Shown piece after piece: positions 1-64,000 of a DNA stretch of 64,000 nucleotides. Within the stretch, counting starts at the first letter, position 1. Every line of letters begins with the position of its first letter. The notes under the pieces were generated by a model. The model was given only the letters and a program-made list of their open reading frames with translations. It was not told where the DNA came from and made no database searches. The DNA is from Gemmatimonadaceae bacterium (GTDB lineage: Bacteria > Gemmatimonadota > Gemmatimonadetes > Gemmatimonadales > Gemmatimonadaceae), in the NCBI GenBank assembly GCA_035533015.1, contig DATLUQ010000051.1, forward strand, positions 186,001-250,000, read 5' to 3'. The position numbers and the translations under genes are program-made.

Positions 1-525
1 GCCGTAATGAATCGTCAGCTCGTCGGACAGCAGGTGTCCGCCACGCGCCGCCTTGATTGGATCGAGGTCCCCGATGAGGTCGGCGATCGTGACGTCGGGC
101 GTGGCCAGCTTCTCCACGTAGCGATTCTCGCGTCCCACCCAGGCGATGGGCGTGTCGTCCCCCGCCTCGGTGATCAGCGTGCGGGCATATTTCGAGATCG
201 GCGCGAACGGATTGTCGTTCACCTCGCTTCCGGCGACGATCGGCATGGCGTCGTCGAGCAGCGTGGTGAGCGCACGCAGAATGCGCGACTTGGCCTGTCC
301 GCGGAGGCCGAGCAGGATGAAGTTGTGCCGGGACAGGATCGCATTGACGATCTGCGGCATCACCGTGTCTTCGTAGCCGAGCACGCCTTCGAAGAGCGGA
401 ACGTCGGTGCAGAGCCGCGCCAGGAGATTCTGACGCATCTCGTCCTTCACCGAGCGCAGCGCCCGTTCCGGCACGCCAGCGGGGGAGCGCTTGAGCGCGC
501 CGAGGGTCTCAGGGAGCTTCGTCAC
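1..525 (-). CDS. MoxR/Mg-chelatase-like AAA+ ATPase (partial, C-terminus outside window)
   Basis: The N-terminal 175 codons are present and the gene runs off the left edge. The start is GTG at 525, with GGAG about 8 nt upstream; the ATG a few bases upstream is out of frame. A P-loop GLRGQAKS (residues 73-80) follows a short helical region, then a stretch typical of ChlI/MoxR-type ATPases (IAWVGRENRYVEKL, then DLIGDLDPIKAARGG). In this family the ATPase remodels partner complexes and is often paired with a VWA-domain protein, which would lie outside the window. It is 60 nt downstream of the molybdopterin oxidoreductase stop and may be co-transcribed with it. The ATPase class is fairly secure; the substrate is unknown. 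Confidence 0.8.
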   Translation of the reverse strand, partial: MTKLPETLGALKRSPAGVPERALRSVKDEMRQNLLARLCTDVPLFEGVLGYEDTVMPQIVNAILSRHNFILLGLRGQAKSRILRALTTLLDDAMPIVAGSEVNDNPFAPISKYARTLITEAGDDTPIAWVGRENRYVEKLATPDVTIADLIGDLDPIKAARGGHLLSDELTIHYG

Positions 526-585
526 GGGGAACTCCGGTGCATGAATCGGAATCAGCCACGCCGGGCAAAGGCGCGCAAGGGGCGG

Positions 586-2697
586 TCAGTCGGCCAACGC
601 GACGTCCACGAGGTTGTCGTAGAACACCGGCCCGTGCCCCATGTCGGTCTCGCGTTGCGAGGTGGTTTGATTGGCGTTGGCGCCGTCCTCCGCGAGCTTC
701 CCCCACCAGATGGAGGGCGCCCACACCACGCCCTCGCGGATGGTGTGCTCCACGCGGGCCACGGCGGTGAATGCGCCCCGGTCGTTGTGCACGGCCACGC
801 GCATACCCGACGCGATGCCGCGGCGTTCGGCGTCGGCCGGGTGCAGTATGCACTCGGGCTCGCGAGCCCCACGGCGCAGCGCATCGACGTTGACGAATGT
901 CGAATTGAGAAACTCGTGGGCCGGCGACGAGATGAGCACAAGCGGATACCGCTCGGCCAGCGCCGGGTCGCGTTCGGGGCTTTCGTAAGGCGGCGTGTAC
1001 GCGGGCAGGGGGTCGAGCCCCATCTCCTTCATCCGGGCGGAATAGAACTCGCACTTGCCGCTCGGGGTGCGGAACCCACCGTCGGCGAACGGCAGGTACG
1101 GCCGTGGCACGTTGAGGCGCATCCATCCGCGCTCGAGTAGCGCGTCGAAGGTTACGCCGCGCAACTTGTCACTCGGCGTGTCGAGCGCCTGGCGCATCAG
1201 CGAGAGGTCGTCGTCGTGCAGCACGTCGTGTTCGAGGCCCATCCGGCGCGCGAGCATCCGGAAGATCTCGGTATTCGGCTTGCTCTCGCCGACTGGCGCG
1301 ATCGCTGGTCTGTTGAGCGTTATGTAATGGTGGCCATAGGCCAGGTGCACGTCCCAGTGCTCGAGTTGCGTGGTGGCGGGGAGCACGTAGTCGGCCCAGT
1401 CGGCGGTGTCGGTCTGGAAATGCTCGAGGACGACGGTGAGCAGGTCGTCGCGGGCCAGGCCGCGGAGCACGGCGTTGCGATCGGGAGCCACCGCGGCGGG
1501 ATTGGAATTGTATACCACGAGGGCCCGCACCGGTGGACCGCCCACGCCGGCGTCCGGTCGGGTGAGGGCATCGCCGAGGCGGATCATGTTGATGGTGCGC
1601 ACCGGCGGCGAGAGGTCGGGGCGTTCGAGTGCCTGCTTGTTGAGTTCGAAATTGGCGCTCGTCGACAGTTGTACGCCGCCGCCGGCGCGCCGCCAGTGTC
1701 CGGTGACGGCGGGCAGACAGGCGATGGTCCGCACGGCCATCCCGCCGCCGGCATGCCGCTGCAGCCCGTAGTTCACGCGAATGAACGCCGCCCGGGCATG
1801 TCCGTACGCGTCGCCCAGGCGCTCGATCACCGGCGCGTCGACCCCGGTGATCGACGCCACGAGAGCGGGCGGATACTCCGCGACGCGCGCGCGCAATTCG
1901 GATTCACCGAGCGTGTGGCGGGCGAGATAGTCGGCGTCGTCGAGCCCACGCGCGAACAGCACGTGCATCATGCCGAGAGCCAGCGCGGCGTCGGTGCCCG
2001 GCCGAATGGCGATCCACTCGTCGCATTGCGCCGCGGTGCGCGTGCGGATGGGGTCGATCGCGACCACGCGCGCGCCTCGCTTACGTGCGCGCAGGATGAA
2101 CGGCCAGAGGTGGGGGTTGGAGGTGAGCGTGTTGGTGCCCCACAACAAGACGAGGTCGCTCTCCGGGATGCCTTCTGCGTCGGCGCCAATGTTGGCACCG
2201 ACGGTCATGCGCATGCCCATCGTGCCGGCCATGGCGCAGATGGTGCGGTCGAGTTTGGACGCGCCGAGCAGGTGGAAGAATCGGCGGTCCATGGACGAGC
2301 CCTGCAGCATGCCCATCGTGCCGGCGTAGGAATACGGCAAGATCGCCTGCGGGCCGTCGGTTGATCGCGCAATGGCGGAGAGCCGCGCCGCGATCTCGCC
2401 CAGCGCTTCGTCCCACGAAACTGGTTGGAACCGGCCGGCGCCCTTCGGCCCCACGCGGCGCAGCGGTTGGGTGAGGCGGTCCCGATGGTACGTCCGCTCG
2501 ACGTAGCGATTCACTTTGGCGCAGAGAAATCCGTTCGTGAATGGATGCTCGGCGTCGCCGGCGACCCGCACCGCGCGTCCTTTCTCGACCGTGACGAGCA
2601 TCGCGCACGTGTCGGGGCAATCATGCGGACAGGCGGCGCGCACGACCCCATCCTGGGTGAGCGGGGGAGCGGCGAACGATGCGGCAGGCGTGGGCAT
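586..2697 (-). CDS. Molybdopterin-dependent oxidoreductase, DMSO-reductase family
   Basis: A 703-aa protein whose N-terminus carries a 4Fe-4S cysteine pattern: CPHDCPDTC, with a fourth Cys in GFLCAK. The molybdopterin oxidoreductase domain follows (GTMGM, LWGTNTLTSNPH), and a C-terminal molydopterin-dinucleotide-binding domain begins near LVLISSPAHEFLN. Such enzymes transfer oxygen atoms or electrons at a bis-MGD molybdenum centre. There is no twin-arginine signal, so it is probably cytoplasmic. No electron-transfer subunit (FeS, cytochrome, NADH-binding) is encoded next to it, and the substrate cannot be read from the sequence. The Cys in RTICAMAG is a possible metal ligand, but this is a guess. 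The ATG at 2697 is preceded by a candidate promoter at 2726-2753. Confidence 0.88.
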   Translation of the reverse strand: MPTPAASFAAPPLTQDGVVRAACPHDCPDTCAMLVTVEKGRAVRVAGDAEHPFTNGFLCAKVNRYVERTYHRDRLTQPLRRVGPKGAGRFQPVSWDEALGEIAARLSAIARSTDGPQAILPYSYAGTMGMLQGSSMDRRFFHLLGASKLDRTICAMAGTMGMRMTVGANIGADAEGIPESDLVLLWGTNTLTSNPHLWPFILRARKRGARVVAIDPIRTRTAAQCDEWIAIRPGTDAALALGMMHVLFARGLDDADYLARHTLGESELRARVAEYPPALVASITGVDAPVIERLGDAYGHARAAFIRVNYGLQRHAGGGMAVRTIACLPAVTGHWRRAGGGVQLSTSANFELNKQALERPDLSPPVRTINMIRLGDALTRPDAGVGGPPVRALVVYNSNPAAVAPDRNAVLRGLARDDLLTVVLEHFQTDTADWADYVLPATTQLEHWDVHLAYGHHYITLNRPAIAPVGESKPNTEIFRMLARRMGLEHDVLHDDDLSLMRQALDTPSDKLRGVTFDALLERGWMRLNVPRPYLPFADGGFRTPSGKCEFYSARMKEMGLDPLPAYTPPYESPERDPALAERYPLVLISSPAHEFLNSTFVNVDALRRGAREPECILHPADAERRGIASGMRVAVHNDRGAFTAVARVEHTIREGVVWAPSIWWGKLAEDGANANQTTSQRETDMGHGPVFYDNLVDVALAD

Positions 2698-2725
2698 CTA
2701 GCGTTGGTGATGACGGGTCAACCGC

Positions 2726-2753
2726 AACCTAGGGCTGGTCGGGGGCCGCGCAA
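2726..2753 (-). promoter_or_regulatory. Candidate sigma70-type promoter for the molybdopterin oxidoreductase
   Basis: Read on the minus strand: TTGCGC, a 16-nt spacer, then TAGGTT, ending about 28 nt before the ATG at 2697. The TTG triad and the TA....T pattern match, but the boxes are otherwise weak. Confidence 0.35.
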
Positions 2754-2820
2754 TGCCGTTGTCGTACGTGTATCCGTCGAGGCGCGAAGACTTCTTTGTC
2801 CTGCCAACTCTTTTGTGGCC

Positions 2821-2839
2821 AGCAGGTTACGAACCTGCT
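2821..2839. repeat. Perfect inverted repeat AGCAGGTT-ACG-AACCTGCT
   Basis: Two 8-nt perfect arms around a 3-nt centre, in the middle of the divergent intergenic region. The size suits a dimeric repressor operator. A short hairpin is also possible, but no T-run follows, so a terminator role is unlikely. Confidence 0.5.
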
Positions 2840-2951
2840 CGAAAATTCCATGGGGGGAACATGCGCTCATCCCCTCCGCAACGGTCTGGGACCATCTGGA
2901 GGCGCGGACGAAACCATTGTGGCGCCGTCACTTGGGTGCGGGGTAGCGGAC

Positions 2952-2979
2952 TTGACAGCGATTCTGGCGTCCGTAAGTT
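2952..2979 (+). promoter_or_regulatory. Candidate promoter of the small lipoprotein gene
   Basis: A consensus TTGACA, a 16-nt spacer, then TAAGTT. Transcription would start near 2986 and give a leader of about 80 nt before the ATG at 3069. The same -10 hexamer, TAAGTT, recurs upstream of the DppA-like gene. Confidence 0.5.
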
Positions 2980-3068
2980 AAAGCCCGCAGAAGCATGAGC
3001 ACCTCTTCCTCGCGTGCAGCGGTGCTACGCGCCTGTCGTTCACCCCCGATTCTCTCAGGAGATTTTCA

Positions 3069-3311
3069 ATGAAGCGCTTGGCCCTTGTTGCCGCGGTGTT
3101 CGCGGTCGCTGCCTGTTCGTCGCAATCGAAACCCGCCGCCGACACTGCTGCCGCGGCGCCCGCCGCCGTGCCTGCGCCCGCTGATACGTCGGCGATGAGC
3201 ATGGACACGACGAAGAAAGACTCCACGATGACGAAAACGACCACCACCACGACGACGACGACGGTGAAGAAGGATACCACGAAGAAGAAGGATAGCACGA
3301 AGAAGGGCTAA
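3069..3311 (+). CDS. Small Thr/Lys-rich lipoprotein
   Basis: An 80-aa protein with a strong lipoprotein signal: MKR, a hydrophobic stretch, then the lipobox VAAC with Cys16. AGGAG lies 8-12 nt upstream of the ATG. The mature part begins Ala/Pro-rich and becomes almost entirely Thr, Lys, Asp and Ser, including a run of nine Thr followed by repeated KKDTTKK-type blocks. The mature tail is strongly cationic and probably disordered, which would suit contact with anionic envelope polymers, though this is only inferred. No domain is recognised. It has its own candidate promoter and is followed by a strong hairpin at 3335-3366, so it looks monocistronic. Confidence 0.75.
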   Translation: MKRLALVAAVFAVAACSSQSKPAADTAAAAPAAVPAPADTSAMSMDTTKKDSTMTKTTTTTTTTTVKKDTTKKKDSTKKG

Positions 3312-3334
3312 TCGCCGTTCATTCTTGTTCTTGT

Positions 3335-3366
3335 ATACGGGCGCGGCCGTGAGGCCGCGCCCGTAT
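3335..3366. terminator. Bidirectional hairpin between convergent genes
   Basis: A perfect 14-bp stem (ATACGGGCGCGGCC and its complement) with a GTGA loop. It starts 24 nt after the lipoprotein stop and ends 5 nt before the epimerase stop, so it could end both transcripts. Neither side has a clear T-run, although the left flank is T-rich. Confidence 0.65.
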
Positions 3367-3370
3367 GCGT

Positions 3371-4384
3371 TCAGGCCCCGGCGGGATGCGCCTTCCACCA
3401 AGCGAACGCGTCGGCCACGCCGTCTTCGGGGCGCACGGGAGGCGCCCACCCCAATTCGCGCCGCGCCCGCTCCGACGTGAACGGGTTGTCGCGGGTCAGG
3501 AAGTCCACGGCTGTGGCGCCGCCGATGCGCACCCGGCCCAACGTCACGACCCGCGCGGTCCGTTTGGCTGCCCGCAGGCCGCCGCGCGCCAGCCAGAGCG
3601 GCACCGGGAGGAAATGCGGCGCGACCCCGAGGCCGCGCGCGCCGAACGCGAAGAATTCACGCACGGTCACCTCGAAGTCGTTGGCGAGATTGTACGCCCG
3701 GCCCCCCGCCGAGTCGCTCGTCGCCGCGCGAACGGCGCCGTCGGCCACCGCCGCCGCATGCACCACGGCAAGCGTCGACCGGCCCCCCGCCAACAGTGGC
3801 ACAACGCCGAACCGCAGCAGCGGCGCCAGCCGCGGCACGAACTGGCGGTCGTACCGGCCGTAGATCACATCGGGCCGCACCGCCGTTGCCCAGATCCGTC
3901 CAGCACGGTGCGCCGCCATCACCAACGCCTCCGACTCCCGCTTGCTGCGCGCGTAATAGTTGCGCTCGTGTAACGGCATCAACGGCAGGTCCTCGCTCGT
4001 CTTGCCGCTCCGGTTCTCCCCCAGGTAACGCGTCTCCGATCCGTACACCGCCACACTGCTCACCTGCATCAGTCGCGCTGCAGAGCCGGCCGCCGCCGAA
4101 ATCGCGTTGCGTGTGCCGTCCACGTTCACACGGCGGTACGACTCCCATCCGCGGGTCATGATCTCCGCGGCGGCGTGGAACAGCACGTCGCACCCCGCCG
4201 CGGCGGTCGCGAACGCCTGCGCATCGAGTACGTCGCCACGAGCGAGTTCAACCCCCGTCTCGGCCAGCGGCTGCGCCCGTTGCGGTTCACGCACCAGCGC
4301 CCGCACCGTCCATCCGTCGGCGAGCAGCCGCTCGGCGATGTGGCGCCCCACCATTCCCGTGGCGCCGGTGACCAGCGCGCGCAC
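3371..4384 (-). CDS. NAD-dependent epimerase/dehydratase (extended SDR)
   Basis: About 337 aa when started at GTG 4384; the frame stays open upstream, but the Rossmann motif VTGATGMVG begins only 5 residues from this GTG. The GTG overlaps the TAG of the upstream YgfZ-like gene (TAGTG), a coupling used elsewhere in the window. The protein has a glycine-rich NAD(P) site (GATGMVG), an active-site YARSK motif (Tyr-x3-Lys), and the substrate-domain layout of extended short-chain dehydrogenases acting on nucleotide sugars or sterol-like substrates. It is the last gene of the glcD-glcE-glcF-HAD-ygfZ series, ending 4 nt before the hairpin at 3335-3366. The substrate is not identifiable. Confidence 0.82.
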   Translation of the reverse strand: MRALVTGATGMVGRHIAERLLADGWTVRALVREPQRAQPLAETGVELARGDVLDAQAFATAAAGCDVLFHAAAEIMTRGWESYRRVNVDGTRNAISAAAGSAARLMQVSSVAVYGSETRYLGENRSGKTSEDLPLMPLHERNYYARSKRESEALVMAAHRAGRIWATAVRPDVIYGRYDRQFVPRLAPLLRFGVVPLLAGGRSTLAVVHAAAVADGAVRAATSDSAGGRAYNLANDFEVTVREFFAFGARGLGVAPHFLPVPLWLARGGLRAAKRTARVVTLGRVRIGGATAVDFLTRDNPFTSERARRELGWAPPVRPEDGVADAFAWWKAHPAGA

Positions 4385-5466
4385 TACGCGGGCGGGAAGG
4401 GAAGCGCGCACACCTCCACGCGTCCCTCGCCACCGTCCCATCGCGTCGTGAGGGTCGCGCCGAGTTCCACTTCGCGCCGCACCATTCCCAGGGCGATTGA
4501 GCCCAGCCGCGGGGACTTCACCGATGTGCGCACGTCCCCGACGTCGCTGCCCGCCGGGTCGACGAGCGTGGCGCCCGGTGGTGGGGCCGCGGTTTCAGGC
4601 GCCCGCAGGCCGCGCAGATGCCGGTTCACATGGCCTTTGAAGTGCACGCGCGCCACGACTTCCTGTCCCACGTAGCAACCTTTGGTGTAGCTGATCGCCT
4701 GCAGCTCGTCGAAGTTCGCTTCCTGCGTCAGCGTGGTGTCGTCCATGTCGAGGCCCCACTCGGGACGTCCGGCCTCGACGCGCGCGACCTCCCACGCCGA
4801 GAGCCCACAGGGTTCGGCACCGGCGCGCGTCGCGCGCCCCCACAGGGCATCGAATGCATCGGTCGGTGCGAACAGTTCGAACCCGTCCACCAGCAGTTCG
4901 GGTGTCCGCGCGATCATCATCACGGCCCCGTCCACCTCCACCTGGACGTGGGCGTATGCGGGGAGCAAGGTGAGCGCGCTGCTGTTCACCCCTGTCATCG
5001 TCTCGATCACGTGGCGTGCCGTGGGGCCGAACACCCCAAGAGCGCGCGTGGTTGCCGACTCGTCGACATGGGGCGCCACGCGCGGGTTCACATACTTCTT
5101 GAGCATGGTGCGCCATCCGTCCGCCGCGCGCGCGCCCGTGTCGGTGAGCACGCTCTTGTCCTGGACGAAGATCCGCACGTCGGCAATGATCTTGCCCTTG
5201 GGCGACAGCGCGGCGGCGTACTGCCCCTGGCCGGGCGGGAGGGCGAGCGTGTCGTTGGTCACCAGGCCGGCGATCATCTCCGCCGCCTTGGGGCCGTTGA
5301 CGCGGACGCGCGCCCGATGGCTGCGGTCGACCACACCAGCCCGCTGCGTGAGAGCGGCGTATTCGGCGTCCACGTTGCTATACGTGAGCACCACCGGCTG
5401 GCCGAGGATGGTCTGCAATGCCGGGTGGGCGGGCGTGATCGTGCCGGCGATGGTCTCCCTGGTCAT
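4384..5466 (-). CDS. ygfZ: YgfZ/GcvT-like folate-binding protein
   Basis: 360 aa from ATG 5466, which overlaps the TGA of the HAD-like gene as ATGA; in-frame extension further upstream lacks conserved sequence. The fold is that of aminomethyltransferase GcvT. The family signature KGCYVGQE is present, with the conserved Cys that marks YgfZ proteins, which use tetrahydrofolate to help assemble or repair certain Fe-S proteins. Its place in an operon with GlcF, which carries two 4Fe-4S sites, fits such a role. The adjacency is seen; the link to GlcF is inferred. Confidence 0.85.
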   Translation of the reverse strand: MTRETIAGTITPAHPALQTILGQPVVLTYSNVDAEYAALTQRAGVVDRSHRARVRVNGPKAAEMIAGLVTNDTLALPPGQGQYAAALSPKGKIIADVRIFVQDKSVLTDTGARAADGWRTMLKKYVNPRVAPHVDESATTRALGVFGPTARHVIETMTGVNSSALTLLPAYAHVQVEVDGAVMMIARTPELLVDGFELFAPTDAFDALWGRATRAGAEPCGLSAWEVARVEAGRPEWGLDMDDTTLTQEANFDELQAISYTKGCYVGQEVVARVHFKGHVNRHLRGLRAPETAAPPPGATLVDPAGSDVGDVRTSVKSPRLGSIALGMVRREVELGATLTTRWDGGEGRVEVCALPFPPA

Positions 5467-6149
5467 GCGGCCTCGTGCGCCCAGCGCTCGAGTTCGGACA
5501 GCACATCGTGTCCCGCGTCGGCCAGCGAGGGGACGAGCCCGTCCGCTTCCACCGCCTGATGGGCCGGCAGGTCGCCCACCGCCAGGCAGCGCACGCCAGC
5601 GGCGCGCGCGGCGAGAATGCCGGGCTTCGCGTCCTCCAGTGCCAGCACGCGTTCGCGTGACAACGGACGGCGGCTCTGTAAGCGCGCGAGCGCGCGCGCA
5701 TAACTTTCCGGGGCGGGCTTGTTGTCGACCACGTCGTCGGCGCACACGATCACCTCGAATGCATCGTGCATGCCCGAGAGCCCCAGCACGAGATCCACCG
5801 CGGCCCGGCCGGCCCGCGTCACGAGCGCCAACCTCGACCTGGCGTGGGCGATCGTGACCAACACGCGCACCCCTTCACGCAGCGTGACGCCACGGCTCAT
5901 GCGCTCCGTGAAGTAACGGTCGGCGCGCAGGCCGATGAGGTCGATCGCCGTGGCGTCACGCGCCAGGCCGAACAGCGAGATCGCCATGGCCGCGGCGTCC
6001 CTCGGCGGGAGGCCGAGCAGTGCGTCGGACGCGTTCGACGGGAGCGCCACGACGCTGTCGTCCGCCAACGCCCGGGCCAGCGCATCGAACCGCGCCGCGC
6101 GCGTTTCGACCACCACACCTTCCAACTCCAGCATCAGCGCATCGAGCAT
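5463..6149 (-). CDS. HAD-superfamily protein with altered catalytic motif I
   Basis: 228 aa from ATG 6149 (MLDALMLELEG); a GTG at 6185 is an alternative start without a ribosome-binding site. The layout is that of the beta-phosphoglucomutase/phosphoglycolate phosphatase subfamily. Motif II (LALVTRAG), motif III Lys (VVDNKPAPESY) and motif IV acids (VLALEDAKPG) are all intact. Motif I, normally DxDG[VT] with the nucleophilic Asp first, reads ELEGVVVE, so both catalytic aspartates are Glu. That should disable the usual phospho-aspartyl chemistry. It lies between the glycolate oxidase genes and ygfZ, where a working phosphoglycolate phosphatase would make sense. An AT-rich box ends 5 nt before the ATG. 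Confidence 0.8.
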   Translation of the reverse strand: MLDALMLELEGVVVETRAARFDALARALADDSVVALPSNASDALLGLPPRDAAAMAISLFGLARDATAIDLIGLRADRYFTERMSRGVTLREGVRVLVTIAHARSRLALVTRAGRAAVDLVLGLSGMHDAFEVIVCADDVVDNKPAPESYARALARLQSRRPLSRERVLALEDAKPGILAARAAGVRCLAVGDLPAHQAVEADGLVPSLADAGHDVLSELERWAHEAA

Positions 6150-6209
6150 GCGAATATGTAATATGGAAGGCGGGTTCGTCGCCACCGAGGAATGGGCGCG
6201 TGCGGCCTC

Positions 6210-7498
<1,289 letters not shown>

Positions 7499-7502
<4 letters not shown>

Positions 7503-8647
7503 TCGGAGGCTCCCAGGATGCCGGGATTGAGGATGCCGCGGGGGTCGAACGCCGTACGCACCCCGCGCGAGAGCCGGTCCATTGCCCGCGAGGGCAGCAC
7601 CGACCAGGCCCGAGCGGGAAGCGTCTCGCCAATGCGCACACCGTCGAACGGTTGCGTGAGGGCGCGGAGGAGCCGCTCTGGCGATCCCGGCTCGGCTGCG
7701 TCGGTCGGCACGGCGTAGCGCACCGCGCCGCGCAGCGGGCTCCCGTGCATCCACGCGCCGGCGAAAGGCGCAATGGACTCGCGGCCTTCGATCCAGGTGT
7801 GTGCGAAGCGCGACGGACGGTACGACAGGCGCCAGGTCGCGGCGGCCCCGGCGCCGGCGGCGCGTAGCCTGGTCCACAGCGCGTCGTCCGCCGGGGCGAA
7901 CGCGCCGGCCTCGAGCCCCGCCAACGCATCGCGTTGCGCGCGCATGGACTCCGCGTTGCCACCGATGTGCACGGCGAGCACGGGCCGCTCCGGGAGGCCG
8001 ATCCGCGCCGCCAATACCCCACTCAGCAACTCGCAGGCGAGCGGGGCTGTGACCAGCCCGCGCAGCCCGGAGGTGAGCCGCTCGAGGATGGGCGCGTCTT
8101 CATCCACAGCGAGCGCCAACGTCTGCTGCTCGGCCGGGAGCGCGCGCAGGCGCACCGTGACCTCGGTGATGACGCCGAGCGTGCCCCAGGCGCCGGTGGA
8201 CAGTCGTACGAGATCGAACCCGGCGACGTTCTTCACGACACGTCCGCCGCCGCGGACCACGTCGCCGGCGCCGGTCACGAACTCGAGGCCGAGCAGATGG
8301 TCGCGCGGCGTGCCGAAGCCGGTGGCGTGCGGTCCATGGGATGCCGTGGCTACTGTGGCCCCAATGCTTCCCTCGTCGCTGCCCAGCGGGTCGAGCGCCA
8401 GCCACTGTCCCTGGTCGCGGGCCGCGCGTGCGATCTCGGCCAGCGTGGTGCCGGCGCGCGCCGTGAGCGTGAAGTCTCCCGGGACGTAGTCGACGATGCC
8501 CGAGTACCCGTCGAGCGGCAGCGTGGCGTCGGCCTGCACCGGCCGGTTGGCGGCGAGCCAGTGTCCGCGGCCGATGACGCGGAGCCGCGTGCCGTGCGCG
8601 GCTGCGTCGCGTATGCGCTCGGCGATCTCGGCGGTGGTCGTCGTCAC
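7499..8647 (-). CDS. glcE: Glycolate oxidase FAD-binding subunit GlcE
   Basis: 382 aa from GTG 8647, which overlaps the glcD stop (GTGA). An in-frame start 14 codons upstream exists but lies inside glcD. The protein is a PCMH-type FAD-binding oxidoreductase: a glycine-rich FAD loop (DPLGSDEGSIGATVATASHG), then VVKNVAGFDLVRL and GTLGVITE, features shared with GlcD but in a shorter protein without the full C-terminal catalytic domain. It forms the GlcDEF complex with its neighbours at the inner face of the membrane. Confidence 0.9.
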
Positions 8648-10101
8648 GGAGCCCGGCGGGCCGAAGCCGCCATGTGCCATTCCCGGCAACTATGCACGGG
8701 CACGACCTTGCCGGGGTTGCTGCGTCGTTCGGGATCGAACACGTCGCGCAGGTCGCACATGGCGCGGAGCGATTGGGCCGAGAAGATGCGGTCCATGTAG
8801 GGGAGCTTGTCCACGCCCACGCCGTGCTCGCCGGTGATGGTGCCGCCAGCGGCGATACATGTCTCCATGATGTCGCGCATGGCCCCGTGCACGCGGGCTG
8901 TCGCGTCGGGGTCGTTGGCATCGTAGGCGATGTTGGGGTGCACGTTGCCGTCGCCGGCATGAAACACGTTGCAGACCGTCACGCGCCAGTGCGCGGCGAT
9001 TTCCTGAATCCGCGACAGCACTTGGGGCAGCTTGGTGCGCGGCACCACGGCGTCCTGCACCACGAGGTGCGGCGAGAGCCGGCCCATGGCGCCGAATGCT
9101 TTCTTGCGTCCTTGCCAGAGACGGGCGCGCTCGGCTTCGTCGCGCGCCACCCGAACGGCCCGTGCGCCCTCGGCGCGGCACATGGCGTCCACGGCGGCCA
9201 CATCTTGTTCGAGCCCGGCCAGTGCGCCGTCGAGCTCGATCAGCAACACGGCCGCTGCGTCCACCGGATAGCCGGCGGCATAGATGGAGGCCTCGACCAT
9301 CCGAATGGTGGGCGCGTCGAGCATCTCGAGCGCCGCCGGCACGATGCCGCTCGCGACGATGGCCGACACGGTGCGCGCCGCCGCGTCGAGCGTGGTGAAA
9401 TCGGCGAGCAGCGTGCGGATGGCCTGTGGCTCCGGGGTGAGCCGCACCGTGATGTCGAGGGCGATGCCAAAGCAACCCTCGGATCCGACGAACGCGCCCA
9501 CCAGATCGTAGCCCTCGGCCTCGCCGTCGGCGCGGCCCAGTGGCAGGATCTCGCCGTCGGGGAGCAGCACCGTGAGCGCCACGACGTGGTTGGTCGTGAC
9601 GCCGTATTTCAGGCAGTGCGGGCCGCCGGCATTCTCGGCCACATTGCCGCCGATCGTGCATGCGGCCTGACTGGACGGGTCGGGGGCATAGTATAAGCCG
9701 TATGGTTTGGCGGCGCGGGACAGGGCGACGTTGACCACGCCCGGCTCGACCACGGCCAACCGGTTCTCAGGGTCCATCGACAGGATGCGCGTGAGCCGGT
9801 TGAGACCGAGCAGCACGACGCCGTCGGCGAGTGCGCCGCCGGAGAGTCCGGTGCCCGCGCCGCGCGGCACGAACGGCACGTGCGCGGCAGCCAGGGCGCG
9901 CACCACGGCCACGGCCTCGTCACGCGTGCCCGGAAAGACGGCGCAGGCCGGCCGCGCGTGATAGGACGGCAGGCCGTCCGACCCGTACGCGACGAGTTCG
10001 CTGTCGCGGGACAGCACTCGACGCTTGCCCACGATGCCAGCTAGCCGGGCGACGAGCGCGGCGTCGACGTGGCCGTGGCCGGGGTCAGCGGTGGCGGTCA
10101 T
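8644..10101 (-). CDS. glcD: Glycolate/lactate oxidase FAD-linked subunit GlcD
   Basis: 485 aa from ATG 10101; a GTG two codons upstream is possible. It has an FAD_binding_4 domain with PRGAGTGLSGGALA and AENAGGPHCLKYG, and a C-terminal FAD-oxidase domain with HAGDGNVHPNI and GTITGEHGVGVDK, whose His residues are typical of the 2-hydroxy-acid site. It oxidises glycolate or D-lactate and heads the operon. A -10-like TATCAT lies about 39 nt upstream, without a recognisable -35. Glycolate cannot be told from D-lactate by sequence alone, but the GlcE and GlcF partners favour glycolate. Confidence 0.92.
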   Translation of the reverse strand: MTATADPGHGHVDAALVARLAGIVGKRRVLSRDSELVAYGSDGLPSYHARPACAVFPGTRDEAVAVVRALAAAHVPFVPRGAGTGLSGGALADGVVLLGLNRLTRILSMDPENRLAVVEPGVVNVALSRAAKPYGLYYAPDPSSQAACTIGGNVAENAGGPHCLKYGVTTNHVVALTVLLPDGEILPLGRADGEAEGYDLVGAFVGSEGCFGIALDITVRLTPEPQAIRTLLADFTTLDAAARTVSAIVASGIVPAALEMLDAPTIRMVEASIYAAGYPVDAAAVLLIELDGALAGLEQDVAAVDAMCRAEGARAVRVARDEAERARLWQGRKKAFGAMGRLSPHLVVQDAVVPRTKLPQVLSRIQEIAAHWRVTVCNVFHAGDGNVHPNIAYDANDPDATARVHGAMRDIMETCIAAGGTITGEHGVGVDKLPYMDRIFSAQSLRAMCDLRDVFDPERRSNPGKVVPVHSCREWHMAASARRAP

Positions 10102-10169
10102 CGGCACGACAGGGCGATGCCATTGGGCGCATGCATTTCATGATAACTCGAGCGCCCGACGACGGGGTG

Positions 10170-10200
10170 AAAAAGCCCCCGGCGTGGGTGCGCCGGGGGC
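10170..10200 (-). terminator. Rho-independent terminator of the sigma-factor gene
   Basis: On the minus strand, a perfect 10-bp stem (GCCCCCGGCG/CGCCGGGGGC) with a 6-nt loop is followed directly by TTTTTC. It lies 25 nt past the sigma-factor stop codon. This is the clearest intrinsic terminator in the window. Confidence 0.9.
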
Positions 10201-10225
10201 CGATTCGCTGGTCACGCCGGGTCGG

Positions 10226-11116
10226 CTAGGCGGCCCAGAAGCCGCACAACGCGCGGCCGTCGGGACTCTCGCGCAGCTTCTCGAATGCGCGCTCGCGGAT
10301 CTGGCGGATGCGCTCGCGTGTGACGCCCATGAGCGCGCCGATCTTCTCGAGCGTCATAGCCTCACTCCCTTCCTCGAGGCCGTAGTAGAGATAGAGGATC
10401 TTCCGTTCGCGCGGCGTGAGGTACTTGCGGAACACCCGGTCGATGAACTCGCGCATCAACTTGTAGTCGGTCACCTCTTCGATCTCGGTACCGTCGACTC
10501 CGGCAAAGCGTTCGCCGAGCGTGGACGCTTCGCGGTCGGAGCGATCGATCGGCGCGTCGAGCGAGACTTCGGTGGCCGACATCTGCTTGGCGGAGCGAAT
10601 CGCTTCGGGCGTTTCCTCGAGCAGCCGCCCGATCTCATTCTCGGTGGGGTCGCGCTTGAGCACCTGGGCGAGCACGGTCTCGGCACGCGCGAGCCGGATG
10701 AGTTGCGAATTCTGATTGAGCGGAATGCGCACCGAGCGCGTCTGCTCGGCCAGGGCCTTGAGGACCGCCTGGCGCACCCACCACACGGCGTACGAAATGA
10801 ACTTGACGCCTTGATCGGGATCGAATTTGCGGACGGCCTTGAGCAGTCCTTCGTTGCCGATCGCCACGAGTTCGCTGAGATCGAGGCCGTGGCCCTGGTA
10901 CTTCTTCACGTACGAGATGACGAAGCGGAGGTTCGCCGTGACGAGCCGCTCGGCGGCCTTCTCGTCACCTTTTTGAGCGCGACGGGCAAGTCGTCGCTCT
11001 TCCTGCGGGTCATCAATGAGGGGGAGTTTCTGGATGTCTTGCAGGTACTGGTCGAACGCCGAGGAGGGAGACGAGCGGAAATATCCCTTGGACCTGGTCT
11101 CGGTCACTTGCTCCAT
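10226..11116 (-). CDS. rpoD: Primary-type sigma-70 factor (RpoD/SigA family, short form)
   Basis: 296 aa from ATG 11116 (MEQVTETRSK), with AGGGGCG upstream. Region 1.2 (SAFDQYLQDIQKLPLI) opens the protein. Region 2 has the -10-recognition helix and the YAVWWVRQAV segment, region 3 is present, and region 4 has the helix-turn-helix LEKIGALMGVTRERIRQIRE. Region 1.1 and the large non-conserved insert of proteobacterial RpoD are missing. Short primary sigmas of this kind are known from Bacteroidota and related phyla. It could instead be a group 2 sigma; a second copy elsewhere cannot be excluded. It ends in a strong terminator. Confidence 0.88.
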   Translation of the reverse strand: MEQVTETRSKGYFRSSPSSAFDQYLQDIQKLPLIDDPQEERRLARRAQKGDEKAAERLVTANLRFVISYVKKYQGHGLDLSELVAIGNEGLLKAVRKFDPDQGVKFISYAVWWVRQAVLKALAEQTRSVRIPLNQNSQLIRLARAETVLAQVLKRDPTENEIGRLLEETPEAIRSAKQMSATEVSLDAPIDRSDREASTLGERFAGVDGTEIEEVTDYKLMREFIDRVFRKYLTPRERKILYLYYGLEEGSEAMTLEKIGALMGVTRERIRQIRERAFEKLRESPDGRALCGFWAA

Positions 11117-11422
11117 ACACGCCCCTATCACGAAAGCGAAAGGTGGGAACGAGCGCAGAAGGCTCGCATCGCGCCGGCGACTAGCAGGGACGGGCACGTT
11201 AACGTCGCCGTCCGGAGGCGTCAACAGCGGCCATCCGGGCACAGCGCTGAAAAACATCTGTCTGTAAGCCTAACCCAATATGTGGCAGAAATTTACAGTT
11301 GAAATCATCTGGCCGCATTAAACAAATATCTTTCGGTCATCTTTTCCGAACATCGCCCGAAGATGACTCCGATTTGCTCCCGCGCTGGAACTCCGTCGGC
11401 AATTTCTGAGACAGTGTCGCGA
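11117..11422. other. Intergenic region upstream of the sigma factor (306 bp)
   Basis: Contains an AT-rich core around 11260-11340, likely the sigma-factor promoter region. TAAATT (complement of 11290-11295) is a possible -10 box, but I find no matching -35. A hairpin at 11336-11367 may end the upstream small-protein transcript. A 69-codon open frame on the minus strand overlaps the small membrane-protein gene and looks non-coding. Confidence 0.6.
11336..11367 (-). terminator. Possible terminator after the small membrane protein
   Basis: Complementary 8-nt arms GTCATCTT and AAGATGAC around a 16-nt loop. On the minus strand the stem is followed by A/T-rich DNA (GATATTTGTTTAA). It lies about 55 nt beyond the stop at 11423. 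The loop is large, so confidence is modest. Confidence 0.4.
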
Positions 11423-11620
11423 TCAAGGACTGGATTTGTTCGGTCCGCCTGCACTCGCGCGCCGCGTACGTGCCGCGAAGGCGGCGAGCATGCCGGCGAA
11501 TACACCAACGCCAACCGCGATCACGAGCACCGGCACGTCGAGGAGGAGTGCTGCCACGGCCAAGGCAACGATGATCGCGGCGAGCAACAGGAGGGTCACG
11601 GCGGAGCGGGACACGGGCAT
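11423..11620 (-). CDS. Small two-helix membrane protein, function unknown
   Basis: 65 aa from ATG 11620 with a good GGAG six nt upstream. Residues 7-26 and 29-48 are almost wholly hydrophobic (LLLLAAIIVALAVAALLL; VLVIAVGVGVFAGMLAAF). A basic tail of about 15 residues (ARTRRAS) should stay in the cytoplasm. No family is recognised. It follows aroB by 30 nt in the same direction and is likely the last gene of a pduO-aroB-small protein transcript. Confidence 0.65.
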   Translation of the reverse strand: MPVSRSAVTLLLLAAIIVALAVAALLLDVPVLVIAVGVGVFAGMLAAFAARTRRASAGGPNKSSP

Positions 11621-11650
11621 GATCTCCAGTGGGGGTTCGTCGCCACGTGA

Positions 11651-12718
11651 TCAGGCGAGCGCGGCGAGGACGAGCCGGTCGTCCACCGGCGCAGTCCATC
11701 CGTAATCGCCGAACGCCATGGCGCCGATGCGCGTGGGCAGGGCGTACTGCGCACGGCCGGCGCGGCCCTTCTTGTCGCCGTGAGTGGCGCGGACGATGGC
11801 TTCCGGATCGATGTCGGCGGGACGACTGCTAGGCAGCCCCGTCGCCTCGCACGCGGCGCGAACGCGATCGGCCGTGCCGGGCTCGGCGATCGCCATCCGT
11901 TCGGCGAGAGCCGCTTCCACGCACATACCGATGGCCACCGCTTCGCCGTGCAGTTGGGAGTAGCCGCTCAGATGTTCGATGGCGTGGCCTATGGTGTGCC
12001 CGAAGTTGAGCGTCTTGCGGCGTCCGGACTCGCGGAAATCGCCAGCGGCGACGGCCGATTTGATCTCGACGCTGCGGGCGATGAGCGCGCTCATCGAACG
12101 GTCGTCGGGGCGGCCGTGGCGCAACTCGGCGCCCGTGACGGCCACGGCCGAGAAATGCGCGGCGTCAGCGATCACGCCGTGTTTGAGTGCTTCGGCAAGT
12201 CCGGCGCGGTAGTGCTCTACCGGGAGCGAGGCGAGCAGAGCCGGGTCGGTGAGGACGGCGGCGGGCTCGTGGAAGGCGCCCACCAGATTCTTGCCGGCGG
12301 GCGTATCGACGCCGGTCTTGCCGCCGATGGAGGCGTCGAGCATGGCGAGCAGGCTCGTCGGCGTCTGGACGAACGGGATCCCGCGCATGAATGTGGCGGC
12401 CACGAATCCGGCGAGATCGCCCACGACACCGCCGCCGAGGGCGATGACCGCCGAATCGCGGCCGAAGCCGGCGGCGAGCATCTGATCGGTCACCTGGGCC
12501 CAGGTGGCCCGCGTCTTATGCCGTTCACCAGCCGGGATGGCGAACACTTCGCACGCCGCGCCCGCCATCGCCGCGCGGGCGCGCGCGCCGTACAGCGGGC
12601 CGACGTTGGTGTCGGTGATGATCGCGTATCGGTGTGCCCGGGCCGCCACTCGCACCACACCGCCAATGGCGTCCAGCGCGCCCGGCAGGACGTGCACGCG
12701 ATATGCGGTGTCGATCAC
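11651..12718 (-). CDS. aroB: 3-dehydroquinate synthase
   Basis: 355 aa from GTG 12718, with GGAG about 8 nt upstream. It converts DAHP to 3-dehydroquinate, step two of the shikimate pathway, using NAD and a divalent metal. The NAD-site motif GGGVVGDLAGFVAA is present, followed by QTPTSLLAMLDASIGGKTG, and the metal-binding residues lie in AEALKHG, LNFGHTIGHAIE and LHGEAVAIGM. Its length is normal for the family. It is preceded by the cobalamin adenosyltransferase gene with a 25-nt gap. Confidence 0.96.
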   Translation of the reverse strand: MIDTAYRVHVLPGALDAIGGVVRVAARAHRYAIITDTNVGPLYGARARAAMAGAACEVFAIPAGERHKTRATWAQVTDQMLAAGFGRDSAVIALGGGVVGDLAGFVAATFMRGIPFVQTPTSLLAMLDASIGGKTGVDTPAGKNLVGAFHEPAAVLTDPALLASLPVEHYRAGLAEALKHGVIADAAHFSAVAVTGAELRHGRPDDRSMSALIARSVEIKSAVAAGDFRESGRRKTLNFGHTIGHAIEHLSGYSQLHGEAVAIGMCVEAALAERMAIAEPGTADRVRAACEATGLPSSRPADIDPEAIVRATHGDKKGRAGRAQYALPTRIGAMAFGDYGWTAPVDDRLVLAALA

Positions 12719-12743
12719 GGACGAACTCCGGCGGGCGCGCGCG

Positions 12744-13289
12744 CTACCAGGTGACCTCGCCGGTGCCGGTGCGGCGGTTGGCGACCCGGGCGAGCGTGAA
12801 CAACAGGTCCGACAGACGGTTCAGGTAGATGATCACGAGGTCGGGCACTTCGACGGTGGCGCGCAGCGCGACCACGCGGCGCTCGGCGCGACGGCACACG
12901 GTGCGGGCCAGGTGGAGCGCCGCTGCCTTCGGCGTACCGCCGGGAATGATGAACGCCTTGAGCGGTTCGAGCTCACGATCGCCGTCGTCGATGGCGTGCT
13001 CGAGTTCCGTGATCCGGACGTCGTCAATGCGGGCCTTGTCGAGATGGGCCTTCATCTTCTCTCGATCGGGCGTGGCGAGGAGGGCGCCGATGGCGAACAG
13101 ATCACGCTGGATGGGGACGAGCACCTCGTCGATGCGCGACATGACTTCGCTGGCACGGGCGAGGCCGAGCGCGGCGTTCAGCTCGTCCACCTCGCCGTAG
13201 GCTTCCACGCGCGGGTCACTCTTGCGCGTACGCCCCCCGCCGAACAGCCCGGTGTCACCGGAGTCGCCGGTTCTCGTGTAGATCTTCAT
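12744..13289 (-). CDS. pduO: ATP:cob(I)alamin adenosyltransferase, PduO type
   Basis: 181 aa from ATG 13289. The N-terminal ATP-binding signature YTRTGDSGDTGLFGGGR is complete, and the C-terminal motifs RTVCRRAERRVVAL and YLNRLSDLLFTLAR match PduO/MMAB enzymes, which transfer the adenosyl group of ATP to cob(I)alamin to make coenzyme B12. No B12-dependent enzyme or biosynthesis gene is in the window, so it may serve salvage. There is no Shine-Dalgarno; a TACATT box ends 7 nt before the ATG (13297-13302), which suggests a leaderless transcript. Confidence 0.93.
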   Translation of the reverse strand: MKIYTRTGDSGDTGLFGGGRTRKSDPRVEAYGEVDELNAALGLARASEVMSRIDEVLVPIQRDLFAIGALLATPDREKMKAHLDKARIDDVRITELEHAIDDGDRELEPLKAFIIPGGTPKAAALHLARTVCRRAERRVVALRATVEVPDLVIIYLNRLSDLLFTLARVANRRTGTGEVTW

Positions 13290-13296
13290 GCTGGTA

Positions 13297-13326
13297 AATG
13301 TACGCAGACAGCGCGAGTGCCGGCAA
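13297..13326 (-). promoter_or_regulatory. Candidate promoter of pduO-aroB, possibly leaderless
   Basis: On the minus strand: TTGCCG, an 18-nt spacer, then TACATT, followed 7 nt later by the ATG of pduO. The predicted transcription start falls at or next to the A of ATG. The same TACATT box precedes the PorX-like gene at the same kind of distance. Confidence 0.55.
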
Positions 13327-13414
13327 AGACCGCACTAGCAGAAGGAGCGCGGGCAAGAGCGAGGACGGGGACCGCCGAACCGCGTGACGGGTTTGCCCTC
13401 CGCCCCTCCTGCGG

Positions 13415-14446
13415 CTACCCGAACAATCGCGCGATGATCGACCCACGCTTCTTCTTGAAGGCGTCCGATGCGGCCTGCACCGCCGCAGGATCGGCGTGGA
13501 AGCGCGCCTGGAACGTGGTCGGGAACATGTCTGCGAGGTGGGTCTGCAGACGGTCGGGGGAGGCACCGGTGCGGTCGCTCTGATTGGCGATCCACTGGTC
13601 GAGCAGATTGCCGAGCTGGGCCGCCGTGGCGCGGTCGGCGGGATTGCGCTGCAGCGCGAGCTGCAGGATGTCGGCGAACTCGGGGTCGAGGTCGGTGACC
13701 CGCGAGCGCAGGTCCGGCAGCGGCCGGAGCACCACCTCCTCCACTGAGAGCGCGGTGTCGTCCTCATGAAACAGAGGGCTCAGCGCGAGCAGCTCGTAGA
13801 GCACGACGCCGAGAGAGAACACGTCGCTGCGAGCGTCGACGAGGGTGCCCAGCACCTGCTCGGGGCTCATGTACCGCTTCTTGCCCATGCGCACGTGCTG
13901 CTCGGTGGCCGGGTCGATCGAGGTGCGGGCCTTGGCGATGCCGAAGTCACCGAGCTTGATGTGGCCGTCCCAGGTGATCATGACGTTGCCGGGCGATACG
14001 TCGCGGTGCACAACGTCGAGACGGCGTCCGTCGGGGCCCATGGCATTGTGGGCAAAGTCGAGGGCGCGGCATAGGCGACTGCCGATGTAGGCGACCATCG
14101 TGGCCGGGATGGGCCGGCCGAGTTCGTTGTGGCGATCGATCACGCTGCGCAGCGTCGGGCCCTGGATGTATTCCATGCCGATGAAGTACTGCCCACGCAC
14201 TTCGCCGAGCTGGTAGATCTGCACGATGTTGCCGTGCATCAAGTTGGCCGAGAGCTTGGCCTCGTCAATGAACAGCTGCAGGAACTCGCGCCGTTGGGCG
14301 AGATGGGGATGGATGACCTTGAGCGCGATGCGCTTGGCGAAGCCAGAGGGGCCGATCTGTTCGGCTTCATACACGGTGGCCATACCGCCCTCGGCCACTT
14401 TGCGGACGAGGTGGAACGCACCCTGGTATTCGAGACTCTCGTTCAT
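13415..14446 (-). CDS. Soluble Ser/Thr protein kinase (Hanks type)
   Basis: 343 aa. The glycine-rich loop VAEGGMATVYEA, catalytic Lys43 (IALKVI), the catalytic loop HRDVSPGN (His147-Asp149) and DFG (167-169) are all visible, so kinase activity is expected. The catalytic loop has Ser151 where most kinases have Lys. After the kinase domain, about 60 residues form a helical, basic tail with no membrane segment, PASTA or sensor domain, so it is cytosolic. It is divergent from the ferredoxin reductase gene, with 95 nt between start codons. The substrates are unknown. Confidence 0.9.
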   Translation of the reverse strand: MNESLEYQGAFHLVRKVAEGGMATVYEAEQIGPSGFAKRIALKVIHPHLAQRREFLQLFIDEAKLSANLMHGNIVQIYQLGEVRGQYFIGMEYIQGPTLRSVIDRHNELGRPIPATMVAYIGSRLCRALDFAHNAMGPDGRRLDVVHRDVSPGNVMITWDGHIKLGDFGIAKARTSIDPATEQHVRMGKKRYMSPEQVLGTLVDARSDVFSLGVVLYELLALSPLFHEDDTALSVEEVVLRPLPDLRSRVTDLDPEFADILQLALQRNPADRATAAQLGNLLDQWIANQSDRTGASPDRLQTHLADMFPTTFQARFHADPAAVQAASDAFKKKRGSIIARLFG

Positions 14447-14506
14447 GCGGAGGTGGCGTGTTGGATTTGATGGGGGAGTGGTGGCGGGTGGGGGCGCGGG
14501 CCGTGC

Positions 14507-14536
14507 TTGTTTAACGAATGAGCAGTGGCGAACGTT
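14507..14536 (+). promoter_or_regulatory. Weak candidate promoter of the ferredoxin reductase gene
   Basis: TTGTTT, an 18-nt spacer, then AACGTT, ending 5 nt before the ATG at 14542. The -10 lacks its first T, so this is tentative. The spacing would again give a leaderless mRNA. Confidence 0.25.
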
Positions 14537-14541
14537 AGAGA

Positions 14542-15564
14542 ATGATCCACGAAATTCGCGACCTGACGATCATCGGCGGAGGGCCCACGGGCCTCTTCGC
14601 GATGTTCTATGCTGGCATGCGCGGGGCGACGGCGCAAATCGTCGACGCCCTGGTCGAGCCCGGCGGACAGCTGACGGCGCTGTACCCCGAAAAGGACATC
14701 TTCGACGTGGCCGGGTTTCGCCGCGTGCCGGCCAAGGAACTGGTCCGGTCGCTGCGCGACCAAGCCGGGCAGTTCGGCGAGCCGATGCACTTCTCGCAGC
14801 GGGTCACGGGGCTCGAGGAGGCCGACGGGCACTTCGTGCTGGTGACCGAAACGGACCGCTTCCCGACGCGTTCAATCCTCATCGCCGCGGGGATCGGGGC
14901 GTTCAGCCCGCGGCGGCTGCCGCAGCCCGTGGCCGAACCATGGTACGGGAGCGGGATCCACGATGTGGTCACCGATCCCGAACAGTTCCGCGGCCGGAAG
15001 GTAGTGATCATCGGCGGGGGAGATTCGGCGTTCGATTGGGGGACCCAATTGCTGGGCCGGGCGGCGTCGGTGTCAATCGTGCACCGAAGCGACCGCTTCC
15101 GCGCTCACGAAGCGACTGTGGCGCAGTTCCGCGCTGCCGTGGATGCCGGGAAGGCAGCGCTGTTCACCTTTCACGAGCTGCACGACCTCACGGTCCCCGC
15201 GGGGTGCGACGCGTTCACCCATCTCGTGCTCAAGGACCTCAAGGCCAAGACGACGCGTGAACTCGAAGCTGACGTGGTGCTTCCGATGCTCGGGTTCGTC
15301 AGTGATATGGGCGCGCTGAAGGATTGGGGGCTGCACATCGAGAAGGACGAGATCCAGGTGAACAGCCAGATGGAAACCGGGCGGCCGGGGATCTACGCCG
15401 CGGGGGACGTGGTGACGTACCCAGGGAAGCTCAAATTGATCGTCACCGGATTCGGCGATGCAGCCACAGCCGTGAACCAGGCGGTGCACTGGCTGTACCC
15501 GGAAAAGAAGGTGAATCCTGGGCACAGCTCGAACATGGCGATCTTCGGACAGAACGACGACTGA
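14542..15564 (+). CDS. Ferredoxin/flavodoxin-NADP+ reductase, thioredoxin-reductase-like
   Basis: 340 aa with two nucleotide-binding Rossmann motifs: FAD site GGGPTG (12-17) and NADPH site GGGDSA (158-163). A C-terminal FAD motif IYAAGDVVTYPGK follows. The redox CxxC of true thioredoxin reductases is absent, which marks the TrxB-like FNR class (YumC type) that moves electrons between NADPH and ferredoxin. The length and the C-terminal extension (HSSNMAIFGQ) fit that class. It stands alone, between a divergent kinase gene and a convergent MazG-like gene. Confidence 0.88.
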   Translation: MIHEIRDLTIIGGGPTGLFAMFYAGMRGATAQIVDALVEPGGQLTALYPEKDIFDVAGFRRVPAKELVRSLRDQAGQFGEPMHFSQRVTGLEEADGHFVLVTETDRFPTRSILIAAGIGAFSPRRLPQPVAEPWYGSGIHDVVTDPEQFRGRKVVIIGGGDSAFDWGTQLLGRAASVSIVHRSDRFRAHEATVAQFRAAVDAGKAALFTFHELHDLTVPAGCDAFTHLVLKDLKAKTTRELEADVVLPMLGFVSDMGALKDWGLHIEKDEIQVNSQMETGRPGIYAAGDVVTYPGKLKLIVTGFGDAATAVNQAVHWLYPEKKVNPGHSSNMAIFGQNDD

Positions 15565-15620
15565 CCGAACATCGCGAGCCGCCAGTTCCCGACTTGCGGC
15601 CCGCGGGTCTGGAGCGGGTG

Positions 15621-15923
15621 CTAAGGGGTAAAGCCGTTCGGATGCCGTGCCTCGAGCTTCTGGACATTGGTCCGGGCCACGTCGTCCAGCGTCAGCCCCG
15701 CGCTCTGCGCGGCGACGGCCAGGCACCAGAGAGCGTCGCCCAACTCTTCGCGTAGCTGGCCCGCGTCGAGCCCGCGGCCCTGCATGCGATGTTTGCGCAC
15801 CAGGCCGAGCACTTCTCCTGCTTCCTCGGCGAGCCCTGCTGCGGCGTCGAGCAGACGGTCGGCCGGTGAGAGCGATGGATTGATCGTGCGGCTGGCCGCG
15901 GCAGCGTAATCGTTCAATGTCAT
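15621..15923 (-). CDS. MazG-like nucleotide pyrophosphohydrolase
   Basis: 100 aa from ATG 15923; the frame extends upstream only through low-complexity repeat DNA. It has the all-alpha NTP pyrophosphohydrolase signature, EExxE in GLAEEAGEVLGL, then ExxD in LREELGDALWCLA. These acids bind Mg2+ and hydrolyse NTPs to NMP and PPi, often to clear non-canonical nucleotides. It is a single-domain MazG-like protein, much shorter than E. coli MazG. It is convergent with the ferredoxin reductase, and the upstream GTAGGAGA repeats lie next to its start. Confidence 0.8.
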   Translation of the reverse strand: MTLNDYAAAASRTINPSLSPADRLLDAAAGLAEEAGEVLGLVRKHRMQGRGLDAGQLREELGDALWCLAVAAQSAGLTLDDVARTNVQKLEARHPNGFTP

Positions 15924-15938
15924 GGGAGCGGTTTCGAG

Positions 15939-15988
15939 CAGGAGGGTAGGAGAGTAGGAGAGTAGGAGAGCGGGAGCGTAGGAGGGTG
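15939..15988. repeat. Degenerate tandem GTAGGAGA repeat
   Basis: About five imperfect copies of an 8-nt purine-rich unit (GTAGGAGA and close variants) between the MazG-like start and the DppB-like stop. The last copy pairs weakly with a nearby CCACCCTCC (16005-16013). It is too short and irregular for CRISPR. It may be a slippage-prone sequence. Confidence 0.7.
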
Positions 15989-16025
15989 AACTACGCGTAC
16001 CCTTCCACCCTCCCACGTGCCGTTC

Positions 16026-16943
16026 TCAGTACGCCACTCTCGGATCGGCCTTCGTGTATGCCAGGTCGGCGAGCAGGTTCACGATCACGAACACGAAGCT
16101 GAGAAAGAGCACCGAGCCCTGGATGGCGGGGAGGTCGCGGCGGGCGATGGCGTTGACGACGTAGCGACCGAGCCCGGGCCACGAGAACACGGTTTCCGTG
16201 AGAATGCTGCCCGTGAGGTACGAGCCGAAGTCGAGCCCGACCACGGTGATCACGGGAATGAGCGCGTTGCGGAGCGCGTGGCGCGCCACCACGGCCCACT
16301 CGCCGGCGCCCTTGGCACGCGCGGTGCGCGTGAAGTCGGCGCCCAGGGCATCGAGCATCGACGACCGCGTGACGCGGGCCTGGAAAGCGATGGAACGCAT
16401 GCCGAGCGCGAACGCGGGGAGGATCAGGTACTTCAACCCGCCCGACCCGGACGGTGGCAGCCAGCGCAGCCAGACGGCGAACACCAGGATCAGCACCAAG
16501 CCAACCCAGTATACAGGAAATGATATGCCGAGGTAGGCCACCCCGAGGGCGAAGCGGTCCACCCAACCGCCGGGGCGTCGCGCGCTCAACACCCCAAGCG
16601 TGATGCCACAGGTCGTGGCGAGCAGCATCGCCGCCAGGGCCAGTTGGAGGGTCTTGGGAAATCGCTCGGCGATGTCACGGCTGATCGGCCGGTCGGTGAT
16701 GTAGGAACGGCCGAGCTGGCCGCGGGCGACCTGGCTCACGTAATGTGCGAACTGGATCGGCAGTGGGTCGTCGAGGTGCAGTTCGGCGCGCAATCGGGCG
16801 ACCGTGGCGGAGTCGGCGCGCTCGCCGACCATCGCCGTCACCGGGTCTCCCGGCGCCACATAAAGCAGCAGGAAGGCCACAATGAGCACGCCGAGCAACG
16901 TCGGCACGGCGAGGGCCAGGCGGCGGGCGACGAAGCGGAGCAT
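16026..16943 (-). CDS. dppB: Peptide/nickel-type ABC transporter permease, DppB family
   Basis: 305 aa with about six membrane helices and the family N-terminus MLRFVARRLALAVPTLLGV. A periplasmic segment (PGDPVTAMVGERA) follows, and the EAA-type coupling loop for the ATPase is near TRTARAKGAGEWAVVARHAL. It would form an import channel for oligopeptides or related solutes together with a DppC-type partner. Six nt separate it from the upstream substrate-binding lipoprotein. No dppC, dppD or dppF lies next to it; a DppC-type gene is found 41 kb away at 57525. Confidence 0.9.
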   Translation of the reverse strand: MLRFVARRLALAVPTLLGVLIVAFLLLYVAPGDPVTAMVGERADSATVARLRAELHLDDPLPIQFAHYVSQVARGQLGRSYITDRPISRDIAERFPKTLQLALAAMLLATTCGITLGVLSARRPGGWVDRFALGVAYLGISFPVYWVGLVLILVFAVWLRWLPPSGSGGLKYLILPAFALGMRSIAFQARVTRSSMLDALGADFTRTARAKGAGEWAVVARHALRNALIPVITVVGLDFGSYLTGSILTETVFSWPGLGRYVVNAIARRDLPAIQGSVLFLSFVFVIVNLLADLAYTKADPRVAY

Positions 16944-16949
16944 GGGGGA

Positions 16950-18551
16950 CTACGGCGACGGACGGCGAAACGACACATCCGTCCACCGCTGGCCGTTGAA
17001 GATCACGGGAATGGTGAAGCCCCGAATCCAGGGCTGCACGGCGAACAGCTTCTCGTAGAAATAGAGATACAGCATGGGAGCGTCGGCAAACGCGAGCGAG
17101 TCGGCCCGCCGATAGAGTGCGTCGCGGCGCGATTCGTCGGGTTCGCGGCGCGCCGCGGTCATCAGCGCGTCGAATGCCGGATTGCGATAGAACGACACGT
17201 TACCGCCGAGCCCGCGGTTGGCGCTGCCGAGCAACGGGTCGAGGAAGTCCTCGGCGTCGGGGTAGTCGGCGTACCAGTCCTTGAGGAACAGATCGGTCTC
17301 ACCCTGGCGCGCTGCTTCGCGGGCCGAGGCCGCGTCGCGCTGTACGATCTTGGTGCGGACGCCCACGGCGTTGAGGTAGGCCTGGATGGCTTCCGCCACG
17401 CGCACCATGATCGGCGTGGCACCGGTCCACAGCTCGACGTCGATACCATTGGGATGACCGGCGGCCGTGAGGAGCTGGCGGGCCTGCGCCGGATCGTACG
17501 CGTACGGGGCACGTGACGAATCGGCACCGCCGAGCGAGGGTGGAATGACGCCGGCGGCGAGGTGGCCCCGCCCGTGGACGAGTTGGGAGAGAATCGTCTT
17601 CGTGTCCACGGCGAGGTTGATGGCGCGGCGCACGCGGGGGTCGCGGAGCGGCCCGCGGGTGGTGTTGATGGCCACGTACACGAGATCGAGGGACGGGGCT
17701 TCGACGAGTAGCCGGCGGCGCACCGAGTCGGCCTGCCAACCGGCGATCTCGTCGGGCGGGATCTCGACGACGTCGACGTTGCCGGCCTCGAATTCGGCGA
17801 CCGCGGTGCTCGGCTCGGCGATCACGCGCGCTTCGAGCGAGTCCGCCTTGGGTGCGCCGCCCCAGTACGACGCGTTGCGGGCGAACAGCAGGTAGTCGTC
17901 GTGCTTCCACTTCACGAGCGTCCACGGGCCCGTGCCCACCGGGTGCTCGCCCACGTTGGCGGGGGCATCGGCGGGGAGCACGGACGCCACCGGCATGGCG
18001 AGCAGCTTGGGAAAGATGGCGAGTGGCTGGTCGAGCGTGATCTTGACCGTGCTGTCGTCGGGGGCGGAGAGGCCGGCGATTGTCGTCGCCTTCCCGTTGG
18101 CGAAGGCGGGCGCGCCGCGGATAGGGAGCAACGGCTCGGCGCGGCCACCGTGAGTGGCGGGGTCGAGGGCGCGGGTGAACGAGTGGATGACGTCGCGCGA
18201 GGTGAGGGGGCGTCCGTCCTGGAAGGTGACGCCGTGCCGCAGGTGGAAGGTGTAGGTGCGGCCGTCCGGGGAAACGTCCCAGTGCGTGGCCAGGGCGGGT
18301 TCGAGTCGGGCGTCTGGGGCGAAGCGCGTGAGGCCTTCGAACACGTAGCTCACGGCGCGGCCGGTGGGAACGTCGGTGGACAGCGCGGGATCGAGTGAAC
18401 GTGGGTCGTAGGTATCGCGCGCGTCGATGAGGGTGCGGCGCGAGGTGGCCGAGGGCTCCGCCCCGCGACAGGCGAGGGCGACACAGGGGAGGACGACGAG
18501 GAGCGGCGCCCTCGGGAAACGGGCGGGGAAACGGGCCACGGCGGTTGACAC
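16950..18551 (-). CDS. dppA: Family 5 solute-binding lipoprotein (DppA/OppA-like)
   Basis: 533 aa from GTG 18551. The signal region ends at Cys28 in VALACRG; the lipobox is non-canonical because Ala sits at -3. The mature protein has the SBP_bac_5 pattern: the opening DPRSLDPALS, TFHLRHGVTFQDGRPLTSRDVIHSF split over the expected region, VGTGPW and a C-terminal YLYFYEKLFAVQPWIRGF. It captures peptides or similar ligands and delivers them to DppB/DppC. The ligand cannot be read from the sequence. It is the first gene of a two-gene operon with its own candidate promoter. Confidence 0.9.
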   Translation of the reverse strand: MSTAVARFPARFPRAPLLVVLPCVALACRGAEPSATSRRTLIDARDTYDPRSLDPALSTDVPTGRAVSYVFEGLTRFAPDARLEPALATHWDVSPDGRTYTFHLRHGVTFQDGRPLTSRDVIHSFTRALDPATHGGRAEPLLPIRGAPAFANGKATTIAGLSAPDDSTVKITLDQPLAIFPKLLAMPVASVLPADAPANVGEHPVGTGPWTLVKWKHDDYLLFARNASYWGGAPKADSLEARVIAEPSTAVAEFEAGNVDVVEIPPDEIAGWQADSVRRRLLVEAPSLDLVYVAINTTRGPLRDPRVRRAINLAVDTKTILSQLVHGRGHLAAGVIPPSLGGADSSRAPYAYDPAQARQLLTAAGHPNGIDVELWTGATPIMVRVAEAIQAYLNAVGVRTKIVQRDAASAREAARQGETDLFLKDWYADYPDAEDFLDPLLGSANRGLGGNVSFYRNPAFDALMTAARREPDESRRDALYRRADSLAFADAPMLYLYFYEKLFAVQPWIRGFTIPVIFNGQRWTDVSFRRPSP

Positions 18552-18568
18552 CTAGGAAAGCGGGCGAG

Positions 18569-18597
18569 AACTTACATTACCCGCACCGACGCGTCAA
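18569..18597 (-). promoter_or_regulatory. Candidate promoter of dppA-dppB
   Basis: On the minus strand: TTGACG, a 17-nt spacer, then TAAGTT, ending 17 nt before the GTG. Five of six -35 bases match consensus. The -10 box is identical to that at 2974-2979. Confidence 0.55.
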
Positions 18598-18762
18598 TCA
18601 TATGCGCCCGCCGGATTTACGCGCCGCGCGGGCGCGTCGTGTATCGGCTGTCGGTTCACACGACTCAGAGGGCCCGGGAATCGCGCGGGGGGCGACGCCT
18701 GGGGGGTTCTGCTCCGAGGTTCGCATGCTCCATCAGCGACGTCCCTTGCGCTCCGGCGGTTG

Positions 18763-21042
18763 ATGCATCGCATTTCGCAACTCACGCTCGGGGCGCTGTG
18801 CCTCGTGTTCGCGGTCGCGGCCGGCCCGGCCCGGGCACGCGCGCAGGACATCACGTGTGATCCTGGCGACCAGGAGGTACGGTCGCTCGTGTTCCGTGGC
18901 AACCATGCGTTCAGCGCGTCGGATCTCGAAGTGCGGATCGTGACCACCGAGTCGGGATGGCTGCGGCGGCATCTGGGATTCGTCGGCGCGCGCCATTGCC
19001 TCGATCGCACCGAGTTGCCGCTCGACGTGTTGCGGCTCAAGAAGTTCTACCACGACAAGGGCTATTACAACACCCAGGTAGACACACTCGTCCAGTCGCT
19101 GGACGCCCACGCCGTCCGTGTGACGTTCACGATCGACGAGGGGAAGCCGATCGTGGTCGACTCGTTGGCGATCACCGGGCTGGACGGGGTGGCCAACCGG
19201 GCGCACATCGTGGCTGGGCTGCGGCTGCGCGTGGGGATGCCGTTCGACGTGAACACGTTGGCCACGGAGCTGGACACGATCACGGCCCGCATGCGGAATT
19301 CTGGCTATCCCAACGTGGAACTGCTGCGCAATTATACCGTGCGGACCGACTCGCTCACGGCGTCCATCGCGATCACGGCCGTGCCCGGGGCCCTGGCGCA
19401 CATCGGCCAGATTCGCGTCCATGTGGTCCCCGTGGACAGCGCGCACTCACAGCAGATTGGCGACGACGTGGTGCGGGAGTTGCTGGGAATCCACCCGGGA
19501 GACCTGTACAGCGATGACAAGTTGGTGGCGGCGCAGCGGAAGCTGTACCAGCTGGGGGCCTACCGTCACGTGGAGGTGTCGGCGGATTCCGTGCAGTCGC
19601 AAGGCGATTCGCTGGTCGCGCTGAACGTCGACCTGCGCGAGGACTACATGCAGCAGCTCGACACCAAGTATGGGTGGGGAACGCTGGACTGCTTCCGCAC
19701 GAGCGCGCAATACACGAACAAGAACTTCCTCCATCAGGCGCGCCACCTCGAGCTGGGTGCGCAGTTGTCGAAAGTGGGGTACGGCTACCCGCTGGCGTCG
19801 TCGGCCACGCGCGGGCTGTGCTACCAGGACGTGTTGCGCAAGGATCCGTTCAGCGACACGACGAATTACAACATATCGGCGACGCTGTTGCAGCCTGGCC
19901 TGCTCGGGACGGGGTGGACGCCGTCGTATTCGCTGTACAGCGAGCGGCGCAGCGAATACCTGGCTTACCTGCGGACGACCCTGATCGGCGGCGAGGCTGC
20001 GGTGACCCGCAACGTGAGCGACCGCGGAACGCTGCGTCTGTCGTACAGCCTGGAGTACGGGCGCACGCAAGCCCAACCGGCTCTCCTGTGCGCCGTGTTC
20101 AATCGGTGCGACACGCAGTCGCAGGATCAGATCTCGCTGGTCGAGCAGCCGCTGGCGGTGACCGGCGGGCAGTACACGCTGGTCCGCACCGACAACCCGT
20201 TCAACCCGAGCGACGGGTTCGTGCTGCGCACCGAACTGCGCAGTTCGTCGCGGTTCATGGGGTCGGCGTCCGATCTGACGTTCAACAAGGGCACCGCCGA
20301 CCTCTCGTGGTTCCATCCCCTGGGGCGTATCGGGGTGTTCGCGGCGCGCCTGCGCGGCGGCCTCGTGGTCGGCCCCAGTCTCTCGCTGTCCGATCCGACG
20401 CAGTACATCCCGCCCGAGGAGCGGCTCTACGCGGGCGGGGCGAACAGCGTGCGCGGGTTCTACCAGAACGAGATGGGGTCGCTGTTGTACATCGCCCAGG
20501 GCATCGATTCGGTGATCGTCAACGACAGCACGCGCTATTTCCGTTCGCCCAATGGGGTCACGCCCTACCGGGTGGTGCCCGTTGGCGGCAACGCGCTGGT
20601 CGTGGTGAACTTCGAATACCGGGTGCCCGACGCCTTCTTCCCGGACCTGCTCCAGTGGACGTTCTTCACCGACGGTGGTGAGGTGTGGACGCGGGGCACG
20701 CCTGGCACCGCGCTGGCGTTGTCGCAGATCAAATGGACGCCGGGCATCGGCATCCGCGTGTTCACGCCCGTGGGACCGCTTCAGGTGAACGTGGGGTACA
20801 ATCCCTATCCGCAGCCCCGCGGGCCGATCTACTACGACGCGAGCGTGAACGGCGAGACCAGCGTCGCGCCGCTCTACTGCGTCAGTCCTGGTAACACGAT
20901 TCCCGTGCACCTCGCGTCCAGCGGTGGCATCAGCACCTACAGCCAGGACAGCCAGGCCTGCCCGGCGAACTTCGCGCCGGCGCGATCGGGCGCGTTCCTC
21001 CGCCGGTTGACGCTCACCTTCTCGATCGGGCCGGAGTTCTAG
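18763..21042 (+). CDS. tamA: Omp85-family outer membrane assembly protein, TamA-like
   Basis: 759 aa from ATG 18763; a TTG codon just before it is less likely. The signal peptide is cleaved near ARAQ-DITC (about residue 28). POTRA-type repeats follow (for example VRSLVFRGNHAFSASDLE and IVVDSLAITGL), then a 16-strand Omp85 barrel ending in TLTFSIGPEF with a terminal Phe. The barrel has the family L6 motif as VRGF (GGANSVRGFYQNEMG). It overlaps the tamB start (TAGTG), and this pairing favours TamA over BamA. The TAM complex transports lipids and/or inserts outer-membrane proteins. Confidence 0.88.
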   Translation: MHRISQLTLGALCLVFAVAAGPARARAQDITCDPGDQEVRSLVFRGNHAFSASDLEVRIVTTESGWLRRHLGFVGARHCLDRTELPLDVLRLKKFYHDKGYYNTQVDTLVQSLDAHAVRVTFTIDEGKPIVVDSLAITGLDGVANRAHIVAGLRLRVGMPFDVNTLATELDTITARMRNSGYPNVELLRNYTVRTDSLTASIAITAVPGALAHIGQIRVHVVPVDSAHSQQIGDDVVRELLGIHPGDLYSDDKLVAAQRKLYQLGAYRHVEVSADSVQSQGDSLVALNVDLREDYMQQLDTKYGWGTLDCFRTSAQYTNKNFLHQARHLELGAQLSKVGYGYPLASSATRGLCYQDVLRKDPFSDTTNYNISATLLQPGLLGTGWTPSYSLYSERRSEYLAYLRTTLIGGEAAVTRNVSDRGTLRLSYSLEYGRTQAQPALLCAVFNRCDTQSQDQISLVEQPLAVTGGQYTLVRTDNPFNPSDGFVLRTELRSSSRFMGSASDLTFNKGTADLSWFHPLGRIGVFAARLRGGLVVGPSLSLSDPTQYIPPEERLYAGGANSVRGFYQNEMGSLLYIAQGIDSVIVNDSTRYFRSPNGVTPYRVVPVGGNALVVVNFEYRVPDAFFPDLLQWTFFTDGGEVWTRGTPGTALALSQIKWTPGIGIRVFTPVGPLQVNVGYNPYPQPRGPIYYDASVNGETSVAPLYCVSPGNTIPVHLASSGGISTYSQDSQACPANFAPARSGAFLRRLTLTFSIGPEF

Positions 21043-24000
21043 TGGTCTCCCGCCGCCGCATCGTGCTGCTCGTGAGTCTGGGGCTCGTGGTGACGCTCAC
21101 CGTGGTGGCCGCGGTGGCCGTGTTCGTCCTCACGCAGAGCGGCTGGGGGCAGGACAAGGTGCGCCAGCTGATCCAGCGGCAGTTGGCATCGTCCGTCCAC
21201 GGCAAGGTGTATCTGGGCCGAGTGACCGGCAGCTACCTCACGGGCGTCACCGTCGACTCGCTCGAGATCCGCGACGCCGAGGATTCGCTGTTCGTGGCGA
21301 GCGGACCCTTGACCGTGGAGTACGATCCCCGCGACCTCCTCGACAAGCGGTTGTTGTTCAATCACGTGGACGTGCAGCATCCCACGGTCTACCTGCGCCA
21401 GCACGAGAATTATGACTGGAACTTCCAGCGCATCTTCCGCAGCGGACGCACGGGACCGAAGGCCACGGGACCGCAGTACGGCGATTACGTGGTCATGGAC
21501 TCGGTACGGCTGCACGACGCGACGTTCGTGCTCACGCTACCGTGGCACCCGGATGATTCCCTGCACGGGGCGAAGCGCGACAGCGCCGTGGCCGCAGCAC
21601 TGGTCAACAAGAACACGGAGATCCGGCGGCGGAGCGAAGGGTTCGCGATTACCCGGCGCTGGACTCACATCGACGCGCTCGTGCCCCGCGCGCGGCTGGC
21701 CAACCCCGACAGCGTCGGCCGCGTGTTCCAGATCGCTTCCCTCACCGCGGATGAGAGCGATCCGCCCTTCTCGTTCCGCAACGTGCGCGGGACAGTGCGC
21801 AACCTCGGCGACTCGGTCTGGACCGACGTGGCACACTTCGACCTCCCGGGTTCCACCGGATCGGCGGCGGGCAAGGTCGTATGGGGTAGCGATCTCCCGA
21901 TCCGCTACAACCTCCACATCATCGGCGACTCGGTATCGCTCGCCGACGTGGCGTGGGTCTATCCCACACTGCCGCGCACCGGCGGTGGCTCGATGGTGCT
22001 CGACATCGTCAATGAGCGCAACCTGCACGTGATGGACTACCGGCTCACGAAACTGGATGTGCGAAGTACGAAATCGCGCCTGCGCGGAGCGATGACGTTC
22101 GCCGTGGGCGGGCCGGTGCTCCAGGTGAAGGACGTCGATCTGCTGGCCGACCCGGTGGATTTCGATCTCCTGCGCACGCTCAACGGTCGGGCATTCCCGG
22201 TGGACTGGCAGGGCCAATTGCGGGGGACGGTGGTAGCGCGCGGAGGGCCACTCACGCACTTCGTGGTGGACACATCGCACCTGGTATTCCAGGACGCGCA
22301 CGTGCCCGGTGCGTCGTCCGAGGTGAGCGGCCGCGGTGAGCTGGACATCCTCCAGCCGGCGTTCACCGTCTTCCACCATTTCCGGGTGGAGGCGACGACC
22401 ATCGATCTCCGCACGATCGAATACCTGTATCCGGACTTCCCGGCGCTTGCCGGAACGCTGTCCGGGGTGGCGACGCTCGATTCGTCGTGGATGGACGTGC
22501 GGTTCTCCGATGCCGACGTGACGCAACGCGTGCCGCTGGCGCCACCGTCCCGTATCCTGGGCAGCGGACGCATCACGTATGGCGATACGTCCATGACGTA
22601 CGATGCCTCGCTGTTCGCGGATTCGCTGTCGTTCACCGGCCTCCAGCGCTCGTATCCCAAACTGCCCTTCAAGGGGATGTTCAGCGGGACGATCCACGCC
22701 CAGGGTACGGCCAACGACCTGATGCTCACGGCGTCGCTCCGCGGACCGGCGGGCGGCATCACGTTCGACGGACGCGTGGACGCCTATCCCCCCGAGCTGG
22801 GCGCGCAGGGGAGCGGGCGGGTGTCCAGCGTCGATCCAGCGCAGCTGCTCGATCGGGACAACGTGCCGTCGGGCTCGTTGACCGGGAACTACACCATCGA
22901 CATGCGGGGCGACTCGTTGGCCAACCTCACCGGGTCCGCCAGCGTATCGATGGAGCGGTCGGAGTTCGACCGGGTGCACGTGTTCGCCTCGCGGGCGCGG
23001 TTGCAGTTCGGCGACGGCCGCATGCGGGTGGACTCGATGCGCCTCGAGACCTCGGCGGCGACGGTGACGGCCGATGGGGCGCTCGGCCTCCACGCCGGAA
23101 TTGCGGATTCGCTACGCTTTGATGCGACCGTGGATTCGTTGGGCGGCCTGCGCCCGTTTCTCGAGACGCGGACGGCGCTCACGACGGGCACGCCCGATTC
23201 GCTGGCTGGTGCGCTGTCGATCACGGGCATGCTGACCGGAAACCTCGACTCGCTCAATGTGCGCGGCCAGATCTTCGGCAGTTCGCTTTATCGGAACGAG
23301 GATCGCGGCGCCTCGGCGCGGGGCGTCGTAGCGCTGGACAACATCCTCGGAATTCCGCGTGGCACCGTGGGGTTCGAACTCGACACGCTGGTGCTGGGGG
23401 GCGTGCGCGTCGATACGATCGGGGCCGAGCTGCAACTCTCCACGCGCACGAGCGGTACGTTCCAGCTGGGCGCGTTGAGCGACAACGGTCCGACCTTCGC
23501 CGCCGCCGGCGCCGTGGCGCGCGACAGCAGCCGGTGGACGGTGACGGTGCAGTCGGTGGGGCTAAATCTGGGAAGCGATGCCTGGACGTTGGCGGCGCCG
23601 GCGGCCATCCGCATCGAACCGGCGCTCACGGCGGTCGACACCCTGCGATTGATCAACGGTCGCGGGGGCGCGTTCACGGTGGCGGGGTTCGTGCCCGAGC
23701 ACGGTGCCGTCTCGGCGCGGGTGTGGGCCGACAGCGTTCCGGCGCGCGATGCGGGGACGCTGCTCCAGATCGCCGACACCCTGTCGGGCTGGGGTTCGCT
23801 CCGCGTGGACGTGACGGGCACGCGCGATCAACCGCGCGCAACCGCCGATGCCGAGCTCAGCGACCTGCACTACGGCGAGATGCAATTGCAGCGCGTCGGC
23901 GCACACGCGTCGTACCTCGACGGACGCACCGGCGCCGCGGTGACCGTGTTCCGCGACGGCGCCCCGGCGCTCCAGGCCACGGCCTCGCTGCCCATGGAAC

Positions 24001-25625
24001 TGACGCTGTCCGGCGCCCCGCGGCTGCTGCCGGACTCGTTGCGCGGCACGATCCGCGCCGACAGCGCGGACTTTGCGATCATCGAGGCGTTCGTGCCCGC
24101 AGTGACCCACGCCAAGGGACGGGTGTTTGTGGCGCTCGACGTGGGTGGCACATGGAAGCATCCCACGCTCGGCGGCCGGGTGCTGATGACCGGCGGCGAG
24201 CTGACGATGGACGACCTGGGCATCACGCTGCACGATCTCACCGCCGATCTCGCGGTGTCGCAGGAACGGGACAGCCTGGCCATCCGGCAACTGCGGGCGT
24301 GGAGTCCGTCGTCGCCGGCCGACAGCGTGTCGGTGCGCGGCTTCGTGGACTTCGCCGACCGCAGCAATCCGCTGTTCAATCTGCGGCTGGTGGCCCACGA
24401 TTTCCGGACCATGGACAAGCGCTCGCTCGCCCGGCTCGACGTTTCCACGGTGGGCGACGGCATCACGCTGCGCGGGCGCAGGACGGGATCGACGCTCACC
24501 GGGTCGGTGAACCTCGTGCGCGGCACGATCTACATTCCCGACCACGACGTGGCCAACAAGCAGTTGGTGATTCTCAGCTACCGCGATCTGGCGGGCATCG
24601 TCGACACCGCCGACCTGAATTCCCGCATCAAGCTGCCGAGCCCGCCATCGGCCCTGTTGCAGGACATGGCGATCACGGGGGTGCGGGTGACGCTCGGGGA
24701 CGAGGTCTGGCTGAGGTCACAGGAGGCGAACATCAAGCTCGGTGGGTCGCTGAACGTGACGCGAGTGCCGGTGCGGGCCACCGACGCGGGGTCCCCGTTT
24801 TCCGGTCGCAATCCGGGCGACAGCATGACCTATCGGTTGGCACTCGATGGGACGCTGACGGCCGAACGGGGCACCTACACCCTCTCATTCGGTCCGTTTC
24901 AACGCGAGTTCCAGGTGGAAACGGGGACGATCACGTTCTACGGGACACCCGACTTGAACCCGCGCATCGAAGTCAGCGCACTCTACAAGGTGCGGCAGTA
25001 CAACCGCCCCGACATCAGCGTGCGCGCCAAGCTCAGCGGCTTCCTGTATCCGGGGCCGTCGCTCGATCTGGAAAGTGGCGAGAGTTACGAGATTCCGCAG
25101 TCCGACCTCGTGAGCTATCTGTGCTGCGGCGTACCGAGCTTCGAATTGGGAGCGAATCAGAGCTACCTCCGCACGGCGGCGCAGGTGCTCCTGCCGACGG
25201 CGAGCAGCGTACTCGCCCGCACGCTGCGCGGTCAGCTCGGGTCCACATTCGATATCCTGCAGTTCCAACCCGGGGCGACGGACGCGACGGACACCAAGGG
25301 CCAGACGACGGGCAGTACGGCGCGCGACTTCTTTGCCGGCGCGCGACTGGGTGGCGACAAGCAGATCACCAACAACCTGTTCTTCAGCATCAGCACGGGC
25401 TTGTGCCAGTTGAACGCGAACCAACCAGGGGGAGGGACCTCCGGCGTGAACTCGTTCGTTGAGCAGCTGGAGAGCAAGCTGCAGTACCGCTTCACCGGCA
25501 CACTGTCCGTGGAGGCCGGGCTCGAGCCCCCGTCCAGCGCCCTGCTGTGCGGCCGGACCCAACGCGGCCTCGTGCCGACGCCGCAGCAGTGGGGATTCTC
25601 CCTCTCGAAAACCTGGCGCTGGTGA
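21042..25625 (+). CDS. tamB: TamB-family translocation/assembly protein (DUF490)
   Basis: 1527 aa from GTG 21042. A single N-terminal membrane anchor (IVLLVSLGLVVTLTVVAAVA) is followed by a very long beta-rich periplasmic region of repeated D-S-L/D-x-L segments. The conserved C-terminal TamB domain (about residues 1150-1520) contains YIPDHD, a long beta-helical stretch and a final aromatic Trp-Arg-Trp. AsmA/TamB-type proteins form a hydrophobic groove bridging the inner and outer membranes and are linked to phospholipid transport. The length is usual for the family. It overlaps the upstream tamA (TAGTG) and the downstream lipid kinase (GTGA). Confidence 0.92.
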   Translation: MVSRRRIVLLVSLGLVVTLTVVAAVAVFVLTQSGWGQDKVRQLIQRQLASSVHGKVYLGRVTGSYLTGVTVDSLEIRDAEDSLFVASGPLTVEYDPRDLLDKRLLFNHVDVQHPTVYLRQHENYDWNFQRIFRSGRTGPKATGPQYGDYVVMDSVRLHDATFVLTLPWHPDDSLHGAKRDSAVAAALVNKNTEIRRRSEGFAITRRWTHIDALVPRARLANPDSVGRVFQIASLTADESDPPFSFRNVRGTVRNLGDSVWTDVAHFDLPGSTGSAAGKVVWGSDLPIRYNLHIIGDSVSLADVAWVYPTLPRTGGGSMVLDIVNERNLHVMDYRLTKLDVRSTKSRLRGAMTFAVGGPVLQVKDVDLLADPVDFDLLRTLNGRAFPVDWQGQLRGTVVARGGPLTHFVVDTSHLVFQDAHVPGASSEVSGRGELDILQPAFTVFHHFRVEATTIDLRTIEYLYPDFPALAGTLSGVATLDSSWMDVRFSDADVTQRVPLAPPSRILGSGRITYGDTSMTYDASLFADSLSFTGLQRSYPKLPFKGMFSGTIHAQGTANDLMLTASLRGPAGGITFDGRVDAYPPELGAQGSGRVSSVDPAQLLDRDNVPSGSLTGNYTIDMRGDSLANLTGSASVSMERSEFDRVHVFASRARLQFGDGRMRVDSMRLETSAATVTADGALGLHAGIADSLRFDATVDSLGGLRPFLETRTALTTGTPDSLAGALSITGMLTGNLDSLNVRGQIFGSSLYRNEDRGASARGVVALDNILGIPRGTVGFELDTLVLGGVRVDTIGAELQLSTRTSGTFQLGALSDNGPTFAAAGAVARDSSRWTVTVQSVGLNLGSDAWTLAAPAAIRIEPALTAVDTLRLINGRGGAFTVAGFVPEHGAVSARVWADSVPARDAGTLLQIADTLSGWGSLRVDVTGTRDQPRATADAELSDLHYGEMQLQRVGAHASYLDGRTGAAVTVFRDGAPALQATASLPMELTLSGAPRLLPDSLRGTIRADSADFAIIEAFVPAVTHAKGRVFVALDVGGTWKHPTLGGRVLMTGGELTMDDLGITLHDLTADLAVSQERDSLAIRQLRAWSPSSPADSVSVRGFVDFADRSNPLFNLRLVAHDFRTMDKRSLARLDVSTVGDGITLRGRRTGSTLTGSVNLVRGTIYIPDHDVANKQLVILSYRDLAGIVDTADLNSRIKLPSPPSALLQDMAITGVRVTLGDEVWLRSQEANIKLGGSLNVTRVPVRATDAGSPFSGRNPGDSMTYRLALDGTLTAERGTYTLSFGPFQREFQVETGTITFYGTPDLNPRIEVSALYKVRQYNRPDISVRAKLSGFLYPGPSLDLESGESYEIPQSDLVSYLCCGVPSFELGANQSYLRTAAQVLLPTASSVLARTLRGQLGSTFDILQFQPGATDATDTKGQTTGSTARDFFAGARLGGDKQITNNLFFSISTGLCQLNANQPGGGTSGVNSFVEQLESKLQYRFTGTLSVEAGLEPPSSALLCGRTQRGLVPTPQQWGFSLSKTWRW

Positions 25626-26518
25626 TCCGCCGGGTCTTGCTGGTCGTCAATCCCGGCTCGCGTCACGGGGTGCGCGACCTGCGTCGCGTCCAGCGCGCGT
25701 TCGCGGCCTGCGGCGTGTCGTGCGACACGCGGTTCACCGCGGGGCCGGGCGATGCCGGCGCCCTGGCCAGGGACATCGGACAGACCTACGACGCGCTATT
25801 CACGCTGGGCGGTGACGGCACGATCATGGAAGCGCTGGGCGGGTTGGCTGGCGGGGGCACGCCGCTGGGCGCGCTGGCTGGCGGCACGGGTAACCTGTTC
25901 GTGCGCGCGTTCGGCATCCCGCTCCGTCCAGGGCGTGCCGTTCGCGCGCTCTGCGCGGGCGCCACGCGCACCATCGATGTCGCCGAACTTGGGACGGGGG
26001 GGCATTTCGCGGTGGCCGCCGGAATCGGCATCGACGTCGCGATGATCGAAACCGCATCCGCGGTGCTCAAGCGTCGACTCGGCTTGACCGCGTATATCCT
26101 GGCCGGGGCGCGCGTGGCGATCGGGGCCGCCGCACGCGGCGAGAGCTTCCGGGCCCGCATCACGGTGGACGACACGGTGCACGAGGTCGAGGCGCTGTCG
26201 GTGCTCGTGGCCAACGTCGAGTCGGTATTGAACGGGTTGATCACGCTCGCCCCCGGGGCAGCACCCGACGACGGCGCGATCGACGTGGCGGTATACGCGG
26301 CGCGCACGGTGCCGCAGGCCCTGCGGGTGGCGTGGCGCATGTTGCGCGGGCGATTTCCCGACGACGGCCTCACCCGGTTCTACCGCGGGCGGCACGTACG
26401 CGTCGCCACCACCCCGCGGCGTCGGGCCCAAGCCGACGGCGAGCTTCTCCCGCCCGGCGAGCTGGACGTGCGCGTGCTCGCCGGGGCGGGACGCGTACTG
26501 GTGCCGCGTCCGGGATAA
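25622..26518 (+). CDS. Diacylglycerol/lipid kinase family protein (YegS/DagK-like)
   Basis: 298 aa from GTG 25622, sharing bases with the tamB stop (GTGA). The N-terminal DAGK catalytic domain has VVNPGSRHG (the phosphate-loop equivalent) and LGGDGTIMEAL with the signature GGDGT (63-67), then GGTGNLFVRAFGIP. The C-terminal domain is a beta-sandwich typical of YegS. These enzymes phosphorylate diacylglycerol or related lipids with ATP. Translational coupling to TamB suggests a joint role in envelope lipid handling; this is inferred. Confidence 0.9.
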   Translation: MIRRVLLVVNPGSRHGVRDLRRVQRAFAACGVSCDTRFTAGPGDAGALARDIGQTYDALFTLGGDGTIMEALGGLAGGGTPLGALAGGTGNLFVRAFGIPLRPGRAVRALCAGATRTIDVAELGTGGHFAVAAGIGIDVAMIETASAVLKRRLGLTAYILAGARVAIGAAARGESFRARITVDDTVHEVEALSVLVANVESVLNGLITLAPGAAPDDGAIDVAVYAARTVPQALRVAWRMLRGRFPDDGLTRFYRGRHVRVATTPRRRAQADGELLPPGELDVRVLAGAGRVLVPRPG

Positions 26519-26603
26519 TGGAGGGTTGCCGCCGGGGCCGTGTGTGTCCATTCTCTGTAAGCCCCGGCCGGGTCGAGCCGGGACCGATCGCTCACGCCAC
26601 CCT

Positions 26604-26609
26604 TATGAT
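26604..26609 (+). promoter_or_regulatory. Possible -10 box before the response regulator
   Basis: TATGAT ends 5 nt before the ATG at 26615, in a 96-nt gap after the lipid kinase. No -35 match is found at 16-18 nt, so it may be fortuitous. Confidence 0.3.
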
Positions 26610-26614
26610 TCGGC

Positions 26615-27984
<1,370 letters not shown>

Positions 27985-27988
<4 letters not shown>

Positions 27989-28182
27989 CCCAGGAAATCA
28001 AGGAAATCGATGCGATGACTTGCCGGGCGTGCGGCAACGAAGAGCGTGCGTCCGAAGGGTACCCGTGCGTCGACTGCGGTACGTTCATCTGTGTGGTCTG
28101 CAACCTCCGCGGGGTCGTACGCTGCCGCGCGTGCGAAGCCAAACAGGCGGCCGCGCCGTCCACCCCGAACACGGCGCGCTGA
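27985..28182 (+). CDS. Small zinc-ribbon protein with four CxxC pairs
   Basis: 65 aa from ATG 27985, overlapping the regulator stop (ATGA) and preceded by GGAGG. Eight cysteines form four knuckles: 13/16, 28/31, 36/39 and 47/50 (CRAC, CVDC, CVVC, CRAC), enough for two zinc ions in a small rubredoxin-like or B-box-like fold. The rest is short and ends in a flexible Ala/Pro/Thr tail. No named family is recognised. Close coupling to the regulator suggests it may bind or modulate that protein or its DNA; this is conjecture. Confidence 0.75.
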
Positions 28183-29154
28183 ATGGCCGTGGACTTTTCC
28201 CGGGTGGGGGTTGCAGTGGGACACGCCGGCGATCCCGACGCGGGCACGGGGTGCACCGTGGTGCGCGGCATCGACGCTTCCTTTCGGGGGGGCGTCGCGA
28301 TCTTCGGCCGCGCCACGGGGTCCCGTGAACTCCCCGCCCTCGGTGCCGACGCGCTTGCCGACCGCGTGGATGCGGTGCTGCTTGCCGGCGGCTCGGCCTA
28401 CGGGCTCGACGCCGCGGCGGGTGTCATGCGCTGGATGGAGGAGCGCTGCCGCGGCTTTCCGATCGGCGGCGGGGTGGTGCCTATCGTGCCGGCCGCGGTG
28501 ATCTTCGATCTGCGGCCTCTGGGGCGATTCGACCAACGGCCCACGCCCGATATGGCCTACCGCGCCGCCGATACGGCGGCGTCCACTGGCGTGGCCGAGG
28601 GAAGCGTGGGCGCTGGCACTGGAGCGACCGTGGGCAAGGCAGCCGGAATCGGGCGGGCCATGAAGGGGGGCGTGGGATGCGCCCTACGCGAGTCGGCCGG
28701 CGTGGCCGTAGGCGCGGTGGCGGTGGTCAACGCATTCGGCGACGTCCACGACGCCGACGGCCACGTGCTGGCCGGCGCACGCGACGACGCGGGTGGATTC
28801 CTCCACGCCGCGCGCCTGCTGGTCGAGAACCCGCATCACATCGCGGCCCTGGCCGCCGAGCAGCGCGGCCGCAATACCACCCTCGCCGTCGTGGCCACCA
28901 ACGCCGCGCTCGACCGGGTGCAGCTCAATCAACTCGCGCGCGCCGCAGGCGCCGCCCTCTTCCATCGGATCCGTCCCGCTGGTTCGTCGTTCGACGGTGA
29001 CATCGTGTTCGCACTGGGCGCGCGCGAGGGAACGCCGGCCGACGCGCTGCACGTGGAAGCGCTCGCCATCGCCGCGCTCGAGGAGGCGATCGAGCGCGGT
29101 GTGCGCCTGGCTGTGGGGGCGTCGGGCCTTCCCGGACTCGCCGACACGCCATGA
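28183..29154 (+). CDS. P1-family (DmpA/NylC-like) self-cleaving peptidase
   Basis: 323 aa; the ATG directly follows the zinc-ribbon stop. The family features are GCTVV near the N-terminus, LLAGGSAYGLDAAAGV, and VGAGTGATVGK before GGVG. The predicted autocleavage point is Asn231-Thr232 in RGRNTTLAVVATN, which would leave Thr232 as the N-terminal nucleophile, as in NylC and DmpA-type hydrolases. Such enzymes cut beta-peptides, amino-acid amides or omega-amino-acid oligomers. No signal peptide is seen, so it is cytoplasmic. The natural substrate is unknown. Confidence 0.88.
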   Translation: MAVDFSRVGVAVGHAGDPDAGTGCTVVRGIDASFRGGVAIFGRATGSRELPALGADALADRVDAVLLAGGSAYGLDAAAGVMRWMEERCRGFPIGGGVVPIVPAAVIFDLRPLGRFDQRPTPDMAYRAADTAASTGVAEGSVGAGTGATVGKAAGIGRAMKGGVGCALRESAGVAVGAVAVVNAFGDVHDADGHVLAGARDDAGGFLHAARLLVENPHHIAALAAEQRGRNTTLAVVATNAALDRVQLNQLARAAGAALFHRIRPAGSSFDGDIVFALGAREGTPADALHVEALAIAALEEAIERGVRLAVGASGLPGLADTP

Positions 29155-29921
29155 CCATCACGGGCCGCGTCATGGTTCGGTCGGCGATCGCGCCGCTGCT
29201 GGCAGAGCCCAGGGCATCGAGCCCGCAGGTGTCGCAGCGGCTGGCAGGCCATGCGCTCGATGTGGTCGAAGTGCAGGGCGACTGGCTTCGGGTGCGGGGC
29301 GGCGACGCGTACGAAGGATGGGTGCACACGGGCTACATTGCGAGCGCGCCCGAGCGCACCGCCCGTCAGAGCCACGGCGGACGGCGCGTGTCGCTGGGCT
29401 GCGTGACCGGCATTTCCGGGGGCGGGCGGCGGTCGCTGCCGCTGGGCGCCTTCCTCGGGCCCGAGGAGACCGTGCAATCGGGCGAAATTCTGGAAGAGAC
29501 CGCGTTCGCGACGCGCTTTCCCGGCACGGCCGCAGCCATCGCGCGCTCGGCCACCGAATTTTTCGAGGGTACGAGTTATCAGTGGGGCGGCATCACGCCG
29601 TGGGGCGCCGACTGTTCGGGCTTCGTGCAGTCGATCTTCGCGCTACACGGCGTCCCGCTGCCACGCGACGCCTGGCAGCAGGCTCAGGTGGGGGAACCCG
29701 TGGAGCGCAAGCTGGCTGCGCTGCAGGTGAGCGAACTCGCGTTCTTTTCGGATCGCGACGACGGGCGCATCACGCACGTCGGGCTCGGCGTGGGGAGCGG
29801 CCGGATGGCGCACGTGGCCGTGGGGCGGGGTGGCTTTGCCGTGGAGCGGTTGGCCGACGCGCGCGACGGCTACGTCAAGACGCTGGTCGACCAGTTCCGC
29901 TTCGTGCGGAGGGTCGTGTAG
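29151..29921 (+). CDS. NlpC/P60 peptidoglycan endopeptidase with SH3-like domain
   Basis: 256 aa, overlapping the peptidase stop (ATGA). An N-terminal bacterial SH3-like region (about 5-65, ending WVHTGYIAS) is followed by a linker and a second SH3-like segment. The C-terminal NlpC/P60 domain has Cys155 in WGADCSGFVQ, His209 in ITHVGLGVGSG and a third polar residue, His221 (MAHVAVG). The fold resembles YkfC-type gamma-D-glutamyl-L-diamino acid endopeptidases, which recycle cell-wall peptides. No signal peptide is seen, which fits a cytosolic recycling role beside the P1 peptidase. Confidence 0.9.
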   Translation: MTITGRVMVRSAIAPLLAEPRASSPQVSQRLAGHALDVVEVQGDWLRVRGGDAYEGWVHTGYIASAPERTARQSHGGRRVSLGCVTGISGGGRRSLPLGAFLGPEETVQSGEILEETAFATRFPGTAAAIARSATEFFEGTSYQWGGITPWGADCSGFVQSIFALHGVPLPRDAWQQAQVGEPVERKLAALQVSELAFFSDRDDGRITHVGLGVGSGRMAHVAVGRGGFAVERLADARDGYVKTLVDQFRFVRRVV

Positions 29922-29927
29922 CGGGTC

Positions 29928-30350
29928 TCAGCTCACGAGGCCAGAGGCCGCGGCGATCGGCGCGCCCACGCGCACCTGCACCGGAACCTCGGTGGTCGGC
30001 TCGTGGTCGAGCGCGATGGCCATGGCGTACGAGCCCGCGCCGTCGATCGGCAGGTCGATCTGTGCGATGAGCGGTACGTCCATCTCGGCCACTCCGGAGG
30101 GAAGCGGTCCCACGCTCAAGTCGCCGGCGCTGCTCCAGAGTTCGGCCCGCTTGGGATTGAGCCAGCGCAGCGTCACGGTGTGATTCCCCGTGTCGAGGGA
30201 GTTGCCTTTGATGTGCACCACGAGGTGCGCGCGCGGGTGCACGGCGGGAGACGACCCCACGTGGAGGGCGTCGAACACGCCGAGGATGTTCAGCTTTCCT
30301 TCCTGCGAGACGTTGGCGGCGTCGGCGAAGAGCGCGAAGGCAACATGCAT
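29928..30350 (-). CDS. DUF6941-like conserved protein
   Basis: 140 aa from ATG 30350. The start MHVAFALFADAANVSQEGKL and the following LNILGVFDAL pattern match small conserved proteins that I associate with DUF6941, of unknown function; this recognition is from memory. The rest is beta-rich with an Ig-like feel (HTVTLRWLNPKRAELW, PLIAQIDLPIDGAGSY) and no cysteines, signal or membrane helix. It is divergent from an EamA transporter, with overlapping promoters at 30357-30389, and convergent with the NlpC/P60 gene 6 nt away. Confidence 0.75.
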   Translation of the reverse strand: MHVAFALFADAANVSQEGKLNILGVFDALHVGSSPAVHPRAHLVVHIKGNSLDTGNHTVTLRWLNPKRAELWSSAGDLSVGPLPSGVAEMDVPLIAQIDLPIDGAGSYAMAIALDHEPTTEVPVQVRVGAPIAAASGLVS

Positions 30351-30356
30351 GAGAAA

Positions 30357-30385
30357 AACATAGACTGTCGGGCGGGGTGCGTCTA
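30357..30385 (-). promoter_or_regulatory. Leaderless promoter of the DUF6941-like gene
   Basis: On the minus strand: TAGACG, a 17-nt spacer, then TATGTT, followed after 6 nt by the ATG. It overlaps the rightward EamA promoter almost entirely. Confidence 0.55.
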
Positions 30386-30389
30386 CGTT
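30361..30389 (+). promoter_or_regulatory. Leaderless promoter of the EamA transporter gene
   Basis: TAGACT, a 17-nt spacer, then TACGTT, followed after 6 nt by the ATG at 30396. With the opposing promoter it forms a nearly symmetric unit, AAC(A/G)TAGAC at each end in opposite orientation. Confidence 0.55.
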
Positions 30390-30395
30390 TCGTGG

Positions 30396-31316
30396 ATGCC
30401 TTCCCCTGACGCGCAGGCGGCGCCCCGGGCCGAACATGCGGTCGGTTCCGCGACGGTCTGGCTCACCGACATCTCGCTGGTGCTGATGGCGCTCATCTGG
30501 GGCGTCAATTTCAGCGTCGTGAAATACGGCACCACCCAGCTCTCGCCGCTCGCCTTCAACGGGTCGCGCGTGCTGCTGGCCGCGGTGGCGCTGTCGCTGG
30601 TCGCGTTCGTACCGCGGCGGGCGCCGGTGGCGCGGCGCGACATCGTGGCCCTGCTCCTGCTCGGCGTGCTCGGGAACGGGGTGTACCAACTGCTGTTCAT
30701 CGAGGGCGTGGCGATCACGCGGGCCGGCGACGCGGCTCTGGTCGTCGCGGCGTCCCCGGCGTTGATCGCGTTGATCGGCCAGATGCTGGGCGTGGAACGC
30801 GTGGCGGTGCGCGCTTTCGTCGGCATCGTGCTGTCCATGGTCGGCATCGGCTTCGTGGTGTACAGCGGCGCGCGGATGGTGGTCAAAGGGGCCTCGGTGG
30901 CGGGTGACCTGCTGGTGCTTGCCGGCTCGGTGAGCTGGGCACTGTACACGGTGCTGCTGACCCCGTACGCGCGGCGCATCGATGGCGTCACGCTGTCGGC
31001 GTACACGATGATCGGCGGTGCCCTGATGCTCGAGGTCGTGGCGGCGCCGGAGCTTGCCCGCATGACATGGAGCACCGTATCCCCCGGCGCGGTGGCCGCG
31101 ATCCTGTACAGCGGGTTGGGCGCGCTGGTGGTGGCGTATCTCTTCTGGTATCGGGGCGTACGCGTGATCGGACCCACGCGCACGGCCATGTATTCGAACC
31201 TGCAACCGCTGTTCGCCCTGATCGTGGCGGCGATCCTGCTTGGCGAATCGCCCACGCCCTGGCAGGTGATGGGGGCTATCTGCATCATGGCCGGCCTGCT
31301 CCTGACCCGCGCGTGA
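30396..31316 (+). CDS. DMT-superfamily transporter (two EamA domains)
   Basis: 306 aa with ten predicted membrane helices in two EamA repeats (first about 30-160, second about 170-300). The typical motif WGVNFSVVKYG is in helix 1 and a conserved GE (LLGESPTPWQ) precedes the last helix. Such proteins usually export amino acids or other metabolites; the substrate is unknown. The stop codon overlaps the GTG of the downstream HAD phosphatase (GTGA), so the two are co-translated. Confidence 0.9.
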   Translation: MPSPDAQAAPRAEHAVGSATVWLTDISLVLMALIWGVNFSVVKYGTTQLSPLAFNGSRVLLAAVALSLVAFVPRRAPVARRDIVALLLLGVLGNGVYQLLFIEGVAITRAGDAALVVAASPALIALIGQMLGVERVAVRAFVGIVLSMVGIGFVVYSGARMVVKGASVAGDLLVLAGSVSWALYTVLLTPYARRIDGVTLSAYTMIGGALMLEVVAAPELARMTWSTVSPGAVAAILYSGLGALVVAYLFWYRGVRVIGPTRTAMYSNLQPLFALIVAAILLGESPTPWQVMGAICIMAGLLLTRA

Positions 31317-32005
31317 AACTCGTTCTCTTCGATATCGACGGTACGCTGTTGAACAGCGACGGCGCGGGGCGCCGCGCCATCCAGCGCGCGCTCGTGGAAT
31401 CATTCGGCACGGCCGGCCCCGAGCAGCACTGGTTCGACGGCAAGACCGATCCTCAGATCGTTCACGAGCTGATGGCGCTGGCCGGCATCGACCGCGATGT
31501 GGTCGAGGCGCGCTTGGACCACGTGTTCACGCGCTACGTCGAATTGCTGCGCGACGAGATCGGGCGCCCGGGCCACGCGGCGGCGATCTATCCTGGCGTG
31601 GCCGAACTGCTTGACGCCCTCGAGGCGACGAACGGCGTGACCCTCGGACTTCTCACGGGAAACGTCGAGGCGGGCGCCCACGTGAAGCTCGGCGCGGTGG
31701 GTATCGCTCCGGCGCGATTCCGCGTCGGCGCGTTCGGCTCGGACCATGCAGTACGCGCAGAACTCCCCGCCATTGCCCGCGCCCGCGCCGGCGCCATGTT
31801 GGGGTGCGAACTCCCGGGCCAGGCGATGGTCGTGATCGGCGATACGCCGGCCGACCTCACCTGCGGGCTCGGCGTGGGCGCGCGCGCCATGGGGGTGGCC
31901 ACCGGACGCTACTCGGTGGCCGAACTGGGTGCGTACCAGCCCGCGGCCGTGGTGGCGAACTTCCGCGATACGGCCGCCGTGGTCGACGCGATTCTCTCCG
32001 CATGA
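31313..32005 (+). CDS. HAD-superfamily phosphatase (phosphoglycolate-phosphatase-like)
   Basis: 230 aa from GTG 31313, overlapping the transporter stop (GTGA). Motif I is intact as FDIDGT (nucleophile Asp7, acid Asp9). Motif II Thr is in LGLLTGN, a Lys lies in AHVKLGAVG, and motif IV is GDTPADLTCG. The cap is the alpha-helical C1 type seen in Gph/PGMB enzymes. It likely dephosphorylates a small phosphate ester such as 2-phosphoglycolate; the true substrate is not known. It contrasts with the HAD-like protein at 5463-6149, where motif I is altered. Confidence 0.88.
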   Translation: MKLVLFDIDGTLLNSDGAGRRAIQRALVESFGTAGPEQHWFDGKTDPQIVHELMALAGIDRDVVEARLDHVFTRYVELLRDEIGRPGHAAAIYPGVAELLDALEATNGVTLGLLTGNVEAGAHVKLGAVGIAPARFRVGAFGSDHAVRAELPAIARARAGAMLGCELPGQAMVVIGDTPADLTCGLGVGARAMGVATGRYSVAELGAYQPAAVVANFRDTAAVVDAILSA

Positions 32006-32035
32006 TCGCCGGCGCGGCGCGGTCGGAACCCACCG

Positions 32036-32755
32036 ATGGCTGAGCCCGACACGGTGTTTGAGGCCCGGATTGCCGGGGCGCCGGACTTCACCGTGTTCGT
32101 GCGCGCGAACGGCGGCCTCATCGTGCTCACCCGCGCCGATGGGCGCGAGGCCCGCACCATTCATGTGGACGACGTACGCGAAGTGGCCCACGATGGCGCC
32201 CGCGTGACGATCACGCCGGCGCGCGGCGATGTGGTGGGCATGGTTTGTGATCGCGCGGCCGCTCTCGACGCGGCGCTCGTGGCGGCTTGCAGCACACTCC
32301 CCGAATTGACGCGGGCGCTCCACTCGCTGGGCTCCTCGCGCGCCAGTTCCGACGCCGCGGGGCAGCGGGAGTTCTTCGCCCCGCTGCTCGACGCGCGCCG
32401 GCGCGCCGAGGAATCGGTGGCGCGGGCCGACGTCGTCGCGGCGTTCGATGCCGACCGGTTGACTCGTGCCCTGGACGGCTATCTGGAAGCGTTGATCGAG
32501 CACAGCGCCGACAAGCGTCCGGCCGCTCGTCGTGCTCTGGCGGCCCGTGCCGAAGACGCGACCGAACCTCTGCGCCGGGCCATAGAGCAGTTGCGCCGCG
32601 CCGGCACGAATGCCGCGAATCCTCCCGCCGACGCACGCGTGGCGAGCTGGCGTCACTGGAAATCCGCGTTGCAGGAGTTGTTCGCTGCCGCCGATCGATG
32701 TTGGGGGCTGCTACACGAGCGCGGCGCGGCCAGCGCGGTCCGGTCCGGAGAATGA
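32036..32755 (+). CDS. Conserved-looking protein of unknown function
   Basis: 239 aa. The N-terminal 70 residues are predicted beta-rich, PH-like in rhythm (FTVFVRANGGLIVLTRADGR, VRVTIT-type strands). The remainder is strongly helical and charged, with Ala/Arg/Glu heptads that suggest a coiled coil, ending near WRHWKSALQELFAAADRCW. There is no signal peptide, membrane helix or known catalytic motif. It lies 30 nt after the HAD phosphatase, in the same direction. The start at 32036 lacks a clear ribosome-binding site. Confidence 0.6.
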   Translation: MAEPDTVFEARIAGAPDFTVFVRANGGLIVLTRADGREARTIHVDDVREVAHDGARVTITPARGDVVGMVCDRAAALDAALVAACSTLPELTRALHSLGSSRASSDAAGQREFFAPLLDARRRAEESVARADVVAAFDADRLTRALDGYLEALIEHSADKRPAARRALAARAEDATEPLRRAIEQLRRAGTNAANPPADARVASWRHWKSALQELFAAADRCWGLLHERGAASAVRSGE

Positions 32756-32817
32756 CGTGTGCGACGCTTCGCGATAGCCTGGAACCGGAAGTGCAATGCC
32801 GATACCTTTTCTCGGCA

Positions 32818-35013
32818 ATGACACTCGGACGGGTGGCCTGCTTGGCCCTGGCAGCGCTGGGGTTCGCCGTGCCGCGGCTCGCCGCGCAGGAGCAACCCGC
32901 GCGTCGGATGGCCAACATCGTCAGCGTGGCCGTCGAGGAGTACGGCAAGGGCATAGACGAACAGGGTCGGCTCATCGCGCCGTCCGAATACCAGGAGGCT
33001 CTGGGCTTTCTGGACGATGCGAAGCGGATCTCCGACCGGCTCACCGGGGATCGTGCGAACGCTTCGCGTCCGCTGCTCGATTCCATCATCACGGCGGCGC
33101 AGCGCCGCCAAGCGCCCAGCGTGCTCGGCGGGCTTGAGCGGCGGTTTGCGACCTCGCTTGGCAGCGAGGGGGCGCTCGAACTGCCGGCCGCGGCACTGGA
33201 TCCGGGCGACGGCAGGCGGATCTACGACGCCACGTGCGCGCAGTGCCACGGGACGGCGGGCCGCGGCGACGGTCCCCAGGCGGCGCTGCTCAATCCCAAG
33301 CCGGTGCCGATCGGGGATCCGACCGTCGCCGCGAGCGTGACGCCGGCGATCATGTACCGCATCTCCTCGGTGGGCGTTTCTGGCACGCCGATGCTCGGCT
33401 TCGCGAGTGATCTCACGCCGCAGCAGCGGTGGAACGTGGTGTCGTACGTCATTTCGCTGCGCAGTACATCCGCGCAGGTGGCTGAGGGCGAGGGGCTGTA
33501 CATGCAGCGATGCGCGCAGTGCCACGGTGCGACCGGGGCGGGCGACGGGTCGTATGCCCACAGCCTGTCCAAGCTTCCGCCGGAGATCGGCACTCTGGAG
33601 TGGCAGGCGGGACGCACCGACGACAGCCTGGCGCGTGTGGTGCGCGAGGGGCTGGCAGGTACGGCGATGCCCCCGGCCGACGGGATGACCGACGCGCAGG
33701 TGCGGAGCGTCGTGGCGTACCTGCGCACGCTCCCAGTGCGGAACCCCGGGGCTGGCGCCGTGGGTGCGGCATCCGACACGGGCGCGGCGGGCGCGGCACG
33801 CAACGTCACGGGGCTGCTCAAGCAGGCGCTGGCTTCGGTGCAGCTCGGCCGGGCCGCGGAAGCGGGGGACAGGGCGTTCGACGCCTATCTGGCGTTCGAA
33901 CCGCTCGAAGGTCCGGCCCGTGCGAAGAACCCGGGGCTCGTGGCCCGGATGGAAAAGTCATTCGGCGACTTCAAGGCGGCGGTGCGCGCGAACGACGTCG
34001 CCGGCGCCGAGGATGCGCGCGATGTCATCGAGGCGAATCTCTCGGCCGTCGTGGAACTCACCCACCCGGCCGGCAGCGCCACCGAAGCATTCTGGCAGTC
34101 GTTCCTGATCATCCTGCGCGAGGGGCTCGAAGCCATTCTCGTGATCGGGGCCGTGGTGGCCTTCCTGCTCAAGACGGGGCATCGCGAGCGGCTGCGTTCC
34201 ATCTGGACAGGGGTCGGACTCGGCCTGGCCGCCAGCGCGGCCACGGCGGTAGCGCTGAAGACGATCCTGAGTGCCGTACCGGCAAGCAGCGAGATCATCG
34301 AGGGCGTGACCCTGCTGATCGCGGTCGCCGTGTTGTTCTCGGTGAGTTACTGGCTGATCTCCCGCGTGGAGGCGGCCAAGTGGCAGCAGTTCATTCGCGA
34401 CAAGGTCACCGATGCGCTGCAACACGGCGGTGGGCGCGCGCTGGCGTTCGTGGCGTTCCTCGCGGTGTACCGCGAGGGGGCCGAGACCGCGCTGTTCTAC
34501 CAGGCGCTATTCAGCGAAGGCCCGCACCTGGCGGTGCCGCTCTCGTTAGGCATCGTGGCCGGGTTCGTCGCGCTGGCCGTCATCTTCACGCTGTTCTATC
34601 GCTACGGCGTGCGCATTCCGCTGCGGCCGTTCTTCACCGTGACCAGCGTACTGCTCTACTATATGGCATTTGTGTTCATGGGCAAAGGTATCCGTGAGCT
34701 GCAGGAGGGCAACGCGATGTCGATGAGCGTCATTCCGGGGTTCCCGCACGTGGAGGCGTTGGGCCTCTATCCGACGTGGGAGACGGTGCTCGCCCAGCTC
34801 TTGCTGCTCGCGCTGTTCGTGTTCGCGGTGGCCAAGACGTTCTGGCCCAAGCGGTCGGTGGCGTTACCCACGATCCCCGATTCGGCGGCGCCCGTGACGG
34901 TCCTCGGCGCCGAGGTCGCAACGCTGCGCGAGGAGAACGCGGCTCTGCACGCGCGGCTCGCCGCGCTGGAAGAGCGGGTGCTCCGCAAAGCGGCGCCGGG
35001 GGCGGCCGATTGA
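32818..35013 (+). CDS. Fusion of two cytochrome c domains with an FTR1 iron permease
   Basis: 731 aa from ATG 32818, chosen because a signal peptide follows at once (cleavage near RLAAQ-EQP). An ATG at 32752 overlaps the upstream stop (ATGA) and is an alternative. Two haem c sites are present: CAQCH at 140-144 (Met192 as likely axial ligand) and CAQCH at 232-236 (Met284). A helical linker follows, then an FTR1 permease (about 425-700) with both REGxE motifs, REGLE (434-438) and REGAE (552-556), which bind iron in the membrane. A C-terminal coiled coil ends the protein. It probably couples periplasmic Fe(II) oxidation to Fe(III) uptake; that coupling is inferred from the fusion. Confidence 0.9.
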   Translation: MTLGRVACLALAALGFAVPRLAAQEQPARRMANIVSVAVEEYGKGIDEQGRLIAPSEYQEALGFLDDAKRISDRLTGDRANASRPLLDSIITAAQRRQAPSVLGGLERRFATSLGSEGALELPAAALDPGDGRRIYDATCAQCHGTAGRGDGPQAALLNPKPVPIGDPTVAASVTPAIMYRISSVGVSGTPMLGFASDLTPQQRWNVVSYVISLRSTSAQVAEGEGLYMQRCAQCHGATGAGDGSYAHSLSKLPPEIGTLEWQAGRTDDSLARVVREGLAGTAMPPADGMTDAQVRSVVAYLRTLPVRNPGAGAVGAASDTGAAGAARNVTGLLKQALASVQLGRAAEAGDRAFDAYLAFEPLEGPARAKNPGLVARMEKSFGDFKAAVRANDVAGAEDARDVIEANLSAVVELTHPAGSATEAFWQSFLIILREGLEAILVIGAVVAFLLKTGHRERLRSIWTGVGLGLAASAATAVALKTILSAVPASSEIIEGVTLLIAVAVLFSVSYWLISRVEAAKWQQFIRDKVTDALQHGGGRALAFVAFLAVYREGAETALFYQALFSEGPHLAVPLSLGIVAGFVALAVIFTLFYRYGVRIPLRPFFTVTSVLLYYMAFVFMGKGIRELQEGNAMSMSVIPGFPHVEALGLYPTWETVLAQLLLLALFVFAVAKTFWPKRSVALPTIPDSAAPVTVLGAEVATLREENAALHARLAALEERVLRKAAPGAAD

Positions 35014-35025
35014 CCGCCCCCGGCG
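34994..35025. terminator. Candidate hairpin terminator between convergent genes
   Basis: Perfect 12-bp GC-only stem (CGCCGGGGGCGG and its complement) with an 8-nt loop that includes the stop codon of the cytochrome-FTR1 gene. It lies between convergent transcripts and could serve both. There is no T-run. Confidence 0.5.
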
Positions 35026-35029
35026 GTGG

Positions 35030-35868
<839 letters not shown>

Positions 35869-35872
<4 letters not shown>

Positions 35873-36909
35873 GCGGCGACGAGGCCCGGAAGAGAGAGAG
35901 AGGCGAACGCGTTGAGGTCGAGGCCGGCGCGCTCCCCACGCTCGAAATGGAAGAGTCCGGCACGGGCGATCATGGCGGCGTTGTCGGTGGCCAGCCGCGC
36001 CCCCGGAGCATACACCGATACGCCGTGGGGCGCGAGGCGCTCCCGCATCGCGGCCACGAGCGTCCGGTTGCCAGCCACGCCGCCACCCAGGACCACCCGC
36101 TCACGGCCGAATGCGTTCACCGCGCGCGTCGTCTTCTCCACCAACGTGTCGACGAGCGCATCCTGGAAGGCCCGCGCGATCGGCCCCCGACCGGCGTCGC
36201 CTGGCGACGCGTGCACGGCGTTCAGCACCGCCGTCTTCAGGCCGCTGAACGAAAAATCGTAGTAGTCGGGGTCTCCGGGCCGCTGGTTGCGGCGAAGCAT
36301 CGGCCGTGAGAACCGCAGCGGGCCGGCGTCGGCGCTGTTGGCCAGGCGCTCCACGTGCGGGCCGCCCGGATAGGGCAGCCCCAGCAGCTTGGCCACCTTG
36401 TCGAACGCCTCGCCCGCGGCATCGTCGCGTGTGCCGCCGAGCAGGCGGTAGCGCCCCCACGCCTCGACGTCGAGCAGCAGCGTGTGCCCGCCTGAGACGA
36501 GCAGCGCTGTGAACGGAGGGACGGCGTCCGGATCCTCGATCGAGGTGGCGAACAGGTGCCCCTCCATGTGGTGCACGCCGAGCAGCGGGACGCCCAGCGC
36601 GTACGCGAGGGCCTTGCCGAAGCTCACTCCCACGAGCAGCGCGCCCACGAGGCCCGGCCCGTGCGTCACCGCCACCGCGTCCACGGCGGCGGGTTCCAGC
36701 CCGGCGTCGGCCAGCGCGCGCTCCACGACGGGCTGGATGCTGGAGAGGTGGGCGCGCGACGCGATCTCGGGCACCACGCCCCCGAACACCCGATGCACAT
36801 CCTGCGACAGGATGACGAGCGAGTGGAGCGTCACCTCGTCCGCGGCGCCGCTGACCACGGCGGCCGACGTCTCGTCGCACGAGGTCTCGATGCCCAACAC
36901 GGACGTCAT
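35869..36909 (-). CDS. tsaD: tRNA N6-threonylcarbamoyladenosine transferase
   Basis: 346 aa. The ASKHA ATPase fold has the signature GIETSCDETSAAVV at the N-terminus, metal-binding histidines in HHMEGH, and SGGHTLLL, FSGLKTAV and GGGVAGNRTL in the usual order. With TsaB, TsaC and TsaE (not in the window) it attaches threonylcarbamoyl to A37 of ANN-decoding tRNAs. Its length is typical. It overlaps the YbbR gene upstream and lgt downstream by 4 nt each (ATGA). Confidence 0.96.
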
Positions 36910-37373
36910 GTGGGCTTGCGCTGGCCGGTGGGCTGTCGCGCCGAGCCCCCCACGCTCGCGGGGGCCGCTGGTCGTGGCACGACGTGCACGACCACCACGC
37001 GCGGCTGGACATCGCGCACGAGTACCGCCGCGCCAGGCGGCAGCTGCACGTCGTCCGGGGTGAGCACCAGGGTGGCCGAGTCAGCACCCCGGGGCATCGT
37101 GCGGCGAATCACCGGCGGACTGGAGAACAGCGCAAAGATTTCCTTGCCCTCTCCGGCCACCAGGGCGCGGACGTCGGGCGGCGGATCACGCAGCACCGTC
37201 GCGCTGTCGAGCATCACGGACAGGCGCACGGGGACGATTTCTTCGGTGGGCTCCTTTGACGTGGCGATGAACCAGAGCACGACCGCGAAGGCCACGGCCA
37301 AGGCTTTGAGCCCGAGCCGCTCGGTGAACGCGCCGACCAGGCGACGGCGCCAGCGGGATCGCGCGGCGTTCAT
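36906..37373 (-). CDS. Short YbbR-domain (CdaR-like) protein
   Basis: 155 aa from ATG 37373 (MNAARSRWRR); upstream in-frame codons overlap the tlpA stop region. A cytoplasmic basic N-terminus, one membrane helix (LKALAVAFAVVLWFIATS) and a single YbbR-like periplasmic repeat (EEIVPVRLSVML to VHVVPRP) are seen. CdaR of Firmicutes has up to four YbbR repeats and sits beside the c-di-AMP cyclase CdaA; no cyclase gene is present here. The C-terminal tail is Pro/Ala-rich. The function is uncertain. Confidence 0.75.
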   Translation of the reverse strand: MNAARSRWRRRLVGAFTERLGLKALAVAFAVVLWFIATSKEPTEEIVPVRLSVMLDSATVLRDPPPDVRALVAGEGKEIFALFSSPPVIRRTMPRGADSATLVLTPDDVQLPPGAAVLVRDVQPRVVVVHVVPRPAAPASVGGSARQPTGQRKPT

Positions 37374-37380
37374 GCCTGCA

Positions 37381-37986
37381 TCAACGCGTCGCCACCGCGC
37401 CGGCACCGGGGCTGGCGGTCGCGCCGGTGCTGGACGCCGAGCCGCCGAGTCCCAGCAGCTGTCGGACCAACGCGATGTTGCCTTGCGACGTCCAATCCGC
37501 GGCGCCGAGCCACACCTTGCGGATCACTCCGTTGCCATCGATCACGTACGATTCCGGATACCCGACCACCTGGTAGCTCTGCTCGATGCGATACTGGGGG
37601 TCGTGCAGGATTTCAAACGTGAGTCCCATGTTACGGGCATACGTCCGGATGGAGTCGTCCGAGGCGGTCTCGTCGATGCTCACGGCGACGATCTTGAGCC
37701 CGCGCGAGCCGTACATCTCCTGCAGCCGTTCGAGCGTCGGCATCTCCGCCTTACACGGTCCGCACCAGGTGGCCCAGACGTTGAGGATGACGACGTGGCC
37801 CGCATAGTCGGCCAACCGCTTGGTCTGATGGGTGCCGTCGATGGTCTGGGCGCTGAACGGCGGCGCCTTGGCACCGACGCCCACCTGCTGCACGCCTCCA
37901 CCGAACGCGCGCTGGAATGCGTACGAGCCAGCCCCCAGCGCTACGATCACGGCGAGAATCACCCCCCACTGCTGTCGCACGGTCAT
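37381..37986 (-). CDS. TlpA-family thiol-disulfide reductase
   Basis: 201 aa. An N-terminal membrane anchor (WGVILAVIVALGAGSYAF) precedes a periplasmic thioredoxin domain with the active site WATWCGPCK (Cys75, Cys78). An inserted AhpC/TlpA-type segment and the cis-Pro loop VVGYPESYVID follow. Such proteins keep periplasmic thiols reduced, often for cytochrome c maturation, which would suit the di-haem protein nearby. The C-terminal tail is Gly/Ala/Ser-rich. It overlaps the rpe stop (ATGA). Confidence 0.9.
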   Translation of the reverse strand: MTVRQQWGVILAVIVALGAGSYAFQRAFGGGVQQVGVGAKAPPFSAQTIDGTHQTKRLADYAGHVVILNVWATWCGPCKAEMPTLERLQEMYGSRGLKIVAVSIDETASDDSIRTYARNMGLTFEILHDPQYRIEQSYQVVGYPESYVIDGNGVIRKVWLGAADWTSQGNIALVRQLLGLGGSASSTGATASPGAGAVATR

Positions 37987-38648
37987 ACCTGTACCTCACA
38001 CGCGCGTCGCAGCGCGCCGATCTCGGCGACCGGGTCACGGGCCGAGAAGATGGCGTGGCCCGCCACGAACGTGTCGGCGCCGGCCCGCCACACGTTGCCG
38101 ATGGTGTCGCGCGCGATGCCGCCGTCCACCTCGAGTAGCGCCGGACACCGTGCTTCGTCGAGCATTCGGCGCGCGCGCCGCACCTTGTCCAGCGAGTGGG
38201 GAATGAACGCCTGGCCGCCGAACCCCGGGTTCACCGTCATGATCAACAAGAGGTCGGCGTCGTCGAGCACGTCTTCCACCGCCGACAGAGGGGTGGAAGG
38301 ATTGAGCGCCACGCCGGCTCGGCACCCAAGTTCCCTGATATGTGCCAGTTGGCGCTGCAGGTGCGGAGCCACCTCGGCGTGGAGGGTGAGCCCACTCGCG
38401 CCGGCGGCGGCGAATGCCGGAAAGAGCCGCTCCGGCTCCACCGCCATGAGATGCACGTCGAGCGGCAGCGTGGTGAGACGGCGCACGGTCTCCACGATCT
38501 TCACGCCGAAGGTGATGTTGGGTACGAATCGCCCGTCCATCACGTCGACATGGAGCCAGTCGGCGCCTCCCTGCACGCACCGGGCCACTTCGTCGGGCAG
38601 TCGCGCGAAGTCGGCGGCGAGCAAAGAGGGCACGATGCGGACAGTCAT
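37983..38648 (-). CDS. rpe: Ribulose-phosphate 3-epimerase
   Basis: 221 aa from ATG 38648, which overlaps the upstream stop (ATGA). A TIM barrel interconverting ribulose-5-phosphate and xylulose-5-phosphate. Key motifs are PSLLAADFARL, HVDVMDGRFVPNITFG (metal His and Asp), LDVHLM, MTVNPGFGGQAF and EVDGGI, with the second catalytic Asp. The length is normal. The in-frame extension upstream overlaps the PASTA gene and is not used. Confidence 0.96.
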   Translation of the reverse strand: MTVRIVPSLLAADFARLPDEVARCVQGGADWLHVDVMDGRFVPNITFGVKIVETVRRLTTLPLDVHLMAVEPERLFPAFAAAGASGLTLHAEVAPHLQRQLAHIRELGCRAGVALNPSTPLSAVEDVLDDADLLLIMTVNPGFGGQAFIPHSLDKVRRARRMLDEARCPALLEVDGGIARDTIGNVWRAGADTFVAGHAIFSARDPVAEIGALRRACEVQV

Positions 38649-39385
38649 GGCGCACTGCCTCCGGAAACGCTCACGGTGACGCGGGCGCCCACCGGCACGA
38701 GAGTGCCCGCCGCGGGGTCCTGTTGCACCACGGCCGCTTGCGCGCCCGCGCCCCCGCTGTTGAGAATCGTAACGTCGCCGAGCGCCAGCCCCAACTGCTC
38801 CAGCAGCACGCGGGCCTCGATGATCGTGTGTCCGGTGAGATCGGGCACGGGGATCGTGGCCGGCCCGGCGCTCACGATCAGGGTTACGGCCGAGGGGATC
38901 GCGGCGCGCGTCCCGCCCGCAGGGCGCGTCCCGATGATTGTTCCCACGGGCTGGTCGCTGGCCTGCGTCACGGTGTCGGGGTCGGTCGTGAACCCCGCCG
39001 CGCTGAGCGTCGAATCGGCCGGCGTCTGCACCATCCCGACGACGTTCGGCACCACGCCCATACGCGGGCCGTTGCTCAGATCGAGCACCACCGCACTGCC
39101 CAGCGGTTCGCGGCTGCCCTGGTCGGGCGTCATGCCGATCACGCTCAGGCGGGGCGTTGCGTCCTGGAACCGCAGCTCGCCGCGCTGGGCCTTGAAGCCG
39201 GCCTGTTGTAGGCGCCCGCTTGCAACGTCGAAACTGAGTCCGATGACGTTGGGAACGGTGGCCTCGGCGGGTGGCGCACCGGGCGGGAAGAGGAACACTG
39301 CCACCAGCGCCCACGCCAGGGCGAACCCGCCTGCCGAGGCGGCCAGGTAGGGCCACGCGCGCCGCCATCCGGCACGCACCTTCAT
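38645..39385 (-). CDS. Membrane-anchored protein with three PASTA domains
   Basis: 246 aa from ATG 39385. A short basic N-terminus and one membrane helix (YLAASAGGFALAWALVAVFL) precede three PASTA repeats, starting at VPNVIGLSF, VPNVVGMVQ and VPDLTGHTI. PASTA domains bind uncrosslinked peptidoglycan or beta-lactams. In Ser/Thr kinases and class B PBPs they are fused to an enzyme; here there is no enzymatic domain at all. The cytosolic kinase at 13415 lacks such a sensor, so a split arrangement is conceivable but unsupported. It overlaps rsmB and rpe (ATGA both sides). Confidence 0.85.
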   Translation of the reverse strand: MKVRAGWRRAWPYLAASAGGFALAWALVAVFLFPPGAPPAEATVPNVIGLSFDVASGRLQQAGFKAQRGELRFQDATPRLSVIGMTPDQGSREPLGSAVVLDLSNGPRMGVVPNVVGMVQTPADSTLSAAGFTTDPDTVTQASDQPVGTIIGTRPAGGTRAAIPSAVTLIVSAGPATIPVPDLTGHTIIEARVLLEQLGLALGDVTILNSGGAGAQAAVVQQDPAAGTLVPVGARVTVSVSGGSAP

Positions 39386-40743
39386 GCCCGCCTTCGCAGC
39401 CGCACCGCAAACGCCCCGTCGGCGCCGTGGCGCTGCGGGAGCACGCGAAGTCGGCCCCCGTCGAGTAGATCGGCAGCCACGGTCCCCGCGGCCGGCGGCT
39501 CCACGCTCCAATCGGTGCGTGCCGCAAGGAACCGATCCACCTGTGCGTCGTTCTCCTCGGGTTCGAGCGAGCAGGTGCTGTACACGAGCATGCCGCCCGG
39601 TTTCACGATCCGGGCCGCCGAAGCGAGCAGCATCTCCTGCAGTGCCGTCATCACGGCGAGGTCGGACGGTCTGAGCCGCCAGCGCGCGTCGGGGTGGCGG
39701 CGCATGGTCCCGGTGCCGGTACAGGGCGCGTCGAGGAGCACGAAGTCCACCGCGCGCACCGCGGGCACGCGCGCATCGGCCGCGTAGACATGGACGTTGG
39801 CCAGACCGAGACGCGCCAGATTCTCGCGCAGCCGCTTGAGCCGGTGCAGCGATACGTCGCTGGAGCACACGGCGCCCGCCGTTCGCGCCAGCTCCACGGA
39901 CTTGCCGCCCGGTGCCGCGCACAGGTCGGCCACTGTCGCGCCCGCGGGCACGGCGGCGTATTCCGTGACCAGCGTGGATGCCGGATCCTGCACGTGGAAG
40001 AGCCCCCGCTTGAACGCGCCGATTTCGGTGAGCGCCGACACCGGGCCGGCGAGTACGAGGCTGTCGGCCACCAGGGGCGCGGCTTCCACGCGGACACCAG
40101 CTGCCTCGAGCAACGCGGCGAGTTCGTCGCGCGTCGTGTGGATCGGGCGTACCACGATCGGCGGCTCGGCGTTGTTCGCGGCGAGCAGCCGCCGCGTGTC
40201 GGGTTCGCCCCACCGCTCCACCCACCGCGCCACGAGCCAGCGCGGGTGAGAGAACTCGGTGGCCAGGGCATCGATCGGGTCGGCGGGTACGGGCAAGATG
40301 AGCACATCGCGCTCGCGGTCGAGCCGCCGGAGGACGGCGTTGGCGAGTTTGCCAGCGCCCTCACCGGCGCGCGACTTGGCGAGTTCCACGGTCTGGGCGA
40401 TGGCGGCGTAGGCGGGGACGCTCCCCATCTCGAGCAACTGGTACGCGCCGAGCCGCAGCAAGTCGAGCAACTCGGGGTCGATGCGGCCGAGTCCGCCGCG
40501 CACGCGGTCGCCGAGCAGCGCATCGAGCCGGCCCCGCATGCGGAGCATGCCGTACACCAGTTCGCGTGTCCATCGGCGGTCGCGGGCGTCGAGCGGCGCG
40601 GAGCGGCGGTCGAAGGTAGCGTCGAGCAGTTCGCCGCGGCGGAGGTCGGCGCACACCCCCGCGGCGACCAATCGCGCATCGGTGACCGGCATCGGGCGGG
40701 CGAGCGTGGTACTGCCGTGTGCGTGGATGTCCTGACCTGCCAT
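39382..40743 (-). CDS. rsmB: 16S rRNA m5C967 methyltransferase RsmB
   Basis: About 453 aa from ATG 40743. Alternative starts are GTG 40842, which overlaps the fmt stop (GTGA) but adds 33 low-complexity residues, and ATG 40692, nearest the first conserved helix. An N-terminal NusB-like RNA-binding domain (LGAYQLLEM, PAYAAIAQTVELAK) is followed by the SAM-dependent Fmu domain: LCAAPGGKS (SAM site), DAPCTGTGTMRRHPD and YSTCSLEPEEN, with the two cysteines used in C5 methylation. It acts on ribosomal small-subunit RNA. It overlaps the PASTA gene by 4 nt. Confidence 0.9.
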   Translation of the reverse strand: MAGQDIHAHGSTTLARPMPVTDARLVAAGVCADLRRGELLDATFDRRSAPLDARDRRWTRELVYGMLRMRGRLDALLGDRVRGGLGRIDPELLDLLRLGAYQLLEMGSVPAYAAIAQTVELAKSRAGEGAGKLANAVLRRLDRERDVLILPVPADPIDALATEFSHPRWLVARWVERWGEPDTRRLLAANNAEPPIVVRPIHTTRDELAALLEAAGVRVEAAPLVADSLVLAGPVSALTEIGAFKRGLFHVQDPASTLVTEYAAVPAGATVADLCAAPGGKSVELARTAGAVCSSDVSLHRLKRLRENLARLGLANVHVYAADARVPAVRAVDFVLLDAPCTGTGTMRRHPDARWRLRPSDLAVMTALQEMLLASAARIVKPGGMLVYSTCSLEPEENDAQVDRFLAARTDWSVEPPAAGTVAADLLDGGRLRVLPQRHGADGAFAVRLRRRA

Positions 40744-40838
40744 AAGGTGCGTCGCGAGAGAGAACCGGCGCGCGGCAGCCGGGGCCGCGCCGCTCGAAAG
40801 ATAGCTCGCCGCGGCGCGTTCGGAATCGCCGTGCGCCG

Positions 40839-41783
40839 TCACTCGGCGGGCATGGCGTCGAATCGCCGGCCGACCGCGATGCCGCGTCCGCGCTGCCATT
40901 CGGCGGGGGCCATGCGCCGCTTGCCCGCCGGTTGCACGGTGGTGAGCCTGGTGCCGCCGTCGCCACACGCTACCACCAGGCCGTCATCGTTCACGGCTAC
41001 GACCTCACCCGGCGTGCCATGCGCTTCGACGGCGGGCCGGGCGCCGAACAGCTTGACCTCGGCGCCGTCGAGCGTGGTGAAGGCGCCGGGGCGCGGGTCG
41101 TACGCGCGGATCACGCGTGACACCGTGGTGGCCGGCGCGCGCCAGTCCACGCGCGTCATCTCGCGCACGATCTTGGGTGCATACGTGGCGGCGGCGGCGT
41201 CTTGTGGGTCCTCGCGCGAAGCGCCCAGTTCGATGAGCGCCAACGCCTCGATGAGCGCGGCGGCTCCCATCTCGGACAGGCGCAGCGAGAGTTCACCCGC
41301 CGTCTCGTCATCGTAGATCGGTGTGGCGGCGCGGAGCAGTACGGGCCCCGCGTCGAGCGCCGGCACCATCCGCATGATCGAGACGCCGGTCTCGGTGAGT
41401 CCGTCGCGGATCGCGGCCTGGATCGGGGCCGCGCCGCGCAGCGCCGGAAGCAGCGACGCGTGGATGTTGAGCGTGCCGTGCGTGGGTAGATCGATGATCT
41501 CGGCGGGCAGGATGTGTCCGTAGGCCACGATCACCGAGACCTCGGGTTCGAGGGCCGCGATCTGCGCGCGGAAGGCCTCGCCTTGCGGGCGCGCTGGCTG
41601 GAGCACGGGGATGTTCTCGCGCTCTGCGATCTGTTTCACCGGTGGCGCTTCGAGCCGCGAGCGCGAGCGCCCCACCGGGCGGTCAGGCTGCGTCACCACG
41701 CCGACCACGTCGAATCCCTCGCCGATCAGCGCGCGCAGCGGCGGCGTGGCGAACTCGGGCGTGCCCCAGAAGAGCACTCGCAC
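40839..41783 (-). CDS. fmt: Methionyl-tRNA formyltransferase
   Basis: 314 aa from GTG 41783, which directly abuts the def stop. The N-terminal formyltransferase domain has FWGTPEFATPPL, the catalytic region VVAYGHILP and NIHASLLPALRGAAPIQ (Asn, His) and a later conserved Asp in DAGPVL. The C-terminal OB-like domain binds tRNA. It formylates initiator Met-tRNA, working with the adjacent peptide deformylase. Confidence 0.95.
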   Translation of the reverse strand: MRVLFWGTPEFATPPLRALIGEGFDVVGVVTQPDRPVGRSRSRLEAPPVKQIAERENIPVLQPARPQGEAFRAQIAALEPEVSVIVAYGHILPAEIIDLPTHGTLNIHASLLPALRGAAPIQAAIRDGLTETGVSIMRMVPALDAGPVLLRAATPIYDDETAGELSLRLSEMGAAALIEALALIELGASREDPQDAAAATYAPKIVREMTRVDWRAPATTVSRVIRAYDPRPGAFTTLDGAEVKLFGARPAVEAHGTPGEVVAVNDDGLVVACGDGGTRLTTVQPAGKRRMAPAEWQRGRGIAVGRRFDAMPAE

Positions 41784-42341
41784 TCAGAGTTCCTCGTCGC
41801 GGTGGTGGTGCGCCGCGGCGTCGGCCGGCGTGATCCGCCGGATCAGCCCGGGGTACTTCTCCTTCTCCTTGGTCCACTTGGCGAGGGCGCTCCGGCGCTT
41901 GAGCACACTCAGATAATCGATGAACAGCCGTCCGTGCAGATGGTCGATCTCGTGCTGTATGCAGCGGGAGAGCAGGTCGGTGGCCGCAATCTCGAACGGC
42001 TTGCCGTCACGGCCGGTCGCGCGGACCACCACGTGCGACGCGCGCTCCACGTCGCCGTAGACGTCGGGAATGGAGAGGCAGCCTTCCTCCGCCTTGGCCG
42101 ATCCGGCCCGCTCGACGATCTCGGGGTTGATCAGCACGTAGGGTGCGTCCTCGAGATCGATCACGGTGAGGCGCTCGCGGCGCCCCACCTGCGGCGCCGC
42201 CAGCCCGATCCCCTTGGCGGCGTACATCGTCTCGTACATGTCGTCGATCAGGCGGCGCAACTCGTCGGTGACTTCGCCAACCGGCACCGTCTCTTCGCGC
42301 AGGATCGGGTCGCCGAGGACCCGGATGTCGAGCAGGCTCAT
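41784..42341 (-). CDS. def: Peptide deformylase
   Basis: 185 aa. All three metal-site motifs are complete: GIGLAAPQVG, EGCLSIP (Cys ligand) and HEIDHL (two His ligands and the catalytic Glu). It removes the formyl group from nascent proteins. The C-terminus carries a charged His/Asp/Glu-rich tail (HHHRDEEL). It overlaps yajC (ATGA) and abuts fmt. Confidence 0.97.
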   Translation of the reverse strand: MSLLDIRVLGDPILREETVPVGEVTDELRRLIDDMYETMYAAKGIGLAAPQVGRRERLTVIDLEDAPYVLINPEIVERAGSAKAEEGCLSIPDVYGDVERASHVVVRATGRDGKPFEIAATDLLSRCIQHEIDHLHGRLFIDYLSVLKRRSALAKWTKEKEKYPGLIRRITPADAAAHHHRDEEL

Positions 42342-42709
42342 CCGCCGGTGGTGCCGGCCGCCCCGGCGATGATGCGCGCGATCCGACCCCGCTCGACGAT
42401 CAATCGCGTCTCGCCCGACTTGATCGTGATACGGTCTTCTGCGGACGGGCCGTTCGTGCCGTCCGGCTTGAGCGACTCCTTGATGTGCACCACCTCGCCC
42501 ACCACGCCGCCCGCGGTGACGACCTCGTCTCCCTTCTTCAAGCTGGCCAGCGCCTGCTCGTGCTGGCGCCGCTGTTTCTGCTGCGGCCGGATGAGCAGGA
42601 AGTAGAAGATGGCGACGATGAGCGCCAGCTGGACCATGAACGGAATCAGCGAACTCTGCCCGCCCTGGGCGGGGGCCATCGCCAGCAGTGCCGCAAAAGG
42701 GAGTGTCAT
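42338..42709 (-). CDS. yajC: Preprotein translocase subunit YajC
   Basis: 123 aa from ATG 42709, overlapping the tgt stop (ATGA). One membrane helix (PFMVQLALIVAIFYFLLI) is followed by the family hallmark RPQQKQ and a small beta domain (LKKGDEVVTAGGVVGEV). It is an accessory part of the SecDF-YajC complex. SecD and SecF are not in the window. The tgt-yajC order matches that of many bacteria. Confidence 0.93.
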   Translation of the reverse strand: MTLPFAALLAMAPAQGGQSSLIPFMVQLALIVAIFYFLLIRPQQKQRRQHEQALASLKKGDEVVTAGGVVGEVVHIKESLKPDGTNGPSAEDRITIKSGETRLIVERGRIARIIAGAAGTTGG

Positions 42710-43848
42710 GCCGAGGTGCCCGTGCGTGAGTGGTAGCGGTCCAGCCACTGCTGGCTCCAGCCGTCGAAGGTGCCGCCGCGGATGGCGTCGCGCGCCTGCC
42801 GCATCAGCGAGACGAGGAAATGTACATTATGCAGGGACAGGAGGCGCAAGCCGAGCAGTTCGTCGGCCAGGAACAGATGCCGCAGGTAGGCGCGGCTGAA
42901 GCGGCGGCACGCCGTGCACTCGCACGCCTCGTCCAGCGGTCGTTCATCCGCCCGGTACTCGGCCCGCTTGATGTTGAGACGCCCCTCCCGGGTGAATACG
43001 GCGCCATTGCGCCCCATGCGCGTCGGCGCCACGCAGTCGAACAGGTCGACGCCGCGCCGCACCGCTTCCACGAGGTCCTCGGGAAAGCCCACGCCCATGA
43101 GGTAGCGCGGGCGGTCGGCGCGCAGTTCCTCGTTCACCACGTCGAGGGTGGCATACATGTCCGGCTTGTCCTCGCCCACCGACAGGCCCCCGATGCCGAA
43201 CCCCTTCCAGTCGTCGAGGTCCTGGATGGCCCGCGCCGCCTCGCGGCGGAGTGCGACGTGGATGCCTCCCTGCACGATGGGAAACAGGGCCTGGGGCCGC
43301 TCGCGGTCGAGGGCGTTGAACGCGGCACGGCAGCGGGCCAGCCAGCGGACGCTACGTTCGCTCGCGTCGCGCGCGGCGGTGGCGTCACTCCGGCCCGGGA
43401 TCACGTGGTCGAATTGCATCACGACGTCGCCGCCCAGGTTCCGCTCGATCTCCATGACCGATTCGGGGGTGAAGCGCCTGCGCGAGCCGTCGAGGTGGCT
43501 CTGGAAGTCCACGCCGTCCTCGTCCACCGTGCGCAGCGCAGCGAGCGAGAAGACCTGGAAGCCACCGGAGTCGGTGAGGATGGGGCCGTTCCACTGCATG
43601 AAGCGGTGGAGACCGCCCAACTGCCGCACCAGCTCGTCGCCCGGCCGCAGGTGCAGGTGGTAGGCGTTGGCGAGAATCATCTGCGCGCCCATGGCCCTCA
43701 GGTCGTCAGGGTCGAGCGCTTTGACGGTGGCCAGGGTCCCCACCGCCATGAACGCCGGCGTCTCCACGACTCCGTGCGGCGTGGTGAATGCGCCGGCGCG
43801 GGCTGCGCCGAGTTGGGCGACCATCGCAAACCCGAACGGATCTGACAT
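42706..43848 (-). CDS. tgt: Queuine tRNA-ribosyltransferase
   Basis: 380 aa. The active-site motif ILTDSGGFQVFSL has the catalytic Asp region, a second Asp lies in FDCVAPTRMGRNG, and zinc ligands are in CECTACRRFSRAYLRHL (three Cys and a His). It exchanges guanine 34 for preQ1 in tRNAs with GUN anticodons. It is coupled to yajC by ATGA, and the queA stop lies 2 nt upstream, giving the classic queA-tgt pair. Confidence 0.97.
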   Translation of the reverse strand: MSDPFGFAMVAQLGAARAGAFTTPHGVVETPAFMAVGTLATVKALDPDDLRAMGAQMILANAYHLHLRPGDELVRQLGGLHRFMQWNGPILTDSGGFQVFSLAALRTVDEDGVDFQSHLDGSRRRFTPESVMEIERNLGGDVVMQFDHVIPGRSDATAARDASERSVRWLARCRAAFNALDRERPQALFPIVQGGIHVALRREAARAIQDLDDWKGFGIGGLSVGEDKPDMYATLDVVNEELRADRPRYLMGVGFPEDLVEAVRRGVDLFDCVAPTRMGRNGAVFTREGRLNIKRAEYRADERPLDEACECTACRRFSRAYLRHLFLADELLGLRLLSLHNVHFLVSLMRQARDAIRGGTFDGWSQQWLDRYHSRTGTSA

Positions 43849-43850
43849 TA

Positions 43851-44888
43851 TTAAAGAATGACCATCGCGTCACCGTACGAATAGAAGCGGTACTCGCGGG
43901 CTACCGCTTCGGCGTAGGCATGCATCGTAAGGTCGTAGCCGGCGAATGCCGCGACGAGCATGAGGAGAGTGGAGCGGGGCAGGTGGAAGTTGGTGATCAG
44001 GTGGTCCACGACCCGGAAAGTGTATGGGGGGCGGATGAAGATGCGCGTTTCGGCGCTGCCGGCCGCGAGGGTGCCGTCGACAAGGGCCGCACTCTCGAGC
44101 GTGCGCACGGACGTCGTGCCCACCGCCCACAGCTTGCCGCCCGCGGCGCGCGTGTCGGCCACGGCGGCGGTGGTCTCCGGCGGTACCGCATACCACTCCT
44201 CGTGCATCGTATGCTGGGCCGGATCCTCCACCTCGACCGGCTTGAAGGTGCCAGCGCCCACGTGCAGCACCACGTCGGCCCGCCGGGCCCCCTTGGCGGC
44301 GAGCGCGTCGAGCAGCCGCGGCGTGAAGTGCAGGCCGGCCGTGGGCGCGGCTACGGAGCCGGGCTGGCGGGCGTACACCGTCTGGTAGCGTTCGGCGTCG
44401 GCGGGCAGATCGGCGCGGTCGATGTACGGAGGGAGCGGCACATGCCCGTGTCGCTCGATCGCCTCGTCGGCGCTCCCGTCGACGATCAACCGCACGACGC
44501 GCGTGCGGCGGTCGGTGACCGACACGATCTCCACGTCGAATCCCGGCGCCACGTGCACCGTGCGCCCGGGCTTGAGCTTCCCGCCAGGTGACACCATCGC
44601 CTCCCACGCGCCGTCGCCCACTGGTTTGAGAAGCAGGACCTCGGCCGGTGCCCCGGAGTCGCGGGTGCCGAGCAGGCGAGCCCGCAGCACACGCGTGGTA
44701 TTGAGCACCAGTAGGTCGCCGGCCGGGACCAGCGAGGCCAGGTCGGAGAACAGGCCGTGCGCGATCGTACCGGCCGCGCGGTCCACGATCATCAGGCGCG
44801 ACGCATCGCGCGGCTCGATCGCCGATTGCGCGATGAGCCCGGGGGCGAGCGGAAAGTCGTAGTCCGAGGTTCGCGTGCCGGGAGGCAT
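43851..44888 (-). CDS. queA: S-adenosylmethionine:tRNA ribosyltransferase-isomerase
   Basis: 345 aa from ATG 44888 (MPPGTRTSDYDFPL). Family motifs DYDFPL, HGLFSDL, LVLNTTRVLRARL, GSVAAPTAGLHFT, LHVGAGTFKPV and NFHLPRSTLLMLV are in order. It adds the cyclopentene ring to preQ1-tRNA using the ribosyl group of SAM. Upstream in-frame sequence overlaps ruvB and is not conserved. The ruvB stop is 40 nt away. Confidence 0.96.
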   Translation of the reverse strand: MPPGTRTSDYDFPLAPGLIAQSAIEPRDASRLMIVDRAAGTIAHGLFSDLASLVPAGDLLVLNTTRVLRARLLGTRDSGAPAEVLLLKPVGDGAWEAMVSPGGKLKPGRTVHVAPGFDVEIVSVTDRRTRVVRLIVDGSADEAIERHGHVPLPPYIDRADLPADAERYQTVYARQPGSVAAPTAGLHFTPRLLDALAAKGARRADVVLHVGAGTFKPVEVEDPAQHTMHEEWYAVPPETTAAVADTRAAGGKLWAVGTTSVRTLESAALVDGTLAAGSAETRIFIRPPYTFRVVDHLITNFHLPRSTLLMLVAAFAGYDLTMHAYAEAVAREYRFYSYGDAMVIL

Positions 44889-44928
44889 TGAGGAAGGTAA
44901 ACAGCGCACGGTCGCCGCCGTCCGGGTG

Positions 44929-45951
44929 TCAGAGCAGGTTTCTCTGCTCCCCGGCAGGCCTCGCGTATCCGAAATGCGCATACGCCTTGGGCGTTGCCAC
45001 ACGGCCGCGAGACGTGAGCTGCAGGAATCCGTTCTGCACCAGGAACGGCTCGTACACTTCCTCGATCGTGTTCTCGTCCTCACCCACCGCGGTGCCGACG
45101 CTGCCCAGTCCCACCGGTCCACCATCGAACTTCTCGATGATCGTCTTGAGGATACGGGCATCCATGTCGTCGAGCCCGAACTCGTCCACGTCGATCATGC
45201 GCAGCAGCTCGCCGGCGACTTCGCGCGTGATCGCGCCGTCAGCGCGCACCTGGGCGTAGTCGCGCACCCGGCGCAGGAGCCGGTTGGCCACGCGCGGCGT
45301 GCCGCGCGAGCGACGGGCGATCTCACGGGCGCCGTCGGCATCGATCGCCACCCGGAGCACGTCGGCCGACCGGAACACGATCTGCTCGAGATCCTCGGGG
45401 GGGTAGAAGTTCAGCCGTTCGATGATGCCGAACCGGGCGCGCATGGGCGGCGTGAGCATGCCGAACCGCGTCGTGGCACCGACGAGCGTGAACCGCTCGA
45501 TCGGCATCGTGATCGTCTGCGCCTTGGGCCCTTCGGAAAGGCGGATGTCGATCTTGAAGTCCTCCATCGCCGGATAGAGGAATTCCTCGATGATCGGACG
45601 CAGGCGGTGGATCTCGTCGATGAACAGGATGTCGCCGGCGCGCAGGTTCGTGAGCGTGCCGACGAGATCCCCGGGCTTCTCGAGCGCCGGGCCAGAAGTC
45701 GTGCGCACGTTCACCCCTAGTTCGCGCGCGATCAACTCGGCCAGCGTCGTCTTGCCCAGGCCAGGTGGGCCGAAGAACAGCGCGTGGTCCAGGGGCTCGC
45801 GCCGCGCGAGCGCGGCGTCGATCCAGATGCGCAGGCTCTCCTTGACCTTCGTCTGACCGATGAACTCGGCGAGCCGCTGCGGGCGCAGCGACAGTTCGAC
45901 GACGGATTCCTCGGGGAGCGCGTCGGGCGTGGTGATTTCGGCGCGTGACAT
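44929..45951 (-). CDS. ruvB: Holliday junction DNA helicase RuvB
   Basis: 340 aa from ATG 45951 ([10 protein letters not shown]). Walker [10 protein letters not shown], Walker B FIDEIH, the sensor region GATTRFGML and the C-terminal winged helix with [17 protein letters not shown] are intact. Together with RuvA it drives branch migration. A TATATT (complement of 46009-46014) lies about 58 nt upstream as a possible -10, but no -35 is seen. It is separated by 113 nt from the aminotransferase upstream. Confidence 0.97.
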
Positions 45952-46064
45952 GCGGTAGGAGAAAGTAGTCCCGCCGGCGCCTGCTGACACCGGGGTGTGC
46001 TGCCAGGCAATATACCGAATGGAACCCGAATCCGTGAGGGCTCGGCACGGGAGTATGCAGGCTG

Positions 46065-47228
46065 TCAGGCCTCCTTCCATTCCTTCATCCGCCCCAGCCG
46101 TTCGACCGCCCGCTCCAACGTCTCCAGCTTCTTGCAGAACGCGAACCGCACGAGGTTCCGACCGTCGGCTGGGTCGTGGTAGAAACTCGACCCCGGCACC
46201 GTTGCCACGCCGATCTCCTTGGCCATCCACTTGGCGAACGTGACGTCGTCGTCGCCGCTGATGTCGGAGAACTCGGCGAGAATGTAGTACGCCCCCTCGG
46301 GCACGGTGAATTTGAACCCCGACTCGCGCAGTGCCGGTACGATCAGGTCACGCCGCTCGCGGTATTCCTGCGCCATGTGGTTGAAGTACTGCGCATCGAA
46401 GCGCATCCCGACCGCCCCTGCCGCCTGGAGCGGCGCCGGCGCCCCCACGGTGAGGAAGTCGTGCACCTTGCGAATGGCGCTCGTCTGCTCGGGGGGCGCG
46501 ATCGCGTACCCCAACCGCCAGCCGGTGCAGCTGAACGTCTTGGACAGGCCCGAGATCGTGATCGTGCGTTCGCGCATGCCGGGCCACGTCGCCAACACGT
46601 GGTGATCGCCCGCGTAGCGGATGTGTTCGTAGATCTCGTCGGTGATCGCCCAGGCGTCGTATTCGATGCACAACTCGGCGATCAGGTCCATCTCGGCGCG
46701 CGTCAACACGCGCCCCGTCGGGTTGTGCGGCGTATTGACGACGATCGCCTTGGTGCGCGGGCTGAAGGCCGCGCGCAGACGGTCGGGGTCGAGTGTCCAG
46801 TCAGGACGCTCGAGGGGCACGAACACCGGCTTGGCGCCGGCCAGGATCGCATCGGGCCCGTAGTTCTCGTAGTACGGCTCGATGACGACCACTTCGTCGC
46901 CCGGATCGATGAGCGCCATGAACACACCGGCCATCGCTTCGGTGGCGCCGCAGGTCACCGTGATCTCGCGCTCCGTGTCCAGGTCCATGCTGTACCAGCG
47001 GCGGTACTTCTCGGCGATCGCCAACCGTAAGGGTGGGCTGCCCCACGTGATGGCGTACTGGTTGATGTCGCCGCGGATCGCGGCGCACGCCGCGTCCTTC
47101 ATCGATGCCGGCATCGGGAAGTCGGGAAAGCCCTGGGAGAGGTTCACCGCTCCGTACAGATTGGCGACGCGCGTCATCTCGCGGATGACCGACTCCGTGA
47201 ACGTCGCCGTGCGCTGGGCTGCTCGCAC
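46065..47228 (-). CDS. PLP-dependent aminotransferase, class I/II
   Basis: 387 aa from GTG 47228, preceded by GGAG. Fold type I features are [10 protein letters not shown], the GATEAM loop, [18 protein letters not shown] and the PLP lysine in [16 protein letters not shown], with the carboxylate-binding Arg in VRFAFCK. It resembles methionine/kynurenine/aromatic aminotransferases of the YbdL-KAT type. The exact substrate is not resolved. It lies between ruvA and ruvB and splits the usual ruvCAB order. Confidence 0.9.
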
Positions 47229-47257
47229 CTGGGGGCTCCGGGAAAGAGTGTTGGAGG

Positions 47258-47854
47258 CTAGCGCTCGGCCACGGAGGCCAGGGCGCGGCGGATCAGATCG
47301 TGGGCCGGCATTCCGCGGCCGCCATCCTCGAGTGCGGCGCGCACGGCCTTGTCGGCGTCGCCCGGGGCGTAGCCCAGCGAAACGAGCGCGCGGATGGCGT
47401 CCTCCGAAGCGGCGCCCGCAGGGCGGGGTGCCGTGTCGTCCACCTCGAGGTCGTCCAGCTTGTCCGCCAGATCGAGCACGATGCGCTCGGCCTTCTTGCG
47501 ACCGACGCGCGGCACGCTCTGCAGCGTCGACGTGTCCTTGTCACGCAGCGCGTGCACCAGGCGTTCGGCGGTCAGGTGCGATACCAGCGCGAGGGCGAGA
47601 GCTGGCCCCACGCCATTGGCGGTGAGCAGCAGCTGGAATACCCGCCGCTCGAATGGCGAGCCGAAGCCGAACAGCAGCCAGCCGTCGTCGCGCACCACGA
47701 GTTGCGTGTGCAACTGCACGGGGTCGCCGAGCTTGGGCAACGTCTCGAACACGGCCAGCGGAATGAGCAACTCGTAGCCGACCCCGCCCGGGGTCATCAC
47801 GGTGATGCGGTCGAGCGCTTTGGCGGCCAACGTGCCCCTGAGCTGGGCGATCAC
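47258..47854 (-). CDS. ruvA: Holliday junction DNA helicase subunit RuvA
   Basis: 198 aa from GTG 47854, overlapping the ruvC stop (GTGA). The N-terminal OB domain (MIAQLRGTLAAK, YELLIP) is followed by two helix-hairpin-helix motifs (LLTANGVGPALALALV, LQSVPRVGRKKAERIV) and a C-terminal RuvB-binding three-helix domain (AIRALVSLGYAPGDADKAV). The tetramer binds four-way junctions and recruits RuvB. Confidence 0.95.
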   Translation of the reverse strand: MIAQLRGTLAAKALDRITVMTPGGVGYELLIPLAVFETLPKLGDPVQLHTQLVVRDDGWLLFGFGSPFERRVFQLLLTANGVGPALALALVSHLTAERLVHALRDKDTSTLQSVPRVGRKKAERIVLDLADKLDDLEVDDTAPRPAGAASEDAIRALVSLGYAPGDADKAVRAALEDGGRGMPAHDLIRRALASVAER

Positions 47855-48360
47855 GAACGCGCGTCCGACAGCGCCGTGAGGCTCGCCACGCGGGCGCCCA
47901 TGATGCACGCCAGGGCGGCCGCCACGCCATCGGCGGCATCGTTGGGCTGAGGCGGCGCCGCCAGTCGCAGCAGACGGGTCACCATGAATTGCACCTGTTC
48001 CTTGGTGGCGCCGCCTCGTCCCACGACGGCCTTCTTGATCTCGGCGGGCGGGAATTCGTGGATCGCCACGGCGCGCTGCTCGCCGGCCAGGAGCACGACC
48101 CCCCGCGCGTGGCCAAGCACGATCGTGGTGCGCACGTTGCGGGCGTAGAACACATCTTCCACGGCCATCGCATCGGGGTGGTGCCGGTCCAGCAACTCGA
48201 TGATCCCTTCGTAGATCTCGCGCAGCCTGGCCGGCAGGGGATCCCTGGCCTTCGTGCGCAACACGCCGCACTCCACGAGCGTTGGGGGACGCGTGCCGTC
48301 GCCGCGCACGACCCCGTAGCCGGTCTGCGCCGTGCCGGGGTCGATGCCGAGGACGACCAT
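47851..48360 (-). CDS. ruvC: Holliday junction resolvase RuvC
   Basis: 169 aa. The RNase H-like active site is seen as Asp7 in GIDPGTAQTGYG, Glu in AMAVEDVFYARN, and the final acids in NDAADGVAAALA. The DNA-binding lysine stretch EIKKAVVGRGGATKEQV is present. The ATG shares one base with the yebC stop (TAATG). It cleaves Holliday junctions. Confidence 0.96.
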   Translation of the reverse strand: MVVLGIDPGTAQTGYGVVRGDGTRPPTLVECGVLRTKARDPLPARLREIYEGIIELLDRHHPDAMAVEDVFYARNVRTTIVLGHARGVVLLAGEQRAVAIHEFPPAEIKKAVVGRGGATKEQVQFMVTRLLRLAAPPQPNDAADGVAAALACIMGARVASLTALSDARS

Positions 48361-49109
48361 TATCCCGCGTTCGCCAGGTCGGCGACGTCGATGTCGAAGT
48401 TGGCCCAGACCTTCTGCACGTCGTCCATGTCTTCGAGTTCTTCGAGGAGCTTGAGCAACTGCTCGGCGGTCCTGCCCTCGACCTTCACCGTGTTCTGGGG
48501 CACCATCACCACGGGCTCCGACTCGGCGACCTCGATGCCTCTGGCCTCGACGGCTTCCTTCACGCCGTGGAATGCCGTTGGCTCGGTGGTCACGACGTAC
48601 ACGTCCCCGTCGCGCGCGAAGTCCTCCGCGCCAGCGTCGAGGGCGGCCTCGAGCGCCTTGTCCTCACCGTATTTCGTCGCGTCAATGGTGAGCTGGCCCT
48701 TCTTGGCGAACATCCAGGCCACCGAGTTCTGGGAGCCGATGTTCCCGCCGCCGCGCGACATCTTGTGCCGGACGTCGGCCACGGTGCGCGTGGGGTTGTC
48801 GGTGAGGGCGGAGATCATGATCGCGACGCCGCCCGGCCCGTAGCCCTCGTACATCAGTTCCTGGTAGTCCACGCCCTCGAGTTCGCCCGTGCCCTTCTTC
48901 ACGGCCCGCTCGATGTTCTCCTTGGGCATGGAGTTCTGGCGCGCGGTTTCGATCGCCGTGCGAAGCCGCGCGTTTCCGCCCGGATCGCCGCCCCCCTGCT
49001 TGGCCGCGATGGTGATTTCACGGATGAGCTTCGTGAACAGCGCCCCACGCTTGGCGTCGGTGGCCGCCTTGTAGTGCTTGATCTGCTTCCATTTACTGTG
49101 GCCGGCCAT
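48360..49109 (-). CDS. yebC: YebC/PmpR-family translation or transcription factor
   Basis: 249 aa from ATG 49109 (MAGHSKWKQIKHYK), the universal family start. The rest follows the three-domain YebC pattern (GGGDPGGNARLRTAIE, YEGYGPGGVAIMI, MSRGGGNIGSQNSVAWMF). Members have been described as transcriptional regulators and more recently as ribosome-associated factors that ease translation of proline-rich stretches. It is the first gene of the ruvC-ruvA series and has a good promoter upstream. Confidence 0.95.
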   Translation of the reverse strand: MAGHSKWKQIKHYKAATDAKRGALFTKLIREITIAAKQGGGDPGGNARLRTAIETARQNSMPKENIERAVKKGTGELEGVDYQELMYEGYGPGGVAIMISALTDNPTRTVADVRHKMSRGGGNIGSQNSVAWMFAKKGQLTIDATKYGEDKALEAALDAGAEDFARDGDVYVVTTEPTAFHGVKEAVEARGIEVAESEPVVMVPQNTVKVEGRTAEQLLKLLEELEDMDDVQKVWANFDIDVADLANAG

Positions 49110-49154
49110 CGGCAACTCGCAGGTGGAAAGAGCGACGAGAGAGGACTGATTGCC

Positions 49155-49183
49155 AATATAGCCCGCGCCGGCGGGGCGGCCAA
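49155..49183 (-). promoter_or_regulatory. Promoter of the yebC-ruvC-ruvA operon
   Basis: On the minus strand: TTGGCC, a 17-nt spacer, then TATATT, ending 45 nt before the yebC ATG. Both the TTG triad and five of six -10 bases match consensus. It probably drives at least yebC-ruvC-ruvA and perhaps the whole leftward block. Confidence 0.65.
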
Positions 49184-49265
49184 CGCCGCGGCGCCCAGCA
49201 CGAGGTGAAAACCACACGGTCCGGAGACGCCCCAGCGCGTGATCGAGGGGCCGAACTGGTCGGGT

Positions 49266-50426
49266 CTAGAAGCCGCCGAACTGGATGGTGAGCATGGCGC
49301 GTAGCCCCGTCATGCTCGAGGCGGCGGCGATGGCGCTGGCCGGTGACGTTGCGGTTACGCCGCCAACGCTGCCGGCCGTGTAACCCACGAACGGGGTGAT
49401 CGCGTAGCCGCCGGCGTTGTAGTTGAGCCGCACGCCCGCGGTGCCCATGTAGCTGGCGGAGATGGACGCAGCCGCTTGCGTCCATATGCGTCCTTCGAGG
49501 CTCGGCTCGATGCTCCATCCGCTGGCCGTGTGGAAGCCGACAGCCACGCCGACGTCGGCGATGTTCTCCCGCCCGGTACGCGTCTGGTTGGCAAGCGCGC
49601 CGGCGGCGCGAAACAGGTCCCAGCCCGCCACTACAATGTCGGCATTGCTCACGGAATTGGTGACCGAGGCCTGCGCCACGTAGCGATCGCCGGTGTTATA
49701 CACCGATTCGCCGGCCCGATCGTTGCCGAACCTGGAATACGTGAGCCCGAAGGAGATGCGTCCGGTGCCGTACGGCCGATCCACTCCCACGCGCGCGCGG
49801 TATTCGTCGCCCGGTTGGAAGTGCAGTTTGGCGCCAGTGGTGTCCTCGAACGGATCGTACGCCACCGAGTGCCGGACGGCTGCGCCGACGCCCACGTTCC
49901 AGTCGCCCAGGTGCCGCGCTAGGGCAACGCCGCCGGTGCCGCCGGCTCCCGTGCCGAACCCGGTAATTGGAAACAGCAGGAAGTCGCTGGCGATACGCGT
50001 CGCCGCCGCCAGCTGGTCGGGGAGAACCGTCGACGTGCCGGTGGGCAGATTCAAGCCCGCGGTGAGCACGATGAAATCGGTGCCGATGGAGTAGTTGGCC
50101 CGTATCTGCGTGTCCGTGAGTCCCGACAGCTCGCTCGTTTCCGGGCTGCCGTTGCCATTGGCGCTCGCCACCGTGACGCGGGCCCACGCCGCGCCGACAT
50201 CGAACGACAGCGACCCGGTCGCCGGAATCAAGACGTACACCGGCAGCGCGTACTCCGAGATCTTCTGACCAATGGGCGACTTGATGTCGTACGTCATGAA
50301 CTGCGGCCCCACCCGCGCACTGGCGTCGACTACGGATTGAGCCGGCAACACCGTCGCGGTGCCCAGCAGAGCGAGCGCGAGAAGCACGGGCAAGGGGAGG
50401 ATCGGCCGCAAGGCCCGGGTCCTCAC
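49266..50426 (-). CDS. Outer-membrane beta-barrel protein, function unknown
   Basis: 386 aa from GTG 50426, overlapping the CsgG/TPR lipoprotein stop (GTGA). The signal peptide is cleaved near VLPAQ-SVVD. The mature chain is built of alternating Gly/aromatic amphipathic strands (for example GRISFGLTYSRFGNDRAG, AGVRLNYNAGGYAITPFVGY), and it ends in LTIQFGGF with a C-terminal Phe, the usual barrel-assembly signal. No enzymatic motif is present. A porin- or transporter-like role is likely but not established. Coupling to the lipoprotein suggests they work together. Confidence 0.75.
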   Translation of the reverse strand: MRTRALRPILPLPVLLALALLGTATVLPAQSVVDASARVGPQFMTYDIKSPIGQKISEYALPVYVLIPATGSLSFDVGAAWARVTVASANGNGSPETSELSGLTDTQIRANYSIGTDFIVLTAGLNLPTGTSTVLPDQLAAATRIASDFLLFPITGFGTGAGGTGGVALARHLGDWNVGVGAAVRHSVAYDPFEDTTGAKLHFQPGDEYRARVGVDRPYGTGRISFGLTYSRFGNDRAGESVYNTGDRYVAQASVTNSVSNADIVVAGWDLFRAAGALANQTRTGRENIADVGVAVGFHTASGWSIEPSLEGRIWTQAAASISASYMGTAGVRLNYNAGGYAITPFVGYTAGSVGGVTATSPASAIAAASSMTGLRAMLTIQFGGF

Positions 50427-51781
50427 ACGTGTGGGATGAGAATGACGATCGTGATGATCGCCGTGTTGTTGGCGATGTTGTCGGTTCCCGTGCCCGTGGC
50501 CGCGGGGTTGCTCTTCTGCGGGATCTGGGTGGTGGTCATGCCGCCGCCGCTCGTGGCCGCGCTGGCCATGGAAGGATTGAGGTCGCTGGCCGTGGCGACC
50601 GCGGTATTCGCGAGCCCGCTGGTCGCGTCGCTCACGACCAGGCCCTGCGAGGCGCCGTCGACGATGCGCCCTTCACCCGTGCCGCGCAGGCCCGCCTCCA
50701 CGGTGGACGACGTGACCTGCGCGCCCTGCGCCGCCGCCCGCGCCCGTCGGGCGTGCTCCGACGCCGCGCCGAAGCCCGGATCCAGTCGCAGCGCCTGGTC
50801 GAACAGCCGGCTCGCGTCGTCGAACTGCCCCTCGTCCTGGTACGTCAGCCCCTCGCTGAAGGCGAGAAACGCGGCCAGCGACTTGGTGGGACGCCGCTCG
50901 ATGGCGTCGCGTTCGGCGGTGGTGAGCGTGATCCCCAGCGCCTTGAAGATGCCGAAGGCGATGTCCTGCTCCACGGTGAACAGCTGGTCGAGTGGCCGGC
51001 GATCCGTTGGCGAGGCGATGACCTGATCGCTGTTCACGTTCAGGATCGGTGCGTCCACGCGGATGTCGCTGCCCGTTTGTTGAATGCCGCCGGCCACGAG
51101 GCTACCCGCGCGCAGGATTCTGCCGGTGCGCACTCGCGACGATGTGTCGGTCGTTCTCGATTGCTGCAGGTCGACCTCGTCGATCAGCGCCTGCACACGC
51201 TCGCGCTCGACCACGGTGAGCCTGGACGATCGCGCGAGGTCGGTGGTGAGCAGTTCGGCAAGGCCGCGGCCCAGCGGACGCAGCGTCGTGTCACTGCCGG
51301 TGAACGACAGGGGCAGCACCGCCACCGTGGTCGGCGGTCCCGGCACCGACGCCAACGCCGTCTCGTGGGCCACCTGCTGTCTGGCGGCGAGCGCCAGCTC
51401 CTTGTAGCGGAGCGCCGCGAGGTGGTCCTCGAGCAAGTGCCGCAACCGCGGCGTGCGGCCGTATTGCACGTACGACGAGTATGCCGCGCGGGCAGCGGGT
51501 AGATCGTTCTGTGCCTCGGCAGTCATACCGAGAAAGAGCTGTGTCGTGCCGTCTTCGGGGTCGAGTGTGGCTGCCCGCTCAAGTGCCTGCCGGGACTGCG
51601 CGTACTGGTGGACCTCGTAGTACGCGATGCCGAGCGCGCGGTTGGCTGGGGCACTGTTCGGATTCCCGGCACGGTTGTGCTCGAGACGCGCTATGCCCTC
51701 CGGTCCCAGCGGCGCCATCGTGGCACAGCCCGCCAGCGTGCCGATGAGGAACAACGCGAAGAGGGACCGACGACTCACCAT
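50423..51781 (-). CDS. Lipoprotein with TPR and CsgG-like domains
   Basis: 452 aa. The lipobox LAGC with Cys19 follows a clear signal. TPR repeats (about 35-115: ANRALGIAYYEVHQYAQSRQ, LFLGMTAEAQND) are followed by a CsgG-type domain (about 150-290: TVAVLPLSFTG, GRGLAELLTTDL, LTVVERERVQALIDEV, LRAGSLVAGGIQ) as found in outer-membrane assembly lipoproteins. A third TPR (about 310-350) follows. The tail is Ala/Ser/Thr-rich and ends in a hydrophobic strand (AIITIVILIPHV). CsgG itself forms a secretion pore; here the TPRs suggest a scaffold. The function is unproven. Confidence 0.8.
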   Translation of the reverse strand: MVSRRSLFALFLIGTLAGCATMAPLGPEGIARLEHNRAGNPNSAPANRALGIAYYEVHQYAQSRQALERAATLDPEDGTTQLFLGMTAEAQNDLPAARAAYSSYVQYGRTPRLRHLLEDHLAALRYKELALAARQQVAHETALASVPGPPTTVAVLPLSFTGSDTTLRPLGRGLAELLTTDLARSSRLTVVERERVQALIDEVDLQQSRTTDTSSRVRTGRILRAGSLVAGGIQQTGSDIRVDAPILNVNSDQVIASPTDRRPLDQLFTVEQDIAFGIFKALGITLTTAERDAIERRPTKSLAAFLAFSEGLTYQDEGQFDDASRLFDQALRLDPGFGAASEHARRARAAAQGAQVTSSTVEAGLRGTGEGRIVDGASQGLVVSDATSGLANTAVATASDLNPSMASAATSGGGMTTTQIPQKSNPAATGTGTDNIANNTAIITIVILIPHV

Positions 51782-51793
51782 GCGGCTGGCTGC

Positions 51794-52645
51794 CTACCGA
51801 TCGGGATCCAACATGTCTTCGAACCGCATCCACTGCGCGTAGAAGTACAGGTCGATGTACCCGGTACCGCCGTTACGGTTCTTGCGCACCAGAAGTTCGG
51901 TGGCGCCTTCGATCTCGCGCCGCGGGTCGTACATCGCTTCGCGGAAGAGCGCCAGGACCACGTCCGCGTGATGCTTGACCGCGCCCAGAGCGCCGAAGTC
52001 GTCGAGATGGGGGCGCCGGTCTTCGCGCGGGACGAGGCCCGGAAGTTGTGCGGTCGTGAGTAGGGCGATATTCAGCCGGAGCGCGAGCGCTTTGAGGTCG
52101 AGCACCGCCTGAGCCATGTCCTCGTCGCGATCGCGAGCGCCCATGACAAGTGACTCGAGCGGGTCCACCACTACCAGCTCGGCTTCGGGGCGGGACTCGA
52201 GGGCGGCGGCGAGCGCGGCGGCGCCGCCCGCCGGAAGCGGATCGAGAGCCGGCAGCGCATCGCGAAGCCGTACGGCCGCGGCGCCGACCGCGGCGCGGCT
52301 GCGCTCGTCCAGCGCGCCCTGGCGCAGATCGTCGATCCGTACGCGGCCTTCGATCGCAAGCGCGCGTTCCATGACGCGCTGCGATGTCATCTCGCCGTTG
52401 AACAACACCGTGCTCGTGCCCTGCTGCGCGGCGCGCAGGGCGATCGCCAACGCGAGCGCGGACTTGCCGCTCGCGACGTCGCCCCCTAGCACCAGCAGAT
52501 CACCGCGGCGGAACCCGCCTCCCAGCATCCGGTCGATGCTCGGAAAGCCGCTCGGCACCGTGTCGAGCGCCGGAGCGCCGTCGGCCGTGGCGTCGACGCG
52601 CGACATCAATTGCGAGATGGGTGAAATGTCCGTGCTCAGAGCCAT
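51794..52645 (-). CDS. DnaB C-terminal-like RecA-fold ATPase
   Basis: 283 aa. It resembles only the RecA-like C-terminal domain of replicative helicase DnaB: GFPSIDRMLGGGFRRGDLLV, Walker A in GGDVASGKSALA (residues 54-65), Walker B-like ELVVVDPLESL, a glutamine-containing TTAQLPGL, and the final RKNRNGGTGYIDLYF that matches DnaB's KNRNGxTG signature. The DnaB N-terminal primase-interacting domain is missing, so it is not the replicative helicase itself. A role in DNA repair, plasmid or phage-derived functions, or regulation is possible. It lies 12 nt upstream of the CsgG/TPR gene. Confidence 0.8.
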   Translation of the reverse strand: MALSTDISPISQLMSRVDATADGAPALDTVPSGFPSIDRMLGGGFRRGDLLVLGGDVASGKSALALAIALRAAQQGTSTVLFNGEMTSQRVMERALAIEGRVRIDDLRQGALDERSRAAVGAAAVRLRDALPALDPLPAGGAAALAAALESRPEAELVVVDPLESLVMGARDRDEDMAQAVLDLKALALRLNIALLTTAQLPGLVPREDRRPHLDDFGALGAVKHHADVVLALFREAMYDPRREIEGATELLVRKNRNGGTGYIDLYFYAQWMRFEDMLDPDR

Positions 52646-52691
52646 GCGAGACGGTAAGGGTCACTCGGCGAGGCGAGCAAGCAGCATAGCG

Positions 52692-53123
52692 TTATCCCGC
52701 AAGAGCTTGCGCCAGACGATCCAGTTCTGAACGTGATGCCGAATCGAGGTAACTCGCGGTGACGGCGATCACCGACATGAGCGGGGCTCGCATACTCGCG
52801 GGGTCGTCCGTGGTGCTCGCGTCAATGAGTTTGGCCACCGTCGCCCTGACGCCAGCCGGCACGGCCAGCGCGTTGAGCCAGGCCCGCGCCCCCTGGGCGC
52901 GGGCCTGACGCAACGACGGTGGAACCGCGCCACCCGTTGTGTCCATGGCATCGCGGGCCAGACGCGCCCCCATGAAACAGGCCAGGATTGCTTCGCGCGC
53001 CCCGCCGAGCGGTGCACGCCCGGCCAGGGCGGCGAGCGCGGGATAGGGAAAGGCCGGCGGGATGACGGCGTAAGGGGGAAGGGCGGCGAGCACGGGGTCA
53101 ATCTGCGGCGTGATCACCGGCAT
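52692..53123 (-). CDS. Small helical protein of unknown function
   Basis: 143 aa, Ala-rich, with predicted helices (ALAALAGRAPLGGAREAILA, SLRQARAQGARAWLNALA, a C-terminal SRSELDRLAQALAG). There is no signal, membrane segment or known motif. It lies 46 nt upstream of the DnaB-C-like gene, in the same direction, and divergent from the PorX-like gene 60 nt away. Codon usage fits the region. It could be a partner of the DnaB-C-like ATPase; this is conjecture. Confidence 0.55.
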   Translation of the reverse strand: MPVITPQIDPVLAALPPYAVIPPAFPYPALAALAGRAPLGGAREAILACFMGARLARDAMDTTGGAVPPSLRQARAQGARAWLNALAVPAGVRATVAKLIDASTTDDPASMRAPLMSVIAVTASYLDSASRSELDRLAQALAG

Positions 53124-53146
53124 TGCCAGCGACGATGATGACTCCG

Positions 53147-53175
53147 TTGCTCGCTCATTTTCGGACGGCTACATT
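53147..53175 (+). promoter_or_regulatory. Promoter of the PorX-like operon, possibly leaderless
   Basis: TTGCTC, a 17-nt spacer, then TACATT, followed after 8 nt by the ATG at 53184. The predicted start site is within 1-2 nt of the ATG, and no Shine-Dalgarno is present. Confidence 0.6.
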
Positions 53176-53183
53176 CCGCACAC

Positions 53184-54746
53184 ATGGCGCACCAGGCGAA
53201 ATCCGTCCTCTGGGTGGACGACGAGGCGGAGCTGCTGGAACCGCACCGCATGTTCTTGCGGGACAAAGGGTTTCACGTTGAGACGGCGAGCAACGCAGAC
53301 GACGCCGCGGAGATGGTGCGGCGCCGGACATTCGATCTTGTCTTGCTTGATGAGCAGATGCCGGGCAAGCGCGGCATCGAGGCCTACCGCGAGCTCCGCG
53401 AAATCGATCCCAACGTGGCCATCGTGATGGTCACCAAGAGCGAAGAGGACGAGACGCTCAACGAAGCGCTCGGCGCCGACATGACCGAATACCTGGTCAA
53501 GCCGGTGACGCCGCGGCAGGTGTATGCGCTGGTCACGCGGCTCGTCGAGGGACCGCGCATCAGGCACCAGGCTCTCGCCCGCCGGTTCGTGGACCGATTC
53601 CGCGAGCTGCAGACGGAGTCGTTGCGCGTGCTCGACTGGAGGGGCTGGATCGACCGGTACCTGGAACTCACGCAGTGGGATCTGGATCTTGCCGCGGCCG
53701 GGGAGGCCGGGCTCTACGATTCGCTGCGCGGGCTGTATCCCGACTTCAGGCGTGAGTTCGCGCATTATATGCAGCGCGCCTATCCCGACTGGCTGACCCA
53801 GCTAGACGGCGACCGCCCGCCGCTGAGCATCGACATCGTCTCGGAGTTCGTGCTGCCGGTACTGGAGCGCGATCGCGGCGTGCTCTATGTGGTCGTGGAC
53901 TGCCTGCGGTTGGATCAGTGGAAGGTGATCGAGCCGATCATCGCCCAGTTGTTCGAGGTCGAGACGACCCACTACTTCTCGGTGCTCCCGACGGCGACGC
54001 CGTTCGCGCGGAATGCGTTGTTCAGCGGGCTGTTTCCTGTTGAGATCGAGGCCCGGTTTCCGCAGTGGTGGGGCGAGCGTGACGACGAGTCGCTCAATGC
54101 GCACGAGCGCGAGTTGCTCGAGGCGCACCTGAACGACCTGCACAAGCCCGTGCCGGTGCGCTACGAGAAGATCAACACGACGCTCGACGCCAACGACCTG
54201 GAACGCCGGCTGTCGAACGCCGTCGGGCCGGACGGGATCAGCGCCTTCGTGTTCAACTTCATCGACCTGCTCACGCATGGCCGGTCCGAGTCGGCGATCC
54301 TCTATGAAGTGGCCCGCGACGAGATTGCGCTGCGCCAACTCACGCACCAGTGGTTCCTCCGGTCGCCACTTCTCGCCGTGCTCAAAGAGGCGGCGCGCCG
54401 TGGGCTCAAGGTGCTGCTGACCAGCGATCACGGATCCATCCACTGCAACACGCCGGCCACGGTGTTCGCCAAGCGAGACGCGACGCCACACCTGCGCTAC
54501 AAATTCGGCGAGGATCTGCGCGCCGAGCATCCGGAACAGGCGCTGCTCTTCCGGCGCGAGGACGCGCTCAAGTTGCCTCGGCGCGGCCTCGGGGCCAACA
54601 CGCTGCTCGCCACCGGCGACTGCTTCTTCGTGTATCCCACCAAGCTTCGCGAGTACCAGAGCCGCTACCGCGGCTCGTTCCTACACGGCGGCGTGACGCC
54701 CGAAGAGTGCATCCTGCCGGTGTCCCTGCTCACGCCGCGCCGCTGA
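53184..54746 (+). CDS. porX: PorX-like response regulator with PglZ/alkaline-phosphatase domain
   Basis: 520 aa. The N-terminal receiver has Asp12/Asp13, phospho-acceptor Asp56 (LVLLDEQMPG), Thr84 and Lys106. After a helical linker (110-225) a PglZ domain of the alkaline-phosphatase superfamily follows: Asp239 in YVVVDCLRLDQW, the Thr nucleophile region SVLPTATPFARNALFSGLFP (Thr272), Asp361 and His365 in NFIDLLTH, and Asp415, His416 and His420 in TSDHGSIHC. This is the PorX layout; in Bacteroidota PorX controls the type IX secretion system and its PglZ domain cleaves phosphodiesters. No PorY-like kinase is nearby. Its stop overlaps the exporter start (TGATG). Confidence 0.88.
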   Translation: MAHQAKSVLWVDDEAELLEPHRMFLRDKGFHVETASNADDAAEMVRRRTFDLVLLDEQMPGKRGIEAYRELREIDPNVAIVMVTKSEEDETLNEALGADMTEYLVKPVTPRQVYALVTRLVEGPRIRHQALARRFVDRFRELQTESLRVLDWRGWIDRYLELTQWDLDLAAAGEAGLYDSLRGLYPDFRREFAHYMQRAYPDWLTQLDGDRPPLSIDIVSEFVLPVLERDRGVLYVVVDCLRLDQWKVIEPIIAQLFEVETTHYFSVLPTATPFARNALFSGLFPVEIEARFPQWWGERDDESLNAHERELLEAHLNDLHKPVPVRYEKINTTLDANDLERRLSNAVGPDGISAFVFNFIDLLTHGRSESAILYEVARDEIALRQLTHQWFLRSPLLAVLKEAARRGLKVLLTSDHGSIHCNTPATVFAKRDATPHLRYKFGEDLRAEHPEQALLFRREDALKLPRRGLGANTLLATGDCFFVYPTKLREYQSRYRGSFLHGGVTPEECILPVSLLTPRR

Positions 54747-56593
54747 TGTCCCTGTACCGGCGACTCCTCGGTTTCTTGCGCCCGCACTGGTGGCGCATGG
54801 CGGGAACTATCGGGGCCAGCGTGGTCGCGGCGGCGCTGAGCGCGTTCTCACTCACGCTGCTGATCCCATTCCTGAACGCGATCTTCGGCAAACCGCAGTA
54901 CATCCTGCCGACGAGCCGGTTGGCGCCACTGCAGAATTGGCTGCTCGGTGCGTTCCTCGATCCCAGCCGGCCGCTGTCGTCGCTGGAAGCGATGATGGCC
55001 GTGATCGTCGTGGTGGTCGTCGTGAAGAACGGGTTCGTGTGGCTGGCCGGGCAGTGGGGGGCATCGCTGCAGGAGCTGGTCACCCGTGACCTCCGCGATC
55101 GGGTGTTCAATCACCTGCAGCGGCTGCCCCTCGGATACTTCCAGCGGACGAAAACGGGGCAGGTGATCTCCAAGGTTCTCTCCGACACCGAGCAGACCAA
55201 GGCGCTGATCACGGAGATCGTCACCAAGAGCATCCAGAACGCAGCGACGATCGTTGCCATGGTGGTGTTCCTCCTCGCGATCTCCGTGAAACTCACGGTG
55301 CTGTCGCTGGTGGTCGCCCCGCTGCTCACCCTGGCGCTGCAACCGATCCTCCGGAAGCTGCGCCACTCCTACCGCCGGCTGCGGAACGACTACGGCGAGA
55401 TCACGAGCGTGCTCCAGGAAGTCGTGAGCGGCATCCGGCTCGTCAAATCGTTCGGCGCCGAGCCATATGAGGACATGCGGTTCACCGAGGCCAACCATCG
55501 GTACGCCACCGGCATGGTGCGGGTCGCACGTACGGCGGTGCTGTCGCAACCGCTCACCGAGGTCATCGGTACGTGCGTGGCCGTGGTCATTCTCTGGATC
55601 GGCGCCAGGGCAGCCCTGGCGCCCAGTCCGTCGATCGACGGCGCAACGCTCATCACCTTCATGATCATGGTGATGCAGCTGCTCCCGCCGCTCAAGCAAC
55701 TGTCGCAGATGCCGACCACGGCGCAGCAGTCCATGGCAGCCGCCGAGCGCCTGTTCGGCGTGCTCGACCAACCCACCGAACTGGCGACCGACAAGGGCAC
55801 CGTACAGGTGCTCGAGTTCCGCGACCGCATCACGTTCGAGCACGTCACGTTCGCCTACGACCACGAGCCGGTGCTCACCGACATCAGCTTCTCGGCGCAC
55901 AAGGGCGCGATTGTCGCGCTCGTGGGGCCAAGTGGGGCGGGAAAGAGCACACTCGTGGACCTCATCCCGCGCTTCTACGAGCCGGGGAGTGGACGCATCC
56001 TGCTCGACGGCGCGGACACGCGCGCGATCACGCTCCGGTCGCTGCGCACGCTGACGGGCATCGTGAGCCAGGATACCGTGCTGTTCAACGATACGGTGCG
56101 GCGCAACATCGCCTACGGCGCCGGGGACCGTTACACCGATGCCGAGGTCGAGGCGGCGGCCCGAGCCGCCAACGCCCACGGTTTCATCACCGAGCTGCCA
56201 CAGGGGTACGCCACGGTCCTCGGCGAGCGCGGAACGCGGCTCTCCGGTGGTCAGCGGCAGCGCATCGCGATCGCGCGCGCGCTGCTCACCGACCCGCCCG
56301 TCCTGATTCTCGACGAAGCGACCTCGGCGCTGGATACCGAGTCCGAGCGGTTGGTGCAGGAAGCGATCGACCGCCTGCTCGCCGGCCGTACGGTATTCGT
56401 CATCGCGCATCGGCTGTCGACGATCACCCACGCCAGCCAGATCCTGGTACTCGACCGCGGACGCATCGTGGAGCGCGGCACGCACGCGGAACTGCTGGCC
56501 CTGCAGGGCGCGTACCACCGCCTCCACTCGCTGCAGTTCCGCGACGAACGCGCGTCCACGCCGGTCGGCCTGGTCGTCGCCGCCGACGAATGA
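54746..56593 (+). CDS. msbA: MsbA-like lipid exporter ABC transporter (fused permease-ATPase)
   Basis: 615 aa; the ATG shares a base with the PorX-like stop (TGATG). Six membrane helices occupy about 15-330, and the ATPase domain follows: Walker [10 protein letters not shown]-loop [10 protein letters not shown], signature LSGGQRQR, Walker [12 protein letters not shown] and the H-loop IAHRLST. In the family it flips lipid A or phospholipids across the inner membrane. Being next to an LpxL-like acyltransferase gene, the lipid A role is plausible. A drug-efflux homologue cannot be excluded. Confidence 0.9.
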
Positions 56594-57528
56594 CCGACGC
56601 GGCGATCCGCCAGCCTACCCTGTCGCACCGCGCCCAGTATGCCGCGCTGCGGGGTGCCGTGGGTACGCTCGATCTGCTGGGGTTCCGGCGCGCCAGCGCC
56701 GTGGGTGCCCGGCTCGGCGCGCTCGGCTACCGGCCACTCGGCATGCGCCGTCCCGTGGTGGAGCGCCAGCTCCGGGCGGCATTTCCCGAATGGAACGCGG
56801 CGCGCGTGGCCGCCGTGGCGCGGGGCGCGTACGAGAGCCTCGGGCGCACGTTCATCGAAACGGCCGTGCTGCCATCGTATTCCCGCGAGCAGGTGCTTGG
56901 CCTGTTCGAGCGCGTCGACAATTGGGCGGCGGTCGACGCGGCGCGCGCGCATGGGCGTGGCCTCATCCTGCTCACCGGCCACATCGGGAACTGGGAGCTG
57001 GGCGGGGCATATCTTGCCGCCCGCGGCGTGCCGCTCGATGCGGTGGCCCGCGGCATGCAGAACCCGTTGTTCGACGCCTATCTCACGCGCACGCGCGAGC
57101 GTATCGGAATGCACGTGGTGCACGACGCCGACGCGGTGCGGCAGGTGCCGCGCGCGCTGCGGGCCGGACGGGCCGTGGCGTTCCTGTTCGACCAGGGTGC
57201 CGTGGGACTCGCGTCCACCTGGGTGCCCTTTTTCGGACGCATGGCCAAGACTCCGCGTGGTCCGGCGGTGTTCGCCCTGCGTCTGGACACGCCGATGGTG
57301 TTCGGTGCGGCCATCCGCCAGCCGAGCGGACGGTTCGCGATCAGCTTCGAGCCGGTGCACACGGTGCGCACGGGCGACCGTGACGCCGACGTCGACGCCA
57401 TGGTGGCGGCCTATACGGCCGTGCTCGAGCGGTGGGTACGCCGCGTCCCGGAGCAATACTTCTGGCATCACCGCCGCTGGAAGCACCAGCGGCCCGGCAC
57501 GCCAGCCGCACTGGGCGACCCATCGTGA
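56590..57528 (+). CDS. LpxL/HtrB-family lysophospholipid acyltransferase
   Basis: 312 aa, overlapping the exporter stop (ATGA). It has the acyltransferase HX4D/E motif as HIGNWE, and the later family motifs FFGRMAKTPRGPAVFALR and EQYFWHHRRWK. Such enzymes add secondary acyl chains to lipid A in Gram-negative bacteria, at the inner face of the inner membrane, although the N-terminal membrane helix is weak here. The downstream DppC-like gene is joined by GTGA. Together with MsbA-like it forms a lipid A export unit. Confidence 0.88.
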   Translation: MTDAAIRQPTLSHRAQYAALRGAVGTLDLLGFRRASAVGARLGALGYRPLGMRRPVVERQLRAAFPEWNAARVAAVARGAYESLGRTFIETAVLPSYSREQVLGLFERVDNWAAVDAARAHGRGLILLTGHIGNWELGGAYLAARGVPLDAVARGMQNPLFDAYLTRTRERIGMHVVHDADAVRQVPRALRAGRAVAFLFDQGAVGLASTWVPFFGRMAKTPRGPAVFALRLDTPMVFGAAIRQPSGRFAISFEPVHTVRTGDRDADVDAMVAAYTAVLERWVRRVPEQYFWHHRRWKHQRPGTPAALGDPS

Positions 57529-58397
57529 GCACGCGTCCGCGCGCCGTCCTGCGTCGTGATCCGCGTGCCTGGTTCGCGGTGGGCGTGATCGCGCTCCTCG
57601 CGTTCGCTGCCGTTGCGGCGCCGTTGGTGGCCCGACACGACCCGCTGGCGATCGATCTGCGCGCGCAACTGCTGCCGCCGAGCGGCTCGCACTGGCTGGG
57701 TACCGACGTGCAGGGGCGCGACGTATGGGCCCGGCTCGTGTACGGGGCGCGCATCTCGCTCTCCGTGGGCGTGGGGTCGCAGGTCATTGCCCTGTCGCTG
57801 GGGCTCGCGCTGGGGCTCGCCGCCGGCTACTACGGCCGGTGGGTGGATGAGATGGTGATGCGGCTGGCCGACGTGACACTGGCCTTTCCGACGCTGCTCC
57901 TGCTGATCGCGCTGGTGGCGGCGCTGCAGCCGTCGTTGGCGATCGTGTTTCTCACCATCGGTTTCGTAGGGTGGGCGGCGATGGCGCGGTTGGTGCGCGG
58001 GCAGGTGCTGGTGGTGCGCGAACTGGAGTTCGTGCAGGCGTCGCGGGCGCTGGGTGCGCCCGACGGGCGGGTGATCGTGCGCCACGTGCTCCCGAACGTG
58101 ATCGCGCCGGTGGTGATCGCGGCCACATTGGGCATCGCGGCCGCGATCATGGCCGAGTCGTCACTGTCGTTTCTCGGGCTGGGCGTGCAGCCGCCGACGC
58201 CGAGTTGGGGCGCCATGATCGCCGACGGTCGCGACCTGGCACAGCTCAGCCATGCGCCCTGGACGTCGGTAGCGCCGGGGGTGGCGATCGCCATCACCGT
58301 GCTGGCATTCAACCTGTTGGGCGACGCCCTGCGCGACGCCCTCGATCCGCGAGGCCTCGCGACGGCGGGCCGCGCGGCGGAGGTTCCCCAGACATGA
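57525..58397 (+). CDS. dppC: DppC-family peptide ABC transporter permease
   Basis: 290 aa from GTG 57525, overlapping the acyltransferase stop (GTGA). An N-terminal cytoplasmic stretch (RDPRAWFAVG), six membrane helices, and the family features HWLGTDVQGRDVWARLVYGAR and the EAA loop SRALGAPDGRVIVRHVLP are present. It would pair with a DppB-type permease. No dppB, dppA, dppD or dppF lies next to it; DppB and DppA homologues are 39-41 kb away on the other strand. It overlaps the aminotransferase start (ATGA). Confidence 0.9.
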   Translation: MSTRPRAVLRRDPRAWFAVGVIALLAFAAVAAPLVARHDPLAIDLRAQLLPPSGSHWLGTDVQGRDVWARLVYGARISLSVGVGSQVIALSLGLALGLAAGYYGRWVDEMVMRLADVTLAFPTLLLLIALVAALQPSLAIVFLTIGFVGWAAMARLVRGQVLVVRELEFVQASRALGAPDGRVIVRHVLPNVIAPVVIAATLGIAAAIMAESSLSFLGLGVQPPTPSWGAMIADGRDLAQLSHAPWTSVAPGVAIAITVLAFNLLGDALRDALDPRGLATAGRAAEVPQT

Positions 58398-59548
58398 GCT
58401 ACGACGTCGCGGCGCTGCGCGCCCAGGAATTTCCGTGGATGGATGCGGCGGGCGCGGTGTTCCTGAACAGCGCCTCCACAGGGCCGCTGCCGCGGCGCAC
58501 CGTGCGGGCGGTCGGGGCCTTCACCGATCTGCGGCACGAGCCGCATCGGATGCCGGACCCGCTCCTGTTCGAGACGCTGGCCCGGTCCCGCGCGCTGGTC
58601 GCGCGGCTGATCCACTCCACCCAGGAGGAGATCGCGCTCGCCGTGAACACGAGCTACGGCATCAACATGGCCGCCGCGGCGCTGCCGCTTGGGCCCGGCG
58701 ACGTCGTGGTGGTGCCCGACGGTGAGTTCCCGGCCAATATGTATCCGTGGCTGGCGCTGGCGCCGAAGCGAGGGGCCACGGTGCGGGTGATCCCGCTACG
58801 CGACGGCGTGTGTGATGAGCAGAGACTTATAGATGCGGTCGACGATCCGGCCGTGAAAGTCGTGGCGGTCTCGTGGGTCGGGTTCGCCACGGGCTACCGC
58901 GTGGATCTGGCGGCGCTGGGCCGCCGCTGCCGCGAGCGCGGCGTGCACCTGGTGGTGGATGCCATCCAGGGGCTGGGCGTGGTTCCGTTGGATGTGCGCG
59001 AGGTACAGCCGGCGATTCTCGCGTGTGGCGCCCAGAAGTGGCTGCTCTCGCCGTGGGGGGCCGGGTTCACCTATGTGCGACAGGACCTCGTGCCGCACCT
59101 CGACCCTCCGTTCGTGAGCTGGATGGCGGTAAAGGGCTCCGATGACTTCCGCAATTTGCTCGACTACGACATGACCTGGCGCGACGACGCGCGTCGGTTC
59201 GAGTTCGTCACCGTCCCGTTTCAGGATTTTGCGGGCATGAATGCGAGTCTCGAGTTGCTGCTCGAGTTGGGCCCCGAGGCGGTCGCCGCCCACGTGCGGC
59301 GGCTGGCCGACCGCGTGGTGGCGTGGGCCGGTCGCCGCCCGGACATGGGGTTGGTGACGCCCGCCGATCCGGCCCATCGCGCCGGTATCGTGTGCGTGGC
59401 CCCTCCCGACCCGGAGGCCACGAGCCAGCGGCTGCGCGAGGCCGGCATCGCGCACTCGCAGCGCGAGGGCGCCATGCGCCTGGCCATCCACGCCTTCAAC
59501 AGCGACGACGACGTCACGCGCGCGCTCGACGTGATCGGCGCCCACTAA
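58394..59548 (+). CDS. Class V aminotransferase family protein
   Basis: 384 aa, overlapping the permease stop (ATGA). Fold type I PLP enzyme of the cysteine-desulfurase/isopenicillin-N-epimerase group: FLNSASTGPLP, TSYGINMAA, VVDAIQGLGVVPLDV (PLP-binding Asp) and the PLP lysine in GAQKWLLSPWG. The cysteine that cysteine desulfurases use for persulfide transfer is not visible in the usual loop, so an epimerase or lyase role is more likely. It ends the operon, 7 nt from the convergent tyrS stop. The substrate is unknown. Confidence 0.85.
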   Translation: MSYDVAALRAQEFPWMDAAGAVFLNSASTGPLPRRTVRAVGAFTDLRHEPHRMPDPLLFETLARSRALVARLIHSTQEEIALAVNTSYGINMAAAALPLGPGDVVVVPDGEFPANMYPWLALAPKRGATVRVIPLRDGVCDEQRLIDAVDDPAVKVVAVSWVGFATGYRVDLAALGRRCRERGVHLVVDAIQGLGVVPLDVREVQPAILACGAQKWLLSPWGAGFTYVRQDLVPHLDPPFVSWMAVKGSDDFRNLLDYDMTWRDDARRFEFVTVPFQDFAGMNASLELLLELGPEAVAAHVRRLADRVVAWAGRRPDMGLVTPADPAHRAGIVCVAPPDPEATSQRLREAGIAHSQREGAMRLAIHAFNSDDDVTRALDVIGAH

Positions 59549-59555
59549 CCGGTGG

Positions 59556-60851
59556 TCAGACCAGGATGCGCACCAGCGCGTACTCACGCTTGCCCTTGCC
59601 CAGGATCACGTGGCGGCCGGTCAGCAGCACGCCGATCGTGTCGACATAGCGCTCCGACGCGGCCAGTTTGCGCTTGTTCACTGATACGCCGCCCTGCTCG
59701 AGCAACCGCCGCGCGGCGCCGTTGGAGCTGGCGATGCCTGCCGCGGTGAGCAGCTTGCACACGTCGAGCTGCCCGGGCGTCTCGCCCGCCACGTCGGCCT
59801 CCCGCACCTGGGTGAAGGGCGCGTCGGTGCTCAACTGCGCCAGCGCACCCGCCGATAGCGACGCCGGATCCAGCCCGCCGAAATAGAACCCCGACACCTC
59901 TTCAGCGGCGGCGAGCGCCGCCTCGCCATGCAGGCGGCGTGTCATCTCGCGTGCCAGCGCGCGCTGCGCGTTCCGCTGTTCCGGATGCTCGGCCACGGCG
60001 CGATCGAACGCCTCGATCTCGTCGCGCGACAGCAGGGTGAAGTAGCGCAGGTATTTCCCCGCGTCGCGGTCGTCGGTGTTGATCCAGTACTGGTAGAAAC
60101 GGTAGGGAGAGGTGAGGCGGGCGTCGAGCCACACGGCGCCCGTCTCGCTCTTGCCGAACTTGGCGCCGCCGGCGGTGGTCACGAGCGGCAGGGTGAGGGC
60201 GTGCCCGTGTGCGCCGGTGCCCTCCGCGCGGTGAATGAGTTCGATGCCGGCCGTGATGTTTCCCCACTGGTCGCTGCCGCCGAGCTGCAGGGTGACGCCG
60301 TCGCGGCGCCACAACTCCAGGAAGTCGTAAGCCTGGAGCAGCATGTACGAGAACTCGGTGTACGAGATGCCGCCCTCGAGGCGGGTCTTCACCGACTCCT
60401 TCTGGAGCATGTAGTTCACCGTGAAATGCTTGCCCACGTCGCGCATGAACTCGATGGCGCCGAGCTTGGTGAGCCAGTCGGCGTTGTTGCGCATGATCGC
60501 GGCGTGCCGGCCCTCGAAATCCATGAACCGCGCCAGCTGGTCTCGGATGGCGCGGGCATTCGCCTCGACCTCGGCCGCCGACGCGAGCTGCCGTTCGGTC
60601 GACCGGCCGCTGGGGTCGCCGATGAGGCCGGTGCCCCCGCCCACGAGTACCACCGGCCGGTGGCCGGCTCGCTGCAGGTGCACGAGCCCCATCACGGGGA
60701 TCAGATTGCCCACGTGGAGGCTGGCCGCCGTGGGGTCAAACCCCGCGTAGCCGGAGACGACGCCCGCGTGCAACGCGTCGGCCAGACCGTCGGTGTGCTG
60801 GTAGAGGAGCCCGCGCCACTGGAGCTCGTCGAGCAGGGGGTGCGAAGGCAT
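59556..60851 (-). CDS. tyrS: Tyrosyl-tRNA synthetase
   Basis: 431 aa from ATG 60851; a TTG two codons upstream is less likely. Class I features: HVGN (46-49, the HIGH equivalent), GDPSGRS, the Tyr-binding YTEFSYMLLQAYDF and GGSDQWGN, and KFGKS (KMSKS equivalent). An S4 RNA-binding domain closes the protein (VSVNKRKLAASERYV). A perfect TATAAT lies 5 nt before the ATG, and no Shine-Dalgarno is evident beyond a GGGG, which suggests a leaderless message. Confidence 0.96.
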   Translation of the reverse strand: MPSHPLLDELQWRGLLYQHTDGLADALHAGVVSGYAGFDPTAASLHVGNLIPVMGLVHLQRAGHRPVVLVGGGTGLIGDPSGRSTERQLASAAEVEANARAIRDQLARFMDFEGRHAAIMRNNADWLTKLGAIEFMRDVGKHFTVNYMLQKESVKTRLEGGISYTEFSYMLLQAYDFLELWRRDGVTLQLGGSDQWGNITAGIELIHRAEGTGAHGHALTLPLVTTAGGAKFGKSETGAVWLDARLTSPYRFYQYWINTDDRDAGKYLRYFTLLSRDEIEAFDRAVAEHPEQRNAQRALAREMTRRLHGEAALAAAEEVSGFYFGGLDPASLSAGALAQLSTDAPFTQVREADVAGETPGQLDVCKLLTAAGIASSNGAARRLLEQGGVSVNKRKLAASERYVDTIGVLLTGRHVILGKGKREYALVRILV

Positions 60852-60856
60852 CCCCA

Positions 60857-60862
60857 ATTATA
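60857..60862 (-). promoter_or_regulatory. Consensus -10 box of tyrS
   Basis: TATAAT on the minus strand, separated from the tyrS ATG by TGGGG only. The -35 is weak (TGACTT at a 16-nt spacing). The predicted transcription start falls on or within the start codon. Confidence 0.6.
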
Positions 60863-60895
60863 GAGGCGTATAGAGACAAAGTCACACGCGCCGCG

Positions 60896-60925
60896 TTGGT
60901 GCGCGGCGCGCCCAGCCGTTAGCTT
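60896..60925 (+). promoter_or_regulatory. Candidate promoter of the PBP1A gene
   Basis: TTGGTG, an 18-nt spacer, then TAGCTT, ending 10 nt before the GTG at 60936. The -10 resembles the TA..TT pattern of other promoters here. It is divergent from the tyrS promoter and does not overlap it. Confidence 0.4.
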
Positions 60926-60935
60926 CCTGCCCATC

Positions 60936-63152
60936 GTGCAGCTGCCACTTCAACGCTTCCGCAAACGGCACCCGGTGCTGACCCGCCGCGCCCTGATCGC
61001 CGGCGTGTTCGCGACGTGCTTCGCGGCCGGGGTCGCGACGTCCAGCTGGGCGCTGGTGTGCGACGCCGGCCGCTGCCCGTCGGTGAGCGTGCTCGAGGCC
61101 TACACACCGCGCCAGACGTCCAAGGTGTACGCCGCCGACGGCCAGTTCATCACCGAACTGGGATTGGAGCGCCGCACGCTCGTCAAATTGGCCGATATTC
61201 CGATGGTCGTGCGGGATGCCTTCCTCGCCACCGAGGACAAGCGATTCTACTCGCACCACGGCATCGACTTCATCCGCATGGTGGGGGCCGGGCTGCGCAA
61301 CCTGCGGAGCGGCGGTTACGCGCAGGGCTTCTCCACGATCACGATGCAACTGGCGCGCAACGTGTTTCCCGAACGGATCACCCGCGAGAAGTCGCTCATC
61401 CGCAAGCTCAAGGAGACCAAGGTCGCGCTGGCCATCGAACGCCACTACTCCAAGGACAAGATCCTGGAGTTGTACCTGAACCAGATCTACCTGGGCAACG
61501 GCGCCCACGGTGTGGAGACCGCCTCGCAGCGGTACTTCGGCAAGTCGGTGCGCGACCTGAACCTTGCCGAAGCGGCGACGCTCGCCGCCCTGCCCAAGGC
61601 GCCGAGCCGATATGACCCGAGGCGTTTTCCCGATCGGGCGGTGCAGCGGCGCAATACCATCATCGAGTTGATGCAACAGGATGGGCTCGTGGACGCCGCC
61701 GACGCCAGCATGGCGCGGGCCTATCCGCTCGATCTGGCCGGGCGAGCCGAATCGGGGGACATCGCTCCCTACTTCATCGAGTGGGTGCGGCAGCAACTCG
61801 ATGCCCGGTTCGGCCAGCGCCTCTACGAGCAGGGGCTCAAGGTCTACACCACCCTTGACCTGGAACTCCAGTCGGCCGCCGAACGCGCACTGGAAACGCA
61901 GCTGCGGGCGATCGAGGCGGGGCGCTACGGGCCGTACCGGCATCCCACGTTCGAGCAGTACCTGGCGCGCGCGGGCGAGGGGGAGGCGCGGACCGACGCG
62001 AACTCGCCGTATCTGCAGGGGGCGTTCGTGGCCATGGATCCGCGCACCGGGGCGGTGCTCGCCATGGTCGGCGGGCGCGATTTCGACGATTCCAAGTTCA
62101 ATCGCGCCACCCAAGCGCTGCGCCAGCCGGGGTCGACGTTCAAGCCGATCGTGTATTCCACGGCCGTGCAGGCGGGGATGCCGCCCTCGTATCTGGTGGA
62201 TGACGAGCCGCTCGCCGTGCCGCAGGTGGACGGGACGGATTGGACGCCGCAGAACTTCGACCTCAAATTCGAAGGTCGCATGACCATGCGGCGCGCGTTC
62301 TACCAGTCGCGCAATGTGCCGGCCATCCGCATCGGCATGGAGCTTGGCGAACAGAACGTGATCGACGAGGCGCGAAAATTCGGCATCACGACGCCGATCC
62401 CGCCCTATCCCTCCATCCACATCGGGGCCGCCGACGTCTATCCCCTTGAGTTGATCGCTGCCTATAGCACCTTCGCCACGCTGGGCACCCGCGCCGCGCC
62501 GATCGGCATCACGCGCGTCGAAAACGCCGCGGGCAAAGTGCTCTGGCAGCAGGCGCCGCAGCTCACGACCATCCTCACGCCGCAACAGGCGTGGATCATG
62601 GTGGACATGATGAAGGACGTCGTGACCCAGGGGTCGGCGGCGGGGTCGGTGGGGCAGTACTTCCACTTGCCGGCCGGCGGCAAGACGGGCACGACCAACG
62701 ACGGTGCGGACGTCTGGTTCATCGGCTACACGTCGGATCTGGTGGCGGGGCTCTGGATCGGGCTCGACAAACCGGCCAAGATCAAGGCGAACGCCCAGGG
62801 TGGGCTGCTCGCGGCGCCTGCCTGGACGGCGTTCATGAACGAGGTGTATCGTCGCAAACCGGCCCCGCCCGATTGGCCGCGGCCCGAAGGGATCGTGTCG
62901 CGGGACATCGACTTCACCACCAACATGCTGCGCACTCAGTATTGCCCGCCGGCCGACGTCATGTCCGAGGTCTACATCGCGGGCACGGAACCCACGCGGC
63001 CGTGCGACGTACATACCGCCCACGGCATCGTGCTCAAGCCCGATACGACGCCCGCGGTATTGGTGCCCCGGAAGCTGACCATCCCGGACACGACGAATCC
63101 GTTCTACATCCCACCCAAACGGAAGCCGGGCGGCGGCGGCCGACTGTGGTGA
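60936..63152 (+). CDS. Bifunctional penicillin-binding protein 1A
   Basis: 738 aa from GTG 60936. A short basic N-terminus and one membrane anchor (ALIAGVFATCFAAGVATS) precede the GT51 glycosyltransferase domain with catalytic Glu100 in ATEDKRFYSHHG and KLKETKVALAIERHYSKD. The transpeptidase domain has SxxK at STFK (Ser400-Lys403), SRN (458-460) and KTGTT (583-587). It polymerises and cross-links peptidoglycan in the periplasm. Its C-terminal tail is Pro/Lys/Gly-rich. The GTG of the next gene overlaps its stop (GTGA). Confidence 0.95.
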   Translation: MQLPLQRFRKRHPVLTRRALIAGVFATCFAAGVATSSWALVCDAGRCPSVSVLEAYTPRQTSKVYAADGQFITELGLERRTLVKLADIPMVVRDAFLATEDKRFYSHHGIDFIRMVGAGLRNLRSGGYAQGFSTITMQLARNVFPERITREKSLIRKLKETKVALAIERHYSKDKILELYLNQIYLGNGAHGVETASQRYFGKSVRDLNLAEAATLAALPKAPSRYDPRRFPDRAVQRRNTIIELMQQDGLVDAADASMARAYPLDLAGRAESGDIAPYFIEWVRQQLDARFGQRLYEQGLKVYTTLDLELQSAAERALETQLRAIEAGRYGPYRHPTFEQYLARAGEGEARTDANSPYLQGAFVAMDPRTGAVLAMVGGRDFDDSKFNRATQALRQPGSTFKPIVYSTAVQAGMPPSYLVDDEPLAVPQVDGTDWTPQNFDLKFEGRMTMRRAFYQSRNVPAIRIGMELGEQNVIDEARKFGITTPIPPYPSIHIGAADVYPLELIAAYSTFATLGTRAAPIGITRVENAAGKVLWQQAPQLTTILTPQQAWIMVDMMKDVVTQGSAAGSVGQYFHLPAGGKTGTTNDGADVWFIGYTSDLVAGLWIGLDKPAKIKANAQGGLLAAPAWTAFMNEVYRRKPAPPDWPRPEGIVSRDIDFTTNMLRTQYCPPADVMSEVYIAGTEPTRPCDVHTAHGIVLKPDTTPAVLVPRKLTIPDTTNPFYIPPKRKPGGGGRLW

Positions 63153-64000
63153 GGCGGTACCACGCGGCGTGGGTGCTCCCGATCACCATGCCACCCGTGC
63201 GCGACGGCACGGTGGCCGTGGCCGACGGCCGCATCGTGTACGTCGGCCGGCGCGCCGGCGCGCCGGCGGGCGACGACGTGGACCTGGGCGACGCCGCTCT
63301 CCTGCCGGGATTAGTAAATGCTCATTGCCATCTCGAGCTGACGTCGATGCGCGGGTTCCTGGAGGACCTCGACTTCCGGTCGTGGATCCTCCGTCTCACC
63401 CTCGCCCGCCGCGAAGTCCTGACCCGCGACATGCTGGTGGACGGGGCGCGGTTCGGGATCGACGAAGGCCTGGCCGCTGGGATCACCACGTACGGCGACA
63501 CCTGCGAGTCGGGGGCGGCGTTCGACGCGATGCTCGAACGCGGCGTGCGCGGCATCGTGTACCAGGAGGTGTTCGGGCCCGCGCCCGTGGCGTGCGATGA
63601 GGTCCTGGAGGAACTCAAAGCCAGGGTGGCCGCACTGCAGAGACGGCAAACGCCGCTGGTGAGCGTCGGCGTGTCCCCGCACGCTCCGTATACGGTCAGC
63701 GACCGGCTGTTCGCTGCGGTGGCGCGGTACGCCAGCCAGGCCGGATTGCCGATGGCCATTCACATCGCGGAGAGCGAAGCCGAACAGCAGTTGGTGGTCG
63801 AGGGACGGGGGGAGTTCGCCGACGCACTCATCAAGCGCGGCATCCGCGTCGAGGGACGCGCTCGCAGTCCCATCCAATTGCTGCGCGGCCTCCGCGTGCT
63901 CGACGCTCAACCGCTCCTCATCCATTGCGTGCACGCCGATGCCGTGGATGTGCACGCGATCGCCGCGTCGGGGAGTTCCGTGGCCCACTGTCCAGCGTCC
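63149..64000 (+). CDS. Amidohydrolase family protein (partial, C-terminus outside window)
   Basis: The first 284 codons, from GTG 63149, which overlaps the PBP1A stop (GTGA). It belongs to the TrzA/AtzA/SsnA-type metal hydrolases: LPGLVNAHCHLELTSMRG with the HxH metal ligands (His59, His61), SPHAPYTVS, HIAESEAEQQLV with a third His, and HCVHADAVD with a fourth. Members deaminate or dechlorinate small N-heterocycles or adenosine derivatives; the substrate is not determined. The final conserved Asp should lie beyond the window. Confidence 0.88.
   Translation, partial: MRRYHAAWVLPITMPPVRDGTVAVADGRIVYVGRRAGAPAGDDVDLGDAALLPGLVNAHCHLELTSMRGFLEDLDFRSWILRLTLARREVLTRDMLVDGARFGIDEGLAAGITTYGDTCESGAAFDAMLERGVRGIVYQEVFGPAPVACDEVLEELKARVAALQRRQTPLVSVGVSPHAPYTVSDRLFAAVARYASQAGLPMAIHIAESEAEQQLVVEGRGEFADALIKRGIRVEGRARSPIQLLRGLRVLDAQPLLIHCVHADAVDVHAIAASGSSVAHCPAS

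Follow-up and report, generated by a model that had tools for sequence, protein, structure and literature searches.

In a Gemmatimonadaceae genome of 3.03 Mb, two divergently transcribed genes, one encoding a DUF6941 protein and the other an EamA-family transporter, are separated by 45 bp. This interval, located in the window that we analyzed (the whole stretch of 64,000 nucleotides), probably holds a back-to-back pair of leaderless promoters of the housekeeping type, in which each arm of an inverted repeat would play a dual role, polymerases would alternate between the two directions, and the products would be independent low-level transcripts rather than the outputs of a switch. The kind of promoter is ordinary; its layout is unusually compact and well conserved, with reciprocal overlap of −10 and −35 elements in some lineages.

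Organization of the locus

An earlier note on this DNA had described a −35/−10 pair on each strand of the interval (Table 1), and direct reading of the sequence bears this out: the hexamers and their 17-nt spacers are as claimed, TAGACG-17-TATGTT leftward and TAGACT-17-TACGTT rightward. The −10 of each promoter indeed lies on the −35 of the other at both ends, the two bases common to each −35 and the opposite −10 being the self-complementary TA. The −10 boxes are separated by 21 nt and the predicted transcription starts by 46 bp. By E. coli standards these promoters are weak, with −35s matching the consensus at 4/6 positions and −10s at 3-4/6; a sigma-70 consensus scan detected no promoter, the hexamers being too far from the E. 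coli consensus.

Table 1. Coordinates of the genes and candidate promoter elements in the window
Feature	Position	Strand	Remarks
DUF6941 gene, 140 aa, starts MHVAFALFADAANV	29928..30350	−	Pfam PF22091, E 7.5e-26; start conserved in relatives
EamA-family transporter gene, 306 aa	30396..31316	+	Pfam PF00892, E 6e-43
HAD-like hydrolase gene	31313..32005	+	Pfam PF00702; start overlaps EamA stop by 4 nt
Intergenic interval, GAGAAAAACATAGACTGTCGGGCGGGGTGCGTCTACGTTTCGTGG	30351-30395	 	45 nt, from DUF6941 ATG (30350-30348, −) to EamA ATG (30396-30398, +)
Inverted repeat, AACATAGAC-N15-GTCTACGTT	inside 30351-30395	 	 
Left arm, AACATAGAC	30357..30365	unstranded	No variation in 9/9 columns of the orthologous arm among four congeneric species
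Right arm, GTCTACGTT	30381..30389	unstranded	No variation in 9/9 columns of the orthologous arm among four congeneric species
DUF6941 −10 element, TATGTT	30357..30362 (30362-30357)	−	Sequence and conservation
Putative DUF6941 −35, TAGACG	30380..30385 (30385-30380)	−	2-bp overlap with EamA −10; −35 role uncertain
EamA −10 element, TACGTT	30384..30389	+	Sequence and conservation
Putative EamA −35, TAGACT	30361..30366	+	2-bp overlap with DUF6941 −10
Gap of 6 nt, DUF6941 −10 to ATG	30351..30356	−	Without Shine-Dalgarno; predicted transcription start at or beside ATG
Gap of 6 nt, EamA −10 to ATG	30390..30395	+	Without Shine-Dalgarno

The HAD-like hydrolase gene is likely co-transcribed with EamA. 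The divergent DUF6941-EamA pair (29928-31316; loci L002-L050 and L215-L234) is kept in most genera of Gemmatimonadaceae, hinting at a functional link between the two genes. The partner facing DUF6941 is usually EamA; it is a HAD hydrolase at L015 and L020 and a SCO1/SenC gene at L042, and further loci of that group have similar sequences. What is conserved is one predicted leaderless promoter for DUF6941 and another for whichever gene faces it.

Predicted leaderless transcription

Only 6 nt lie between each −10 and its ATG, and there is therefore no room for a leader or a Shine-Dalgarno sequence; both the DUF6941 and the EamA mRNAs are predicted to be leaderless. The earlier note had given the 6-nt distances correctly and had not drawn this consequence. 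The first T of each −10 sits 12 nt upstream of the ATG, the position expected of a TANNNT leaderless promoter, and the six nucleotides preceding the start codons, TTTCTC and TCGTGG, contain no Shine-Dalgarno sequence. A TANNNT −10 placed beside the start codon is known from leaderless genes of Actinobacteria and Deinococcus-Thermus (PMC3160421, PMC12340547, PMC3898074). The locus resembles them in carrying TANNNT a few nucleotides before ATG, without Shine-Dalgarno, in a high-GC genome, and differs from them in that two such promoters stand back to back and overlap, here in Gemmatimonadaceae.

A k-mer positional search in about 400 kb of genome, where start codons were poorly known, revealed no clear leaderless or Shine-Dalgarno signal, and the leaderless signal in the genus was settled by pattern counts over whole genomes. 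TANNTT precedes ATG by 5-7 nt in 455 matches, versus 139 at 18-20 nt (p 4e-40), over four genomes from the window's genus, and its placement next to ATG is a general feature there. Close outward-facing pairs of leaderless boxes were found in 94/148 Gemmatimonadaceae genomes, compared with a total of 4 matches for a reversed control pattern; a second search pattern likewise revealed divergent leaderless pairs in the family. Judged by these patterns, tight divergent pairs of predicted leaderless genes are common in Gemmatimonadaceae. A literature search found no report of leaderless genes in Gemmatimonadaceae or Gemmatimonadetes, and the present data provide sequence evidence for such transcription in the phylum. 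They also indicate that two leaderless promoters can fit in the 33-47 bp separating divergent genes.

Conservation of the promoter unit

By itself, the inverted repeat is only mildly unlikely and not striking: an 8/9 repeat at any spacing arose in 350 of 20,000 shuffles of the 45 nt (1.8%). The presence of TANNTT 5-7 nt from both ATGs is rarer, at 3 per 100,000 shuffles of the same 45 nt (0.003%). Conservation is the stronger argument against chance. The pattern GTCTAYGTTN6ATG has two matches in the 3.03-Mb genome, both at the DUF6941/EamA locus, and the exact repeat occurs nowhere else in this genome and, in 151 genomes of the order, only at the DUF6941/EamA locus. The named relatives of the genome are Gemmatimonadota metagenome assemblies, many of them Gemmatimonadaceae. 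When the symmetric unit was sought in related genomes, as the earlier note had proposed, the promoter unit turned up again in four species from the window's genus and in three further genera. None of the 18 arm columns varies among the four species. At the 13 loci, from four genera, that possess the complete repeat, information content is 1.76 and 1.91 bits per column in the near-invariant arms, 0.46-0.66 in the spacer and 0.23 in the stretch from the DUF6941 −10 to its ATG.

Orthologues of DUF6941 were found in 91/99 Gemmatimonadaceae genomes. A TANNNT box stands 4-8 nt upstream of the DUF6941 start codon in 81 of the 83 family orthologues with a scorable start, and TANNNT-N5-8-start also precedes the divergent partner gene, usually EamA, in most loci. 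Both −10 boxes, on whose conservation the earlier note had staked its proposal, are kept, and this conservation of the −10s and of the arms supports the existence of two opposed promoters with overlapping −35 and −10 elements.

Spacing of the −10 elements and possible use of the −35s

The distance between −10 boxes was compared at the 69 loci where both were called. It is 21-22 nt at 25 of these, from nine genera, 10-11 nt in three genera and 29 nt or more in the remaining genera; none of the 69 has a spacing of 12-20 or 23-28 nt, and one extra locus, scored at 1 nt, was set aside as doubtful. On the DUF6941 tree, the 21-22-nt loci fall into four groups, and the spacing label requires six state changes overall. 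Related species are non-independent samples, and if just four clade events are counted, the excess at this spacing has a p of only about 0.016. Among other divergent leaderless pairs of the family, DUF6941 orthologues aside, a slight and unconvincing excess at 21-22 nt was seen.

A −35 role for TAGAC predicts that the GTC beside a −10 follows the spacing. GTC adjoins the DUF6941 −10 at 13/25 loci with 21-22 nt versus 1/44 at other spacings (p 1.5e-6 without correction for kinship, 0.02 when counted by genus), while on the EamA side the corresponding counts are 11/25 and 10/44 (p 0.10). As the genomes are related, these counts overstate independence. The EamA −35 has support from these counts, because the DUF6941-side GTC tracks the 21-22-nt spacing. 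The role of the DUF6941 −35 is uncertain, because the EamA-side GTC is also kept at spacings unsuited to a −35. The right arm, which contains this GTC, is thus not solely a −35, and the EamA-side GTC may itself be an EamA promoter element. For the locus in the window, use of the two putative −35s is inferred. Immediately before the EamA −10, GTC is kept at many spacings, for example at L019, L020, L025, L031 and L164.

The same comparisons bear on another account, which we regard as a real possibility without thinking it probable, in which the two leaderless −10 boxes alone matter, TAGAC being no more than −10 flanks and the overlap a by-product of a very short inherited intergenic region. The persistence of both −10s at spacings of 10-11 and at least 29 nt agrees with this account, as does the retention of the EamA-side GTC whatever the spacing. 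Several genera of equal spacing also lack TAGAC; TAGCCG, TAGGCG or TACACG-like sequences occupy the candidate −35 positions in other genera of the 21-22-nt class. The account fits poorly with the tight clustering of spacings at 21-22 nt in four tree groups, and with a DUF6941-side GTC that is nearly confined to that spacing. A bolder reading, that the family maintains a compact selected format in which two leaderless genes about 45 bp apart, with reciprocal overlap and a fixed 21-22 nt, are coupled by polymerase competition, is tentative, and we consider it doubtful.

Proposed mechanism and its alternatives

In the reading that we prefer, two housekeeping-type promoters would stand back to back in the 45 bp, with transcription beginning at or beside each ATG. 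With 21 nt between the −10s, the TAGAC in either arm lies 17 nt upstream of the opposite −10, such that an arm could act as the −10 in one direction and contribute to the −35 in the other. Given known RNA polymerase footprints, predicted starts 46 bp apart would make joint occupancy impossible, and mutually exclusive polymerase binding is plausible from the geometry. One polymerase complex would be on the DNA at a time and the two directions would take turns, the weak promoters yielding two essentially independent low-level transcripts. The reciprocal overlap, if true, would provide a minimal natural system in which to measure two polymerases competing for one site.

It is unlikely that the inverted repeat is instead the operator of a transcription factor and its promoter likeness secondary. 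The perfectly kept 9-bp arms in the genus, separated by a drifting spacer, would also fit an operator. The arm spacer, however, is 15 or 16 nt depending on the genus, elsewhere the TANNTT boxes persist at a fixed distance from ATG while the repeat does not, and in 151 genomes of the order the exact repeat is confined to this one locus. Nor does the adjacent gene offer a candidate factor: the model of DUF6941, of moderate confidence (pLDDT 70, pTM 0.66), is a beta-sandwich and shows no DNA-binding fold. As the modeled protein does not resemble a DNA-binding regulator, there is no indication of self-regulation. Comparison of the model with solved structures gave no convincing match, and a literature search found no mention of DUF6941.

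The earlier note had gone further and read the overlap as a mutually exclusive switch. For a regulatory switch, in which polymerase bound one way would silence the other gene and DUF6941 and EamA would be expressed alternately, we find no support, and we think it improbable. The overlapping core elements and the predicted exclusion of a second polymerase would favor it, and there is precedent in the EcoRV and CfrBI restriction-modification genes, whose overlapping divergent promoters are mutually exclusive and can be regulatory (PMC5333194). As in those systems, the divergent core promoters overlap here, by 2 bp at each putative −35/−10 junction if the −35s are used. In EcoRV, however, a control (C) protein acts on the divergent promoters, and the C transcript is not leaderless (PMC5333194), whereas no regulator is seen among the flanking genes examined at the DUF6941/EamA locus. 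The overlap itself is present in some genera only, the −10s elsewhere being 10-11 or at least 29 nt apart, and the partner gene also differs between genera, being sometimes a HAD hydrolase or SCO1/SenC. Related promoters of E. coli point the same way. The bidirectional promoters of Warman and colleagues share a single −10, with starts 7-25 bp apart and most commonly 18 (PMC12825309, PMC10268837); their basal activity is too low for the two directions to compete, and interference is limited to conditions in which one side has been activated (PMC12825309). The present locus is like them in its near-symmetric DNA, predicted to be read in both directions with polymerase bound one way at a time, and unlike them in having two separate −10s 21 nt apart and predicted starts 46 bp apart. 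Polymerase exclusion is not equivalent to a regulatory switch.

An ECF-type promoter was rejected: AAC and CGTC are present but 20 nt apart, compared with the usual 16-17 nt, and AAC is not retained in the other genera.

Other predicted divergent leaderless pairs

Divergent pairs of the form CAT-N6-AANNTA...TANNTT-N5-7-ATG are widespread at sites other than DUF6941/EamA, examples being G089:C334:3392-3442, G076:C51:22606-22656 and G030:C5:38636-38686. Pair spacings appeared periodic in a first histogram; the periodicity was not clearly repeated in a second and is not claimed. A second recurrent divergent leaderless pair occurs in genera g22 and g24 (G085:C7:52220-52288, G138:C53:85904-85972, G069:C13:10608-10675, G097:C1:2245042-2245109, G050:C72:8888-8957); its midpoint, which is conserved and resembles TTCGACAATCGG, may be an operator or promoter element shared by the two genes. 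An even tighter arrangement is found at G035:C323:7035-7067, where a single base separates two outward-facing leaderless −10 boxes.
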